Of a DNA stretch of 62,300 nucleotides, positions 1 through 62,300 are shown one piece after another. Each line of letters starts with the position of its first letter. Within the stretch, counting starts at the first letter, position 1. The stretch covers positions 1 to 62,300 of the forward strand of contig JAJPIY010000338.1 in assembly GCA_021324515.1 (NCBI GenBank), in the 5' to 3' direction. Source of the DNA: Planctomycetota bacterium. Lineage in GTDB: Bacteria; Planctomycetota; Planctomycetia; Gemmatales; Gemmataceae. A program made the position numbers and the translations under genes. Below the pieces are notes generated by a model. It was not told the DNA's origin and did no database searches. It saw only the letters and a list, made by a program, of their open reading frames with translations.

Positions 1-30
1 GCGCTCGCCTACGGCTCGCGGCTAAACGGA
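1..30. repeat. Right arm of a GC-rich palindromic element (family B), cut by the window edge
   Basis: The first bases (CTCGCCTACGGCTCGCGGC followed by TAAAC) match the right arm of the complete palindrome at 42962-43017, which reads GCTCGCCTGCGGCTCGCGGC then TAAAC. The left arm would lie outside the window. It is immediately 3' of the stop codon of the first gene, as with several other copies here, so a terminator-like role is possible. Confidence 0.5.
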
Positions 31-41
31 AGGTACGTCTT

Positions 42-1085
42 TTACTTGCTGGTCGTTTTCGTCTCGACCGGATTGGTGTCGGAAGTGGCAATCTCGGTCG
101 TCTGCTTTTGTTCCAGATCGACCTTGGTTTGCTGTCCGCCAATCTCGATGTCCAGGGAGCCGCCCAGGTTCACCGACATGTCTGACTTTTCGACACGGCC
201 TTTGTTGCGGTTGAACAGGATGGTGCCCTTGGAGTCTTTGCTTTCCAATTTGGCGCTCTTAATGCGGAAGGGCAGGCCGCCGATCCCTTCGGTCTGTCCT
301 GGCGGCAAATAGCTCAATTTTGTAGCCACCTCGATTTTATCGAGGTCTTTGTCGAGGCCCTCGTAGGTGTAGATATACTCGTTCTCGTACTTGCCAATCG
401 GCCCCATGTCGAGAGTGGTTTTTTTCGTCCATTTCTTACCCTTTTCGACTGCGTCGGTGGGAATGACAGCAAAAGTCGGCTCGGCCATTTCGCGGAGGGC
501 TTCTTCGCTGAGGATCTTGTCCAAGAGCGGCTTCATCTGCTTGTTGGCGTTAGCCAGCTTATTGACGAACTCATCGCGGCCCTTGATTTCGATGACTTTG
601 TAGGTCTTAGGATCGACGGTCACAATGAAACTGGAGCCGATCAGCGCCTTGAAGAACTCGCTGAGCGAATTAGAAGCGTTGCCGGCGGCGGCAGGAGTGG
701 TCGAATCATACTTGATGGGAGCACCGCCGATGTCGATGTCCATTTTGACGCCCAGGATCTTTTGTTCTAACTTCCACTTGCCGTCCGGCAGCTTCTCTTG
801 CGGCGTCCAGCTGAAATAGAAGGTCTGCGTCTGAGTCTGCTTGACGTCATTGTTCATGACCTTCATGTTCTGTTCCGTCTTCGTCGTCATGGTCTGGTAG
901 AAAGGCTTGCCTACCTCGAACTTCCATTCGAGTTTAGAGGACTTGGAAGCCTCTTTCTTGGTTTCCGCTGTTTTCTTGGTATCGTCTTTCTTCTCGTCGG
1001 CTCTTCCGAACAGATCCAGTCCGGCGAAAGACAAGGCCAGGACCGCGAGGAAAAGCAATGCCGTCAATCGACGCCCGTACAACAT
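42..1085 (-). CDS. DUF6263-type exported protein
   Basis: A 347-residue exported protein of unknown function. A signal-type hydrophobic segment (about residues 6-26) is followed by a Lys/Glu/Thr-rich linker and then a long beta-rich domain. Its layout (TMTTKTEQ near the start of the domain, a SFIVTVDPK strand, a central DEFVNKL helix, a late KGTILFNRNKGRVEKS) matches the DUF6263 family that is frequent in planctomycetes. I chose the ATG at 1085 and not the one 45 bases upstream because GGGAGG lies about 8 bases before it and the signal sequence then starts correctly. It is monocistronic or the last gene of a leftward run after archease. The C-terminus is Thr/Lys-rich. Family assignment is from memory of sequence style, not a profile search. 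Confidence 0.75.
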   Translation of the reverse strand: MLYGRRLTALLFLAVLALSFAGLDLFGRADEKKDDTKKTAETKKEASKSSKLEWKFEVGKPFYQTMTTKTEQNMKVMNNDVKQTQTQTFYFSWTPQEKLPDGKWKLEQKILGVKMDIDIGGAPIKYDSTTPAAAGNASNSLSEFFKALIGSSFIVTVDPKTYKVIEIKGRDEFVNKLANANKQMKPLLDKILSEEALREMAEPTFAVIPTDAVEKGKKWTKKTTLDMGPIGKYENEYIYTYEGLDKDLDKIEVATKLSYLPPGQTEGIGGLPFRIKSAKLESKDSKGTILFNRNKGRVEKSDMSVNLGGSLDIEIGGQQTKVDLEQKQTTEIATSDTNPVETKTTSK

Positions 1086-1179
1086 GAGAAATACCTCCCG
1101 CAAGCGAAAGAATGCCATGCACCTTTCCAATATTACGATCTATTTTTTGTAGCGGTTCGGCCCCGGAGTACAAGAGCAA

Positions 1180-1590
1180 TCAGATATCCACGATCACTTC
1201 GGCCAACCAACCGTCCGGCGTTTTCTCGACACGCAAGCCATGATAGGTGATGGCCTTGACTTCATGGGCCAACTCGTGCCGTTGCGGATCGAACGGCTCG
1301 CCCCAGGCGCTGGCTTGCAGGCCGTCGGCGCCGACCGTTGCCTCAAAGCGCGACAGCAACAGGTGTTCGACCTCGAAGTGATACAGCAATTCCTTGAGCC
1401 AGTCGAAGAGAAGATAGTGGTGATCGCTGCCAGTGATGGTGACATCGAGCCGCTGGCGGGGCGCCACCGCATCCAAATCCTCGACGAGGACAGCGAACAA
1501 AGCGCGGCCCGCTTCAGCAAACAAGGTATTCAAGTCCGCCGCCCGAATACGCAAGCCCAGGTCGGCGGTGTGATCGAACATTTCGTACAT
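1180..1590 (-). CDS. Archease
   Basis: A 136-residue cytoplasmic protein with the archease signature at both ends: the N-terminal MYEMFDHTADLGLRIRA and a C-terminal HEVKAITYHGLRVEK followed by a short strand ending in VDI. In the characterised family, archease activates the RNA ligase RtcB by promoting its guanylylation and lets it use other nucleotide cofactors. The conserved Asp of DHTADLG and the terminal acidic residue used for metal binding are both present. Length equals the family norm. No rtcB lies in the window, so the partner must be elsewhere if present. The gene follows the TIGR03000 protein by 90 bases that hold an imperfect GC-rich inverted repeat (1624-1680), so a shared transcript is possible but unproven. 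Confidence 0.9.
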   Translation of the reverse strand: MYEMFDHTADLGLRIRAADLNTLFAEAGRALFAVLVEDLDAVAPRQRLDVTITGSDHHYLLFDWLKELLYHFEVEHLLLSRFEATVGADGLQASAWGEPFDPQRHELAHEVKAITYHGLRVEKTPDGWLAEVIVDI

Positions 1591-1680
1591 GCTGGCATGT
1601 TACTGCCCCTTGTACTTCCTTGCTAGCCCGCAGCGCCAACGCGGGATACCCTTGCTGGCGCCGCGAGCGAGTAAGGGCGT

Positions 1681-2622
1681 CTACCGGCTGGCGGTTTGCA
1701 ACGGCAGTTCCGTAAACTCGACCGTGACTTCCTTGCCGGCTTCGACAATCACACGCTTGCGGGCGGCGAGCGTTTCACCCGCGCGGACGACCTCGGCCCG
1801 GAGCGTGTAATAATACTTCTGGCCGGCGGCCAGTTCCGGCGTGGTGAAAGAGCGCGTCGCCGAGGTCAAGGGACAGAGCACCCCATCGACGTACAATCGG
1901 GCCTCTGCGGGAAGTTTGACCGTGATCCGCGCGGCGTCTTTGCCTTCTACAGCCAACTTGGTGAAGTCAGCCGTGACGGTTTGTCCGGCTTGCACTTTGA
2001 CCTGCTTGGTGTAAGCGACCGTTTGGCCTTCGCGGATAACACGGGCCTTAAAGGTATAGATATAGGTGTAGCCCGGTTCCAGCTCCGGCGTGCGGAACGT
2101 TTGCTCCTGGGTGGTGCGCGGGATGTCGTAGTCCTCGACCGACAGCGGCACGCCGACAGGGGCTTTGACGATCACCTCGGCGGCGTTGCCGAGTGCAGTG
2201 GATTTCTTGGGTTCTTTTTTGTCTTCTTCTTTTTTCGGCTGGACGGGCAAGACCGGCGTTGCCGGCGTCGCCGCAGGCGCTGCCGGCACGGCTACTGCTG
2301 CGGCGCCATAGCAGCCGTAACAGCCGTAACAGCCGTAACAGCCATGACAGCCGAAGCAGGTGCCCCAACAACCGTAACAGCTACCGTAGCAGCCGACGCC
2401 CCACCCATGATAGGGATAGTACGGCCACACACTGACCCAGCCATAGGGCCACCAGCCGCCCCAGCAGCCATGACACCCCCAACACCCCCAACATCCCCAA
2501 CACCCACCGCAACAACCCCAACAACCGTGGCAACCCCAACAACCGCCGCAACAACCGTGGCAGCCCCAGTCGGGTGCGGCCGTGCCCGTTGTCAGCATGG
2601 TCGCCAAAACAATACTGTACAT
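1681..2622 (-). CDS. Cys/Gly/Trp-rich protein with two TIGR03000-type domains
   Basis: A 313-residue probable exported protein. Residues 18-107 are an extreme low-complexity block built on GCxGCxG units rich in Cys (22 by my count), Gly, Trp and Tyr. An Ala/Pro then Lys/Glu linker follows. Two homologous beta-rich modules (about 145-225 and 230-305) share the pattern FRTPEL/FTTPEL, GYTYIYTFKARVIREG/GQKYYYTLRAEVVRAG and a closing VKVQAGQTVTADF/VIVEAGKEVTVEF. That pattern is the TIGR03000 domain described in planctomycetes. The start at 2622 has GAGGAGG 8 bases upstream; a start 30 bases further up lacks this. The function is unknown; the Cys block suggests a disulfide-rich cell-surface or wall component (inference). 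The coding DNA of the block is itself tandemly repetitive (2300-2345 and 2465-2560). Confidence 0.8.
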   Translation of the reverse strand: MYSIVLATMLTTGTAAPDWGCHGCCGGCWGCHGCWGCCGGCWGCWGCWGCHGCWGGWWPYGWVSVWPYYPYHGWGVGCYGSCYGCWGTCFGCHGCYGCYGCYGCYGAAAVAVPAAPAATPATPVLPVQPKKEEDKKEPKKSTALGNAAEVIVKAPVGVPLSVEDYDIPRTTQEQTFRTPELEPGYTYIYTFKARVIREGQTVAYTKQVKVQAGQTVTADFTKLAVEGKDAARITVKLPAEARLYVDGVLCPLTSATRSFTTPELAAGQKYYYTLRAEVVRAGETLAARKRVIVEAGKEVTVEFTELPLQTASR

Positions 2623-2719
2623 GCCCGGAACCTCCTCATTGGAAATGTTCACGAAACCTCCCCAGCCGCCCAGGGAGGCAAGATGCGCGGTTTAGGTAAA
2701 ATCAACCGCACCTGTTTAG

Positions 2720-2748
2720 ACGATAAAGACTGAAGGTCTCTTCGTCAA
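2720..2748 (-). promoter_or_regulatory. Probable sigma-70 promoter of the TIGR03000 gene
   Basis: Read leftwards, TTGACG (2748-2743) is separated by 17 bases from TATCGT (2725-2720). This would start transcription near 2713 and give a leader of about 90 bases to the ATG at 2622. The -35 has five of six consensus bases, the -10 four of six. The 361-base divergent gap 2623-2983 holds this promoter and the rightward -10 listed next; I see no gene in it. Confidence 0.5.
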
Positions 2749-2942
2749 AGATAATCTAGAAAATTTCGGAAGGCTGGTTAATTTTAGCCGGCATTTTCGA
2801 TGCAACCGGAAATTCCTTCCTGCCAAGGGGAGGGAGTTTGCAAGCCCACGCGGATTATGGACGCCTCTCCCTCGTCCAATAAATCTCGAGGCGCTCCCGA
2901 AGGTGACCGTTTTCTCCCCTCGCTTGCCAACCTTCAGGCCGG

Positions 2943-2948
2943 TATAAT
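2943..2948 (+). promoter_or_regulatory. TATAAT -10 box upstream of the S41 protease
   Basis: A perfect TATAAT lies 36 bases before the start codon of the S41 protease. No good -35 is found at 16-18 bases; TTGCCA is only 13 bases upstream. The site is therefore a partial match, possibly activator-dependent. Confidence 0.35.
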
Positions 2949-2983
2949 CCGATGAGCGCCCAAACCGGAGGAATCGCGAAATC

Positions 2984-4579
2984 ATGTCACGCCATAACCT
3001 GTATTGGTTGCTGGGCATTGCCGCCGTGTCTTTGCTCGGCCTTACTGTCTCCTACAGCGCCCCTAGCCGCGAGAAGGACAAAGATTACGAACTGGTCCGC
3101 CTCATGGTGGATGTGCTTCACGAGGTGCGCGAACGCTATGTCGTGGACATCGACCAGGAGCACGAACGCAAACTGGTCGAGGACATGATTAACGGCGGAC
3201 TGGAACGACTCGATCCTCACTCGTCCTACATGCCGCCCTCCGAGTACAAACAACTGGAGAAACAGAGCAAGGGCAAGTTCGGCGGCGTCGGCATTCAGGT
3301 CGGTCTGGACCGGCTGACGCGACAGCTGACGGTCCTTAGCCCGATGCCCGGCACGCCGGCTTATGAGGCTGGCATCCTGGCGGGCGATCTCATCCTCAAA
3401 ATCGATGGCAAAGCCACCGAAAACATGCGCATGAATGAAGCTGTCGATCTCATTCAGGGGGAACCGGGTCAAAAAGTGACGCTGACGGTTTTGCACGAAG
3501 GCGCCAAGGAGCCGGTGGATGTGGTCATCACCCGCGCCGTCATCGAAGTGCCGTGCGTCCTCGGCGATCAACGCAAGGCCGATAATCTCCGCGCCTGGGA
3601 CTTCATGCTGGATAAAGAGAATAAGATCGGCTACATTCGCCTGCTCAATTTCGGCGAGACGGCCAGCAAGGAGATGCGCGAGGCGGTGCAAGAGCTGCAG
3701 CGTGAAGGCGTGCGCGGCTTAATCCTGGACCTGCGCAACAACCCCGGCGGCTTGCTCAAGGAGGCCCGCGAGGTCGCTGACCTGTTCCTGACAGAAGGAC
3801 GCATCGTCAGCACCCGGGGCCGCAATCACAAGGAGGAAGTTTACGACGCCAAGCCGGAGGGCACGCTGCTGACGCCGCCCGAGAAGTATCCGATGGTCGT
3901 GCTGGTCAATAAGTACAGTGCCAGCGCTAGCGAGATTGTGGCGGCGGCCTTGCAGGACCACGGCCGGGCCGTCATCGTCGGCGAACGCACCTATGGCAAG
4001 GGCAGCGTGCAGAACATCATCGAAATGCATGAAGGCGGCGAACGCAGCGCTCTGAAGCTGACAACCGCCAGCTATTGGCGGCCCAGCGGCAAGAACATTC
4101 ATCGCTTCCCCGATAGCAAAGAGAGCGACGACTGGGGCGTCCGACCCAACGACAGCGGCTATCAACTGACGCCGGAAGCGCTCACGGCCTTGAGCAATGC
4201 CGGCGTGCCCGCTGCCGTCCTGACCAAGTTGAAAAGCTTTCCCCAAACGCGCTTCCTCTTGGAAAAAGACTACATCGCGGCACTGGCCAAGTTGCTGAGC
4301 AAGGAAGAGCTGGACCAATACAAGAGCAAATTCCTTGCCTATGCCGATCGCGGCTTCGAGGTGCCCATGACCGACGAGGAACGGCTGGAATACATGATCT
4401 ACCGCACGGAACGCGACATCGTTCGCTCCAAGGCCAAGCCGGACGAGAAGACCAAGAAAGACGGCAAGGCGAAGAAACCGTTTGTCGATCGCGTGCTTCA
4501 AAAGGCGCTAGAGCACCTGAAAAAGGAGATCCAAAAAGCGGACGCTGCTGCGGTGCCGCTGCCCATGAGAAATGCGTAA
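2984..4579 (+). CDS. S41-family C-terminal processing peptidase
   Basis: A 531-residue exported serine protease of the CtpA/Tsp type. An N-terminal hydrophobic segment (residues 6-25) is followed by the N-terminal helical part, a PDZ domain (about 95-185, with GKFGGVGIQV and YEAGILAGDLILKIDG) and the S41 catalytic core. The nucleophile is Ser314 in YSASASEI and the general base is Lys339 in YGKGSVQ, 25 residues apart as in the family. A Lys-rich C-terminal tail (about 440-515) extends beyond the core. In characterised relatives the enzyme trims C-termini of envelope proteins. The start has GGAGG about 10 bases upstream. A hairpin follows the stop. Confidence 0.93.
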   Translation: MSRHNLYWLLGIAAVSLLGLTVSYSAPSREKDKDYELVRLMVDVLHEVRERYVVDIDQEHERKLVEDMINGGLERLDPHSSYMPPSEYKQLEKQSKGKFGGVGIQVGLDRLTRQLTVLSPMPGTPAYEAGILAGDLILKIDGKATENMRMNEAVDLIQGEPGQKVTLTVLHEGAKEPVDVVITRAVIEVPCVLGDQRKADNLRAWDFMLDKENKIGYIRLLNFGETASKEMREAVQELQREGVRGLILDLRNNPGGLLKEAREVADLFLTEGRIVSTRGRNHKEEVYDAKPEGTLLTPPEKYPMVVLVNKYSASASEIVAAALQDHGRAVIVGERTYGKGSVQNIIEMHEGGERSALKLTTASYWRPSGKNIHRFPDSKESDDWGVRPNDSGYQLTPEALTALSNAGVPAAVLTKLKSFPQTRFLLEKDYIAALAKLLSKEELDQYKSKFLAYADRGFEVPMTDEERLEYMIYRTERDIVRSKAKPDEKTKKDGKAKKPFVDRVLQKALEHLKKEIQKADAAAVPLPMRNA

Positions 4580-4586
4580 ACGGTTA

Positions 4587-4639
4587 GCCGCGACCTGAAG
4601 AGAAGTGCAGGAGTCCACGGTTCCTCTTCGGGTCGCGGC
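4587..4639. terminator. Hairpin between the S41 protease and the pseudouridine synthase
   Basis: GCCGCGACCTGAAGAG (4587-4602) pairs with CTCTTCGGGTCGCGGC (4624-4639), a 16-bp stem with one mismatch, starting 7 bases after the protease stop codon. No T-run follows, so if it terminates transcription it would do so without the classical U-tract. Confidence 0.5.
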
Positions 4640-4659
4640 GACCCAACCAAATACATCCT

Positions 4660-5385
4660 GTGTCCGCTGCATTGCACATCTTGTATGAAGACAACCATTG
4701 CTTGGCGGTGGCCAAGCCGGCGCCGCTGTTGACCCAGGGCGTACCGCCCGGCATCCCTACCCTGGAAGCAATGGTCAAGGCTTATCTGAAAGAACGCTAT
4801 CATAAGCGTGGCAACGTCTATCTCGGCATCCCCCACCGACTAGACCGGCCGGTCTCCGGCGTAGTCTTGTTTGCCCGCAATACCAAGGCGGCGCGACGGC
4901 TGGCCGAGCAGTTTCAGCAGCGGCAAGTCCGCAAAGTGTATTGGGCAGTAGTAGAGCCGTCCCACGACGGCACCTTGCCACCCACCGAAGGGGTATGGGA
5001 AGACTGGCTGCGGAAAGTGAAAGAGCAAGCGCGCGGTGAGCGCGTGACGGCGGATACCCCCGGAGCACGGCGGGCCGTGCTGCGCTACCGGTGGGTGCGC
5101 GCGGGCGCGGACGGTGTGCTCTTGGCGATCGAGCCGGAAACCGGACGGATGCACCAGATCCGTGTACAAGCGGCTAGCCGAGGTTGGCCTGTCCGCGGCG
5201 ACGTGTGGTATGGCGCACGCCTGCCGTTTGGCCCCCCGGCAGAACAGCCGCGCGACCGCATCATCGCCCTCCACGCGCGCAGCCTGACGTTCTTGCATCC
5301 GATCCACTACGAGCCGCTGACGGTGACCGCGCCGTTGCCGTCAACATGGGACGAATGGCAAAATCTTGACGAGCCACTAGCGTAA
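4660..5385 (+). CDS. RluA-family pseudouridine synthase
   Basis: A 241-residue RNA-modifying enzyme that isomerises uridine to pseudouridine in rRNA or tRNA. The family core is present: ILYEDNHCLAVAKPAPLLTQ at the N-terminus, the catalytic motif HRLDRPVSG with Asp62, and KVYWAVVE and GRMHQIRVQAAS further on. There is no N-terminal S4 RNA-binding domain, so it resembles the short RluA/TruC-like subgroup; which base it modifies cannot be told. The proposed start is a GTG at 4660 without a clear ribosome-binding site, placed because the conserved family sequence begins only a few residues later. It converges with scpA, 12 bases away. Confidence 0.88.
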   Translation: MSAALHILYEDNHCLAVAKPAPLLTQGVPPGIPTLEAMVKAYLKERYHKRGNVYLGIPHRLDRPVSGVVLFARNTKAARRLAEQFQQRQVRKVYWAVVEPSHDGTLPPTEGVWEDWLRKVKEQARGERVTADTPGARRAVLRYRWVRAGADGVLLAIEPETGRMHQIRVQAASRGWPVRGDVWYGARLPFGPPAEQPRDRIIALHARSLTFLHPIHYEPLTVTAPLPSTWDEWQNLDEPLA

Positions 5386-5397
5386 GCTGGCTGTTGC

Positions 5398-6120
5398 TTA
5401 CTCGGCCAAGGAGAGCCAGATATCGCCCAACGGTTCCGGTTGTTCCGGAATGATACGGCGGGTCTTCGTCAATTCCAAAAGGGCGAGGAACAGACCGACG
5501 AGCCGACCGCGCGTATACGGCGGCGTGAACAGGGCGGAGAACGGCAGCCGCTTCGCCGTTTGCAGTTGTTGCAGAATCATCTCCATGTAAACGTGCAACG
5601 GCGTTTCATCGATAGCAATGGTCTGGATTTGCAGTGCCAGCGTCTCGCGCATGAGCCGACCGAAAGCGCTGACCAGGTCCCACAGCTCGACGGCTTTGAC
5701 GGGCGGCGGAGCGGCACTGGCCGGGGCCAGCATCGGCTGCCGCGGCAAACGTTGACTTTGTTCCTCAGCGCGAGCCTCTAACAGAGCGGCGGCGTCTTTG
5801 AATTTCTTGTACTGAACCAACTGCTTGACCAGTTCTAGACGGGGATCGTCCGCCGCTTCGGATGATTCCTCGGGCCGCGGCAACAACATGCGCGTTTTGA
5901 TCTCCACCAGCGTCGCTGCCATCACGAGAAACTCGCCGGCTTGCTCCACGTCGATCCATTGCACGGCGTCGAGATATGCCTTGAACTGTTCACACACGCG
6001 CGCAATAGGAATATCGCGGATGTCTATCTCGTCGCGCTTGACGAGGTAGAGCAGCAAATCGAGCGGTCCGCGGAAGGTATCCAGATCGACGAGATAATCG
6101 CTGTGCTCGCCAGCCTTCAT
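5398..6120 (-). CDS. scpA: Segregation and condensation protein A
   Basis: A 240-residue kleisin, the linker subunit of the SMC-ScpAB chromosome condensin. The N-terminal SMC-neck-binding part is recognisable (YLVDLDTFRGPLDLLLYLVK, then EIDIRDIPIARV and EFLVMAATLVEIKTRMLLP). A charged middle and the C-terminal winged-helix part (LFTPPYTRGRLVGLFLALLE) follow. The reading frame stays open 27 codons further upstream, but that part overlaps a palindromic repeat and is not family sequence, so I prefer ATG 6120; its ribosome-binding site is weak. No scpB or smc is in the window. Confidence 0.9.
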   Translation of the reverse strand: MKAGEHSDYLVDLDTFRGPLDLLLYLVKRDEIDIRDIPIARVCEQFKAYLDAVQWIDVEQAGEFLVMAATLVEIKTRMLLPRPEESSEAADDPRLELVKQLVQYKKFKDAAALLEARAEEQSQRLPRQPMLAPASAAPPPVKAVELWDLVSAFGRLMRETLALQIQTIAIDETPLHVYMEMILQQLQTAKRLPFSALFTPPYTRGRLVGLFLALLELTKTRRIIPEQPEPLGDIWLSLAE

Positions 6121-6172
6121 CTCGGCAGCGTATCGCACCGCGCGGAAGCCTGTCCAGAGCAATAAATACACG

Positions 6173-6222
6173 AGCCGGAAGCGGCGGCGACGGCAAGGCA
6201 TCCGTCGCTTACGCTTCCGGCT
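6173..6222. repeat. Palindromic element, family D
   Basis: AGCCGGAAGCG (6173-6183) is repeated inverted as CGCTTCCGGCT (6212-6222), and the interior carries GCGACGG and its complement CCGTCGC. A near-identical element lies at 50257-50306. It is just 3' of the small lipoprotein gene and could act as its terminator. Confidence 0.7.
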
Positions 6223-6227
6223 GGTTC

Positions 6228-6710
6228 TTATTTCAACTCAATATCGAGCTTCGGGTTTTTCGGCTCGACCATGAACGTCAGGCCGGATTTCTCCACCGTA
6301 TAATACTTCTCTGGAAGGGCGACGTACTTCCCGCGCGACTTGGTCGGCGCAGACGGGTTCTTCTCAGCAGGAGCAGAGGCCGGGGGAGGTTCGGAAGTTT
6401 TGGCCTTCTTCAAGGCTTGTTGGACCGCCGGCGGCAAGTTGGGAGGCGGCGCGGCGGGGCGTGGCTGCAAGTCACGGTTATCGACGGCAACCTGGACCTT
6501 GCCAACCGGCAGCGTCGCCTCATAATTGCCCTGTTCGTCCAAAAGCACGGCCACCGTATTGAACTTTGGGTCCTCCGGTTGGAACGTTACGATCCCCCCC
6601 GGCAGCGGTTCGCCTTTATAGCGCACTTGACCGGACACTTTGACTTTACCCCCTCCTGCGCATCCCCCGGCTAGAGGCAGCAACAGCAAGCCGAACAAAA
6701 GCGTGCGCAT
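6228..6710 (-). CDS. Small lipoprotein with a transthyretin-like domain
   Basis: A 160-residue lipoprotein. The signal peptide ends in the lipobox LAGGC (Cys17), so the protein should be lipid-anchored in the envelope. A compact beta domain follows (KVSGQVRYKGEPLPGGIVTFQPED, cited here as two runs: KVSGQVRYKGEP and LPGGIVTFQPED), ending in GNYEATLPVGKVQVAVDN. This is the carboxypeptidase-regulatory/transthyretin-like fold common in planctomycete small lipoproteins. A Pro/Ala-rich linker precedes a C-terminal strand pair. It starts 18 bases after the DUF1559 gene stops, a pairing that recurs in planctomycete genomes. Function is unknown. Confidence 0.8.
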   Translation of the reverse strand: MRTLLFGLLLLPLAGGCAGGGKVKVSGQVRYKGEPLPGGIVTFQPEDPKFNTVAVLLDEQGNYEATLPVGKVQVAVDNRDLQPRPAAPPPNLPPAVQQALKKAKTSEPPPASAPAEKNPSAPTKSRGKYVALPEKYYTVEKSGLTFMVEPKNPKLDIELK

Positions 6711-6728
6711 GAGAATCCTCCTCTTGGT

Positions 6729-7772
6729 TCACCAATCGCTCCCCATCGGCAGTCCGTCATTCGGAACGCAGGCTAGCCACCAGGTGGTCGGACTGATCCC
6801 CTGAGACAGGAACCGCACGCTGCCGTCGCCCAAGCCCACATTCATGCCGCCGGTGTGGCCGGAAGAAGCCCGTCGTCCATCGCACGGTCCGGGGTAGGCC
6901 AGGTAATTAAGCGGCTGCACCTGGAAGATGGAAGCGGTCCCCTGAAGCCAGACCGTGTTGTCGTTGCCGATGCCGCCGCCGAACACGGCGGACAGGCGAT
7001 CGCCAGGATAACTATCATCACCGCCGCCCAAAGGAGTTGAAGAGCCGTGCAAAACGCCGCGCATCCACCAGGTGCCCGCTGGGTTATGGACCCCATTGCA
7101 GCGCGAGTATTTCTCGGCAAACAAGATGGTATTCGAAGTGCCATCCGTGATGGTGGCAGGAATCTTGGCATTGCCGTCCCAGACGGTGAGCCAGTTCGAG
7201 GCTCGATTGGGATGGATGTTGGCGTTCTGGGAGCCACCGAAGACCTGGAAGTTGCCGGCGTAGGAAGCATCGCCCTTGCACCAATCCAAACAGTTGCCCA
7301 AGCTGGGATCGCTCGGACACTGGTAATTGGGCACAAGGGTTTGTCGGAGCCATCGGAGCGGAACGCCTGGGACCACCGAGTCCCAGGTCGGCCAAATGAT
7401 GCCGATGTTCACCGCCGCCGTAGGGGTCGCTTTGCCGACAAAGCCGCTGGGATCAAGAAAAGCAGCATCGTTGAAGACGTTTTGCTGTTCGAGATAGGGT
7501 AGCAAATGGAAGAACAGAGGGGCGAGATAAGCCCCGCCGTAATCGCCGGCTTGGGGCGGCAAACGGCCATGCACATCGTTGCAATTGTGACAGGCGATGG
7601 CCATTTGATGAAGGTTGTTTTGGCACTTGGCACGGTTGGCGGCCTCGCGCACTTTTTGCACCGCCGGCAGCAACAGACCGATCAAAATGGCGATGATGGC
7701 GATCACTACCAACAACTCGATCAGCGTGAAACCGCGGCGTTCGCTTGGGTAGGGAACACGAGCGCAACACAT
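6729..7772 (-). CDS. DUF1559 prepilin-like protein
   Basis: A 347-residue protein with a type IV prepilin N-terminus: a short basic leader, the cleavage motif RRGFTLIELLVV and a hydrophobic helix (IAIIAILIGLLLPAVQ). It continues into the DUF1559 domain (VREAANRAKCQNNLHQM, a CHNCND motif) and ends with the typical GLGDGSVRFLSQGIS segment. DUF1559 proteins form large paralogous families in planctomycetes and are predicted to be pseudopilin-like surface proteins. I chose ATG 7772 because AGGAG lies 7 bases upstream; an alternative lies 21 bases further up. A sigma-70-like promoter at 7897-7925 is placed to drive it together with the lipoprotein. Confidence 0.93.
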   Translation of the reverse strand: MCCARVPYPSERRGFTLIELLVVIAIIAILIGLLLPAVQKVREAANRAKCQNNLHQMAIACHNCNDVHGRLPPQAGDYGGAYLAPLFFHLLPYLEQQNVFNDAAFLDPSGFVGKATPTAAVNIGIIWPTWDSVVPGVPLRWLRQTLVPNYQCPSDPSLGNCLDWCKGDASYAGNFQVFGGSQNANIHPNRASNWLTVWDGNAKIPATITDGTSNTILFAEKYSRCNGVHNPAGTWWMRGVLHGSSTPLGGGDDSYPGDRLSAVFGGGIGNDNTVWLQGTASIFQVQPLNYLAYPGPCDGRRASSGHTGGMNVGLGDGSVRFLSQGISPTTWWLACVPNDGLPMGSDW

Positions 7773-7896
7773 GGCGAAACTCCTAAAAGACAAAGGAAAC
7801 AGGACTACGGGAAACGGCCGGTCGAACTTCAGCTACTCCAGACCAACCCATCAGGCAATGCGAGTCCGAGTAGATTGACCGGAGATTGTGGAGAAC

Positions 7897-7925
7897 ATTT
7901 CACCTCCAATGAAGGAGCTTGTCAA
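7897..7925 (-). promoter_or_regulatory. Probable sigma-70 promoter of the DUF1559-lipoprotein pair
   Basis: Read leftwards, a perfect TTGACA (7925-7920) stands 17 bases from TGAAAT (7902-7897), predicting a start near 7890 and a leader of about 118 bases. An A/T-rich tract (7926-7950) lies just upstream of the -35, as in strong promoters with an UP-type element. Confidence 0.55.
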
Positions 7926-7955
7926 GTTAAAAAATAAAAAAAGGCAAAAATAGCT

Positions 7956-8065
7956 GCTGGGTAGGCGAGCGGGGGGTTCACACCCCCCCGGTATGCTGGG
8001 TAGGCGAGCGGGGGGTGTGAACCCCCCGGTTGCACAACCGGGGGGGCACACCCCCCGCTCGCCTA
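7956..8065. repeat. Palindromic element, family A, with a tandem half copy
   Basis: The run GCTGGGTAGGCGAGCGGGGG occurs twice directly (from 7956 and 7995). The second copy continues into a near-perfect inverted repeat whose arms lie at 8000-8032 and 8034-8065 (left arm starts GTAGGCGAGCG, right arm ends CGCTCGCCTAC). The right edge is 23 bases from the stop of the following gene. The same element in cleaner form closes the window at 62217-62278. Confidence 0.85.
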
Positions 8066-8088
8066 CGGATACCAGGAGGTTCACTCCG

Positions 8089-9648
8089 CTATTCTGAATC
8101 GTGGTGCAAAAATTGCGTACAGAAACGGCGCAGGTCGCTTTCGGGGAATAGGCAAAAGGAATAATCGCGGCGCTGGAGTACAGCATTAATGCGCAATTGA
8201 TGTTCACACTCCTGTAGTTGGCGATGCAATGATTCTATGCGTGGTTGCAACGGGCGGCGCAGCTCCTCAGTGAGCGTGCGCAACATGCGGAAGCGTTCGC
8301 GGCGCTGGGCGCGTGTGGCCGGCTGCCGGGCGATCCATTCGTGTTTGCGGCGGACCAGCTCGTCCCAGGGGGAACCTGGATCGAGATGGCGCTGCGGATT
8401 GTAGTGCAAGTCGCGCAGCAGATGGTGCAGACGACGGCAGTCGTCCTCCGTGATCGCTGGGCGCGGCAGGGGCAGCCAGCGCGTCGCCGACAACACTAGA
8501 TACTCCGGCGCCTCGATGCCGTAAAAGCGACGCATCAATTCATCGGTCAATTCATCGTAAAGGCCGCCGCCGATGCCGTGAATAAAGAGATCAGCTAAGA
8601 ACAAGCGGACGTAGAGCGTGGTGGTCAAGGCGCGGGTGCGAATTTTCAGTCCGCAGGCGCGCAGTTGTTGCCACAGGGCGAGCGGGGTCGCGTGAGCACC
8701 CCGAGTGTCTATCACTCGGGGCATTAATGCGCCTTCGCTCGCCTTTAACTCGATCCGATCGTTGCCTGGACGAGCAAATAAGCGTTCGCGCCGCGCGGCG
8801 CCGGCGCGCCAGCACCAGAACGGCGCCTCCAGCCAGTCGCCGTCGACGGCGAGGTCGGGCACAGGATGCTGGTGATTGCGGATGCCCTGACGGCGGCGAT
8901 AGTCAGCGACAATTTCATTGTAAAGCGAGTGAAAATGAGGCAAATTGGCGAGGAGATGACAGGCGAAATAAGCGAACGGTCCAGAATCGCAAAGAGCGCT
9001 GAGCGGCATTTCCTGGTTGTGGCAACCCCAGGCTTGCTCGAAGGTCCGCCGGGCTGCCGCGAAGCATTGGCCCAGGTTCGCTGTGCGTTGGGCCTGTCGC
9101 AACACCTCGGCCCAGAAGGTCGGCAGCAGCGGCTCATAAGGCCAGCACCGCGTCAGCTCGCCGACGCGCTCGGCGAAGCTGGTGAACAAGGGGCGATCTA
9201 CAATGGTCCGCTCCTCGTAGGGGGCCGCACCGGTCCAACGATCGAACAGGACGCGGCGGACGTAGGGAGGAGCAGGTACGCGCAACGTGGTAGTTTTGAT
9301 GGCGTCGTCATCGACGACGAGATTGAGGGACGTAGCGTGGTGCTTGCGGGCCAGGCCGTACAGTGCGAAGTTTTTCACCCATACGCCAGGATGAAACAAC
9401 TCCGGCTGATGCCCGGCAACGAGGAGAGGTCCGTCGCTTACGCCTTCGGTGTGCAGGATCTGTTGCCGCGCTTGGCGGCGCAGCTCCGCGAGGGGACACC
9501 CCAGAAGATTCAGGCGCTCGCCGGCAGCTTGCAGACGTTGGCGATTGAGGGCCAGCATGTCGCCGAGTGTGTACAGCGGAGGCACGGCAACGACGGCGCC
9601 GTCGTGGGCAGGGGCTTGTAACCGCTTTCCGCTATCCATTTTATCCAT
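8089..9648 (-). CDS. Uncharacterised conserved protein with a GHQPELFHPGVW motif
   Basis: A 519-residue soluble protein I cannot assign. Visible features are GHQPELFHPGVWVKNFAL (about residues 70-90), DLFIHGIGGGLYDELTDEL in the C-terminal half, and a charged helical C-terminus (about 430-500). The first motif and overall layout faintly recall BshC-type (bacillithiol synthase) proteins; this is only a suspicion. The start at 9648 overlaps the stop of the upstream glycosyltransferase as TAATG, implying translational coupling. Residues about 303-325 are encoded by a family A palindromic element, so this stretch is probably an insertion relative to homologues. Confidence 0.7.
   Translation of the reverse strand: MDKMDSGKRLQAPAHDGAVVAVPPLYTLGDMLALNRQRLQAAGERLNLLGCPLAELRRQARQQILHTEGVSDGPLLVAGHQPELFHPGVWVKNFALYGLARKHHATSLNLVVDDDAIKTTTLRVPAPPYVRRVLFDRWTGAAPYEERTIVDRPLFTSFAERVGELTRCWPYEPLLPTFWAEVLRQAQRTANLGQCFAAARRTFEQAWGCHNQEMPLSALCDSGPFAYFACHLLANLPHFHSLYNEIVADYRRRQGIRNHQHPVPDLAVDGDWLEAPFWCWRAGAARRERLFARPGNDRIELKASEGALMPRVIDTRGAHATPLALWQQLRACGLKIRTRALTTTLYVRLFLADLFIHGIGGGLYDELTDELMRRFYGIEAPEYLVLSATRWLPLPRPAITEDDCRRLHHLLRDLHYNPQRHLDPGSPWDELVRRKHEWIARQPATRAQRRERFRMLRTLTEELRRPLQPRIESLHRQLQECEHQLRINAVLQRRDYSFCLFPESDLRRFCTQFLHHDSE
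8677..8743. repeat. Family A palindromic element inside a coding sequence
   Basis: The element begins GGCGAGCGGGGTCGCG and ends CGCTCGCC, with a perfect inner hairpin CCCCGAGTG (8699-8707) / CACTCGGGG (8713-8721). Same-family copies are intergenic elsewhere. Here it lies wholly in the reading frame of the uncharacterised protein and adds about 22 residues without interrupting it. Confidence 0.75.
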
Positions 9649-10406
9649 TATCCGCAATCGGTTTCGGGACATCGCCCCTCGGCGGGAAGAAAGGGCGGGC
9701 ATGGCAAAGCAGGCCGCGAACAACGCAGAGCGGCTTCGTCGATCACTTGGCGATAATAGCTCAGGCGTGCGGCGGCGTTGTCGAGGACGCCGCCGAAGGC
9801 GCGGTTGGGATCGAGATACAGCCGCGGGACGGCAACCTCCTTGATACGCAGTCCCAGGCAGGCCGCCTGCACCCATAGCTGCAACGGCATGCCCCAGCCC
9901 ACTTCAGTGATGTGCAAGCGTTCCAAAGCGTCGCGGCGATAGGCCTTGAAGCCGCAGAACGCATCGGTCAAGTTGAGGCCGAAACGCCGATTCAACTCGT
10001 GGGTAATCTCGCGGTTGATGCGTTGGCGATCGCGCGGCGCTTGCGTGTCCTGGTGGAAATCGCGGAGATAACGGCTTCCAGAAACGATGTCGGCGTCGTG
10101 GACCGCTTCCAGGAGCACGGGGATGCGCGAAGGCTCATGCTGGCCGTCGCAATCCATGGTGATCAGCACGTCGATCTCCTGCCGCCGGGCGTAGGTGAAA
10201 GCAGAGATCAGGGCAGCGCCGTAACCACGATTGACCGGATGGGTAACGACTTCCAGTCCCGGCAAGCGCGCCAGGATGTCGGCTGTGCCATCGGTGGAGC
10301 CGTCGTTGACGACCAAGATGCGCGGGCTGTACCGGCGCACCTCCTGGATGACGCTCTCGACATGAGGCGCTTCGTTGTATACGGGAATGGCCGTGAGAAA
10401 TTGCAT
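9648..10406 (-). CDS. Family 2 glycosyltransferase (dolichyl-phosphate-mannose synthase-like)
   Basis: A 252-residue GT-A fold enzyme that transfers a sugar from a nucleotide donor, probably to a lipid carrier. It has AIPVYNEAPHVESVI at the N-terminus, VVNDGSTDGT, the metal-binding MDCDGQHEP (DXD type) and a GSRYLRD motif. There is no C-terminal membrane pair, so it is a soluble or peripheral enzyme. The C-terminal 40 residues are Pro/Cys-rich and atypical. The stop overlaps the start of the next gene. Acceptor and donor cannot be told. Confidence 0.88.
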   Translation of the reverse strand: MQFLTAIPVYNEAPHVESVIQEVRRYSPRILVVNDGSTDGTADILARLPGLEVVTHPVNRGYGAALISAFTYARRQEIDVLITMDCDGQHEPSRIPVLLEAVHDADIVSGSRYLRDFHQDTQAPRDRQRINREITHELNRRFGLNLTDAFCGFKAYRRDALERLHITEVGWGMPLQLWVQAACLGLRIKEVAVPRLYLDPNRAFGGVLDNAAARLSYYRQVIDEAALRCSRPALPCPPFLPAEGRCPETDCG

Positions 10407-10703
10407 GGCCGTGGGGTTCCTTGCTTGGGAAGGGGCGATCGGTCCTTTGCACTTTCTTCATTCTACGATTCCCAACCCGCCAAAAAAACGCCCCTTGAGA
10501 TGACTGCCAAAATGGCGGCAGGCATCCCCATAGCGTCCCCCTGCCGTCCTCCAGCCGATTATTCTAGGTCTGCGCATAAACTATGCTTCTCTCAGGAGTT
10601 GTATCGAATGGTCGCTGCGTCTGTCGGAAAAGCTGTGCTTGGCACGTTCCTTGCTCGACAACCCTCCCGGCAACTCCCATCTTGATACAGAAAGGAGAAA
10701 ACC
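10407..10703. other. Divergent regulatory gap before the Hsp20 pair
   Basis: No gene is visible. Besides the sigma-54 promoter at 10640-10655, an inverted repeat CTGCC/GGCAG (10504-10520, around AAAATGG) lies about 120 bases upstream, a plausible distance for an enhancer-binding protein site. That role is conjecture. Confidence 0.4.
10640..10655 (+). promoter_or_regulatory. Sigma-54 promoter of the Hsp20 genes
   Basis: TGGCACG-TTCC-TTGCT matches the sigma-54 consensus (TGGCACG-N4-TTGCW) at every defined position, with GG and GC exactly 10 bases apart. Transcription should start near 10665 and give a ~40-base leader to the first hsp20 start at 10704. Control by an AAA+ enhancer-binding activator follows from the promoter class; the activator is not in the window. 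Confidence 0.8.
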
Positions 10704-11144
10704 ATGAGATCACGATGGCAGGCATTTAACCCGGTCTGGGATCAGTTGCACCAGCTCCAGGAAGAAATGAATCGTCTCTTCGACCGCTGGGGCAACGGAG
10801 GTGTCTTCGGCACGTCTAGTTTTCCATCGCTGAACGTCTGGGAAGCGGGCGAGCAAGTGCATGTCGAGGCCGAGCTGCCGGGGCTGGACCTGAAAGACGT
10901 GGAGATCTACGTCAGCGGCGGCAATCAACTGACCATCAAAGGCGAACGCAAGGCACCTTCGCCGGAGAAAGGTGTCTGGCACCGTCAGGAACGTACTTTC
11001 GGCCCCTTCAGCCGTTCGTTGACGCTGCCCTTCCCTGTGGATGCGGACAAGGTCGACGCCCGCTTGGAGAACGGCGTACTGCATATCCGCTTGACCAAAC
11101 ATGAATCGGCCCGACCACGCAAAATCCCGGTCAAGGCAGAGTAA
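10704..11144 (+). CDS. Hsp20/alpha-crystallin small heat-shock protein
   Basis: A 146-residue ATP-independent chaperone that holds unfolding proteins. The N-terminal arm (about 1-42) is followed by the alpha-crystallin domain, with PSLNVWEAGEQVHVEAELPG, LTIKGERKAPSPEKGVWHRQ and FSRSLTLPFPVDADKVDARL. The C-terminal A-x-x-x-G-V-L (ARLENGVLHIRL) and the IPV tail motif that docks neighbouring dimers are also present. AAGGAG precedes the start by 7 bases. It is the first gene of a two-gene operon behind a sigma-54 promoter. Confidence 0.95.
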   Translation: MRSRWQAFNPVWDQLHQLQEEMNRLFDRWGNGGVFGTSSFPSLNVWEAGEQVHVEAELPGLDLKDVEIYVSGGNQLTIKGERKAPSPEKGVWHRQERTFGPFSRSLTLPFPVDADKVDARLENGVLHIRLTKHESARPRKIPVKAE

Positions 11145-11182
11145 TACTCATGTACTAGAAAGATCGTTAAAGGAGAAGAGAT

Positions 11183-11578
11183 ATGGCGGACCTTACCAAC
11201 CGTGCGGCCAAGGACCGATCCGAAGGGCGTGCCGAGGCCACGCGCGGCGGCGTCTTTTTCACGCCGCGGGTAGACATTGTGGAGACCGATGCGGAGTTGA
11301 CGCTTTTTGCTGAAATTCCCGGCGTTCGTCCGGAAGACGTTGATCTTCGCTACGAGAAAGGCGAGTTAGTACTGCATGGCCGCGTCAAGCCGTCGGCCCC
11401 AAGGGGCCCCCTGTTGTTGCAAGAGTATGAGGAAGGCGATTTCTACCGCGCCTTCACCATCAGCGAATCGATTGATGCGGGCCGGATCTCAGCGGAATGC
11501 AAGAACGGCGTGCTGACCGTACATCTGCCGAAAGTCGAGTCGACCCGCCCACGCCAGATCGCGGTGCGCAGCGCATAA
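11183..11578 (+). CDS. Second Hsp20/alpha-crystallin protein
   Basis: A 131-residue Hsp20 paralogue, 38 bases downstream of the first and with its own AAAGGAGA site. It has TPRVDIVETDAELTLFAEIP, GVRPEDVDLRYEKGELVLHG, FYRAFTISESIDAGRISAEC and NGVLTVHLPK. It differs from its neighbour by a short N-terminal arm and a C-terminal RQIAV in place of the classic IPV. The two products may form mixed oligomers (inference). A long perfect hairpin follows the stop. Confidence 0.95.
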   Translation: MADLTNRAAKDRSEGRAEATRGGVFFTPRVDIVETDAELTLFAEIPGVRPEDVDLRYEKGELVLHGRVKPSAPRGPLLLQEYEEGDFYRAFTISESIDAGRISAECKNGVLTVHLPKVESTRPRQIAVRSA

Positions 11579-11582
11579 AGCG

Positions 11583-11656
11583 GTTTAGCTGTGGGCCGTA
11601 GGCGGACGCGGAACTGGTCCGCGTCCGCCTACGGCCCACAGCAATCACAGCTAAAC
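11583..11656. terminator. Long perfect hairpin after the Hsp20 operon (family E element)
   Basis: A 24-bp perfect stem (11589-11612 with 11618-11641, loop ACTGG) is flanked by a second inverted pair GTTTAGCT/AGCTAAAC at the outer edges. It lies between the convergent hsp20 and hybrid-kinase genes and could terminate both. The outer TTTAGC is shared with families B and C. Confidence 0.7.
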
Positions 11657-13762
11657 AGGGCAGTTTTCCGGCTGCGGCGTCGAGGCCAACAGAGCAATCA
11701 GCGTCTGAGGATCAGCCGGCTTAACCAGGTGATGATCGAAGCCGGCTTCCTGCGAACGGCGCACATCGTCGTTTTGCCCATAGCCGGTCAAGGCTACCAA
11801 CAGCGGTCGCGGCGACAGATTCATGGCCCGGAGACGGCGCGCCACTTCCAGGCCGTCCAGTCCCGGCAAGCCAATGTCCAGCAATACTACTTCCGGCAGA
11901 AAGTTTTGGGCTTCGCTCAGGGCCGACGGGCCGTCGTAGCAAAGGCGCGCTTCGTGTCCACCGCTTTCCATCAACAGCGCCAAGCTATGGGCGGCATCGG
12001 TATTATCATCCACAATCAATACCCGGCGGCGAGACGAATGCATGGCCGGACAGACCTTTGTCGAATGCGATGGCGCCTCTTCGGCCTGCCCCATTGGCAA
12101 ATACACAATGAATTCGCTGCCCTGGTTGAGGCCGCTGCTGAAAGCTTCGACACGGCCGCCGTGCATGCCGATCAATTTATGCACCAGCGTCAAGCCGATC
12201 CCCAGTCCACCTTGTGAGCGATCCAGCGAACGTTCTACCTGCTTGAATAGCTCGAAAATCGACGATAGCATGTCTCGCGGGATGCCCATGCCGTTGTCGC
12301 GGACCCGGAAAATGGCCCAGTCGTCACGGCGTTCTACGCTCAACCAGATGTGTCCGCCTTCCTCGGTGTACTTGGCGGCATTGTTGAGCAAATTGCCGAT
12401 CGCTTGGGCCAAACGTACCGGGTCGCCACGCACGTACAGCGGTTCTGGCGGCAAGACGACCGTCAGTTGGTGCTTGCGTGAATCGATGAGCGGGCGTGCC
12501 ATTTCTACGGACCGAGCTACAATTTCGGCCGTCGTCACGCATTCCATTTGCAAGTGAATTTTGCCGCGTGTGATACGCGACAAATCGAGTAAGTCATCCA
12601 CCAGGCGCGTGAGGTGGCGTACTTGGCGATCGATCATTTCGTAGAGCGAGGCCTGGTCCAGCTCCTTGGCGCTGCCTGCCCGTAGGAGCTGGATGGCGTT
12701 ATAAATCGGCGTCAGCGGATTGCGCAGCTCGTGAGAGAGCATGGAGAGGAACTCATTTTTGTGGCGATCGGCTTCCTGGACATTGCGATAGAGACGGGCA
12801 TTGTCCAGAGCGATGGCGGCGCGTGCAGCGAGGTCCTCGGCCAAAGCGCGTTCCACGGAAGAAAAGTGCCGTCCCGATTGCCCTTGTCCCAGGACCAGCG
12901 CCCCCAGGGTTCGTCCGCGCGCTTGCAGGGGCAGCAAGATGGCCAAATGAAATAACTCCTCATTGCGCTTCGCTGCGGTATCCTTGTCGGCCACCGGATA
13001 AGGTACGTCCGGGCCCTCAAGCACCTCGGCCGGACCTCCAGCAAAGACGCGCTCCAGTGCCGAATGGGCTTGTGGAGGCCCCGCCAACGGGCCAAAGTGA
13101 ACTTCCTGGTCCACCGGTGAAAACCAGGCCAACTCGCTTTGCCATTCCGAGCGGGATTCCGTCCGCAAAACCACGCCTGCCATGTCGGCGAGGTACGGCA
13201 CTACCAGGCGCAATAGGCCGCGCCGCGTTGCCTCCGTATCGAGCGAACTGGACAGCACTTTGCTGGCCTCGGCGAGGAAAGTGGAACGGCGCAAGGCCTC
13301 TTCCGCAGCGGCACGGGCCGCCTGTTCCCGCGCCAACGCCACGCGCTCGTCGGCCTGGCGTTTGACCTGCTGCGTCATGCGATACAGATCGACAAACACC
13401 TTGACTTTGGTGCGTAAGATTTCGGGCACGACCGGCGACAGAATGTAGTCTACCGCTCCCATCGAATAGCCCTGGGCGGTATGCATCTCGTCGGCGAAAG
13501 CGGTGATGAAGATGATCGGTGTGTGCGCCGACTTGCGACGCTGGCGGATCAGTCCAGCCGTCTCGAAACCGCTCATGCCCGGCATGTATACATCTAGAAG
13601 AATGACGGCGAAATCGTGTTCCAGTACCAGGCGCAGCGCTTCGGTTCCGGACCGCGCCTTGATGATGTTCTCGCCCAGTTCCTCCAGGATGGATTCGAGG
13701 ACGAGTAGTTTATCCGGCAGATCGTCCACGATCAGGATGTTGACTTTGTCGTCGGCGTCCAT
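11651..13762 (-). CDS. Hybrid histidine kinase: receiver-GAF-kinase-receiver
   Basis: A 703-residue cytoplasmic signalling protein without membrane spans. Order: N-terminal receiver (Asp57 in ILLDVYMPG), a coiled coil (about 125-165), a GAF sensor domain (about 170-325), HisKA with phospho-acceptor His344 in LSHELRNPLTP, HATPase (GNLLNNAAKY, DNGMGIP, GGLGIGLTLV), and a C-terminal receiver with Asp629 in VVLLDIGLPG. Input therefore arrives by phosphotransfer to the first receiver or via a GAF ligand, and output goes to the second receiver. No DNA-binding output domain is present. No cognate partner is adjacent. Length and order are normal for planctomycete hybrid kinases. Confidence 0.93.
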   Translation of the reverse strand: MDADDKVNILIVDDLPDKLLVLESILEELGENIIKARSGTEALRLVLEHDFAVILLDVYMPGMSGFETAGLIRQRRKSAHTPIIFITAFADEMHTAQGYSMGAVDYILSPVVPEILRTKVKVFVDLYRMTQQVKRQADERVALAREQAARAAAEEALRRSTFLAEASKVLSSSLDTEATRRGLLRLVVPYLADMAGVVLRTESRSEWQSELAWFSPVDQEVHFGPLAGPPQAHSALERVFAGGPAEVLEGPDVPYPVADKDTAAKRNEELFHLAILLPLQARGRTLGALVLGQGQSGRHFSSVERALAEDLAARAAIALDNARLYRNVQEADRHKNEFLSMLSHELRNPLTPIYNAIQLLRAGSAKELDQASLYEMIDRQVRHLTRLVDDLLDLSRITRGKIHLQMECVTTAEIVARSVEMARPLIDSRKHQLTVVLPPEPLYVRGDPVRLAQAIGNLLNNAAKYTEEGGHIWLSVERRDDWAIFRVRDNGMGIPRDMLSSIFELFKQVERSLDRSQGGLGIGLTLVHKLIGMHGGRVEAFSSGLNQGSEFIVYLPMGQAEEAPSHSTKVCPAMHSSRRRVLIVDDNTDAAHSLALLMESGGHEARLCYDGPSALSEAQNFLPEVVLLDIGLPGLDGLEVARRLRAMNLSPRPLLVALTGYGQNDDVRRSQEAGFDHHLVKPADPQTLIALLASTPQPENCPV

Positions 13763-13896
13763 GATCTCCTTAGCTTATCAGGCATGCTCTCCGGTTGCAC
13801 CCCGAAACGGGCCAGAGGGCGTGTTCTGCCGTCCCTCGTTGAAGGGAGCGCAACTTCCCATGCTAAGTAATTAAATTAGCGCGGTCCTGCTCGCGG

Positions 13897-15405
13897 TTAG
13901 GCACGCTCGTAGATGTCCGTCAATTCGGCAAGCCGGTCGATTCGGGCCTCAGTGAGCATGTCAGCACGAAAGCGCCAGCGCCAGTTGCCCCACGGCCGTC
14001 CGGGTCGATTCATCCGCGCTTCGCTGCCCAGGCTGAGCACGTCCTGCAACGGGGTGATGGCGTAATCGGCCACGGACATCCACGCCAAGCGGATCAAGTC
14101 CCACGCAATGTCGTTATCTGTGCTGGGAGCATAGCAGCGCAGGAAGCGGCGTTCATCGGCGGTGAGCGTTTGATGCCAGCCGTGGGTGGTGTCGTTGTCG
14201 TGGGTGCCGGTGTAGACTACCGTGTTGCGTTCGTGGCGGTGCGGCAAGAAGCGGCGCTCGAAAGCGCCGCCGAAGGCGAATTGCAAAATGCGCATGCCCG
14301 GCAGATCGAATTGCAGCCGCAGTTGTCGAACTTCCGGCGTGATGACGCCCAGATCTTCGGCAATGAGGGGCAATTCGCCGAGTTGGTCACGCAGCACGCC
14401 GAAGAAATCGGCCCCCGGTCCCTTGACCCAGCGGCCTTTTTCGGCTGTCGTCTGTCCTGCCGGGACTTCCGAATACGCCTCGAAGCCCCGAAAGTGGTCC
14501 AGGCGGATGCGATCCACTTGTCTCAGCGCCGCGCGCAGACGGGCCGTCCACCAGGCGTAGCCGCTGCGCTGATGGGCCTCCCAGTTATACAGCGGATTAC
14601 CCCAAAGTTGCCCCGTAGGAGAGAAATAGTCCGGCGGTACGCCGGCTACCACGGCTGGCCGCCGCTGCGGGGTGAGCACAAACAATTCCGGATGGGTCCA
14701 GACATCGGCCGAGTCGTCGGCCACAAAGATGGGCACGTCGCCGATCAAGCGAACGTTCCGTTGATGTGCATACTGGCGCAGTGCGCACCACTGACGATAG
14801 AAAAGAAATTGCCGAAAGCAATGCAGTTGCACCTGCTCGGCCAATTCTCGGCGTGCCTGCTGGAGTGCGGCCGGCTTTCGGAAGACCAGATCTTCCGGCC
14901 ACTCATGCCAACTGACCCCGCCGTGCGCCTCCTTAAGGGCCATGAAGAGGGCGAAATCCTCCAGCCAATCGGCCTCTTGCAGGCAGAACTCCTCGAAGGC
15001 AGTGCCCAGCGCCTTGTTACGGCCGGCCCGAAAATGGTCCCATGCTTGCGCGGTCAGGGCCGCTTTATAGGCGATGACGGGGCCATATTCCACGTGGTCC
15101 GCGGGCCAATGGCCAGCGGCAAAATCATCGTTGCTCAGCAAGCCCTCCCGGACTAGCAACTCCGGACTGATAAGATTGGGGTTGCCGGCAAAAGCCGAGA
15201 AAGCGGCGTAAGGAGAATCCCCATAGCCGGTCGGTCCCAGCGGCAAGACTTGCCACCAACTCTGCCGGGCACGGGCCAGAGCATCCACCCAGGCATAGGC
15301 AGCGGGCCCCAAATCGCCGATACCGCAGACCGAGGGCAGCGACGTGGGATGCAACAGGATCCCAGCGGAGCGCTGCGGCGGCCGTTCGATTTCCGAGGTG
15401 TCCAC
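13897..15405 (-). CDS. malQ: 4-alpha-glucanotransferase (amylomaltase)
   Basis: A 502-residue GH77 enzyme that moves alpha-1,4-glucan segments between maltodextrins in glycogen/maltose metabolism. N-terminal motifs are RSAGILLHPTSLPS, GIGDLGP and WWQVLPLGPTGYGDSPY. The catalytic residues match the family: nucleophile Asp303 in RIRLDHFRGF, acid/base Glu350 in IAEDLGVI and Asp403 in THDNDT. The start is a GTG with GAGAGG 7 bases upstream. It sits 45 bases after the patatin-like gene on the same strand. The downstream gap 13763-13896 is short and featureless. Confidence 0.96.
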   Translation of the reverse strand: MDTSEIERPPQRSAGILLHPTSLPSVCGIGDLGPAAYAWVDALARARQSWWQVLPLGPTGYGDSPYAAFSAFAGNPNLISPELLVREGLLSNDDFAAGHWPADHVEYGPVIAYKAALTAQAWDHFRAGRNKALGTAFEEFCLQEADWLEDFALFMALKEAHGGVSWHEWPEDLVFRKPAALQQARRELAEQVQLHCFRQFLFYRQWCALRQYAHQRNVRLIGDVPIFVADDSADVWTHPELFVLTPQRRPAVVAGVPPDYFSPTGQLWGNPLYNWEAHQRSGYAWWTARLRAALRQVDRIRLDHFRGFEAYSEVPAGQTTAEKGRWVKGPGADFFGVLRDQLGELPLIAEDLGVITPEVRQLRLQFDLPGMRILQFAFGGAFERRFLPHRHERNTVVYTGTHDNDTTHGWHQTLTADERRFLRCYAPSTDNDIAWDLIRLAWMSVADYAITPLQDVLSLGSEARMNRPGRPWGNWRWRFRADMLTEARIDRLAELTDIYERA

Positions 15406-15450
15406 GACTTGCCTCTCGCTTGACCCAATTCAATCCACGCGGAGTATAAA

Positions 15451-16692
15451 TTAGCGTCGAATCTCCCTGCCGTCGCGCGGAGCGGCCCCTTCGCCGGCTT
15501 CTGCGCCAGGGGGAGTGCAGCGCCAGCAAGGACCGCTGACACCAATATGATAGCCGGTCTCGAACAATTGACGCGCCTCCTTGGGATACAAATTGGCGAT
15601 GCTCGGCGCTTCGCCGTGATAGCCCTGGGGCAAGGCCAACATATGAAAATGCATCCCGGAGAGCAGGCATAGCGAATACAAATGGCTGACATCCGCACGC
15701 GTCAGCGCTTCAAAGATCGCCGTCACCGAGGGTTTCAGCCGGTGAAATGCCCTATGGGGCACCGGCTCCGGATCGGAGTACAATTTGCGGCTGGCCAGCA
15801 CGTACAGATCCGAGCCGGCCCGACAACCAGTAAGCGGGCCGATTGGCGGCAGCACCATAGCGACCGATCCGGCGTCGCAGTGTTCTTCCCGATGCCAGCA
15901 GCCGTTGACCTCGATATCGAAACAGACCGGCGGCACGGCCCCGGGCCAGGAAACAGCAGCCAAGAGCACTTTGCGTACCAAGTCGTCGGCGTCGGGCCGG
16001 CCGCTCGAAGCGATAGCGCCCAAGTCCCAGATCGCCAAGCGTTTTGTCTCCAAATTCATGGTTCCGATGAACAGTCGCCGTCCTTCGGCGTAGGCGCAGC
16101 GCAAATCGGCCATGAATTCGTCGCCGAAGGCCCGCCGGATCAGTCGTTCCGCTGGCTTGGCCGAACCGAACGCTCCATCGAGCAGCATACAGCAGAGCGG
16201 ACGAAACTTTATTAGGTCCGACGAAGTCATGGTCAAGATGAGGCGTTGCATCGGGGCGTCGTACTTGGGGCCGAGAAAGGCATAAGCGCCGATTAACGAT
16301 CCGCTACTGATGCCGGTTACCTGATCGAAGGTAGGCCGCTTGCCCGATTGGCTCCAGCCCACCAAGACGCCAGCGGTGAATGGCGCCCCTGCCACGCCGC
16401 CGGAAAGCGCAAGGAATTGCAGGGGACGCGCGGCGCTCGGCGGGACCGGCGCTGGCATGTTCAGGGAAGGCGCTGCACTGTCAGAGGTCAACGGTCGAAG
16501 GTCGGAAGTTAGAATAAGATCATCTGGCTCTTTTCTGATATCTGAACTCTTAATTCCGGCTTCTGGCAAATCCAGCAACGGCGCAAGACCACCGCCCGGA
16601 CACGTATTGCATCCACAGACGCCGACTCCAACGACGGCGAGGAACAGCACGTCCCGGATGCGCGAGGCGAGGAGACGGATTGCAGGCTCCAT
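15451..16692 (-). CDS. Patatin-like phospholipase, probable lipoprotein
   Basis: A 413-residue acyl hydrolase of the patatin family. The Ser-Asp dyad is visible: Ser129 in GISSG (with upstream LALSGGVAGAPF as oxyanion region) and Asp273 in CDAGSV. The usual DGG/DGA is DAG here. The N-terminus (hydrophobic stretch to CGC, about residues 20-27) suggests a lipoprotein signal, so the enzyme should face the envelope. I chose ATG 16692, with GGAGG upstream, over starts 219 bases further up that lack family sequence. Residues about 46-72 (TSDLRPLTSD type) are encoded by a period-7 DNA repeat and are probably dispensable. Confidence 0.82.
   Translation of the reverse strand: MEPAIRLLASRIRDVLFLAVVGVGVCGCNTCPGGGLAPLLDLPEAGIKSSDIRKEPDDLILTSDLRPLTSDSAAPSLNMPAPVPPSAARPLQFLALSGGVAGAPFTAGVLVGWSQSGKRPTFDQVTGISSGSLIGAYAFLGPKYDAPMQRLILTMTSSDLIKFRPLCCMLLDGAFGSAKPAERLIRRAFGDEFMADLRCAYAEGRRLFIGTMNLETKRLAIWDLGAIASSGRPDADDLVRKVLLAAVSWPGAVPPVCFDIEVNGCWHREEHCDAGSVAMVLPPIGPLTGCRAGSDLYVLASRKLYSDPEPVPHRAFHRLKPSVTAIFEALTRADVSHLYSLCLLSGMHFHMLALPQGYHGEAPSIANLYPKEARQLFETGYHIGVSGPCWRCTPPGAEAGEGAAPRDGREIRR
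16480..16556. repeat. Heptamer-type repeat inside the patatin gene
   Basis: From 16480 the strand reads TCAGAGG TCAACGG TCGAAGG TCGGAAG TTAGAAT: five degenerate 7-mers of form TCRRARG, then a related TCTGATA TCTGAAC. The same unit appears in non-coding DNA at 45846-45862 (TCAGAAA TCAGAGG TCAGAAA). In frame it encodes SDLRPLTSD-like peptide. Confidence 0.6.
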
Positions 16693-16873
16693 CCCTCCTA
16701 TTCCTCCAAGCCTGGCGACGAAGCAAACCGCATCCGTCGCGGAATGAGCGCAAACGATGCGTATGTTCTTTTGTTCGGCTGAACGCGGCAAACTACTTGA
16801 AAGAACTCGTCCGTAGGCAACGGCGCAACCCGCGGACAATGGGCAAAGGAGAAAAACAGACGAAGCGCTGCGA

Positions 16874-16903
16874 TTGACTTGCCTTCCGCGCCGAGCGTAA
16901 AAT
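16874..16903 (+). promoter_or_regulatory. Probable sigma-70 promoter of the heavy-metal efflux locus
   Basis: TTGACT (16874-16879) and TAAAAT (16898-16903) are 18 bases apart. The start of transcription would be about 16909-16911, i.e. at the ATG at 16910. Either the first gene is leaderless or its start is the in-frame ATG at 16940. Confidence 0.5.
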
Positions 16904-16909
16904 AAGGAC

Positions 16910-17416
16910 ATGAGTTGGTTTCATGCGATCACCTGGGTAATGCGGATCTGGGCAACGGCGATTTCGACGCTTCTCGCCGGTGTTCCGCATTTGCAGTGTC
17001 GCTGTCCCGATGGACACATCAAACCTTTCTGCTTGAGCATCCTGGTTCCGTCCACCTGCTGTGATCGCTCTTGCTGCGCTGGTCCTGCCGGCGAGCAGGT
17101 GGAGCGCAGCGACCAAGGGCTCACGACGACGAAACCATGTTGTTGCTGCTGTCAGGCAGCACGGCAAGCGGCGAGCCAGCCCTCCGAGCAGATCCGCCCG
17201 ATAGGATGCCAAAAGACCTTTACCGAAGGACAGCCCGCTCCTCGTACCGACCCCGTTCGCTATTCGGCTAATAGCTTCGTCTCCTCGTTCCTTGACAGCC
17301 ACAGCCTGAACGCGATCGGCAATCCTCAGCCGGAATTAGGCCGATTCACCGCACTTCTCCATTGGTCTCCTCCTCCATCCGATCCCGTCATCGCCCTGTG
17401 CCGCCTCCTCATTTAG
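16910..17416 (+). CDS. Cys-rich exported protein of the metal-efflux locus
   Basis: A 168-residue protein of unknown function. A hydrophobic N-terminus that looks like a signal sequence (MRIWATAISTLLAGVP) leads to QCRCPDGHIKPFC, then clusters CC, SCC and CCCCC (residues about 30-80), a lone GCQKTF, and a Cys-poor tail ending in PVIALCRLLI. I recall similar Cys-rich proteins with a CxCPDGxxKxFC start and a GCxKT motif beside planctomycete metal-efflux genes; this is memory, not a search. Periplasmic metal binding is inferred from the Cys clusters and the CusB/CusA genes downstream on the same strand. The true start may be 16910 or 16940. Confidence 0.65.
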   Translation: MSWFHAITWVMRIWATAISTLLAGVPHLQCRCPDGHIKPFCLSILVPSTCCDRSCCAGPAGEQVERSDQGLTTTKPCCCCCQAARQAASQPSEQIRPIGCQKTFTEGQPAPRTDPVRYSANSFVSSFLDSHSLNAIGNPQPELGRFTALLHWSPPPSDPVIALCRLLI

Positions 17417-17514
17417 GGATAGTCCCGCAACGTATCTGTTTAGCGGCGCTTCGTAGAAGCACCGCAGGCGCCGATGTTTCGGCGACGCATCGCGAATCGA
17501 TGGGACTCCCTAAC
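17412..17514 (+). promoter_or_regulatory. Leader between the Cys-rich gene and the efflux adaptor
   Basis: The ends of this leader form an imperfect inverted repeat (TTAGGGATAGTCCC at 17412-17425 against GGGACTCCCTAA ending at 17514). The interior carries half of a family C element (GTTTAGCGGCGCTTCG from 17438). A GAGGAG ribosome-binding site follows immediately. It could be a regulatory leader or a decayed repeat. Confidence 0.35.
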
Positions 17515-17528
17515 GAGGAGAATATTTT

Positions 17529-19244
17529 ATGTCGAGTCAAAATATCTTTCAAAGACTTTATCTGCTTGGAAAAATCTGGCTGGCCCGGCTGCGTTTCATC
17601 GCCGTACTGGTCGCCGTCGGCGGCGTCATCGCCTATTGGGACACGATCAACGCCTACTACGAGAAATGGATGCGGCCGCTGGTCGGTCAGGAAACCGCCC
17701 TTAGTCCGGACACCGAATATTGGTGCCCGATGCACCCTACCATTGTCCGCGATCATCCAGATAAGTGCCCCATCTGCGCCATGCCCTTATCCAGGCGCAA
17801 AAAGGGCGACAAGGAACAAGACGAGGCGCTGCCGCCCGGCGTCGTCAGCCGAGTCCAACTGACGCCCTACAAGGTAGCCGTCGCCGGCATCGAGACGGCC
17901 GAGATTAGCTATCAGTCGTTGACCCATGAGATCCGTGCGGTCGGTTTTGTTGAGTTCGATGAGCGCAAACTGGCCCGCATTACGGCCCGTCCCACAGGCA
18001 AAAGTCGCATCGAGAAACTGTACGTCAACGTCACCGGCCAGATTGTTGAAAAAGGCGAGCCGCTGGCAGAGTTGTACAGCCCCGACCTTGTTGTCACCGT
18101 TAAGAACTTGCTGGACGCTCGGCAGAACGGCAACCGAGAGTATGAGCGGATGGCCCGCGATCGGCTGCGGCTGTGGGGCATCGATGATGAGCAGATCGAC
18201 AAAATCGTACAAACCGGCAAAACCATCACGCACCTTATCATCCGCTCGCCGATCCACGGCCACGTCATCAAGAAGTATCAAGTCGAAGGTGAATACGTCG
18301 AAGAGGGCGCCCGGCTATACGACGTAGCCGACCTGTCTACCGTATGGATCGAAGCCCAAGTTTATGAGGACGATTTGCCCTTCCTCAAGGATGCGGTGGA
18401 CAAGAAGCTGCCCGTCACTGCGACGGCCAAGGCCTTCCCCAATCGGCAGTTCCGAGGGACCATCGCCTTTGTCCATCCGCACCTGGACGCCGCCACGCGC
18501 ACCCTCATGGTGCGCTTCGACATGGACAATCCCCACCACGAGCTGCGGCCAGGCATGTATGCCGCGGTCACATTCCAGGTTCCGATCACGCAGCTAGACC
18601 TGTTGCCGCCGGACGCCGACGACCAACGGAAACAGAAGTATCACCAGGGACAGGTGCTGAGCGTGCCGGAACGGGCCGTGATCGACACGGGCAACCATAA
18701 GTTCGTCTACCGGGAGACAGGCCCCGATGTGTACGAAGGCGTCGAGGTTGAGCTGGGGCCACGCTGCAATGGCTTTTATCCCGTGATTCACGGCCTACAG
18801 GCGGGAGAATGGGTAGCGACAACCGGCTCGTTTCTCATTGACGCCGAGACGCGCCTGACGGCGGGGGCGGCTTCTACTTACTTCGGCGCCAGCAGCGGGC
18901 CGCACAGCGGTCGCCATTCGTCCGCGGCAGCGCGGCCGTCGATGCAGCGCGATAGCAGCACAGCCAGCCTCCGGCATCAGCACGAGTATCCTTTGCCGGC
19001 CAAAGTGCGGGCCAATCTTGCCAAGCTCAGCACAGAGGACCGCCGCTTGGCCCAGGAGCAGAGATACTGTCCCATCGAGACGGGCAATCTACTCGGCAAA
19101 ATGGGCCCGCCGGCCTGTATCGAGATCGACGGCCAAAAAGTGTTCCTCTGTTGCGAAGGCTGTAAAGACGAGGCGCTGGCTCACAAGGACCGCACGCTTG
19201 CCAAGGTGAAGGAACTCAAAGCCAGGGCCCAAAAAACAGAGTAA
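17529..19244 (+). CDS. CusB-like periplasmic adaptor of a heavy-metal RND efflux pump
   Basis: A 571-residue membrane-fusion protein linking the inner-membrane pump to an outer-membrane channel. Order: one N-terminal membrane anchor (about 20-37), a heavy-metal-binding motif YWCPMHPTI...CPICAMPL (Cys66, Cys80, Cys83), the barrel-sandwich/hairpin region (VNVTGQIVEKGEPLAELYSP to SPIHGHVIKKYQVEGEYVEE), a beta-barrel, the membrane-proximal domain, a His/Ser linker (about 455-490) and a second Cys module (Cys514, 530, 541, 542, 545) ending in FLCCEGCKDEA. Two metal-binding modules flank the adaptor core. GAGGAG precedes the start by 8 bases. Substrate (Cu/Ag or Zn/Co/Cd) is unproven. Confidence 0.92.
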   Translation: MSSQNIFQRLYLLGKIWLARLRFIAVLVAVGGVIAYWDTINAYYEKWMRPLVGQETALSPDTEYWCPMHPTIVRDHPDKCPICAMPLSRRKKGDKEQDEALPPGVVSRVQLTPYKVAVAGIETAEISYQSLTHEIRAVGFVEFDERKLARITARPTGKSRIEKLYVNVTGQIVEKGEPLAELYSPDLVVTVKNLLDARQNGNREYERMARDRLRLWGIDDEQIDKIVQTGKTITHLIIRSPIHGHVIKKYQVEGEYVEEGARLYDVADLSTVWIEAQVYEDDLPFLKDAVDKKLPVTATAKAFPNRQFRGTIAFVHPHLDAATRTLMVRFDMDNPHHELRPGMYAAVTFQVPITQLDLLPPDADDQRKQKYHQGQVLSVPERAVIDTGNHKFVYRETGPDVYEGVEVELGPRCNGFYPVIHGLQAGEWVATTGSFLIDAETRLTAGAASTYFGASSGPHSGRHSSAAARPSMQRDSSTASLRHQHEYPLPAKVRANLAKLSTEDRRLAQEQRYCPIETGNLLGKMGPPACIEIDGQKVFLCCEGCKDEALAHKDRTLAKVKELKARAQKTE

Positions 19245-19424
19245 CTGCAAGAGGCAACGTCGAGCGTCGCTAAAACGATGGGGGCGGCAGTCGGCTCAAC
19301 ATCGAAGCCATCGGGTCGCGCTGAGGCTTCGGGTAGGGTTCGCCTGTCCGCCCCCGCCTGAACCTGCTTGCTGCACTGGCCTGAATGCTCTTTGCCGGCG
19401 CAGCGGGCAGGAAAGGAGGGAACC

Positions 19425-22400
19425 ATGATCGAAAGACTTATCGAGTATTCGATCCGCAACCGCTTCCTGGTGTTGTTTGTAACGGCGGCGCTGGCGCTAT
19501 TCGCCGTCTACGCCGTGCTGCACACGCCAATAGACGCCGTGCCCGATTTGTCGGAGAACCAAGTCATCGTCTTCACGGACTGGCCGGGACGCAGTCCGCG
19601 CGAGATCGAAGATCAGATAACCTATCCTCTTTCTCTTAAATTGCAGGGTTTGGCCGGCGTCAAGATGGTGCGCTCCTCATCAGAATTCAACTTCTCGATG
19701 ATTACACTGATCTTCGAGGACGACATCGATTTCTATTTCGCCCGCCAGCGCGTATTGGAACGGCTGACACTGGCCAAGACGTTCTTGCCCGACGGCGTGG
19801 TGCCGTACCTGGCCGCCGACACCACGGCGGTGGGCCAAATCTTCTGGTACACGGTCGAAGGCGGCGAGCTGGGACCGGAACGTCGCTGGGCCTTGCAGAA
19901 ATACTACATCGGCCCAGAGATCAACTCCGTGCCCGGCGTGGCCGAGGTGGCTACCGTCGGCGGAACGCCGCTGGAATATCAGATCGATGTCGATCCCAAC
20001 ACCCTGCGTGCCTACAATGTCACGCTCGGCGAATTGTACGAGGCAGTAGCGCGCAGCAATTCCGCCGTCGGGGGCCGCGTCGTGCAGAAGAACAATGCCG
20101 AGTACCTCATCCGCGGCGTCGGCTGGCTCGGTACGCTCCGGGAGGAAGCCGGAACAAGCCGAGACATCGAGAAACAGGTTTGCCGGGACATCGAGGACAC
20201 GGTCATTCGAGCGCGCGACGGCACGCCCATCTACGTCAAGAATGTGGCCCGCGTGCAGGTGGGGACGCAGTTCCGCCGCAGCGTTTTCGTCAAAGGAGGC
20301 AACGAAGTAGTCGGCGCCGCCGTCCTCATGCGCTATGGCGAGAACCCGTTGGCCGTCACCAACCGCATCAAGCAGAAGATTCAGCAACTGCAAGCTGCCC
20401 TGCCGCCCGGCGTCCACATCGTCCCTGCCTACGACCGCACCCGCCTAATCCACGGGGCCATCGACAACATCACCGAAGTGATGGGGCATGAGATGCTCAT
20501 CGCCAGCCTGGCTATCCTGCTTATCCTGATGCACGTGCGCAGCGTCTTCGTCATCTGCGTCACGCTGCCGTTGTCGGTGCTGTTCTCCTTCCTGATGATG
20601 TGGCTGCTGCGCGTGTTGCACATCATCGACGTGCAGGCCAACATCATGTCGTTGGCCGGCATCACCATCTCCATTGGCATCCTGGTCGATCAGGCCATCG
20701 TCATGGTCGAGAACGCCACCCATCATTTAAAGGAACATTTCGGCGACAAGCCGGTGAAGGGCAACACCACCGAGATCGTCGCCCGTGCCTGTCGCACGGT
20801 GGGTCGGCCCATCTTCTTCTCGGTTATGATTATTTTGATCTCTTTTATCCCCGTATTTGCTATGAGTGGCCGCGAGGGCAAGTATTTCCACCCGATGGCC
20901 TTCACCAAAAGCTTGGCGATGGTCGGCGTGGCCCTGATCTCCGTAACCGTGGTGCCGGCCCTGATTCCGACCTTCCTCAAAGGCCGCATCCGCGGCGAGG
21001 AAGAGAACTGGATTGTCCGCAGCTTCATCCATATCTACAAGCCGCTTTTGACCTGGGCGCTGCCGCGCCGCAACCTCGTCATGTGGATGTTCGCCGTGTT
21101 GTTGATCCTCGCCGCCGGCATGTTCCCCTTGCAAGCCGTGCTCGGCAAAGGGGCGGCGCATCATGATTGGGAGGTCTGCTTCTTCGCCACTGTGGCCCTG
21201 GTGACGTTCTTGACCGTGATCTTCATCCGCGGCTGGCACTGGCAGCTGGTGAGCTTCGTCACGCTGGTGGCGATCAGCCTGCCAGCCTACCACTTTCCCA
21301 AGATCGGCGTCGAATTCATGCCGCCCCTCAACGAGCAGACCATCATGGACATGCCGGTCACGGTGCCGCGGGCCAGTGTGACGGAGGCCGTTGACGATCT
21401 CAAGGTCCGTGATGCGCTGTTGCGGCAATTTCCCGAAGTCGAGTCAGTGGTCAACAAGGCGGGCCGAGCGGACACGCCGACCGATCCGGCCCCGCTGGAG
21501 ATGGTCGAGTCGTTCGTCAACTTTCGGCCAAAGGAACTGTGGCCGCGCCGCGTTCTCGCGTTCAACGACGCCGCCCGCCAGGTCCGCTTCCTCTTGGGCG
21601 CTCTGGAGGAACGCGGCTACGTCCACCGGGCCGACGCCGACGAGCGCGACACCCTCATTAACGACGCCACGATGGCGGCCCTGATGCAGTTCGATGAAAC
21701 GATGCGCGAGCTGGCTTTGCAACGTTACCGCGAGTTTGAAATGGAACTAGGCCCCTTGCTGACGCGCTACGCCGTCGAGGACACGCTGCGCCGCTTCCGC
21801 GCTGCCGGTCTCCTTCGTTGGCCGGACGGCGTAGAAGAACAGACCGAGACGGCTGAATTGGTCAAGCAATTGGCCCCACTTTATGGGAATTGGCTCTCGA
21901 AGGACCTGGCCCTGGAAGACGTAACTAAAGTTACGCAGGCAGTAACGCAGCGCTTGGCAGAGCGTCAGATCTTAACGGTGGCGCCGGCGGACGCCCTCGA
22001 GTTGCGCCAGTTCTTGCCCAGCAAGGTGTTCGATGTTGTGATGGAAACCTTGGGGACCGAGCGCAAGACTTTCGCTGGTGAAGTCCTCAAGGCGCTGGAG
22101 AAACGCCGCCGTCAATTATGGATCGAGCGTATCCACAAACGCATCAATTGGGAATTGTTTGATCGCGGCGTGGAAGCGTTTACCTGGGCGGCGCTGGAAG
22201 AGCTGGGCCGTGCTGCCCAGGCGAGGCGTCATCTGCTCCACAATGCGGTTCACGGCGCGGCCTACGGCCGTTTCGTCGAGGAAGTAACGAAAGCACGCAA
22301 CGGCAACGATTACGACAAGAAAGTCCTGGAACCATTCGTTGCTCTGCGGGAAGAACTGGAGAAGCCGTTCGCCAAAAGGCTGGTCCTCTGGCAGCGCAAG

Positions 22401-23783
22401 GGCGGGCCGAAAGGCGATTTGCTGCAAGAGATCGATCAGGTGGTGCAAATGCCGGGTTGGAGCAACATCTGGACCATGCCCATTCAGAACCGCGTGGACA
22501 TGCTGTCCACCGGCGTCCGGACTCAGATCGGCATCAAGGTTTTCGGCCCCGACCTGGACACGATCAACGAGGTATGTAAGCAGGTCGAGCAGGCGCTGAA
22601 ACCGATCCCCGGCGCCATGGACGTGATCGCCGAGCCGTTCATGGGCAAGGGCTATTTGGAGATCACAATCGACCGCGTCAAGGCGGCGCGCTACGGCGTC
22701 CGCGTCGGCGACATTCAGGACACTATCGAGGTGGCCTTGGGCGGCAAGGTCATCACACAGACGGTCGAAGGCCGCGATCGCTTCCCGGTGCGCATCCGCT
22801 ATGCCCGTGATTTCCGCGAAGACGAGCAGGCGATCAAGCGGCTCTTGGTGACGCGCAGCAACACGGGTGAATCGGATCGCCCATCGGCTGATCGCCGCGC
22901 GGACATGACGGGGCCGGCCAGTAGCACCGAAGAGGCGCACGAAGCGGCCCCCTGGCATACGGCCGATGGCCGAACAGCGCTGCAAATTCCTCTGGCGCAA
23001 GTAGCCGACGTGCGGATCGTCGAAGGGCCAGCCATGATTAAGAGCGAGAATGGCCGGCTGCGCAACTATGTCACCCTCAATGTCCGCGGCGACCGCGATG
23101 TAGTCGGCTTCGTCGAAGAGGCCCAGCGTGTCGTGGCTGAGAAAGTCCGGCTGCCGGAGGGGGTACACTTGGAATGGTCCGGCGAGTTCGAGCATCAGAT
23201 GCGAGCGGCCAAGACGCTGCGTATCATTCTGCCGGCCGTGCTGGTGCTGATCTTCGTCATCCTCTATCTGACCTACAAGGACTTTCTTGACGCCTGCCTG
23301 ATGATGCTGGCGGTGCCGGAAGCCTTGGCCGGCGGCGTCTTCTTCCAGTTCCTTTTCCCCAAGATCACGCACGGCTGGTCCAGTCCGCCAGAGCCGTTCA
23401 CTCTGGCTATCTGGGTCGGCTACATCGCTGCTTTCGGCATGGCCACCGAAACCGGCATCATCATGCTGGTTTACCTGCGCGAAGCCATCGACAAGCGTGG
23501 CGGTCTGGAAAAGATCGAATCGCTGGAGGAACTACGGCAAGCCGTGATCGAGGGCGCGGTGCATCGCTTGCGGCCCAAGCTTTTGACCGAAGGCGTTGCT
23601 ATCGTGGCGCTGGCCCCGATGTTGTTTTCCACCGGCGTCGGCGGCGAGATCATCTCCGCGATGGCCCTGCCAGTCATGGGCGGATTGCTTATCGCTGATG
23701 AGGTAGTCGATGTGTTCCTGCCGGTGCGCTTCTACTGGGTACGCCGCGCCCGCTGGCTGAAACTGCATAACCCAAACGATTGA
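19425..23783 (+). CDS. CusA/CzcA-like heavy-metal RND efflux permease, with a large insertion
   Basis: A 1452-residue proton-driven pump, about 400 residues longer than CusA or CzcA (~1040). The fold is intact: MIERLIEYSIRNRFLVLFVT, VPDLSENQVIVFTDWPGRSP, the TM4 proton-relay segment LVDQAIVMVEN with Asp422, and a final set of TM helices. The extra length lies mainly at residues about 712-999, after the conserved NKAGRADTPTDPAPLEM segment and before VVQMPGW. It is a charged, mainly helical stretch in the periplasmic porter domain. A further ~30-residue Ser/Thr/Asp linker lies at about 1140-1185. AAAGGAGGG precedes ATG 19425. No outer-membrane factor gene follows in the window. Confidence 0.93.
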   Translation: MIERLIEYSIRNRFLVLFVTAALALFAVYAVLHTPIDAVPDLSENQVIVFTDWPGRSPREIEDQITYPLSLKLQGLAGVKMVRSSSEFNFSMITLIFEDDIDFYFARQRVLERLTLAKTFLPDGVVPYLAADTTAVGQIFWYTVEGGELGPERRWALQKYYIGPEINSVPGVAEVATVGGTPLEYQIDVDPNTLRAYNVTLGELYEAVARSNSAVGGRVVQKNNAEYLIRGVGWLGTLREEAGTSRDIEKQVCRDIEDTVIRARDGTPIYVKNVARVQVGTQFRRSVFVKGGNEVVGAAVLMRYGENPLAVTNRIKQKIQQLQAALPPGVHIVPAYDRTRLIHGAIDNITEVMGHEMLIASLAILLILMHVRSVFVICVTLPLSVLFSFLMMWLLRVLHIIDVQANIMSLAGITISIGILVDQAIVMVENATHHLKEHFGDKPVKGNTTEIVARACRTVGRPIFFSVMIILISFIPVFAMSGREGKYFHPMAFTKSLAMVGVALISVTVVPALIPTFLKGRIRGEEENWIVRSFIHIYKPLLTWALPRRNLVMWMFAVLLILAAGMFPLQAVLGKGAAHHDWEVCFFATVALVTFLTVIFIRGWHWQLVSFVTLVAISLPAYHFPKIGVEFMPPLNEQTIMDMPVTVPRASVTEAVDDLKVRDALLRQFPEVESVVNKAGRADTPTDPAPLEMVESFVNFRPKELWPRRVLAFNDAARQVRFLLGALEERGYVHRADADERDTLINDATMAALMQFDETMRELALQRYREFEMELGPLLTRYAVEDTLRRFRAAGLLRWPDGVEEQTETAELVKQLAPLYGNWLSKDLALEDVTKVTQAVTQRLAERQILTVAPADALELRQFLPSKVFDVVMETLGTERKTFAGEVLKALEKRRRQLWIERIHKRINWELFDRGVEAFTWAALEELGRAAQARRHLLHNAVHGAAYGRFVEEVTKARNGNDYDKKVLEPFVALREELEKPFAKRLVLWQRKGGPKGDLLQEIDQVVQMPGWSNIWTMPIQNRVDMLSTGVRTQIGIKVFGPDLDTINEVCKQVEQALKPIPGAMDVIAEPFMGKGYLEITIDRVKAARYGVRVGDIQDTIEVALGGKVITQTVEGRDRFPVRIRYARDFREDEQAIKRLLVTRSNTGESDRPSADRRADMTGPASSTEEAHEAAPWHTADGRTALQIPLAQVADVRIVEGPAMIKSENGRLRNYVTLNVRGDRDVVGFVEEAQRVVAEKVRLPEGVHLEWSGEFEHQMRAAKTLRIILPAVLVLIFVILYLTYKDFLDACLMMLAVPEALAGGVFFQFLFPKITHGWSSPPEPFTLAIWVGYIAAFGMATETGIIMLVYLREAIDKRGGLEKIESLEELRQAVIEGAVHRLRPKLLTEGVAIVALAPMLFSTGVGGEIISAMALPVMGGLLIADEVVDVFLPVRFYWVRRARWLKLHNPND

Positions 23784-23825
23784 GCACCCCATTTTTTCAC
23801 TGAAGAACACCGCAAGAAACGCGGC

Positions 23826-24275
23826 TCAAGGAGTGATGGCCTGCCAGAGTTCCGCAGGAACGAAGAGCGACAGATGGCCGATATTTGTAGTAGCGATGAC
23901 GACATCCGGCGTGCCTAGCGTTAATGCTTGGCCGGCAAGGATCATGTCGGCGTCGATGGTATTGTCGCTGGCAGTGGGTTGTCCTTGCTGGCGAGCCTGC
24001 GCCCATAATTCCGCAGCGCGGCGCATGGCAAGGGTCGTAAGTGGCAAATACTCAGCGGCTTGCGCCAGTGCGTCGAGTCGAGAGAGAGCGGCTTGCCGGT
24101 GTATCCTCAGCAACTCTCGGCGCAATTCGTAATCGACGATCTCGGGAACAAGGACGCGCCGCCCCGTTGATAAGAGTGCGGCCAACCATTGCTCGCAAGC
24201 AGTCGTCACTACAGATCGACGCGTATGGCACAGTAATCCGAGCGGCCCGGAGTCTAGCAATACGACAGGTTTCAC
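23826..24275 (-). CDS. PIN-domain protein, VapC-like toxin
   Basis: A 149-residue putative ribonuclease. PIN-fold acidic residues are visible: Asp8 in VVLLDSGPLG, Glu in VPEIVDYELRREL, and Asp residues in DNTIDADMILAGQAL, with a terminal VVIATTNIGHLS. It starts with GTG at 24275, overlapping the antitoxin stop by four bases (GTGA), the typical arrangement for a toxin made after its antitoxin. RNA target is unknown. Confidence 0.8.
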   Translation of the reverse strand: MKPVVLLDSGPLGLLCHTRRSVVTTACEQWLAALLSTGRRVLVPEIVDYELRRELLRIHRQAALSRLDALAQAAEYLPLTTLAMRRAAELWAQARQQGQPTASDNTIDADMILAGQALTLGTPDVVIATTNIGHLSLFVPAELWQAITP

Positions 24276-24568
24276 CAGGAGATTCCCTTCAATTCCGGCG
24301 GAAAGAGCGGTCGATTCGAAGTGCGGTCGGCGTCAAGGTTGCGAAAAAGCTCTTCAGCCTTTTCGGATTCTTCCGGAGAAAGGGTTGCGTCTTCTTCCAT
24401 CCATTGGTGCAGCAGAGCGATAGCGGCTGCCCGGCGGGCGTCCAGCGGCGGCGGCAAGTGCTCATCGAGCAAGCGCAACACCACTTCTTCAACCGCCTGC
24501 CCGCGGCGTTCGGCTTCTTGACGCAAGCGCTCGTGCAATTCCGGGGACAAGTCGAGTTGCAGCGTCAT
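24272..24568 (-). CDS. Antitoxin-like protein preceding the PIN toxin
   Basis: A 98-residue protein with a ribbon-helix-helix-like N-terminus (MTLQLDLSPELHERLRQEAE then RRGQAVEEVVLRLLDEHL) and an acidic tail that likely contacts the toxin. Such proteins usually bind their own promoter and neutralise the VapC nuclease. GGAGG lies upstream of ATG 24568. Assignment rests on size, fold pattern and the coupled PIN gene. Confidence 0.72.
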   Translation of the reverse strand: MTLQLDLSPELHERLRQEAERRGQAVEEVVLRLLDEHLPPPLDARRAAAIALLHQWMEEDATLSPEESEKAEELFRNLDADRTSNRPLFPPELKGISW

Positions 24569-24659
24569 CCTTTTTCCTCCACAAGTACGATGCCTTTTAT
24601 CACCATTCTACCTGGTTCACACAATCGCGTTAAGCCGTAACTTGATTCGTCTAACGTCC

Positions 24660-25370
24660 TCAGATTTTAGTGATACCAAACCACGCACACTCCAGCGCCC
24701 GCAGGTACCAGTGCAAATAATGCGGCAGCCACGCCCATAAGCGGAAGCGTGATTGCCCGGCGGTGCGGTCGCGCCATACGGTCGGCACCTCAGCCACGCG
24801 CCAGCCACGCCAATGCGCCTTCAGCGTCAACTCCAGCGCCACGGCGAAACTCGCTTGGCTTTCGATGGGGACCTGCTCAATCACGCGGCGGCTGTAGGCG
24901 CGGAAATTGTTCGTGGCATCGTGGATGGGCAGACCAGCGAGATAGTGCAACGACAGGCCGGCCAGACGCGACAGTGTTCGCTTGAGCAGCGGTCCTCCTT
25001 CTTGACGGCCGCCGCGCATGTAGCGCGAACCGGCCACCACATCTGCTCCTTCCCGGACCAAGCGCGCCATCGGCATCACTGTCTGAGGATCGTCGGAACG
25101 ATCGGCCATCATGACAAGGACGACATCCCCTTTGCTGGCCTGGAAGCCGGCCTTGAGCGCGTTGAGCACGCCACGGCCCAGCGTGTTATGCACCAGCCGT
25201 ACACTGGGGCACGGCGGCGTCAGCGCGGCGAGAGCCGGCAAGGTGTTATCTTCGGGAAAATCGTAGACTATGAGTATCTCATGCGGTTCATTTACGGCGC
25301 TTTCCACCTCGCGCACAAACGCCTGGATGTTGTCCGCTTCGTTGTAGACTGGCACGACGAGGGAGATCAT
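24660..25370 (-). CDS. Family 2 glycosyltransferase
   Basis: A 236-residue GT-A enzyme with SLVVPVYNEADNIQAFVREV, a HNTLGRGVLNALKAGFQASK loop and an unusual metal-binding segment MMADRSDDPQT where most relatives have D-x-D-x-Q-H. GSRYMRGGRQEGG and a late WRDRTAGQSRF follow. The C-terminus has an aromatic amphipathic stretch but no clear membrane pair. It begins 3 bases after the epimerase gene stops, so it is the last gene of a sugar operon. Likely role: transfer of a sugar to a lipid carrier in surface polysaccharide assembly. Confidence 0.85.
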   Translation of the reverse strand: MISLVVPVYNEADNIQAFVREVESAVNEPHEILIVYDFPEDNTLPALAALTPPCPSVRLVHNTLGRGVLNALKAGFQASKGDVVLVMMADRSDDPQTVMPMARLVREGADVVAGSRYMRGGRQEGGPLLKRTLSRLAGLSLHYLAGLPIHDATNNFRAYSRRVIEQVPIESQASFAVALELTLKAHWRGWRVAEVPTVWRDRTAGQSRFRLWAWLPHYLHWYLRALECAWFGITKI

Positions 25371-25373
25371 GGG

Positions 25374-26393
25374 TCAGATGTTGCCGTACTCCACTTGCTG
25401 GCGGACCCAGGGAATAACAATGTCGAGGATGTCGCTCAAGGGCGTGGTAGCGCGGAAGCCCAGCAGGCGTTCCGCTTTTTCGACACTGGGTATGCGCTTC
25501 TGCACATCGTAAGCATAAGGCGGATCGCTGATATAGCGAAAAGGAGTGCCGGGGCGAATTTTTTTCCAGATCATCTGGGCCAGTTGTAGCACCGTCGTGG
25601 ATTCGGCGGTGCTGAGATTGAAGTCCTCGTTGATCGCTTCGGGCCGCTCGATGCATAGGCGGATGCCGCGCGCAAGATCGGCGCCGTAGGTGTAGTGCCG
25701 CACTTGTCGGCCGTCGCCGAGAATGTGCAGGGGATCTTGCCCCTTGAGCACTTTCTGGATCAGATCAGGCACGACATGGCTCATGGCCAATCGAATATTG
25801 CCGCTGAGGACTTCCTTTTCGCACAGCGCCCGCCGTTCGCCGATGCCGACGCAGTTGAAGGGACGGATGATGGTGAACGGCAAGCGATACTGCTCCCAGG
25901 CGCCTTGGGCGTAGTATTCCGTGGCCAATTTCTGAAAGCCGTAGGTCGAGGTCGGCGGCGGACAACGGCGCTGTTCACCTTCCGGCGTCGGCCAAACCGT
26001 CGCATTCTCAAACACCATCGACGAACTGATGACGTTGATTTTTTGTAGCGTGCCCCGCTGAAAAGCGTCGATGGCCGCATCAAAGACGGCGGCGGTCAGA
26101 CGTTCGTTCTCCGCCAATAAATCGTAAGCAAATTCATGAAAATAGCTGATACCGCCGATCCGGGCCGCGCCGGCGACGACCTGATCTACTCCAACCAGCA
26201 ACGATTTCAGCAGAGCGACGTCCTTGGCATCGCCTTGGACAAAACGGTAGGCAGGATGCCCTAAAAATCCCTGCTTGAGAGGTCCATATTTGGAGAAATT
26301 ATCGAGGCCGATCACTTCGTGACCGGCTTGCAACAGTTCTTCGACCAGATAACCGCCGATGAAACCGGCCGCGCCGGTAACGAATATTTTCAT
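25374..26393 (-). CDS. NAD-dependent sugar-nucleotide epimerase/dehydratase
   Basis: A 339-residue extended short-chain dehydrogenase. The Rossmann motif is FVTGAAGFIGGYL, the catalytic Tyr/Lys pair is in STYGFQKLATEYY, and IIRPFNCVG follows the active site. It is related to UDP-glucose/galactose 4-epimerases and GDP-mannose dehydratases, but the exact substrate is not clear. It lies 28 bases from the UDP-sugar dehydrogenase gene upstream (that gap holds part of a palindromic element) and 3 bases from the glycosyltransferase downstream. Confidence 0.87.
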   Translation of the reverse strand: MKIFVTGAAGFIGGYLVEELLQAGHEVIGLDNFSKYGPLKQGFLGHPAYRFVQGDAKDVALLKSLLVGVDQVVAGAARIGGISYFHEFAYDLLAENERLTAAVFDAAIDAFQRGTLQKINVISSSMVFENATVWPTPEGEQRRCPPPTSTYGFQKLATEYYAQGAWEQYRLPFTIIRPFNCVGIGERRALCEKEVLSGNIRLAMSHVVPDLIQKVLKGQDPLHILGDGRQVRHYTYGADLARGIRLCIERPEAINEDFNLSTAESTTVLQLAQMIWKKIRPGTPFRYISDPPYAYDVQKRIPSVEKAERLLGFRATTPLSDILDIVIPWVRQQVEYGNI

Positions 26394-26402
26394 GCCCTTC
26401 TC

Positions 26403-26512
26403 CCCGATGAGCGAGGTCTCGTTAGCACCCCGAAGGTGCTTCTCGGGGCGCTGATGCCTCCTCGCTCGCCCCGGCTTCTCGGGGCGCTGACGCTACCCCG
26501 CTCGTCCCTTTG
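26403..26512. repeat. Composite family A palindromic elements at the 3' end of the UDP-sugar dehydrogenase
   Basis: GAGCGAGG and GCACCCCGAAGGTGCTTCTCG start the element, CTTCTCGGGGCGCTGA occurs twice in succession, and CCCGCTCGTCC closes it. From 26422 the array is translated in frame as the last ~29 residues of the dehydrogenase, giving two SAPREA units. Confidence 0.75.
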
Positions 26513-27744
26513 ACAATACCCGTAATGTCGATGATCGGCTGCCGGCATTGCAGGTCACGATAGCAAGTATGCGGCGTACCGACGATGAGTAAGTCGGCGC
26601 GATCGAGCACCTCTGCCAAGGGGGTCAGCTCCGGATCGGAGACGTAAGGATCGGTGCAGAGGACGTGTCTGCATTCGAGCAACAGGATTTTGCGCAACTT
26701 GTACGATAGCGACGAACGTGGATCGTCGCTGTCCGGTTTGAAGGCCATGCCCAGAATGCCGACGGTCATCTCTGCCAAGGGATAGCGGCGCTTGACGTCC
26801 TGCACCACGAGATAGGGCAGGCCTTCATTAATCATCATGGCTGCCTGGCCGAGGACGAACGAGCCGTGATTGAACGCGCCCAACTGCATAGTGTCTTTGA
26901 GCAAGCACGGCCCGGCGGCAAAGCCGGGCCGTGCCAACGATTGCATACGGGGATAGTCCTCGCGCAGAGCATGGTAAATAGCGTGAAAATCGGCCTCAAA
27001 ATGCTGGGCCATGACGTAGAACTGATTGGCAATGGCAAAATTGATGTAGCGCCAGGCATTGCAAAACAGCTTGGCCAATTCGGCCTCGATGGGCCGTAAG
27101 AACAACACCTTGGGACAGATGATGCGGAACAGTGCCGCCGCACGACGAGCGGCCCGCGGCGAGGCCCCGGCGACCAGCTGCGGCAAGTGCTTCAATTCGA
27201 GCAGCGATTTGCCCTGCACAATGCGTTCGGGGCAGTAGGCCAGGTCCACGTCGCTGCGGCCCATCTGTTCTAGCTGCCGGGCCAAGCGATCCGTCATGCC
27301 CGGAAAGACCGTGCTGCGCAGAACGAGCAATTGGCCGGGCCGGACTTGGCAGAGGAGCTGTGTCAGAGCATGATCGAATGCGCGGACAGCGGGATCGAGA
27401 TACTCATCGACGGGCGTGCCGATCGTGACGATGATGGCGGCGGCATCTTCCAGGACGGCCGGATCGGTCGTAGCCTTGATGCGGCCGGTGCGGATGGACT
27501 GGGCCAACAGCGGCTCGGCGTCGTCTTCATGGAAGGGCATACGGCCACTGTTGACCAGGGCCACGCGCTCCCGTGAGGTATCGAGCAGATCCACAGAATG
27601 CCCTTGGGCGGCAAAGGCCAGCGCCAGCGGCAGCCCTACATGACCACAACCGCCCACAATGGCCAGGGGACCGAATGCCAGTTCCTTCTCGTCGAGAGCG
27701 TCGCCGGCCAGATGGGGATCGGTGTTGTGATGAGGAGCATGCAT
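26422..27744 (-). CDS. UDP-glucose/UDP-ManNAc-type 6-dehydrogenase with a repeat-encoded tail
   Basis: A 440-residue NAD-dependent enzyme that oxidises a UDP-sugar to its uronic acid. The Rossmann motif is VGGCGHVGLPLALAFA, then TIGTPVDEYLDP, RSTVFPGMTD, LAKLFCNAWRY and the catalytic Cys280 in GPCLLKDTMQL. These resemble the WecC/UDP-N-acetylmannosaminuronate group more than classic UDP-glucose dehydrogenase. Normal family sequence ends near DITGIVKGTS; the last ~29 residues come from the palindromic element at 26403-26512. ATG 27744 has GGAGAGG upstream. It is the first gene of the operon with the epimerase and glycosyltransferase. Confidence 0.88.
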   Translation of the reverse strand: MHAPHHNTDPHLAGDALDEKELAFGPLAIVGGCGHVGLPLALAFAAQGHSVDLLDTSRERVALVNSGRMPFHEDDAEPLLAQSIRTGRIKATTDPAVLEDAAAIIVTIGTPVDEYLDPAVRAFDHALTQLLCQVRPGQLLVLRSTVFPGMTDRLARQLEQMGRSDVDLAYCPERIVQGKSLLELKHLPQLVAGASPRAARRAAALFRIICPKVLFLRPIEAELAKLFCNAWRYINFAIANQFYVMAQHFEADFHAIYHALREDYPRMQSLARPGFAAGPCLLKDTMQLGAFNHGSFVLGQAAMMINEGLPYLVVQDVKRRYPLAEMTVGILGMAFKPDSDDPRSSLSYKLRKILLLECRHVLCTDPYVSDPELTPLAEVLDRADLLIVGTPHTCYRDLQCRQPIIDITGIVKGTSGVASAPREAGASEEASAPREAPSGC

Positions 27745-28055
27745 GGCAAAGCCTCTCCGAAGATTGGCAAAGATTGTGGAGGACTTACTTCCGGTTGTAG
27801 CAGCGCTGCACGGTTTCCACAATGGGAGCGTCGAGATTTTTACGTAGGACAAAGGAGAAAATAATCCGTTTGCGCGGGCTGGAGGGAACCGACGAGCAGG
27901 GTTGTCAAAGCACTCTGAGGAGGCGCAGAACTTGTGCAGACAAAAAATGCAGAAAAAGCGACAATGGGCCACCGCTAGGTAAGGGGTTAGGTAGATGGGG
28001 AGGGACGGTGGATAGCTCCTAATTACCTAACCGCTTGGAAAACGGGAGAAGCGCC
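27745..28055. other. Divergent gap without a gene
   Basis: 311 bases between the sugar operon and the DUF11 operon. I find no convincing -35/-10 pair. An inverted repeat GGTTAGGTA (27985-27993) / TACCTAACC (28024-28032) just before the rightward ribosome-binding site may be an operator or hairpin. Confidence 0.4.
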
Positions 28056-29900
28056 ATGAAGGTGTGGTTACGACTGGTGCGTGGAATGCGTGGATGGGTG
28101 GTGACAGGTTGGATCGTGGCCTTGGCTGTGGCCTTCAGCTGGGCCCAGATGGTTCCGGGCGAGATGGCGGAATACAGCGAGCCGCCGCTGATTGAGCCGC
28201 CCCAGTCTCCCCAGCCTCCCCATTCGCCCCGTCCACCTTTTATGCCTCCCCCTCCTACTCCCTTGCCGCCGGAACAGGCAGCCCCATTTGCGCCGGCATT
28301 AGCTCCTGTTGGTCCTTCTTCAGAATGGGGAGAGATGATAGGAGGAGCGAACCGGTTGGCCCCGCCGACGCCAGTGGTCCAGCTGCATGTCCGAGCACCG
28401 GCGCAGGTAAGCCCGGACAGGGAGATAGAATATCGGCTCACGGTTGAGAATGTCTCGTCCGCCCCTGCTCATCATGTGCTGGTGCGTGATCGTTTACCGC
28501 GCGGTGTGGATAAGAATATTCGTGCGGAACCCAAAGCCACGGAACAAAAGAAAACCAAGGACGGCGACACCGATTTGCTCTGGGATTTGGGCACGGTGAA
28601 ACCAGGCGAGCAAAAGGTAATTGTGCTGGCCATCAAGCCCAAGGGGAACGAAGACGTTCAGAACCGTGCCTACGTGCAGTTTGAGTACGGCCAAAAAGTC
28701 ACTACCCGCATCGCCAAGCCGGGCGTGCGCGTCAAGACAACGGCTCCTCCCTTGGCGATCCGTTACGAAGCGGTTTCTTTTCAGATCGAGGTTGCCAATA
28801 CAGGGGCCGCGCCTCTTCGCAACGTGGTTGTGACCGATGAGTTGCCTGTCGCTCTGGAGTTCGTCAGCGGCAAACCGGAACCTCATGCGGATAAGCCGTT
28901 GACCTGGAAGCTCGGCGACGTTCCTCCTTATCAAATCCGTCGCATTGAATATCAGGCAATTTCCAAGCAGACCGGGACGTTCCGCAACAACGTCAAAGTG
29001 ACGGCGGCGGGCGGCGTGAGTGCGGCGGACAGCGCCGGAGTGACGGTCGGCGAAGCGAAGCTGAAAATCAGTATCAGCGCTCCTCAGCGCCGCCTGGTCA
29101 ACCGTCCTGTCCCTTACCATATCACGGTGGGCAATGTCGGCTCGGTCCCGTTGACCAACGTGCAAGTGTCCGACGAACTGCCGCCGGGCGGTGTCGCATT
29201 CGTCAGCGCCAGCAGCGGCGGACGGCGCGAGGGCGGTTTCGCACGCTGGTCACTGGGCAACTTGAAACCGGGCGAGTTGCGCTCTCTGCTTGTGGTCCTT
29301 CGCATGCCCACACCAGGACGATACCGGAACGCGGTCCAGGTCCAGGCCTCTTATTCTCCGGCGGAGCGCGCCGACGGGAACATAGAAGCCAAGGCGCGCT
29401 CTGAGGAGACACGTATTGAATCCGCCCGTGTTCCTGTCCTGGAGATCGACAAGAACACGGATTGGCTGGTCGTAGGACAAAAAGCGATTTATACGATCCG
29501 TTTATTCAATCCAGGTAAGGACAACGTCCTTCATCCCAGCGTCCTCGTGGAAGTGCCCAACGAGATGAGCATAATCGCTGTACGCGGCGAGTCCACCGGA
29601 CAACAGCGGGGACAAAAAGTCTTTTTCGACCCTGTGAAGGTGCTTGATGGGGGAGAAGAAAAGGCCTACACGATCGAGGTGGAAGCCAAGAAAGCCGGCG
29701 AGGCCAAGTTGCGGGCCTGGTGGACGGACGGCCGCCAGGAGAACGGCCCCCCGGAAATCTGGGAGGACAAGATGACCATCCTCGACCCGGCGCAACAGGT
29801 GAACCGCGTTCTGCCCCATGCGCGCTTTCTCCTTGGGGCGCAGACGTGGCCTCGTTGGCGTTGTTGGACTTGGGCCGGCGCAGCCATCACGATACCATGA
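28056..29900 (+). CDS. Exported protein with about four DUF11-type Ig-like repeats
   Basis: A 614-residue secreted protein. A signal peptide (about 1-32, ending AFSWAQ) leads into a Pro-rich stretch (about 45-80). About four beta-sandwich modules follow, each with a VENVSS/VANTGA/VGNVGS-type strand and an A-x-x-V-x-V-x-D-x-L-P turn (VLVRDRLPRG, VVVTDELPVA, VQVSDELPPG). That is the DUF11/TIGR01451 conserved repeat often found in surface adhesins. The last ~27 residues are aromatic and unlike the repeats. I chose ATG 28056 (GGGAG upstream). It is the first gene of a tight operon with a gingipain-like peptidase. Confidence 0.85.
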   Translation: MKVWLRLVRGMRGWVVTGWIVALAVAFSWAQMVPGEMAEYSEPPLIEPPQSPQPPHSPRPPFMPPPPTPLPPEQAAPFAPALAPVGPSSEWGEMIGGANRLAPPTPVVQLHVRAPAQVSPDREIEYRLTVENVSSAPAHHVLVRDRLPRGVDKNIRAEPKATEQKKTKDGDTDLLWDLGTVKPGEQKVIVLAIKPKGNEDVQNRAYVQFEYGQKVTTRIAKPGVRVKTTAPPLAIRYEAVSFQIEVANTGAAPLRNVVVTDELPVALEFVSGKPEPHADKPLTWKLGDVPPYQIRRIEYQAISKQTGTFRNNVKVTAAGGVSAADSAGVTVGEAKLKISISAPQRRLVNRPVPYHITVGNVGSVPLTNVQVSDELPPGGVAFVSASSGGRREGGFARWSLGNLKPGELRSLLVVLRMPTPGRYRNAVQVQASYSPAERADGNIEAKARSEETRIESARVPVLEIDKNTDWLVVGQKAIYTIRLFNPGKDNVLHPSVLVEVPNEMSIIAVRGESTGQQRGQKVFFDPVKVLDGGEEKAYTIEVEAKKAGEAKLRAWWTDGRQENGPPEIWEDKMTILDPAQQVNRVLPHARFLLGAQTWPRWRCWTWAGAAITIP

Positions 29901-29933
29901 TCGATGTTGGGGCCTTCTCAAGGAGACGGACAA

Positions 29934-31565
29934 ATGCCCTTTTTTAGATGCGCCTTGGCGGGTTTGTTGTTTGCTGCCGGGGCCGGGTATGGCGCCTCCG
30001 AGGCGCAGTGGATCGCCGTGACCGCTCCTGCCTTTCGTCAAGCTATCGAGCCGCTGTGCCAACAACGCAAAAGCCAGGGGTTGCGCGTAGTCGTGGTGCA
30101 GACCACTGACATTCTCGACCGCGACGATATCTGTAGCGGCCGAGGGTTTAAACTGCGTGAGCATATCAATAAGCTTTGCCGCGCTCATAGGGGGCCCTCG
30201 TATGTCTTGCTCGTCGGCGCTCTCTGGGCCGGGCAGGTGGATGAGCCAGCGAACAAAGTGTTGCCAGCTCTGACCGGCACCATCGGCCGCATGAAGGGGC
30301 AGCCCAGCGATAACGGCTACGGCTGTCTCGATGAGGATCGTTTGCCGGCTGTGGCTGTGGGCCGCTTCCCGGCGCGAACCGAAGACGAAGTCCGCGGCAT
30401 GGTCGCCAAGACGCTCGAATACGAATGCACTCCGCCCTTCTCTCCCCCCGAAGTAGGGGGGGAAAGAGGCGGGTGGCGACGGCGCCTGACTATCCTGGCC
30501 GGCATTCCCGCGTACAACCCGTTGGTCGATCGCCTGGTCGAAAGCCTGGCCCTGGCCCGTTTCGCCCGGCTATCACCCATCTGGACGGGGCGCGCCATTT
30601 ACAGTAATCCGCAATCGCGCTTCTGCTTGCCCGAGGATTGTTTGCACCAACGCGCCTTGCAGTACGTCCAAGACGGAGAGGCGTTCACTCTGTACCTGGG
30701 CCATTCCAACGCCGAAGGATTGTACGGCGGCCGCGCGCGTTATCTCAACCGCGACGATTGGGCGCAGCTGCGCATCAAGCAAGGCAAGGGCGTATTGATC
30801 ACGTTCGGCTGCAATGGCTGCCAACTCAAGGGTGACGACGGCGAGGGTTACGGCCTGGCGGCGATGCGCAATGCCAATGGTCCTGTGGCCGTCATCGGTT
30901 CGCACGGCATCTGCTTTGCCGCTATGGTCCAATTGGCCGCAGACGGCCTGTTCGAGTCCACATTTGCTCAGACGCCGCCGCAACGGCTCGGCGACAGTTG
31001 GCTGGCCCTCAAGAACGGCATCGCTCATGGCGGCATCGATCCGGTCACGTTCCGCTTGCTTGACGCTGTGGATGGGAACAAAACGATCCCGCAAGCGACG
31101 CAGCGCCAGGAGCACTTAGAAATGTTCTTGCTGCTGGGCGATCCCGCATTGCACCTACCGCCGATGCGCGAGGATATCCAGATCAACACGGACAACTCGG
31201 TCGTGCCCGGTCAAAAATTGACCGTACGCGGGAAACTTCCCAAGCGCTTGGCCGGCGCTCGGGCGTGGCTGACGCTGGAACGCCCGGTGAGCAGCGTCCC
31301 GGACGATTTGGAGGCAGTCCCTCCGGCCACGGCAAGAGCATACGCCCAGGTGCTGCTTTCCAATCACGAACGGGCCAATCACTTCATCCTGGCAGCAAGC
31401 GAAAGCACAGAACAAGATGGTCGCTTTCAGGCGCAGCTCGATGTGCCGACGAAACTGCCGTGGCCACGCTTGATCTTGCGCATCTACGCCGCCAACGAAC
31501 GGGACGAAGGCATGGTCGTACATACCCTTCTGCCTCGCTCAGCCAACCGGAGTACAAAACCATGA
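29934..31565 (+). CDS. Gingipain-like (C25) cysteine peptidase
   Basis: A 543-residue exported protein. After a signal peptide (about 1-20) it has the C25 layout: WIAVTAPAFRQAIEPLCQQR, ILDRDDI, YVLLVGALWAG, LPAVAVGRFPARTEDE, the putative catalytic His257 in LYLGHSNAEGLY and Cys293 in FGCNGC. These are 36 residues apart, close to the 33 in gingipain R. MFLLLGDPALHLP and a C-terminal beta domain end it. Residues about 166-180 (PFSPPEVGGERGG) are a repeat-derived in-frame insertion. AAGGAG lies 8 bases before the start. Substrate specificity is unknown. It lacks an obvious type IX sorting domain. Confidence 0.82.
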   Translation: MPFFRCALAGLLFAAGAGYGASEAQWIAVTAPAFRQAIEPLCQQRKSQGLRVVVVQTTDILDRDDICSGRGFKLREHINKLCRAHRGPSYVLLVGALWAGQVDEPANKVLPALTGTIGRMKGQPSDNGYGCLDEDRLPAVAVGRFPARTEDEVRGMVAKTLEYECTPPFSPPEVGGERGGWRRRLTILAGIPAYNPLVDRLVESLALARFARLSPIWTGRAIYSNPQSRFCLPEDCLHQRALQYVQDGEAFTLYLGHSNAEGLYGGRARYLNRDDWAQLRIKQGKGVLITFGCNGCQLKGDDGEGYGLAAMRNANGPVAVIGSHGICFAAMVQLAADGLFESTFAQTPPQRLGDSWLALKNGIAHGGIDPVTFRLLDAVDGNKTIPQATQRQEHLEMFLLLGDPALHLPPMREDIQINTDNSVVPGQKLTVRGKLPKRLAGARAWLTLERPVSSVPDDLEAVPPATARAYAQVLLSNHERANHFILAASESTEQDGRFQAQLDVPTKLPWPRLILRIYAANERDEGMVVHTLLPRSANRSTKP

Positions 31566-31987
31566 CGCAGCACTATCAAGCCGACGGTGTTTCCTTTGAT
31601 TATCCCGACGATTGGCAGCTCGACCGCGAGGAGAGTACCGACGGCTGGACGGTGCTGCTGCAAAGTCCCGGCACGGCCTTCCTGACATTGACCTGCGAGC
31701 CGAGCGATGCGACCACCGAGGAAATGGTCGCCGCCGCCTTGGATGCGCTCAAGGCCGAATACCCCACCTTGGAAGCGCAGCCGAAAATCGATACGCTCGC
31801 TGGGCAAATGGCCATCGGCTACGATATGCAATTCTTCAGCCTTGACTTGACCAATACCTGCTGGACGCGCAGTATCTACGGCCCGGAGGGCGTTTTGCTA
31901 CTCTTGTGCCAGTGCAACGATCTGGAGTTGGAGCAATATGAGCCGGTCTTGCGGGCCATCTGCGCCTCGCTGACAGTCGAGGAATAG
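31562..31987 (+). CDS. Small cytoplasmic protein, DcrB/PsbP-like fold suspected
   Basis: A 141-residue protein without signal peptide. Its start overlaps the peptidase stop by four bases (ATGA), so the two are translated together. It opens with the pattern DGVSFDYPDDWQL and proceeds through beta strands with a long helix (TEEMVAAALDALKAEYP) to a C-terminal helix (VLRAICASLTVEE). That layout recalls PsbP/DcrB-like domains, but the match is from memory. Absence of a signal peptide is odd for a partner of two exported proteins. Confidence 0.75.
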   Translation: MTQHYQADGVSFDYPDDWQLDREESTDGWTVLLQSPGTAFLTLTCEPSDATTEEMVAAALDALKAEYPTLEAQPKIDTLAGQMAIGYDMQFFSLDLTNTCWTRSIYGPEGVLLLLCQCNDLELEQYEPVLRAICASLTVEE

Positions 31988-31988
31988 C

Positions 31989-32019
31989 GGATGGCGGCGA
32001 CAGGGCGTCGCCGCCATCC
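31989..32019. terminator. Bidirectional terminator hairpin between the peptidase operon and rpoC
   Basis: GGATGGCGGCGAC (31989-32001) pairs perfectly with GTCGCCGCCATCC (32007-32019), loop AGGGC. A T-rich run (ATTTTACTTTT, 32025-32035) follows on the plus strand, so rightward termination has a near-canonical shape. The hairpin also lies just past the rpoC stop. Confidence 0.75.
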
Positions 32020-32033
32020 AGGCCATTTTACTT

Positions 32034-36410
<4,377 letters not shown>

Positions 36411-36512
36411 GGTCCGCCCTCCCAAATATGGAACCACCCATTGCACACTCCCCTACGTAGAAGAAGAAAGAGCACATTTTTCTTCTGTGGAAGCGTCGTG
36501 CAATTTGGCGGT

Positions 36513-39500
36513 TTAGGTCCTCTTCTTTTCCAGTTGCATGTTCAGGGCCAAGCCGCGGATTTCGTTGGTAAGCACGTCGAAGCTGGCGGGTGTGCCAGCT
36601 TCCAGCGTGTTCTCGCCCTTGACCATCGACTCATAGATCTTGGTACGTCCTTCCACGTCGTCGGATTTGACGGTCAACAGTTCTTGCAAGATGTAGGCGG
36701 CACCGTAGGCTTCCAGCGCCCACACTTCCATCTCGCCAAAGCGCTGCCCGCCGAACCGCGCTTTACCGCCCAAGGGCTGCTGGGTAATCAGCGAGTAGGG
36801 GCCGGTGGCGCGAGCATGCACCTTGTCATCGACCAGGTGATGCAACTTGAGCATGTAGATGTAGCCGACCGTCACCGGTTGTTCGAAGCGTTCGCCGGTT
36901 CGGCCGTCGTACAGATAGGTCTTGCCGGTTTCCGAAATGCCGGCCTCCTTGAGGCACTTGCGGATTTCCTCCTCGGTAGCGCCGTCGAAGACCGGCGTGA
37001 TGGCCTTAAAGTTCAGTTTCTTGGCGGCCCAGCCCAGGTGCGTCTCCAAAATTTGGCCGACGTTCATACGGCTGGGAACGCCCAGCGGGTTGAGCAGGAT
37101 GTCCACTGGCGTGCCATCGGCCATGTACGGCATGTCTTCAACGGGCAAGATCTTGGAGATGACCCCTTTGTTGCCGTGGCGTCCGGCCATCTTATCGCCC
37201 ACCGAAATTTGCCGTTTGGTGGCCACGTATACCTTGACCATCTGTTGCACGCCGCTGGGCAACTCGTCGCCGCGCTTCATCGAGTTCAACTTCCGTTCCT
37301 TTTCGTCGAACAGAAAATCCAGGCGTTCCTTGTGGCGCTGATAGATGTCGCTGCACTGCTTCTTGCGCTCAGGGCTGCGGATGTCCAGATGGTCCAGCCG
37401 GAATAACCGCGCCTGTTCGACGATGCTTTTTTCGTCCCGGTCCTGGCCGAGCGTCTTGTTGGTAACGTTGTCCTTGAGGTCCTTCTTGTCCAGCACCTCG
37501 GACAATTCCTTAATCATGGCCCGGAACTGCTCGACGATCTGTTTGTTGAAGCGATGCTCCACCTCTTTGAGTTCTTTGTCGAAGGCTTTCTTCTCTTCCT
37601 CCGACATGGAGGCCCGCCGGCTGAAGCGCTGCGTGTCGATGACAATGCCCTCAACGCCGGAGGGCACTTCGAGGCTGTCGTTTTTGACGTCCTCGCCGGC
37701 CCGGCCGAAGATGGCGTGCAACAGCTTCTCTTCGGGCGTCAGCTCACTCTTGGATTTGGGCGATACCTTGCCGACCAGGATGTCACCCGGCTGGACATAT
37801 GTGCCGACGCGGACAATGCCGTACTCATCGAGATTGGCCAGGGCCTTGGGCGAGACATTGGGGATGTCGCGGGTGAACTCTTCTTTGCCCAGTTTGGTCT
37901 CGCGGATCTCAATCTCGAACTCTTCGATATGGATCGACGTGTAGGTGTCGTTTTCCACGAGTTTTTCGCTGATGATGATGGCGTCCTCGAAGTTGTAACC
38001 ATCCCACGACATGAAGGCGACCAGGACGTTGCGCCCCAGGGCCAACTCGCCTTGGCAAGTGGCCGCCCCATCCGCGATGACCTGTCCTTCCTTGACCTTT
38101 TGCCCAATGCGCACAATCGGTTTTTGATTGAGACAAGTATGCTCGTTGAGTCCGATGAACTTGCGGAGAACATACTCGCGTTCATCAATGCGGATGCGTT
38201 GTGCATCGACGTAGGTGACGGTGCCGCTCTTCTCGGCCTTGACCACCATGCCGCTGTTGTAGGCCACGTCTTTTTCCAGGCCGGTGGCCACCAACGGCGG
38301 TTCGGTGACGAGCAAGGGCACGGCCTGGCGCTGCATGTTGGAGCCCATCAGCGCCCGGTTGGCGTCGTCGTGCTCCAAAAACGGAATTAGCCCTGCAGAG
38401 ACGCCGACCATCTGTTTAGGGCTGATGTCGATGTATTGCACCTGATCGGCGGGAACGGTGGCGAAGTCGCCGCCGAAGCGGGCGGTGATGCGATCCTGGG
38501 TGATTTTGTGGCCGTCAGTCGGAGCATCAGCCGGGGCCAGGTAGGCCTGAGATTCCTCATCGGCCCGCAGGTACTTGACCTCGTCGGTCAGTTTGCGGTG
38601 CTTGACGACGCGATAGGGAGTGATGAGAAAGCCGTACTCATCCACGTCTGCATAGATGCTCAAGTGTGAAATCAAGCCGATGTTGGTGCCTTCGGGCGTC
38701 TCGATCGGACAGATACGGCCATAGTGGGAGATATGGACATCGCGCACGTCGAAGCCGGCCCGCTTGCGGTTGAGACCGCCCGGCCCCAGCGCCGACAGAC
38801 GCCGCTCATGCGTCAATTGCGACAACGGGTTGGTCTGATCGACGACTTGGCTCAGTTCGCCGCGACCGAAGAAGTATTCGATGGCCGCAGAGATCGACTT
38901 GGGATTGATGAGCGAGCGCGGCGTCATATCTTGTTGATCGCGGATGGACATGCGCTCTTGCACCGTGCGGCGCAGTTTGAGGAAGCCTTTGCGCAGTTCG
39001 TCGGCGGCCAATTCGTCGATGGTGCGAACGCGGCGATTGCCCAGGTGGTCGATGTCATCGATGTGGCCTTCGCCAGCCCGCAGCTTCATGATGTAGCGGA
39101 TGGCGTTCAAGTAATCCAGCGACTGGAGCGTCATTTCCGACTCTTCGATGTCTTGATCGAACTTGCGATTGATGCGGAAGCGGCCAACCTTGCCCAGGCG
39201 ATAGCGGTTGGGATCCTGGAACTTCTCCTTAAACAGCTCGCGCGCTTTTTCCAGCTGCGGGGGATTGCCCGGACGCAGTCGCTGGTAGATTTTCAACAGC
39301 GCTTCCTCGTGGGTGCTGGTCGGATCTTCCCGGAGCGAGGCGAGGATGAGCGGATCTTTGACCTTGGTGAGGATGGTCACTTCCATCACGGGGCTGGCGA
39401 AGATGATGTCGAGTTTTTCGTCTGTAAACGTTTCGCCGCTGTCGAGATAAACTTCGCCTGTTTCCGGATCGATAACGTCGCCGACGGCGATGGCGCCCTT

Positions 39501-40211
39501 GATCTTGGTTCGGGCGTCTTTGCTGTTGACTTTGACCGTCTCGGTCGGATAGAAGGCGCGGAGGATGTCGGCATCGCTGGAATAGGCTGGATCCATGGCG
39601 CGCAGCAACGTCATGGCCGAGAACTTGCCGGACTGATCGATGCGAACGCCGAGCGTGTCTTTTTTGGTGACATTAATTTCGATCCAGCTGCCGCGTTCCG
39701 GGATGATGCGGCAGGAGTGCAGTTTTTTGTCGCTGGCTTCGGTTTCGACGACGAAATCGACGCCGGGCGAGCGGTGCAGTTGGCTGACGACGACGCGCTC
39801 GGCGCCGTTGATGATGAACTCGCCGCCGCCGATCATGATGGGCATGTCGCCAAGATAGACTTCTTCTTCGACCGGCTGGTCTTTGACCAGGCGCAGCCAG
39901 ACCCGGAAGGGCCGGCCATAAGTCAGGCGCAGTTGCCGGCACTCATCGGGGCCGTAGCGCGGCTTGCCCAGTTCGTAGCGGAGGTACTCCAGGGAGAGCG
40001 TATTGTCGTAGCTTTTGATGGGGAAGATTTCGCGCAACACGCCTTCGAGGCCGATGGGTTGGCGTTTCTCCGGCGGCACGTCCAGTTGTAAAAAACGCTC
40101 ATAGGAGCGCGTCTGGATAGCCGTCAAGGGCGGCACCTTGGCGGTGTCGCCGAAGCGGCCGAAATTGCGGATCTCTTCGGGCATAAGGGTGCGAACAGCG
40201 GGGACGGGCAT
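36513..40211 (-). CDS. rpoB: RNA polymerase beta subunit
   Basis: A 1232-residue subunit, within the size range of bacteria that lack the long lineage-specific beta insertions. The rifampicin-pocket segment reads [20 protein letters not shown] then [20 protein letters not shown], with the contact residues mostly conserved. NRCLNQKP-like and [12 protein letters not shown] segments and the C-terminal clamp ([20 protein letters not shown]) are intact. GGGAGGAG stands ~10 bases before ATG 40211. No intein or frameshift is seen. The 589-base gap to rplL holds a 27-bp palindrome. Confidence 0.98.
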
Positions 40212-40800
40212 GGTAGCTTTGCTCCTCCCAAAAAAGACAAACAGGTACGGATCGGCGCGAGCCTGTCAGGCACGGCAGCCACTCTCGTTCCCAAACTCTG
40301 TTGGGGAACGGTCGCGTTCATCACCGGGCCGACTGGGCACAGCGCCGTCGGCTAGTATTCAGATGATCGTTCAAGGGTGCAGGAGTCGCTGGTGGAGGCG
40401 CCCCAACAAGGACGGCGCCGAACGGTCCTGTTCGATGGAAGTTCGATACAGGATCTCCAATGGGTCGGTCCCTAACGTTACCCAGATCAATACCCGGACG
40501 GCGCACGAGCGCAGCCAGGCACCCGGCCTGGCTTTTTGTCACCCGGGGGCGAGGGGAAAGGCTGATTGGTTGCACGCTGCGTTCCGCGTTTGTTTCAACC
40601 CACACTCGGCAGTGCGTCCGAATCACTGCCAAGCGAACATCGCCACGCCTCAACTCCGAGATACGGAAAACAATCTACTCTATTTCACCACAAAGGCACG
40701 CAAAGTGCAAGGACTTTTTTCCCTAGGCGAGCGGCGGGGTTTATCCCCGCCGTCTTGCGGCGGGGATAAACCCCGCCGCTCGCCCGCTCGCCCGTAGTCC
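40212..40800. other. rplL-rpoB intergenic region
   Basis: 589 bases without a convincing gene, long for this cluster. It holds the palindrome 40726-40784 and a stretch CACCACAAAGGCACGCAAAG (40687-40706) of the kind that recurs in planctomycete intergenic DNA. A leftward open frame across 40321-40653 lacks any recognisable protein character. Confidence 0.6.
40726..40784. repeat. 27-bp perfect palindrome between rplL and rpoB (family A)
   Basis: Arms 40726-40752 and 40758-40784 pair perfectly around TCTTG. Each arm also contains its own inner palindrome (CGGGG-TTTAT-CCCCG). It begins 16 bases after the rplL stop in the direction of transcription. It could attenuate or process the rplL-rpoB message; in E. 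coli the same gap holds an attenuator and RNase III site. Function here is inferred. Confidence 0.85.
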
Positions 40801-41223
40801 TTACTTCAGCGAAACCTTGGCGCCGCCATCTTCGAGTTTCTTCTTGATGGTGTTGGCCTCGTCCTTGGAGACGTTCTCCTTCACAGGTTTGGGCGCGCCC
40901 TCCACGAGTTCCTTGGCTTCCTTGAGTCCAAGGTTAGTGATCTCGCGGACCACCTTGATGACGTTGATTTTCTTGGCAGGGTCGGCCAAGCCTTCGAGGA
41001 CGACGGTGAATTCCGTCTTCTCTTCGGGCTTGGCTTCGGCCGGCGCTCCAGCGGCCCCACCAGGACCGGGCGCCATCACCACCCCGCCGGCAGCGGGTTC
41101 TATTTTATACTTTTCCTTGAGATAATCTCTCAATTGGACGGCCTTGGTGATGGTCAAGGCCGCGATCTTGTCGCCCAGCTCCATGATGTCCGGTGCGAAG
41201 CTGGTTCCGTTTCCTTCAGTCAT
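40801..41223 (-). CDS. rplL: Ribosomal protein L7/L12
   Basis: A 140-residue stalk protein that recruits translation GTPases. It has the N-terminal dimerisation helices ([20 protein letters not shown]), an Ala/Pro/Gly hinge (about 48-65) and the C-terminal domain ([51 protein letters not shown]). It is about 15 residues longer than E. coli L7/L12, mostly in the N-terminus and hinge. AGGAC sites stand before the ATG. Confidence 0.98.
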
Positions 41224-41322
41224 TGTCCTATGGTCCTTTCCAGATGCAGGGTGCTGCTTGAAGCAGAGCAGCGTCTTGCGTAATAGCCTAACGTTTAGAG
41301 GGATTTCCTCAAACCAAACCGC

Positions 41323-41883
41323 TTATCCCGCCGTGGCAGCGGGGGTCTCTTCCTCTTTTTTCTCGCTGATAGTCTGAATCTGGCTGGCTACCTGCGCGAT
41401 TGGGCCAGTCAAGCAGCCGGCCAGCGCCGATCCTGGCCCCAGTATCATACGGATGAGCGAGGCGATAGCTTCTTCGCGCGTCGGTCTCGTCAGCGCCTCC
41501 TCGAAGCGGATGACTTCGCCATCGGCGAAGACGCCTTTGATGTTGACCTTGTCTTTATACGCGGCAGCGTTTTTGGACTTTTTCAATTCCTCGTCAAGGG
41601 TCCGGCTTAGTTCGGCGACGCTATTGGCGCCAAAGGCGAACGCCGTTGGACCAACCCAAATCGGCGAATCAGCCCCGACCCGAATGCCCAACTCATCGAA
41701 GACGCGCCGCGTCAAGCTGTTTTTGACCCATTTGAGACGAATATTTTTTTTCCGCAGCGCCGCTCGCAGCGCAGTTTCGTGTTGGCAGTTCAGCCCTTGG
41801 ATGCTCAACACCACAGCATCGCGGACATCCTGGAAAGTGCTCCGCAACGCCTCCATTTCCATTTGTTTGATGACCTTGCTCAT
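41323..41883 (-). CDS. rplJ: Ribosomal protein L10
   Basis: A 186-residue stalk base protein that anchors L7/L12 dimers. Conserved features are the RNA-binding N-terminal domain (VVLSIQGLNCQHETALRAAL, RKKNIRLKWVKNSLTRRVF) and the C-terminal helix region for L7/L12 (LIRMILGPGSALAGCL onward). The tail ends in a charged KKEEETPAATAG. A family A palindrome lies in the 86 bases before it, so translation or transcript level of the L10-L12 pair may be set there (inference). Confidence 0.97.
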   Translation of the reverse strand: MSKVIKQMEMEALRSTFQDVRDAVVLSIQGLNCQHETALRAALRKKNIRLKWVKNSLTRRVFDELGIRVGADSPIWVGPTAFAFGANSVAELSRTLDEELKKSKNAAAYKDKVNIKGVFADGEVIRFEEALTRPTREEAIASLIRMILGPGSALAGCLTGPIAQVASQIQTISEKKEEETPAATAG

Positions 41884-41901
41884 GTCGCAATTCTCTGTGG
41901 C

Positions 41902-41960
41902 GAGCGGGGTCGCGTTAGCGCCCCGAGCGCGTTTCTCGGGGCGCTAACGCGACCTCGCTC
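41902..41960. repeat. Family A palindrome between rplA and rplJ
   Basis: Arms 41902-41927 and 41935-41960 (26 bp, one mismatch: GAGCGGGG against GAGCGAGG) close around CGCGTTT, with the inner motif GCGCCCCGAG/CTCGGGGCGC. It lies inside the ribosomal protein operon. Confidence 0.85.
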
Positions 41961-41969
41961 ACTGGGAAA

Positions 41970-42926
41970 TTACATAGTAACGGGAATGCCCGGCGTCATG
42001 GTGCCTGCAATGGTGATCGATTTCACGTAATGTCCCTTGACGCCGGCCGGCTTGGCGGCGCGGACCTGTTCGACGAAGGCCGTGATATTGGCAGCTAGCT
42101 TGTCGTCGTCGAAGCTGATCTTGCCGACGCCAGCGTGGACGTTGCCGCCCTTGTCGGCGCGATATTCGACTTTGCCCGCCTTCTGCTCGCGCACTGCCTG
42201 GGCCACGTCTTGACCAGCAGTGAGGACAGTGCCGGCCTTGGGGGTCGGCATCAGGCCGCGCGGGCCGAGGATTTTACCGAGGCGGCTGACCTTGCCCATC
42301 ATGTCCTGCGTGGCCAGGGCCACATCGAAATCGAGCCAGCCTTCCTTTTGAATCTTTTCGATCAGCTCGTCGCCGCCGGCGAAGTCCGCGCCCGCTTCCT
42401 TGGCCTTAGCGATGTTATCGCCCTGGCAGAAGACGACGACGCGCTTGACCTTGCCCAGACCGTAGGGCAACGGCACACTGCCGCGGATCATCTGATCACT
42501 CTGTGTCGTATCGATGCCGAGCGACATATGGACCTCAACGGTCTCGTCGAACTTGGCCCGTTTGATCTGCTTCAAGAGAGCAATGGCCTGTTTGAGCGGC
42601 GGGGCGCCAGCCTTGGCGATCTTTTGCCGGTCGTTTTTGAGCTTGTTGAGGAGCTTCTTGCCGCGGCGTGGGGGACGCCCAGGCTGCCGGCCTTTTTTCT
42701 TGACAGGCGCCGCCGGAGCCGCTGTTGTTGCCGCAACGGGTGCCGCAACAGGGGAAGGCGCCACGGGCGGCGCAGGCTCGCCTGTAGCTGCTGGGGCCTT
42801 CTCGCCCTTAGGCGCTTTGGCCTTGGAGGCACGCGGTTTCTTCGCTTCCGCAGCGGGTTGCTCGCTTGCCGGCGCGGCCGGCTTTTCCTTGGCTTCGTCG
42901 GGTTTGTCGGCTTGTTTCTTGGCCAT
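41970..42926 (-). CDS. rplA: Ribosomal protein L1 with a long basic N-terminal extension
   Basis: A 318-residue L1, about 85 residues longer than E. coli L1 (234). The canonical protein starts near residue 88 and has [38 protein letters not shown] and [20 protein letters not shown]. The first ~88 residues are Lys/Ala/Pro-rich with two basic clusters ([31 protein letters not shown]), probably disordered and RNA-binding (inference). The ATG at 42926 has only a weak ribosome-binding site, so a shorter form cannot be excluded, although no better internal start is evident. L1 forms the ribosome stalk that guides E-site tRNA. Confidence 0.96.
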
Positions 42927-42961
42927 AATCGTCTAGATTATTGTTCAAAAATCTCCGCTCA

Positions 42962-43017
42962 TTTAGCTGCGAGCCGCAGGCCAACGCGGCCGCGCTCGCC
43001 TGCGGCTCGCGGCTAAA
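42962..43017. repeat. Family B palindrome between rplK and rplA
   Basis: TTTAGCTGCGAGCCGCAGGC (from 42962) pairs with the complementary arm ending at 43017, one mismatch in 20 bp. The interior CGCGGCCGCG is also palindromic. It matches the fragment at position 1 and the degenerate copy at 55040-55099. Confidence 0.8.
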
Positions 43018-43040
43018 CAGGAATTTTTTATGTTATTCGT

Positions 43041-43505
43041 TTATCCTTCGATGGCCAGTCCCAAACTGCGGGCCGTGCCCTCGATGATGCGCATGGCATG
43101 ATCGACGTCGCGGGCGTTGAGGTCCGGCAGCTTCTTCTGAGCGATGTCGCGGATCTGCGCCGACGACACCTTAAACCCTTTGTACTTGCCGCTGCCCTTG
43201 GCCTTTTCTTCCGCGCTGATAACTTCGCCGCCCTTTTTCTTCTCCACGGGGATGCCGGCTGCTTGCTTGAGCAAGATCGCCGCGGGGGGACTCTTAATGA
43301 CGAACTCGAAGCTGCGGTCGTTGTAAACGGTTATCACCACCGGCACGGTGATGCCGCGCATCTCTTTCGAGCGCTCGTTGAATTGCGACACGAATTGACC
43401 GATGTTCACGCCATGCTGACCGAGCGCGGGACCGACCGGCGGCGCAGGTGTAGCCTGCCCTCCGGGCACCTGCAATTTGATCTGTGCTGTTACCTGTTTG
43501 GCCAC
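43041..43505 (-). CDS. rplK: Ribosomal protein L11
   Basis: A 154-residue protein of the GTPase-associated centre that contacts EF-G and EF-Tu. It has the N-terminal Pro-rich switch ([20 protein letters not shown] then [14 protein letters not shown]) and the rRNA-binding C-terminal domain ([31 protein letters not shown]). The start is GTG with AAAGG about 9 bases upstream. It follows nusG by 50 bases. Confidence 0.98.
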
Positions 43506-43555
43506 GTTGCAACCTTTCTATTTCTCACGCCTTGCTTGCGCTTCGCGCTAGGAAA

Positions 43556-44359
43556 TCATGCTTGCTCCACTTGCCAGTATTCAAATTCCACCTGCACGGG
43601 TCGGCCGAAAATCGTCAGTTCGACCGAAACGCTGCCCTTGGCCTCGTGCAACTCCTTGACGACGCCTTCCATGCCGGCGAAGGTGCCATCGGTGACCTTG
43701 ACGCGGTCGCCCGGCCCGAAGCGCGGCTTGGTGTAAATGACTTTGCCTTCCTCGGCCTTGGCCTCCGCGCCTTTGATCTGTCCGTGCAGCATCCGCTCGA
43801 TTTCCCGATCCGACATGGGCGGCGGCGGCCGATGCACGGAGCCGCCCACGAAATCGCCGACGCCGGAAGTCTCTCGAAAGAGATAGAGAATTCGGTCGTT
43901 GTATTCCACCTCGACCATTAAATATCCCGGATAGAGCTTACGTTCTTTCTGCACGCGGCGACCGTTGCGCATCTCCGTGACGCGCTCCACGGGGATGACG
44001 ATCTGGCCATAGTACTCTTCCAGCCCCTCGATTTTGACGCGCTTTTCGATGGCTTCCTTGATTGCCTCTTCACGGCCGCTCTGCACCTTGACGACGTACC
44101 AGCGTTTGTTGCTCGGTTTGGGCTGCGGCGTTGGAGACGCCTCCGCTACCGCGGGAGCTTGCTCTGGGAGGCCCTGGGCGTGCGGCGGTTCGGCGGCGGC
44201 TCCGGGTGCGTCCGGCGAACCTGAAGGCGTAATGGCTTCGGGGCCCTCCACCGGGGTTGGCGAGGGCACCGAGGGCGATTCTTGTTGGGCGTCTTCCAGC
44301 GGTGGAGTGGGCGGCGTCACCGCGGGAGTGGGGTCAGGGGTAGATACATTTTCTGTCAT
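43556..44359 (-). CDS. nusG: Transcription elongation factor NusG with an N-terminal Pro/Glu extension
   Basis: A 267-residue NusG, about 86 residues longer than E. coli NusG (181). Residues 1-84 are Pro/Thr/Ala/Glu-rich and likely disordered. The NGN domain starts at KRWYVVKVQSGREEAIKEAI and includes MVEVEYND. After a short linker the KOW domain reads FGPGDRVKVTDGTFAGMEGV. The NGN domain binds RNA polymerase; the KOW domain binds Rho or S10. It lies 37 bases after secE. Confidence 0.97.
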   Translation of the reverse strand: MTENVSTPDPTPAVTPPTPPLEDAQQESPSVPSPTPVEGPEAITPSGSPDAPGAAAEPPHAQGLPEQAPAVAEASPTPQPKPSNKRWYVVKVQSGREEAIKEAIEKRVKIEGLEEYYGQIVIPVERVTEMRNGRRVQKERKLYPGYLMVEVEYNDRILYLFRETSGVGDFVGGSVHRPPPPMSDREIERMLHGQIKGAEAKAEEGKVIYTKPRFGPGDRVKVTDGTFAGMEGVVKELHEAKGSVSVELTIFGRPVQVEFEYWQVEQA

Positions 44360-44396
44360 GACGCAAACTCTCTGCTGAGTGAGCGACAGGAGCGTT

Positions 44397-45692
44397 TCAC
44401 CACGGCCGGTCTTCAGGAGGTTGGGCCTCTTCTTTTTGCTCCTCGGACGATATTTTCAAAACGCCGATGGGTGGCCAGCTCAGCACGGATTTCCACATTA
44501 CGTCCATGCCGAACAGGTAGAAAGCCATCAGCACCACAGTGACCAACACAACCATTGTGTCTTGGACCAGCCGTCGCTGGGTGGTCCAGGACACTTTATT
44601 CATCTCCGCCTCGGTGGCGATGAGGAAATCGGCGAAGACCGGCACGTTGACGACGCGCCAGGCCAGCCATATTCCTGCGGCCAGCATCAGCAGCGGCAGC
44701 GTGAATTGCACCGACGGCAACAGCGTCAGGCTGCGGTAGAGCAACGTTCCCGAGGCCGGCTGCGGCGCACTCACTTGCGGCTCGGTTTCGCCTCTTTTCT
44801 TCAGTTCCCGGATCTCTTCGGTGTATTTACTGCGCTCCACGATTTGATTGGTGCGGTAATCCGAAGAACCCGGCTCGATAATTTTCACGAAGCGCTCCGG
44901 ATCGACGCTCTTATTGATCTCCTGAAAGGTAGAGCGATCCAGGACCAGGGCGTGCTCTTGCCAACGTACTTCCCAATCGGGTACGTACTGGGCAAGCACC
45001 TCGGCCGGCACATCTCCCCGCGCTTCCAGGATGACGCGGCCGGTGAAGGGGATGTCGAGTTGCCAATCTTGCGGCCCTCGGCGCAAGGTGCCGTGCGCCA
45101 GCATGGTCCAGATGCCGGAGCCGATCAACACGAGGATGCCGAAGATGGTGCCGCGGCGAACGCGTACGCCTTGGAGCGGCTTGTACGGCTGGATGCTGAA
45201 CCAGCCTTGTTCCTCCAGCGTCACCAGGAAGCGTTCGCTCGCCGGCCGCAGAAACAATCGTGTCCCAAGGACCAACAAGGCCAACCCCACGGCCACAGTG
45301 GCGATAGCTCCAGCGGTAGGACTGAACAGGCCGCGATCATAGCTCCAATATTCGATCCACAAACTGGCCCAACGCGTCAGCAGCAGCACCAAGACAAAAC
45401 CAACGAAACCGAAGAAGATGCCGGCGCGAACGCCGAGGGCCGTCTTCGGCCCCAACAGGCGCGTACCAAACACAAGCAGCCCAACCAGCGCCGCCAGTTG
45501 GATGACAAGGCGGAGCAGGAACGCCGCGCCACTGCCTCCCCACCCCAGGCTTTGCCCCAGGGACGGGATAAGATAGAAGACGATCCCGAACGTGCCCAGC
45601 AGGTAAGCCGCTCCGGCAAGGCTGACGAATGCCATGCGCTCGAATCGACCCTTGGAAGCGACTTCCGGCATGTTTTTGACGGCCACGGCCAT
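44397..45692 (-). CDS. secE: SecE translocase subunit with a large multi-span N-terminal extension
   Basis: A 431-residue protein where SecE is normally 60-127 residues. The SecE core is at the C-terminus: the amphipathic helix FADFLIATEAEMNKVSWTTQ, then RRLVQDTMVVLVTVVLMAFY as its transmembrane helix. Upstream lie about six predicted membrane spans (about 22-43, 58-79, 88-108, 125-147, 180-200, 330-352) and a soluble domain of about 130 residues (200-330) with GRVILEARGDVPAEVLAQYV. Identity rests on the core motif and the canonical position directly before nusG. Function of the extension is unknown. Confidence 0.9.
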   Translation of the reverse strand: MAVAVKNMPEVASKGRFERMAFVSLAGAAYLLGTFGIVFYLIPSLGQSLGWGGSGAAFLLRLVIQLAALVGLLVFGTRLLGPKTALGVRAGIFFGFVGFVLVLLLTRWASLWIEYWSYDRGLFSPTAGAIATVAVGLALLVLGTRLFLRPASERFLVTLEEQGWFSIQPYKPLQGVRVRRGTIFGILVLIGSGIWTMLAHGTLRRGPQDWQLDIPFTGRVILEARGDVPAEVLAQYVPDWEVRWQEHALVLDRSTFQEINKSVDPERFVKIIEPGSSDYRTNQIVERSKYTEEIRELKKRGETEPQVSAPQPASGTLLYRSLTLLPSVQFTLPLLMLAAGIWLAWRVVNVPVFADFLIATEAEMNKVSWTTQRRLVQDTMVVLVTVVLMAFYLFGMDVMWKSVLSWPPIGVLKISSEEQKEEAQPPEDRPW

Positions 45693-45715
45693 GACTTGTT
45701 CCTATCCTTCCTTCG

Positions 45716-45770
45716 TTTAGCGGCGCTTCGGGGAAGCGCCCGATCGACGCTTCTCCGAAGCGCCGCTAAA
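45716..45770. repeat. Family C palindrome before secE
   Basis: TTTAGCGGCGCTTCGG... (left arm, 45716-45738) pairs with the arm 45748-45770, with one mismatch, around a GATCGA loop. It directly abuts the 3' end of tRNA-Trp, so it could contribute to tRNA 3' processing or to termination before secE. A half copy is at 17438-17455. Confidence 0.75.
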
Positions 45771-45844
45771 CAGGGGCGGAGCGACTCGAACGCTCAACCG
45801 CTGGTTTTGGAGACCAGTGCTCTACCAAATTGAGCTACACCCCT
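45771..45844 (-). tRNA. tRNA-Trp (CCA)
   Basis: A 74-base cloverleaf. The acceptor AGGGGTG pairs with CGCCCCT and the discriminator is G73. The D-arm is GTAGCTCAATTTGGTAGAGC. The anticodon stem CTGGT/ACCAG encloses CTCCAAA with anticodon CCA. The T-arm contains GTTCGAGTC. No CCA end is encoded. Position between rpmG and secE is the ancestral one. Confidence 0.97.
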
Positions 45845-45939
45845 ATATTCAGAAATCAGAGGTCAGAAAAAACACGGACGCCCAATGCGCACTTTTTCGC
45901 TTGGTCTGCTCCGAACTTCTGGCCTTGGACTTTCGACCT

Positions 45940-46092
45940 CTATTTCTTCCGCGATTCCTTGTGCGGGGTATGCTTGCGTTCTTTACGGCAGAACTTTTTT
46001 AACTCCAAGCGATTGGCCCCGCGCGTTTCTTTCTGGGTACGGTAGTTGCGTGCGCCGCAGACAGTACATTCCAGCCAAACGTATTCGCGCAT
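45940..46092 (-). CDS. rpmG: Ribosomal protein L33
   Basis: A 50-residue large-subunit protein: MREYVWLECTVC, NYRTQKETRGANRLELKK and a basic tail KHTPHKESRKK. Zinc-type L33 has two CxxC pairs; here the first (CTVC) is kept and the second is reduced to one Cys (FCRKE), so zinc binding is doubtful. It lies between tuf and tRNA-Trp, where E. coli and others place it in related operons. Confidence 0.95.
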   Translation of the reverse strand: MREYVWLECTVCGARNYRTQKETRGANRLELKKFCRKERKHTPHKESRKK

Positions 46093-46133
46093 TTACCCCT
46101 CCGAGAATTCCATAGGTTGCCTCAGCGCCCCGA

Positions 46134-46199
46134 GGCGAGCGGGGTGGCGTCAGCGACCCGAGGGGACTTTCTTGGGGCGCTGACGCCACCCCGCTCGCC
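46134..46199. repeat. Family A palindrome between tuf and rpmG
   Basis: A 22-bp perfect stem (46134-46155 with 46178-46199, left arm GGCGAGCGGGGTGGCGTCAG) starts 12 bases beyond the tuf stop in the direction of transcription. It may set the ratio of tuf message to downstream genes. Confidence 0.85.
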
Positions 46200-46210
46200 C
46201 AGGTTATGAA

Positions 46211-47452
46211 CTAAGCCAAAATCTTGGTGACGACGCCCGAACCGACAGTACGGCCGCCTTCACGGATGGCGAAGCGCAGGTTTTCCTCCATCGCAATGGG
46301 CGAATCCGGGAGCAGTTCTACCGTCATACTGACGTTGTCGCCCGGCATGCACATCTCGACGCCTGGCGGCAAGGTGACGGTGCCGGTCACGTCGGTGGTA
46401 CGGAAGTAGAACTGCGGGCGGTAGCCGTTGAAGAACGGCGTGTGCCGGCCGCCCTCGTCCTTGCTCAGCACGTACACCTGGGCCTCGAACTTGGTGTGCG
46501 GCGTGATCGAGCCGGGCTTGGCCAATACCTGGCCGCGCTCTACTTCATTGCGCTCGATGCCGCGCAACAGCACGCCGACATTATCGCCGGCCACACCGTA
46601 TTCGAGGGTCTTGTTGAACATTTCCACGCCGGTCACCACGGTCTTTTTCGGCGCCTTCATCAAGCCGATGATTTCAACCTCATCGCCTACTTTGACCTTG
46701 CCGCGTTCGATACGACCGGTGACCACCGTGCCGCGGCCCTTGATCGAGAACACGTCTTCAATAGACATCAAGAACGGCTTGTCCTCGGCGCGCTGCGGCG
46801 TCGGGATATAGGTATCCAGGGCGGCAAACAGATCATCGATGCATTTGCACGCGGCATCGTCCTTACCGGCTGACTGCATGGCTGCCAAAGCGTTGCAGCG
46901 GACGATCGGGATCTCATCGCCGGGGAACTCATACTTGGTCAACAATTCGCGGACTTCCATCTCGACCAATTCGAGCAGCTCGGGATCATCGACGGTGTCC
47001 ACTTTGTTCAGGGCCACGACAATGCGTGGCACACCGACCTGACGGGCCAACAAGATATGCTCGCGGGTCTGCGGCATGGGACCGTCGTTGGCAGCGACGA
47101 CGAGGATGGCGCCGTCCATCTGGGCTGCCCCGGTGATCATGTTCTTAATGTAGTCGGCATGGCCGGGGCAGTCGATGTGGGCATAGTGGCGATTGGGCGT
47201 CTCATATTCGACGTGGGCCACGGCAATAGTCACGGTTTTGAGGTTGTCACGTTCCGTACCACCTTTGGCGATGGCCTTGTATACGTCGGCCGCCGGATCT
47301 TCGACTTTCTTGCCCTTGAAGGTGGTGATCTTGTTCAGGAACGCCGAGCGCAACACCATAGCGGCAGTCAGCGTGGTTTTGCCGTGGTCGATGTGGCCGA
47401 TGGTGCCCACGTTGACGTGCGGCTTGGTTCGCGCAAATACTTCCTTAGCCAT
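46211..47452 (-). CDS. tuf: Elongation factor Tu with a divergent switch I
   Basis: A 413-residue GTPase that delivers aminoacyl-tRNA. G1 ([11 protein letters not shown]), G3 (DCPGHADY) and G4 (NKVD) are intact, as are domains 2 and 3 ([33 protein letters not shown]). Switch I differs: the near-universal RGITI is KTVTI (in [17 protein letters not shown]), preceded by an altered effector-loop segment. The Thr that coordinates magnesium is kept. G5 reads CNAL. Length exceeds E. coli EF-Tu (394) by ~19, mostly in domain 1. GGAGG lies ~6 bases before ATG. Confidence 0.97.
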
Positions 47453-47529
47453 CTTTCCTCCGTATCGTTCAAAGCTAGGGACCCAGATGTCGCTCTGGGA
47501 TCAGGGTGATAAACTTCTCCCAAACCAAA

Positions 47530-47601
47530 AGCTGCTGGTGGGGATCGAACCCACGACCTGCGCCTTACCAAGGCGCCGCGCTACCACTACGCTACAGCAG
47601 C
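47530..47601 (-). tRNA. tRNA-Thr (GGT)
   Basis: A 72-base cloverleaf. The acceptor GCTGCTG pairs with CAGCAGC. The anticodon stem CGCCT/AGGCG encloses TGGTA-type loop with anticodon GGT. The T-arm contains GTTCGATCC. U73 is the discriminator and CCA is not encoded. It lies directly upstream of tuf on the shared transcript. Confidence 0.95.
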
Positions 47602-47663
47602 GATTTTTTAGTTAATGAATCCGAATTATCGAGAGGCCCTCGACTCTCCTCCTTAAGAAGCGA

Positions 47664-47736
47664 AGCGGGCGATGGGACTCGAACCCACAACGAGTAGCTT
47701 GGAAGGCTACTGCTCTGCCAATTGAGCTACACCCGC
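47664..47736 (-). tRNA. tRNA-Gly (TCC)
   Basis: A 73-base cloverleaf. The acceptor GCGGGTG pairs with CGCCCGC. The anticodon stem GTAGC/GCTAC encloses CTTCCAA with anticodon TCC. The T-arm contains GTTCGAGTC. U73 is the discriminator usual for glycine tRNA. No CCA is encoded. Confidence 0.96.
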
Positions 47737-47789
47737 AATCGAAAAATCGTTTGTGTTCGCTTTGCTCATGGATTCACATTGTCTGCTTA

Positions 47790-47873
47790 TGGGCAGGGAG
47801 GGATTCGAACCCCCGTAGGACGCAGTCCGCCAGATTTACAGTCTGGTGCCATTGGCCGCTCGGCCACCTGCCC
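47790..47873 (-). tRNA. tRNA-Tyr (GTA)
   Basis: An 84-base class II tRNA with a long variable arm. The acceptor GGGCAGG pairs with CCTGCCC. The anticodon stem CCAGA/TCTGG encloses CTGTAAA with anticodon GTA. The T-arm contains GTTCGAATC. A73 is the tyrosine identity base. No CCA is encoded. Confidence 0.97.
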
Positions 47874-47910
47874 GTTGTTCCTCCCCAACACCCAATATTC
47901 CAGGCGTGGA

Positions 47911-47984
47911 AGCTAGCGGCGGGAATCGAACCCGCAACCCTCGCTTTACAAAAGCGATGCTCTGCCTGGTTGAGCTACGCTAGC
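47911..47984 (-). tRNA. tRNA-Thr (TGT)
   Basis: A 74-base cloverleaf. The acceptor GCTAGCG pairs with CGCTAGC. The anticodon stem TCGCT/AGCGA encloses TTTGTAA with anticodon TGT. The T-arm contains GTTCGATTC. U73 discriminator, no CCA encoded. First gene of the tRNA-tuf transcript, 18 bases after the predicted start site. Confidence 0.96.
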
Positions 47985-48008
47985 GAACCCCGGCGTGCGG
48001 AAAGAGTA

Positions 48009-48037
48009 AGTATAGGAAGGCAGAATAAGCGTTGCAA
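48009..48037 (-). promoter_or_regulatory. Near-consensus sigma-70 promoter of the tRNA-tuf cluster
   Basis: Read leftwards, TTGCAA (48037-48032) and TATACT (48014-48009) are exactly 17 bases apart. Transcription would start near 48002, 18 bases before the first tRNA. It is the only strong promoter I find upstream of the large cluster, so it may drive much of it. Confidence 0.75.
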
Positions 48038-48200
48038 GTCCTGTTTCTGCTACCTGCGGACCCCCTTCGCTGGCTTTTCCGCCCTCCGCCGCTCCTCCGG
48101 GAAGACACGCCGTTGGCCCGGAAAGTTCCTCTCTTTCCTTTAGGGTAGAAACAACGCAGCGAGATGGGAATAGGAACATTTTATCACCCCTCCAGGTCGA

Positions 48201-48229
48201 GCGAGCGGGGTTTATCCCCGCCGCTCGCC
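48201..48229. repeat. Short family A palindrome
   Basis: GCGAGCGGGGTTTATCCCCG and the following CCGCTCGC form an imperfect palindrome centred on TTTAT, the same centre as in 40726-40784. It stands in the 426-base gap 47985-48410 between the tRNA promoter and the next gene. The rest of that gap holds nothing I can identify. Confidence 0.55.
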
Positions 48230-48410
48230 GGCGCTGACGCAACTCTTGTCCTGTAGTGGTAGGGCCTCGCCGTTTTGCACGTGGGAGTGGCCGAAACGAT
48301 CCCAAAGCACTATAGCGCAAAGAGAGACCTCGCACGCTCGCTGTCCACGATGAGCAGCCCAGAGCTTCATCTTCAACATTTGTTCAGGAAGGCCCAAAAG
48401 AGGATCGAAC

Positions 48411-49379
48411 ATGAAAGTCAGCGTCTTGCAGCAGTTTCTTCGGAACCTGATCGCCCCTTTGGAAGCCAGTGCGGCGCCCGCGCTCACCGTCGCCGCCTTG
48501 CAACGTGCTTGCCAGGGACTCGATCCCTTCCAAGACAAAGAGGTCGCCGACTTTGCCGAGTTCTTGGCCCGGGCCGCCGTCTATGAACGCGACGGCCATT
48601 GGCCCAGCCCCAATCCGTCCATCTGCGGCCGCATCGTTGATGAGCCGGATGCGGCAGAGTACGCGCGGAGGCTGCGGACGTTCCTGGAGCGCGAAGTCTC
48701 TTCGGGAAACCCGGTCCCCGACAATGTTCGCCTGGAACTCAATCGCCTGGCCAAGCGCTTGAAAACTTCCCAGGTCAAGGAAATGGCCCGGGAGCTGCAA
48801 ATCGAAGACGGGTTTCGGGGCAAGAAGCAAGGGATCGAGAAAATCGTATTTCGGCTGACCGGGCAGAGATTGAGCGTAAGAAAACCCCGCGCGCCCCGGA
48901 GAACAGCAGGGGAACTCGATCCGGCGACCCTTCAGCAATACGCCGCAGAGTTGCGGAACCTCACCGACAACGCGACACGGACTCAACGAGTCCAGGAACT
49001 GGTGAAACAGCTCCGAGGCCCCGACCTGCGGGCGCTGGCGGAAACCCTGGGTGCAAGGGGGACCGCGCGGACCACAAAAGAGGGTTGGGGCGAAAAGATC
49101 CTGGCCGCCTTGGCCGCGCCGCCAGCTGCCACCAAAATCACGCGTTTGACCGAAATCCTCCTTGCTCTTAAGGCCAAGGCAGAAGGCCCCGATGCTCCTA
49201 TCGAGGAAATCGAGGCCGAGCTGCGTTCTCTGGAAGAGCAAATGGACCCTGACGAGGCCCTTGCTGTGGCCAAGCAGTTCGGCATCACGCGGCCTCTCGA
49301 TTCGCAGAGGGAAGCGATCGCGGAGATTCGCCGCAAGGTCTTCGAGACCAAACGAGCACGCGAAAGTGTGGCTTTATGA
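48411..49379 (+). CDS. Uncharacterised protein with SAP-like helical motifs
   Basis: A 322-residue soluble, mostly helical, Arg/Ala/Leu-rich protein I do not recognise. Two stretches (VKEMARELQIEDGFRGKKQG followed by IEKIVFRL; DLRALAETLGARG followed by TKEGWGEKILAAL) have the helix-turn-helix spacing of SAP-type nucleic-acid-binding motifs; this is a suspicion only. No signal peptide or membrane span. GAGG lies 7 bases before the ATG. It is the only gene between the tRNA cluster and the ECF sigma gene, which converges on it 71 bases away. Confidence 0.65.
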   Translation: MKVSVLQQFLRNLIAPLEASAAPALTVAALQRACQGLDPFQDKEVADFAEFLARAAVYERDGHWPSPNPSICGRIVDEPDAAEYARRLRTFLEREVSSGNPVPDNVRLELNRLAKRLKTSQVKEMARELQIEDGFRGKKQGIEKIVFRLTGQRLSVRKPRAPRRTAGELDPATLQQYAAELRNLTDNATRTQRVQELVKQLRGPDLRALAETLGARGTARTTKEGWGEKILAALAAPPAATKITRLTEILLALKAKAEGPDAPIEEIEAELRSLEEQMDPDEALAVAKQFGITRPLDSQREAIAEIRRKVFETKRARESVAL

Positions 49380-49450
49380 GTCCTCACTTCGTCCGGCTTC
49401 GGAGAAACATTGGCGCCAGCGGGTTTCTCCCAAGCCGGACGGACGGGGGG

Positions 49451-50095
49451 CTACGACTTTGCTTCGGTGTCGTGGGGGTTCGACTCAGCGGGGCGTGGAG
49501 CAGGGGAGGGGATATTCGTGTTCTTGTTTTGGACGCCTTTGCGCAATTTCTTGCGAGCGCGCGACAAGATCGGGCCGATGCTGTTGACGGGAATGTTCAA
49601 TTCGGCGCTAATCTCTTCATAAGAACGCCCTTCGATGTAGTGTAGGCGCACAACTTGACGTTCGCGGCTGGGCAGCTTGCTCAGCAGCTTCTCAACCTCT
49701 TCCAAACTTTCCAAACCGGGGGTGCGCGGCACTTCTTCTTCAATCTCGTCGAGATTGACCTGCGGGGCGGCGGGCTGCACTTCGCGTGCGGCGGCACGCC
49801 GCGCCAGCTCGTGAACGCAGATACGGCGGGCGATGACCGTCAGGTAAGTCGCCAAGCTGCTGTTGCCGCGAAACTGACGCAAAACGGCGTAATCCCCCGA
49901 GACGATCTGCAACAATACCTCTGCGGCCAAGTCTTCCACATCTTCCGGGCGTAGCGGCATGCTGCGCAGATGGGCGGTGTGATGAATGACGTGATAGACC
50001 AAGCCGAGGAAGCGATCGACAAAATCGTTCCAGGCGCCGGGTTGGTGAGCAAGGCACCGCTTCAACAAATCGCGGTCCAGATGAGTCAGGGCCAC
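49451..50095 (-). CDS. ECF-type RNA polymerase sigma factor
   Basis: A 214-residue alternative sigma factor. Region 2 includes VDRFLGLVYHVIHHTA, EDLAAEVLLQIV and the -10-binding FRGNSSLATYLTVIARRICV. Region 4 includes LPSRERQVVRLHYIEGRSYE and EISAELNIPVNSIGPILSRA. A 26-residue acidic linker (EIEEEVPRTPGLESLEE) separates them, and a Pro/Ser/Asn tail follows region 4. No anti-sigma factor gene is adjacent, so control may be through the tail or another locus. Confidence 0.9.
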   Translation of the reverse strand: MALTHLDRDLLKRCLAHQPGAWNDFVDRFLGLVYHVIHHTAHLRSMPLRPEDVEDLAAEVLLQIVSGDYAVLRQFRGNSSLATYLTVIARRICVHELARRAAAREVQPAAPQVNLDEIEEEVPRTPGLESLEEVEKLLSKLPSRERQVVRLHYIEGRSYEEISAELNIPVNSIGPILSRARKKLRKGVQNKNTNIPSPAPRPAESNPHDTEAKS

Positions 50096-50256
50096 AGGTA
50101 GATCCTCAACAGTTGTCCGTTGTCGGGGTTAGTACGGTATCTGAGCGGCCATTCCTTGCAAACCCCAGCGATGGCATCCTCTCTCGACCCTTCAACTTAT
50201 CATTTTATCCTACTCACCAAAACAGGGGTAGTGACGCAAAACAAAAAATAGAAGCA

Positions 50257-50306
50257 AGCCGGAAGCGCAAGCGACGGTACAATCCGCGCTGCTTACGCTT
50301 CCGACT
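50257..50306. repeat. Palindromic element, family D, second copy
   Basis: AGCCGGAAGCGCAAGCGACGG (20 of these bases from 50257) and the complementary CTTACGCTTCCGACT near 50306 match the element at 6173-6222. It lies between the ECF sigma gene promoter side and the small lipoprotein stop. Confidence 0.65.
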
Positions 50307-50328
50307 CGTTCCATTGGCTCCGCTCGTC

Positions 50329-50649
50329 TTACCGAGTGCCGCCCAGCCCTTGAGGCATTTGCGAAGCCATGTTCGGCGCCGGATAACTCGTGCTCGCCCC
50401 CGACGAGAATGACGACGGAGTTCCACCGGGCATCGTCATCCCACTAGGATACGGCGTAGATTGCGAATACATCGTCGCTCCGCTGCTGCTGATTGGTCCA
50501 CTTGTAGAGACGGTACCGCCGTAAGGCGGCGCCCCGTTCGCAGTCGGTCCACAACTCCCCCCGCCATTCGTGCAGTTGCGATTGCAACCGATCGCCGCCG
50601 ACAACAGAATGGCGCCATGCAGCCACCAGAAACGGCTGGATTTCCTCAT
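50329..50649 (-). CDS. Small Ser/Gly/Pro-rich lipoprotein
   Basis: A 106-residue protein with a lipoprotein signal (LLSAAIGC, Cys22) and an all low-complexity mature part: Asn/Gly/Cys at first, then repeated SSG, PSG and TMPGG. No domain is recognisable. AAAGGA lies ~11 bases upstream of the ATG. It is probably expressed alone. Function unknown. Confidence 0.7.
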   Translation of the reverse strand: MRKSSRFWWLHGAILLSAAIGCNRNCTNGGGSCGPTANGAPPYGGTVSTSGPISSSGATMYSQSTPYPSGMTMPGGTPSSFSSGASTSYPAPNMASQMPQGLGGTR

Positions 50650-50846
50650 TTTTCGACATCCTTTCCGAGAAAGCCCGAAACGGCCCGGAGAAGCTCACCG
50701 TGCTCTCCCTTCCAGACCGCTCCTTGTACTGCGGCCCCTCCAGTGCATATCATCGGCATTTCCGCCGCAAATCATTGGCTTGTTCGTCCGCCAACTCCTT
50801 TTTTTCGGAAAGGTCGTCCCAAGCGATGGGAGCGGCGTCTCGCCAG

Positions 50847-52166
50847 TCAACGGGCAGTTTGCTGAGCAGCATAGGAGATACCGTATTCGGCGCCTGCGAA
50901 GTTTTTGCGTCCGTGGATATAGGCGAGCATGTTCGCGGACAGGAGAAATTGGGCCAGGCACAAGGACAAAAGAAGGGCGCGGCCAAAGCGCAGCGGACCA
51001 GCTGCGGACGCGGTCAAGCAGTCGGGGGGCAGGGCAAGACGGGCAACCCAGAGGAATTCCAACGGAAACAGTACGATCATGTAATGACGATGGATGGAGA
51101 AGCACGACAAGGTCAATAACAAACCGAAGCCCCACAGGGCGGCGTTCTGAGTGAAAGCACTAGCCGAGCTGCGGCCAATCCACAAGGAGTACCATCTTTC
51201 GCGCGGATGCCCCAGCTGCCCAGCAGCGCGAAGCAGCAGGAGCAGCGCCACGCCGACAACGAAACCGTGCAGCACACCCACAAGGTAAGTCGGCCGGTCG
51301 CCCAGCAAGGGATAGCGAAGGAACTCGCGGAAATAGGGGCCAAATGTGTAGTTAATACCCAACCCGAACGCTTCGGTACACCAGCGGACCCAGAATTTCA
51401 ATTCGCACGCATGGACCCAGCGATGCAGATTGAGGGGCCGAGTGCTGGGATGGCTGAGCAGATGAGCCAGCCAGGGAAGCATCGGCAGCACTCCCATCGC
51501 GCTGCCCACAAGCCAGCTGCCCCAGGCCACGCGCTGCCGCTCCCCGATCCGTACCTTCTCTGCAAGAGAGGGCGGGTTCGGGTGGGAAGGGCGATCGAAC
51601 AGGAGCGCCCACAGGGCGAAGCCCCCGGCGAAGAAAAAGCCGGACATGTGGATCTGTCCCAAGCAGGCCCCGATCAGGCCCCAGAGAAACGCGGGGCCGC
51701 GCCGCTGCCGATACCACCAACCGTAGAGCATCGCCAAAGTCAGGAGCGGCAGCAGGCACGGCGGCCAGATTTTGCGATGGAACAGTACCGCCAGCGGATT
51801 GACAGCGACAAGTGCAGCGGCCCACAGCCAGGCTTCGCGTTCCGGGGGCGGGACATGGCGCAAGGCGAAAACCACAAGCAAAAGGAGGGCGGCAACGTTG
51901 GCCAGCTGAACGGCGCGAGCGAGGGCCGGCGGATCTTCGGCGCCGCTGAGGCGCTGCAACAGGATGAAGGCCCACAAGCTCATGCCGGGATTGGGAACGT
52001 CCACGCTCGACGGCATGCCCAGCGGCGGCAACTCGGTCTCGCGGCTGTGCTGGAACGTCCAGACCTCGTCGGCTTTGTACTCGATATCGGTCGGCCAAAT
52101 CAAACGCAGGACCGCACCAGCCAGAAGCGCAAGGCCCATGCCGAGAACGGCCCACCATCGGATCAT
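50847..52166 (-). CDS. GT39/ArnT-like polytopic membrane glycosyltransferase
   Basis: A 439-residue membrane protein with about ten predicted spans. The first periplasmic loop carries the acidic pair of the GT-C fold in EYKADEVWTFQH, typical for enzymes that transfer a sugar from a polyprenyl-phosphate carrier. The rest (LWAAALVAVNPLAVLFHRK, FSIHRHYMIVLFPLEFLWVA) fits the PMT/ArnT superfamily. Residues about 190-214 (PSHPNPPSLAEKVRIGERQR) are low complexity and look like an in-frame insertion. The start at 52166 is chosen because upstream codons derive from the palindromic hairpin. It is 82 bases after the Kdo hydroxylase gene on the same strand. Confidence 0.82.
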   Translation of the reverse strand: MIRWWAVLGMGLALLAGAVLRLIWPTDIEYKADEVWTFQHSRETELPPLGMPSSVDVPNPGMSLWAFILLQRLSGAEDPPALARAVQLANVAALLLLVVFALRHVPPPEREAWLWAAALVAVNPLAVLFHRKIWPPCLLPLLTLAMLYGWWYRQRRGPAFLWGLIGACLGQIHMSGFFFAGGFALWALLFDRPSHPNPPSLAEKVRIGERQRVAWGSWLVGSAMGVLPMLPWLAHLLSHPSTRPLNLHRWVHACELKFWVRWCTEAFGLGINYTFGPYFREFLRYPLLGDRPTYLVGVLHGFVVGVALLLLLRAAGQLGHPRERWYSLWIGRSSASAFTQNAALWGFGLLLTLSCFSIHRHYMIVLFPLEFLWVARLALPPDCLTASAAGPLRFGRALLLSLCLAQFLLSANMLAYIHGRKNFAGAEYGISYAAQQTAR

Positions 52167-52187
52167 GAAAAACAGGTTTCCTATTCC

Positions 52188-52232
52188 GCCCCCTCGCGTC
52201 AGCAAGAACATCCCTCGCTGACGCGAGGGGGC
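52188..52232. terminator. Hairpin between the Kdo hydroxylase and glycosyltransferase genes
   Basis: GCCCCCTCGCGTCAGC (52188-52203) pairs perfectly with GCTGACGCGAGGGGGC (52217-52232), a 16-bp stem with a 13-base loop. It lies 16 bases after the Kdo hydroxylase stop in the direction of transcription. Confidence 0.65.
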
Positions 52233-52248
52233 AAGAAGGGTTTCGAAA

Positions 52249-53136
52249 TTACGCCGCTCGCCGCCCGCAGGCCGCACAGGCTTCTTGCAACAACGCCAGA
52301 GGCGATTCTTCTGGCAAAGCCAACACCACCGGTGAAACGAAATACGAATGTTCCAGCGCATAACGGCCGCGCAATACTGCATGGCTGCACGTGTCCGTCA
52401 TGGCCACCCAGACGCTGCCAGGCGGGAATGTATGCAGATATTTCGGACCTTTTTCTTGGAATTCTTCGTTCAGCTTCAAATAATCATGGAAGCGCAGCAT
52501 GAAGAGGTCATATTCGGAGCGTCGGCCGATGTGGGGGCGGAACAGGCCCAGGAGACTCTGACCGAGATGTTCCAGCCAGCGCGTGCGCTTGCGGCCGGGC
52601 AGGCCGGCGGCTTCGCCATACCGCTTGAGCAGTTTGGCGAAGGGATCACTTGTCACCCAGATGCGTGGCTCGCGCGGGTTGATGTTGGCAAAGACACGGA
52701 GAATGCGGTTGCCACGCGATGGTCGCCCGGGGAAAGCATCGACGTGGATCAGGTCATTGCGTGCTTTGGCCCGCAGCCGCCGCGTCGCTTCTTCCTGGGG
52801 GCGAAAACTGGCGCGATCGAGCTGCCAGCCGTGACTGTATTGTGGCAGCAACTCCGTCAGCCACTCGGTCGCTGCTTTCGAGAAACGGGCAAAGATACCA
52901 CGCAGCCGTTCAACTTGCTCAGCATTTTTGCGGACAAAGCCGTTGACCTTGCCGTTATGCGGATTGTAACTGATGTTCTTGTGATTCAAGCTGCCCAGTT
53001 CCTGCTCGAGCAGGAACTCCAGATCGGCGCCTTGGGGCAGGGCGAACGGCGCCGTCGGATAGTACAGGACTTCACCCCGTTCCAGGCGCTCTGCCGGACT
53101 TCCGCGACCTGGGGCCGCTACAGCGTTCGCTTCCAT
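52249..53136 (-). CDS. Kdo hydroxylase (KdoO-type Fe(II)/2-oxoglutarate oxygenase)
   Basis: A 295-residue oxygenase resembling KdoO, which hydroxylates the inner Kdo sugar of lipopolysaccharide. Family features: LERGEVLYYPTAPFALP, LNHKNISYNP, WQLDRASFRPQEEATRR and the iron-binding motif LIHVDAFPGRPSRGNRILRV with His131 and Asp133, followed by FANINPREPRIWVTS. The distal His is likely in CSHAVLRGRYALEHSY. No signal peptide is seen. It lies beside a GT39-like enzyme, consistent with outer-membrane glycan work. It implies Kdo-containing LPS in this organism. Confidence 0.85.
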   Translation of the reverse strand: MEANAVAAPGRGSPAERLERGEVLYYPTAPFALPQGADLEFLLEQELGSLNHKNISYNPHNGKVNGFVRKNAEQVERLRGIFARFSKAATEWLTELLPQYSHGWQLDRASFRPQEEATRRLRAKARNDLIHVDAFPGRPSRGNRILRVFANINPREPRIWVTSDPFAKLLKRYGEAAGLPGRKRTRWLEHLGQSLLGLFRPHIGRRSEYDLFMLRFHDYLKLNEEFQEKGPKYLHTFPPGSVWVAMTDTCSHAVLRGRYALEHSYFVSPVVLALPEESPLALLQEACAACGRRAA

Positions 53137-53216
53137 GAATCCTGTTCTCCTCTGCTTCCGGGACTCCGTACCGCCAGCCGCTATACCATCGCCCGCGCCA
53201 GGCGATCAAGAGCGCC

Positions 53217-55010
53217 TCACGAGGCTTGCCGGCCGTTGGTGCAGGACAGTTGCAACAGGGGAGCATCGACGAGGTCGCTATTGGGCATGGGCAAATGCGG
53301 CAGCGTCAGCACGAAGCGTGTCGGCTCATGGCGGCACGGCGGATCGAGGCGGACGTCGCCGCCTTGCAGCTGAGCCAGGCGCCAGGCAATGGGCAGGCCA
53401 AGTCCCCGGCCTCGCCCGGCCGTACGCCCGGAGTAGAACGGATCGAACAGGTGGGGCCGCTGCGACGCATCCGGGCCGGGGCCGATGTCTTCGATGACCA
53501 CCTCGATCGCCTCGCCTTCGAGCGGACGGCGCAGCAGCAACCGGGCCCAGCCGTCTGTGGGCGCCGCTTCGAGGGCATTGCGCAGTAAACAAGTCAAGGC
53601 GGTGCGGAGTTGGCCGGCGTCGGCGTAGACCGGCAGCCGCTCCGGCTGCAACGCCACCTCGATCCGCACCCGCCGCTGCCTTGCCAATTCATCCAGGCTG
53701 GCAGCCACTTCGCCCAACAGGGTTGGCAGATCAAGCCAACCGGGGCAGGGCGGCGCCGGTTTGGCGAACTGCATCAGTTCACGCAAAATGCCGTGGATGC
53801 GGCGCGTCTGCGCTACGATCGCTTCCAGCGCTTGGCGCGGGGCCTCTTCGGCTTCTTCGCGGAACCAGTCGCGTTGGTGGCTGAGCAGATATTGGGCCTG
53901 ACCGGAAATGACGGCGAGCGGGTTATTGATTTCGTGGCCGGCGCCGGCGGCGAACTCCGCCAGAGCGGTGAGCTTGCCGCTCTGCAAACGCCGCGCCTCC
54001 TCATGTACCTGGTCTTCCAAGGCGCGCTCCAGGGCGTCGATTTGCTGTTCGAGATGCTCGTGCAGCGGCTGTTGGCGAAGCCGACGATTTTCTGCGGCCA
54101 ACTCCAGCAGATCGCGGAGCAGCGGCGCCTCATGCGGATCTTGCCACTCGTTTCGCTGCGAGCCATCCTCCCCTTCTCCCTTCAACAGCTGGGGAGGGAA
54201 GGGGGAGACGCTCGCCTTCGGCTCGCGGCGGAATGAAAGGTCTTCTTCCGGTGAAATCAGCAAGGCGGCGCGATCCGCCGCGCTAAACGCGCCATTGCCC
54301 AATCCCAGGTCTACGCCTTGCCGCCGGGCTTCTTCGATGGCCAAGCGCGTCAGCGGGAAGAGGACGGGATCGGCGCGAAACGTCTGGGCCAATTCGCCGG
54401 GCAGGTGCAAATGTTCAGCGGCCGCGCTGGCCCAGGAGGGCAGACGCCAACGCCGCGCCAAACGCCGTGCAATGGCGGCCTGGTCGATGCCCCAGTGGCG
54501 GCGTTGGGTTTCGGCCGGATCGAAACGCAGGGCTGGATCGGCCAAACAAGCCGCTACTGCTTCTGGATCGATGGCGCACATGGCCAGCCAGCCCAACGGC
54601 GCCAGCAGGCCGCACGTCCACGCCGCTTCCGGATCGCACCGACCCGTTCGCTCGGCCAGCTGTTGCGCCAGGTGGGCAAACGTCAGACAGGCCTCGTAAA
54701 TCGGTTGGACGAGAGGATGGTTCCAATCCACGAAGCCATCGGGTTGATCGAGCAGGTGCAGAGCATCTTCGATCAGGGCGGCTTGTGCCAAAGCCGCCGC
54801 ATGGAAGGACGAGGGCGGGACGAGGGCATTCCGCACTGGCCACGGTGCCTCGCTGTGGCGAACCACGAGCACCACAGCCCCTGGATCGCGGCGGATGGCT
54901 GGCCAGGTGGCGGCGGTCGCCGGCCGGCCAAGCATGGCCAACGAGGCGGCGCTGGGCGAAAGCCAGCACAGGCGCAGCACGGACTCTGCCCGCTTGCCTG
55001 GGTCGCTCAC
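53217..55010 (-). CDS. HDOD domain-histidine kinase
   Basis: A 597-residue soluble protein. The N-terminal half (about 60-245) has an HDOD-like helical domain (ALIEDALHLL, WTCGLLAPLGWLAMCAIDPE, WGIDQAAIARRLARRWRLPS). After a repeat-derived insertion (about 260-283) and a coiled coil, HisKA carries His359 in AAGAGHEINNPLAVIS. HATPase motifs follow (LLRNALEAAP, IEDIGPGPDA, GRGLGLPIAWRLA). HDOD domains often relay signals in regulatory networks. It lacks membrane spans. The HTH-receiver gene upstream is the likely partner, 106 bases away. Confidence 0.87.
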   Translation of the reverse strand: MSDPGKRAESVLRLCWLSPSAASLAMLGRPATAATWPAIRRDPGAVVLVVRHSEAPWPVRNALVPPSSFHAAALAQAALIEDALHLLDQPDGFVDWNHPLVQPIYEACLTFAHLAQQLAERTGRCDPEAAWTCGLLAPLGWLAMCAIDPEAVAACLADPALRFDPAETQRRHWGIDQAAIARRLARRWRLPSWASAAAEHLHLPGELAQTFRADPVLFPLTRLAIEEARRQGVDLGLGNGAFSAADRAALLISPEEDLSFRREPKASVSPFPPQLLKGEGEDGSQRNEWQDPHEAPLLRDLLELAAENRRLRQQPLHEHLEQQIDALERALEDQVHEEARRLQSGKLTALAEFAAGAGHEINNPLAVISGQAQYLLSHQRDWFREEAEEAPRQALEAIVAQTRRIHGILRELMQFAKPAPPCPGWLDLPTLLGEVAASLDELARQRRVRIEVALQPERLPVYADAGQLRTALTCLLRNALEAAPTDGWARLLLRRPLEGEAIEVVIEDIGPGPDASQRPHLFDPFYSGRTAGRGRGLGLPIAWRLAQLQGGDVRLDPPCRHEPTRFVLTLPHLPMPNSDLVDAPLLQLSCTNGRQAS

Positions 55011-55039
55011 AGATTACCCCATTCGTAACAAAGTATCTT

Positions 55040-55099
55040 GGGTAGCCGTCAGCCAGAGGCAAACGAGGTGGCCGCGCTGGCCTCCGGCTCACGGCTAAC
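55040..55099. repeat. Degenerate family B palindrome
   Basis: GGTAGCCGTCAGCCAGAGGC (from 55041) is partly complementary to GCCTCCGGCTCACGGCTAAC (to 55098), with three mismatches. It lies between the HTH-receiver gene and the HDOD-kinase gene. Confidence 0.6.
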
Positions 55100-55116
55100 C
55101 AAGGAACAGCGGGTCG

Positions 55117-55701
55117 TTAGGCGGGGGTTGACGCCGGCTCGATCTCCAACAATGCGCACATCTCGTCGATCAACTCCTCGACGTCGAAGGGCTTGTGCAA
55201 GAACTTGTCGGCACCGGCCAAACGCAGTTCCTGAACCTTGTCCTCTTCGATCATACCGGAGATGCATAAGATGCGCACGTCTTCCAATGTGGAGTCAGCG
55301 CGGATGCGATGGCAAACTTCCTTGCCGTTGATGTCCGGCAGCATAACGTCCAGGACGATAATGTCCGGACGGTACTCCTTGACCATCAATCCGGCGTCGA
55401 AGCCGTTAGAGGCGATGCGCACCTCGAAACGGCCGTCCTCTTCGAGGAACTTGTTCATCAACTCGACCAGTTCGGCGTCGTCGTCTACCAGAAGCACTTT
55501 GCGCTTGCCGCTTTCCAGTGCATCGGTAGGGATGCCATTGTCCCTCATGAATTTGTAGAGGGCTTCGCGCGGGATGCGCCGGAAACGGGATCCGGGCACG
55601 CGGAACCCCTTCAACTGGCCGTTGTCGAAACAACGGATGATGGTTTGCTGACTGACTTTGCAAATTTTGGCGGCTTCGCCGGTCGTGAAAACAGTTTTCA
55701 T
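55117..55701 (-). CDS. Response regulator with an N-terminal excisionase-type HTH domain
   Basis: A 194-residue regulator in reverse domain order. Residues 1-60 form a MerR/excisionase-like DNA-binding domain (VFTTGEAAKICKVSQQTIIR, CFDNGQLKGFRVPGSRFRRI). The receiver (about 67-185) has Asp118 in IIVLDVMLPD, the DDD cluster LLVDDDAEL and LHKPFDVEEL. Most response regulators have the receiver first. The start at 55701 has AAGGA upstream. It is driven by a near-consensus promoter with a 266-base leader and likely receives phosphate from the kinase next door. Confidence 0.9.
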   Translation of the reverse strand: MKTVFTTGEAAKICKVSQQTIIRCFDNGQLKGFRVPGSRFRRIPREALYKFMRDNGIPTDALESGKRKVLLVDDDAELVELMNKFLEEDGRFEVRIASNGFDAGLMVKEYRPDIIVLDVMLPDINGKEVCHRIRADSTLEDVRILCISGMIEEDKVQELRLAGADKFLHKPFDVEELIDEMCALLEIEPASTPA

Positions 55702-56208
55702 GCGTCTTTCATTCCTTACTGGCACACGGCCAGTCGCACGAGTGTAGCCTCGAATGGCTTCCCATCAGCCGTCCGAGACCGGGACCATCCTTGATCTGCC
55801 TCTTGCCCACGTTCCATTGCTATCCATCCTTGTCTGAGCAGCCACGATGCTCGCTCGTGGAAAAATCAGCCCTGAGACCTCATAAGGTGAGAACTGCGCC
55901 GGTTTTGTCTATCCCACGTGCGAGGAGTGCCGATCAAGTGCGGAGGGGATTGCCAATCTTTCCAACAACCGCGATTATAACCAAGTTCCGGAGCGTGTCA
56001 ACGCGAATCGTTCCGCACTCTTTGCTCTAACTCCTTAGTTTTCCCAGACTTCCTGCCGCCTAGCAAAAATCATACGCAGTTGTGAAAATTTTCGCCTTGG
56101 GGCCTCGTCCCCTGGCTCTTATCGGCTTGCCGCCGTCCCGCTCATTGCCTCCTCTCGCCAGATTGCCAAAGCAACGGCAGCCGACGCCGGCATTCTCTGT
56201 CTGCTTCA
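55702..56208. other. Gap upstream of the HTH-receiver gene, no gene seen
   Basis: 507 bases. The one clear element is the promoter at 55974-56001. The ~266-base transcribed leader (to 55701) is unusually long. No open frame in it has protein character, and I do not recognise a riboswitch. Confidence 0.55.
55974..56001 (-). promoter_or_regulatory. Near-consensus sigma-70 promoter of the HTH-receiver gene
   Basis: Read leftwards, TTGACA (56001-55996) and TATAAT (55979-55974) are both perfect and stand 16 bases apart. Transcription should begin near 55967. Confidence 0.75.
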
Positions 56209-58017
56209 TCAATCCAAATAAATCAGCAGGACCGCCAAATCCGCTGGACTGATGCCGCTGATGCGGCTGGCCTGTCCCAGATTAAGCGGACGGATTCGGC
56301 TCAGCTTCTCGCGGGCCTCCGCACGGAGTTGCGGCACAGCGGCATAATCGAAGTGGGCCGGAATGGGCCGCGATTCCAGACGTTGAAAACGCTGCACCTG
56401 TTCCGCCTGTCGATGAATGTAGCCGGAATACTTCGCTTCTAAGATCACTTGCTCCAGCGCCTCCGGCGGCGTCTGGAGTGCCAGCACGCCCGGACTCATG
56501 GCGACGATCTGCTCCCATTCGACCTCGGTGCGGCGTAGCCATTGCGCCAGCGTAACGTTGGCGTGGCGGTGATTGTGCAGATATTCCGTCAACGCTGCAA
56601 TGGCGAATTCCTTGCGCTGCAAACGGTCCCAGGCATCGTCGCTCACCAGGCCGAGACGCCGTCCCAGCGGCGTCAACCGCCGATCGGCGTTGTCATGACG
56701 CAGCAGCAGCCGATACTCCGCCCGGCTGGTGAACATGCGATACGGCTCATCGACCCCTTTCGTCACCAGGTCGTCGATGAGCACGCCGATGTATGCTTGG
56801 CTGCGATCGAGAAGGAACGGCGCCTGGCCCTTAATTTTAAGGGCGGCGTTGATACCGGCCATCAGGCCCTGAGCGGCGGCCTCTTCGTAGCCGGTCGTGC
56901 CGTTGATCTGGCCGGCGAAATACAAACCCTCGATGAGTTTGGTCTCCAGCGTTGGATGCAGCTGCGTCGGCGGGGCATAATCGTATTCGACGGCGTAACC
57001 CCAGCGCAGCACCTCGGCGTTCTCCAGTCCGGGGATGAGACGGAGCATGGCCTGCTGAACGTCCTTGGGCAGACTGGTGGAGATGCCGTTGCAGTAATAT
57101 TCCCAGGTATTGCGACCCTCCGGCTCCAGGAAAATCTGATGGCGGTCCTTTTCCGCGAAGCGCACAACTTTGTCTTCGATCGACGGGCAATAGCGCGGTC
57201 CTCGACCCTGGATTTGACCGCAGTACATCGGGGCGCGGTGCAGGTTGGCGCGGATGAGATCGTGGACCGCTTGGTTGGTATAGGTGATGTGGCAATCCAT
57301 CTGCGCCTGGGTGATGCGTTCGGTAGCGAAGCTGAACGGTCGGGGATCGGCATCGCCGGGTTGACGTTCCGTCTTGGAAAAATCGATGGTACGGCCATTG
57401 AGGCGGCAGGGCGTGCCGGTCTTGAAGCGTGCCAGTTGGAAACCACATTGGGCCAGGCTGTCGCTGAGCGATTCGGCTACGCCGTCGCCGGCGCGTCCGC
57501 CTCGCGTCTTGGATTCGCCGGTATGCATGATGGCCTTGAGGAACGTGCCGGTCGTCAAGATCACCGCCTTGGCGCGATACAGGGTGTCACCGCGGGCGAC
57601 CACTCCTGTAACACGACGCTTGTCGAGCACCAGGCCTTCCACCATCTCTTGGCGCAGCGTGAGGTTGGGCTGCGATTCGACCCGGTGTTTCATCGTGAGT
57701 TGGTACAGTTTCTTGTCTGCCTGGGCGCGCGGCGAATGCATGGCAGGCCCTTTGGTGCGATTGAGCATCCGAAACTGGATGGCGCTGGCATCGATCACTT
57801 TGGCCATCTCGCCGCCCAAGGCGTCGATCTCGCGGACGATTTGCCCCTTGGCGACGCCGCCGATGGCAGGGTTGCAACTCATCTGGGCCACGGTATCGGC
57901 GCTCATGGTCAGCAGGGCAGTGCGCAGTCCGAGCCGGGCGGCGGCCAGGGCCGCTTCTACACCTGCGTGTCCAGCGCCGACGACCACCACATCAAAATCG
58001 TAAGTCAACGTGAACAT
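56209..58017 (-). CDS. mnmG: tRNA uridine-34 modification enzyme MnmG
   Basis: A 602-residue FAD protein that, with MnmE, adds the aminomethyl/carboxymethylaminomethyl group to U34 of tRNAs. The FAD motif is [20 protein letters not shown], followed by [20 protein letters not shown], and the C-terminal region has [20 protein letters not shown] and [19 protein letters not shown]. Conserved Cys of the family occur in [20 protein letters not shown]. Length is normal. It starts 28 bases after the transaldolase gene on the same strand. No mnmE is in the window. Confidence 0.97.
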
Positions 58018-58045
58018 AGGGCCTGGCCCGCAACAAGCTGAAGGG

Positions 58046-59104
58046 CTATTGGAACGATGCTCGTTTGTCAGCGATCAATTGGAGCAACGCCCTTTGCGGA
58101 TCAGCAAACTTCTTCAGTCCTTCTTCCATGAGCGTATCGACAAGGTGCTTCATGTTCACTTTTTCATCAATTTCTTTGAGCACTTGCGGCGGCGGCAAGA
58201 GGTCCACCTGGCGCGTGAAGCGACGACCGCTGGCTTGTACTGCATGATTGGTCGCCGGTGGGTTGGTCTCGATGCCGTCGCCGGCAAAGGCTTCGACGTA
58301 CTTCCACGGCGGATCGCCTGGCTTCTTGACGCCGGTGCTGGCGAAAACGATTTCTTGCTTCAACGGGAGGCGTTTGTCGGCCCAAAACTGCTGATTGAGC
58401 TTCCAGATGCGCTTGGCGTTGACGATGCCGACTTGCCCCTGGGCGGCCGCCGACAAGGACGGGACGTGTTTCTCCGTATAAACGTCGAGTCGGCTGACGA
58501 AGATACTATAAACCGATTTGAAACGGTCCAAGCCGTCAGGCCGTCGCTGGGCACCGCGCCAGATGGCCTCGCAGGCTGTGCGATGTTGTTCTTTACCAAA
58601 GATCAAGGTGACATTGAGGCTAACGCCAGCCGCTGCCAGTTCTTCCAAGGCGCTCAGGCCGGCGGGTGTGGCCGGCACTTTAATCATGCGGTTCTTGTGG
58701 CCCTGGCTCCACTTCTTGCCCAGCTCGATGTAGCGCGCTTTCCGCTCCTCATGCGCCAAGCGCGAAGACACATCGTCGATAAGCGGGTCCAGCTCGAAAC
58801 TGACGTAGCCGTCGTCGCCCTTGGTTTCTTCCCAGACCGGCAGAAACACTTGCTGGGCCTCGCGGACCAGATGATCGGTCAAGCCCCAGGCCAGCGTTTC
58901 ATCGTTGTGGCCCTCGCCCATAAGCTTCTTGAGCCAATCGTCGAAGCGTCCTGTCTTAATCAGGTCGGCGATGATGATGGGATTGGAAGTAGCGCCCGTG
59001 GCGCCGAAGGTGCGATGGACCTTCACCTCCTCCGGATCCACCGAATCGAGCCATAATTTCGTGCCGGTAGCGATCAGCGATTGCAGCGGGGTAAGCTCAG
59101 CCAT
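58046..59104 (-). CDS. tal: Transaldolase
   Basis: A 352-residue enzyme of the non-oxidative pentose phosphate pathway, moving a dihydroxyacetone unit between sugar phosphates. The Schiff-base Lys142 is in [13 protein letters not shown]. Other conserved parts are [32 protein letters not shown] and [12 protein letters not shown]. It is longer than E. coli TalB (317), with extra residues near 85-115 and at the C-terminus. It is the first gene of a short operon with mnmG. Confidence 0.95.
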
Positions 59105-59127
59105 AAACTTGCTCCCAGATAAGGAGG

Positions 59128-59157
59128 TTGCAAGGCGATGTTATGGTGTATTATAGA
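59128..59157 (+). promoter_or_regulatory. Weak candidate promoter in the tal-S10 divergent gap
   Basis: Rightwards, TTGCAA (59128-59133) and TATAGA (59152-59157) are 18 bases apart. Leftwards, TATAAT (59155-59150) appears without a -35. One or both may serve the divergent genes. Confidence 0.3.
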
Positions 59158-59249
59158 CAGACATATGACCCCTGGCTTGCCGGGGAGCTCGCCTCTCCCA
59201 AGCCGAGGGCCATAAGCTAGCGAATTCTCTCAAACCAGGTGCCACGGCC

Positions 59250-60851
59250 ATGTCTGTTCCAACCCGTCTGTTGATGCGTCCGATGATCCTGGCGCTGTCT
59301 CTGGCCGCCCTAGGGGCCGACGAGAGCAAAGCGCCGCCCAAAGAAAGCGCCGAGCATTCCAGCGATAGCGGCAAGGGGGCTTTGAAAACCACGCTGCACC
59401 GCCTCACGGTGGGCGGCATCCAAATCGATTACGAAGCAACCGCTGGTACGCTGGTAGTACAAGAAGAAGAAGCCAAGCACAAGGCCAACGTCTTCTTCGT
59501 CGCCTACACCAAGTGCAGAAGCAAAGGCGAGGCCCCCGCGCGGCGGCCGATCGCTTTCGCCTTCAACGGTGGCCCCGGTTCTTCCTCGGTGTGGTTGCAC
59601 CTCGGACTGCTCGGTCCCAAGCGCGTCGATCTCGGCCCGGAGCAAGGGGCCTCAGCCCCCCGAGAAGTAGCACCATCCGGAGGGCTGACACTCCCCGCTC
59701 AGGTGGCGCCGCCTTATCGGCTCGTGGACAATGACGTGAGCTTGCTCGATTGGACCGATTTGGTGTTCATCGACCCGGTGACGACTGGCTACAGCCGGGC
59801 TGAACCAGCCGACGACGCCAAGCAGTTCCACGGTGTCACGCAGGACGTCCGCTCAGTGGCCGAGTTCATCCGCCTGTACGTAACCAAGTTCGGCCGTTGG
59901 GACTCGCCCAAATATCTGATCGGCGAAAGCTACGGCACCACGCGCGCCGCTGGTTTGGCCGAGCACCTGCAAAACCAACTCGGCATGAACCTCAACGGCG
60001 TCGTTCTCATCTCTGCCGTTCTCAATTTCCAGACCGTCCGCTTTGACGAGGGCAACGATCTGCCTTATCCTCTTTTCCTGCCCACCTACACGGCGACGGC
60101 CTGGTATCACAAGAAGTTGGCCCCGGAGCTGTTGGCCGATCGGCAGAAAACACTGGCGGAAGTCGAGAAATTCGCCCTGGGCGAGTACACCTTGGCGCTG
60201 ATGAAAGGCAGTGCCCTGACGGCCGAGGAACGCCAATGCATCGCCCGCAAGTTGGCACGCTATACAGGCCTTTCGGAAGAATACGTTCGCCACGCCAACC
60301 TGCGCATCGAGGCCCATCGCTTCCTTAAGGAGTTGTTGCGCAGCGCGCACCAGATCGTCGGGCGTTACGACAGCCGTTTCGTCGGCAACGACGGCGATGC
60401 CGCTGCCGAATACCCCGGCTTCGACCCTAGCTATGCCGTGGTGCAGGGGCCGTACACTGCTCTGATGCAAGAATACCTGGTTAAAGACCTCCAATATGTC
60501 CGCGAAGCGCCCTATCGCATTTTGACCAGCCGGGTGCAGCCGTGGGATTATGGGCAAGCCAAGAATCGCTATCTGAATGTGGCCCCGTCATTGCGCGAAG
60601 CCCTGACACGCAATCCCGGCCTGCGCGTCTTTGTGGCCAACGGCTATTACGACCTGGCCACGCCGTATCTGGCCACGCGCTACACCTTCGACCATCTCGA
60701 TCTCGACGGCGATCTCCCTAAGCGCGTATGCCTGTGCTATTACGACGCCGGGCACATGATGTACATCGACAAGAAATCGTTGTACAAGCTGCGCCGCGAT
60801 CTGGCCGCCTTTTTTCAGGGGAACATGCCTGTACAGCCAGCGTCGCGTTAA
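59250..60851 (+). CDS. S10-family serine carboxypeptidase-like protein
   Basis: A 533-residue exported alpha/beta hydrolase with the S10 catalytic triad: Ser227 in IGESYGTTRAAGLAEHL, Asp468 in GYYDLATPY and His502 in AGHMMYID. FNGGPGSSSVWLHLGLLGP forms the oxyanion region. A signal-like hydrophobic stretch (about 8-24) lies at the N-terminus. Residues about 132-151 (GASAPREVAPSGG) are encoded by a palindromic element and lie in a surface loop before the Asn-Asp-Val strand. It converges on the PQQ-propeller gene only 14 bases away. Natural substrate is unknown. Confidence 0.9.
   Translation: MSVPTRLLMRPMILALSLAALGADESKAPPKESAEHSSDSGKGALKTTLHRLTVGGIQIDYEATAGTLVVQEEEAKHKANVFFVAYTKCRSKGEAPARRPIAFAFNGGPGSSSVWLHLGLLGPKRVDLGPEQGASAPREVAPSGGLTLPAQVAPPYRLVDNDVSLLDWTDLVFIDPVTTGYSRAEPADDAKQFHGVTQDVRSVAEFIRLYVTKFGRWDSPKYLIGESYGTTRAAGLAEHLQNQLGMNLNGVVLISAVLNFQTVRFDEGNDLPYPLFLPTYTATAWYHKKLAPELLADRQKTLAEVEKFALGEYTLALMKGSALTAEERQCIARKLARYTGLSEEYVRHANLRIEAHRFLKELLRSAHQIVGRYDSRFVGNDGDAAAEYPGFDPSYAVVQGPYTALMQEYLVKDLQYVREAPYRILTSRVQPWDYGQAKNRYLNVAPSLREALTRNPGLRVFVANGYYDLATPYLATRYTFDHLDLDGDLPKRVCLCYYDAGHMMYIDKKSLYKLRRDLAAFFQGNMPVQPASR
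59643..59702. repeat. Family A element inside the S10 gene
   Basis: GGGGCCTCAGCCCCCCGAGA and the following GGAGGGCTGACACTCCCCGC carry the CAGCxCCCCGAG and GCTGAC cores of family A (compare 46134-46199). In frame they encode GASAPREVAP, the same SAPRE peptide as at the dehydrogenase tail. Confidence 0.65.
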
Positions 60852-60865
60852 GGAGGACGCGGCGT

Positions 60866-62152
60866 CTACTTGTGCTGCTCAATGGCATAAAGCGCTTTGA
60901 AGCCACGTAGGTAAATGCGTCCCCCCGCGATGGCTGGCGAGGCCGAAATGTCGTCATTCATGCGATTGACCGCCAAAAGCTCAAACTTCGGACCGGCCTT
61001 GACAACGCTGATGACACCGTCGCGGGCCGTCAGATAAATCTTGCCGTCGGCATAGACGGGGGAGGCGCGATAGCGCTGCTTGTGCAAGCTCTCGGCGTAC
61101 AATTCCTTGCCGCTCTGGGCGTCCAGACAAATTAATGTGCCGTCCTCGCGGCACAGATACACCAACCCGTCATAGAGCAGCGGCGAGGGCACATCTGGGG
61201 TGTTTTTGGGCATGCGCCACTGCTCGCCGGGGCTGCCAGCGCGAATCATGCCGGAGGCCGAGGGCTTCACGCCGACCACCGGACCTCTCTTGGCGGTCGG
61301 GACAACAATCAGATCCGCCCCCGCGACCGGCGAAGCGACGAAGCGAAGGGTCCGATTGTAACCGTTCTTGGGGTTGAGGTCGCCGAGCCGCCAGATCTCG
61401 GCGCCGTTGTCCAGACGATGGGCGATAGCGTAGTCGCAGCCATGCGTAATGAGATACGCTTGGTCGCCCTTGTGCCAGACCACCGGCGACGCATACGATT
61501 GCTCACACTCGGCCACGGCATCGCTTTTTCGCTCCACCTGCCACACAGTCTCACCGCTGTTCTTATCCAGGGCGATCACGTGGGCGCCGCCCGAATGAAG
61601 GAGCTGCAAGTACAGGCGCTCGCCATACAACAGCGGCGTGGTATGCATGCCATACTGGATTTGGAACTTCCCATATCTCTCTTGTGCGTTGAACTTCCAC
61701 ACTTCCTGGCCGTCGAAATCGAAACAGGCGAAATCGCCGGAGCCGACGAAAGCCCAAACGTGCTTGCCGTCAGTGCTAGGTGAAGGCGAGGCGCCGTTGC
61801 CTTCATGAGCCATTCGATGACGGAAACGGTCGTTGCCGAGTTTGCGTCGCCACACTTCCTTGCCCTCGGTACTGATGCATAGGAGCCAAAGGTCGCCCTG
61901 GGAGTCCGCGCTGGTCAGAAATAGGCGCGATCCCCAAACGATCGGCGTCGAGCCGCCCATGCCCGGCAGGGGTAAGCTCCAGGCGATGTTCTCCGTCGTA
62001 CTCCAGCGCGCCGGCAGGTTGGTTTCTGTGCTGATGCCGTCACCGCGGGGACCGCGCCACTGCGGCCAATTGTCGGCGCGAACGAAGCCGGCCAGTGTAG
62101 ACACCAGAAGAGTGGTGCTTAACAACGAGCAAAACAAAGGAGAAGGCGTCAC
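60866..62152 (-). CDS. Exported PQQ-like beta-propeller protein
   Basis: A 428-residue protein with a signal peptide (about 1-26) and a WD/PQQ-type propeller: WPQWRGPRGDG at the start and repeated blades such as LYLQLLHSGGAHVIALDKNS, LICLDAQSGKELYAES and SPAIAGGRIYLRGFKALYAI. It has the ALD-x-x-x-G pattern of PQQ-like repeats but no visible cofactor ligands, so it is better seen as a BamB/propeller scaffold than a dehydrogenase. The start is GTG with GAGG upstream. Such proteins are very common in planctomycetes; role unknown. Confidence 0.87.
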   Translation of the reverse strand: MTPSPLFCSLLSTTLLVSTLAGFVRADNWPQWRGPRGDGISTETNLPARWSTTENIAWSLPLPGMGGSTPIVWGSRLFLTSADSQGDLWLLCISTEGKEVWRRKLGNDRFRHRMAHEGNGASPSPSTDGKHVWAFVGSGDFACFDFDGQEVWKFNAQERYGKFQIQYGMHTTPLLYGERLYLQLLHSGGAHVIALDKNSGETVWQVERKSDAVAECEQSYASPVVWHKGDQAYLITHGCDYAIAHRLDNGAEIWRLGDLNPKNGYNRTLRFVASPVAGADLIVVPTAKRGPVVGVKPSASGMIRAGSPGEQWRMPKNTPDVPSPLLYDGLVYLCREDGTLICLDAQSGKELYAESLHKQRYRASPVYADGKIYLTARDGVISVVKAGPKFELLAVNRMNDDISASPAIAGGRIYLRGFKALYAIEQHK

Positions 62153-62216
62153 GGTAGGATTACCTCAAAAAAGGATCGTAGATGCAAACCTTGGCGGTAG
62201 GATATACTGGGCACAG

Positions 62217-62278
62217 GGCGAGCGGGGGGTGTCAACCCCCCGGTTGTGCAACCGGGGGGTTGACACCCCCCGCTCGCC
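62217..62278. repeat. 30-bp perfect palindrome, family A
   Basis: Arms 62217-62246 and 62249-62278 are perfectly complementary with a two-base centre. The arm starts GGCGAGCGGGGGGTGTCAAC. The following GAACAACCGGGGGGTTCACA (62281-62300) begins another copy cut by the window edge. It is the cleanest family A copy and matches 8000-8065. Confidence 0.9.
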
Positions 62279-62300
62279 AGGAACAACCGGGGGGTTCACA

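Follow-up and report, generated by a model that had tools for sequence, protein, structure and literature searches.

The window, by which we mean the whole 62,300-nucleotide stretch of planctomycete DNA that was analysed, carries a secE gene in a cluster with the order tuf, an rpmG-like gene, tRNA-Trp, secE, nusG, rplK and rplA, with rpoB and rpoC further on. Apart from tRNA-Trp and secE, the genes were named by reading the sequence and the gene order.

46211-47452, on the upstream side of secE in the gene order: tuf
45770..45845, minus strand: tRNA-Trp, upstream of secE, between tuf/rpmG and secE
44397..45692, minus strand: secE, ATG start, 431 aa, seven predicted spans
43556..44359, minus strand: nusG, directly 3′ of secE in the canonical secE-nusG order
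43041-43505: rplK, after nusG
41970-42926: rplA, after rplK
32034-36446, minus strand: rpoC, in the same window and gene cluster as secE

The reading frame at 44397..45692 was confirmed as SecE: PF00584 matched residues 356-406 with 45.3 bits (cut-off 22.7), TIGR00964 scored 40.5 (cut-off 27.55), and the single-copy gene lies beside nusG and the L11/L1 genes, the usual context of secE. The 431-aa protein is the sole SecE of the 4.9 Mb genome, and no second, normal-size SecE was found elsewhere in it. Its named relatives were proteins of ‘Planctomycetota bacterium isolate Centralia_MAG_199’ (79% identity) and of a ‘Planctomycetia bacterium’ (32%). The genome also encodes SecG, SecDF and a single SecY; as SecY and SecE each occur once, the seven-span protein has to be the SecE of the genome’s only channel, and from the same counts it very likely binds and stabilises SecY and is essential. 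The tRNA-Trp gene between tuf/rpmG and secE preserves a very old gene order.

We modelled the protein with AlphaFold2 as a single SecE chain together with 69 relatives (pLDDT 90.0, pTM 0.75). The model has seven long helices (20-48, 55-80, 88-119, 125-147, 176-199, 328-349 and 372-405), two amphipathic helices (150-161 and 351-366) and, between spans 5 and 6, an alpha/beta domain that covers about residues 206-325. The hallmark of SecE, the cytoplasmic amphipathic helix 351-366 followed by the C-terminal span 372-405, is present. A small size (about 60-150 aa, with one or three spans) is typical of the SecE family and is not what defines homology; with 431 aa and seven spans, the window SecE lies outside that range.

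Planctomycete SecEs outside the window’s order, which is probably Gemmatales, mostly have three spans and start with a cytoplasmic YKxxQGRxxR motif, and three-span proteins of about 140-190 aa occur in sister lineages and in other orders of the class. The window SecE has a motif of this type, LEEQGWFSIQPYKPLQGVRVRR, ahead of span 5. Since the motif also heads the three-span SecEs, everything after about residue 160, apart from the soluble domain, corresponds to a normal planctomycete SecE. The additions are four N-terminal spans and the soluble domain, and spans 5-7 are ordinary.

45234..45692, minus strand: four added N-terminal helices, residues 1-153, kept order-wide, without a Pfam match
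45096..45233, minus strand: cytoplasmic motif LEEQGWFS..YK..QG.RVRR and span 5, residues 154-199, matching the start of the three-span planctomycete SecE (N-terminus and span 1)
44718..45080, minus strand: alpha/beta domain, predicted extracytoplasmic, residues 205-325, between ‘PFTG’ and ‘LLP’, homologous to a two-module segment of RpoC
44475..44711, minus strand: spans 6 and 7 with the amphipathic clamp helix, residues 328-406, the canonical SecE core

The original prediction of a seven-span SecE with the canonical helix pair at its C-terminus thus agrees with the topology of the AlphaFold2 model and with the PF00584 match, while the soluble domain, which it had put at ~130 residues, comprises about 120. 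Its count of six extra spans is correct relative to a minimal one-span SecE, but only the four N-terminal spans are extra in comparison with the three-span planctomycete proteins. One family of the same class that appeared to have a long SecE was rejected: its stop-to-stop frames are long, the extra part is sequence upstream of a conserved MGKVKD start, and from that start its SecE has about 170-190 aa and three spans. Three SecEs from other families seem to have been enlarged independently: about two additional N-terminal spans stand ahead of a YKxGQGRWVR-type motif.

The loop between spans 5 and 6 measures about 27-50 residues in most SecEs of the order and more than 110 in 21 of 84, its flanks ‘PFTG’ (before) and ‘LLP’ (after) being alike in short-loop and long-loop proteins; only about one in four of the order’s SecEs carries the soluble domain. 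Residues 205-326 matched no Pfam family, including PDZ or other known periplasmic docking domains, and a sequence search of the PDB with the domain alone returned nothing, whereas profiles and folds gave matches. In a fold search with the whole SecE model, all of the 50 best ranks were, unexpectedly, RNA polymerase beta′. A likeness to RpoC was also apparent within the window itself, where BLASTP aligned residues 250-323 of SecE with residues 1308-1379 of RpoC (E = 6e-6), and with the RpoC C-terminus as query against genomes, the only hits besides RpoC were the SecE genes of two genomes of the same genus (E = 1.4e-6 and 3.5e-6). The RpoC segment lies about 12 kb from the SecE domain:

32331..32573, minus strand: RpoC segment homologous to the SecE domain, a duplicated small-left-claw module just before a stretch of 16 residues (letters not shown)

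Profile comparison by hhalign of 12 SecE domains with 30 RpoC segments gave 99.0% (E = 2.7e-18) over 84 collinear columns with 29% identity; the true score of 99.3 compares with at most 20.9 in 100 column shuffles and 13.9 for the reversed control, and adjacent RpoC segments lacking the module gave no match. When a profile of the SecE domain only was run over 102 genomes, SecE and RpoC were the only matches (own RpoC, E = 9.6e-13), and the reciprocal RpoC profile picked up the domain-bearing SecEs, no short-linker SecE and no SecE of another class. A separate AlphaFold2 model of the domain (pLDDT 84) was superimposed by Foldseek on chain G of 9n9q, a two-module beta′, with a TM score of 0.62 and an rmsd of 2.1 Å over 102 columns, and one-module polymerases matched about half as well. 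The Foldseek E-values were modest (2e-3), and the 50 best-ranked matches were all RNA polymerase beta′. The SecE soluble domain is therefore homologous to the C-terminal pair of ‘small left claw’ modules of RpoC. The module would be beta′-bD7, the ‘small left claw’ (CATH 3.30.60.280), going by the position given in PMC11515920. That the likeness instead reflects convergence on a small common supersecondary motif, as the shortness of the modules (about 45 residues each) and the presence of a similar small-left-claw fold twice in beta′ itself (PMC11515920) might allow, is extremely improbable given that both modules are collinear at this identity and E-value, that shuffled and reversed controls gave nothing and that RpoC and SecE were the only proteins matched in 102 genomes.

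We surveyed the large form in 102 genomes of the window’s order, 92 of which were SecE-positive. An open frame of at least 320 aa was found in 90 of these 92, and the two exceptions, with SecE frames of 88 and 165 aa, are probably due to contig ends. We also searched 249 genomes of the class with a profile of the four-span bundle (residues 1-153). Of the 68 genomes that belong to the order, 63 gave a match to the SecE gene, and the five non-matching genomes were also without a SecE hit. Outside the order the same profile gave marginal matches alone (E above 4e-4), and no stand-alone gene for the bundle, nor any separate strong match, was found in the class sample. No Pfam family could be assigned to the bundle; isolated weak hits to EMC6 or TRAM_LAG1_CLN8 in single members (E about 0.01) were taken as chance. 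The reading of an enlarged SecE thus held at the level of the order, throughout which the large form is conserved, but not as a general planctomycete feature in view of the three-span SecEs elsewhere, and the homology with RpoC had gone unnoticed in the original prediction. That prediction also proposed that the extension might recruit partners fitted to the planctomycete membrane system.

The start methionine M1 lies in the same column in 83 of 84 relatives and is preceded in most of them by an AGGA-type Shine-Dalgarno sequence, and dN/dS was 0.03-0.42 in every segment (bundle, domain and core) where it could be estimated, indicating purifying selection. Because the start and its Shine-Dalgarno sequence are conserved and all segments are under purifying selection, an internal start as the source of the only product, which the original prediction had named as grounds for refutation, is unlikely. 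The wider view that a normal-size SecE from such a start is the functional product and the extension a neutral passenger draws on the resemblance of the canonical core alone to working minimal SecEs and on a core that evolves far more slowly than the extension, the bundle included; against order-wide retention, the conserved start, conserved motifs within the extension and dN/dS values well below 1, we regard it as highly improbable.

One copy of the small-left-claw module occurs in the RpoC of many bacteria, including most other planctomycetes, whereas two tandem copies are found in the window RpoC, in other Planctomycetia, in a few other planctomycete families and in the polymerases of PDB entries 8dkc and 9n9p. 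Mapped on a tree of the SecE membrane parts, the presence of the domain requires two changes, most plausibly about one gain and one loss, and the four-span bundle, which is order-wide, is older than the domain. Most SecEs of the order lack the domain, and at least one loss on the tree is probable, so the core function of SecE does not depend on it. On the module tree the SecE domains form one group apart from RpoC. In hhalign they scored 102 against the RpoC of this order and 62 against that of other planctomycetes, from 30 and 4 rows, respectively. An AU test gave p = 0.36 for the alternative, so that the SecE branch is not firmly placed inside this order’s RpoC; other attachments are admitted, and phylogenetic proof of the exact donor was not obtained.

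Copying from rpoC is nevertheless the simplest explanation, because the module is old in beta′, rpoC lies in the same cluster and no third gene with the module was found; the transfer probably ran from rpoC to secE. A third source, such as a mobile or lost gene that gave the module pair to SecE and RpoC separately, would be in line with a tree that does not root the SecE branch firmly within this order’s RpoC, but we consider it unlikely, as the module is old and near-universal in beta′ yet confined, among SecEs, to part of one family, and as the 102 genomes hold no third gene with the module while rpoC is in the same cluster.

In four SecEs from several genera the outer domain is enlarged to 200-300 residues, with additional sequence separating the flank from the RpoC-like part, and in four others with loops of 120-135 residues the RpoC-like profile match is weak or absent, possibly owing to strongly diverged copies or a different insertion. 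In another planctomycete class, the equivalent loop (spans 1-2) of one SecE contains a PDZ-like domain, whose match to PDZ_Tricorn (E = 4.9e-5) falls slightly short of the curated cut-off, and five further planctomycete SecEs have insertions of 80-230 residues of no named family in the same outer loop. The outer loop of SecE looks like a hotspot for domain capture, and the unrelated domains between the same two spans in other planctomycete classes support it as a site of repeated insertion.

In E. coli SecE, the segment before the penultimate span lies outside, and the clamp helix and the last span fix the orientation. Since the orientation is fixed in this way, the soluble domain is very probably extracytoplasmic; the four added spans are an even number, so that the orientation of SecE is kept. 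We consider it probable that this SecE, which belongs to the only channel, grew in two steps and displays on the outside a segment that was captured from rpoC in its own cluster. In the first step, the ancestor of the order would have gained a four-helix membrane bundle in front of a SecE of the usual planctomycete three-span type. SecY would still be clamped by the last span and the amphipathic helix at the C-terminus, and the four helices beside the channel may act as a built-in accessory subunit. That the bundle packs beside SecY is somewhat more likely than the opposite, SecE having been modelled as a single chain; because the bundle evolves faster than the SecE core and no known family resembles it, any role given to it is a guess. 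In the second step, later and within one family, an in-frame copy of the tandem small-left-claw modules of rpoC would have entered the loop that joins spans 5 and 6, which would place an RNA polymerase module near the channel exit, on the outer side of the membrane. There it might offer a small, non-enzymatic surface on which a periplasmic factor or the emerging chain could dock, a role that we propose as a tentative guess.

Replacement of SecG by the extra spans was ruled out, since 90 of the order’s 102 genomes have SecG (70 of the 71 good ones), as was a loss of SecDF as the reason for the outer domain, SecDF occurring in 31 of 31 genomes tested. A weightier alternative gives the main importance to the bundle, which might, for example, be a lipid- or insertase-like partner next to the channel, and regards the soluble domain as a minor insertion that came late. 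The bundle is universal in the order and the domain patchy, and several unrelated loop insertions exist in other planctomycete SecEs; purifying selection, however, acts on the domain itself (dN/dS 0.05-0.3 between close pairs), and its sequence signature is retained even in distant members, which makes this alternative doubtful, although it is the strongest of those considered. We therefore lean towards the reading that an rpoC module was copied into the nearby secE and works outside as a functional part of a seven-span SecE, giving a translocon with a fused accessory subunit.

This organization shares with the three-span SecE of E. coli and most planctomycetes (PF00584/TIGR00964) the C-terminal amphipathic helix and span, the preceding span pair, the single copy and the tuf-trnW-secE-nusG order, as well as, with other planctomycetes, the YKxxQGRxxR motif; it differs in the four additional N-terminal spans and, in this lineage, in a domain of 120 residues that interrupts the stretch from span 5 to span 6. 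With the duplicated beta′-bD7 small left claw of Planctomycetia and Bacteroidota-type polymerases, the domain shares the two-module order, 29% profile identity and the fold, but the SecE copy resides in a membrane protein and is predicted to lie outside, whereas the polymerase copy is cytosolic. Polymerase insertional domains are also known from other genes of the same cluster, namely HABAS in NusG and BEAN in archaeal uL10, and genomic neighbourhood has been suggested to matter (PMC11515920). Those hosts, however, are cytosolic transcription or translation proteins, and the transfers were judged ancient in that study, in which SecE is absent; here, a different module entered a translocon subunit within one family. 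SecDF, YidC and PpiD/YfgM resemble the enlarged SecE by analogy only, as extra membrane or extracytoplasmic parts near SecYEG; no sequence relation was detected, the extras are fused into SecE and SecDF is also present.

Few parts of the universal protein-conducting channel are as conserved and as minimal as SecE. The seven-span SecE with a polymerase-related domain is a new form of this protein, and the open-access literature searched yielded no paper that describes an enlarged SecE in planctomycetes or a polymerase domain within SecE. Its order-wide occurrence indicates that the clamp can be rebuilt as an accessory-bearing subunit, and such a natural SecE fusion may mark the sites at which extra factors sit next to SecY. 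The RpoC-like domain represents a phylogenetically datable move of a module within the secE-nusG-rpl-rpoBC cluster, of a kind previously argued for ancient events (PMC11515920), and a rare recent reuse of a part of a transcription enzyme in a secretion channel. If this is true, RNA polymerase modules can move recently to genes of the same cluster and even into a membrane machine, and with such a module outside the cytoplasm, its role could be examined apart from transcription.
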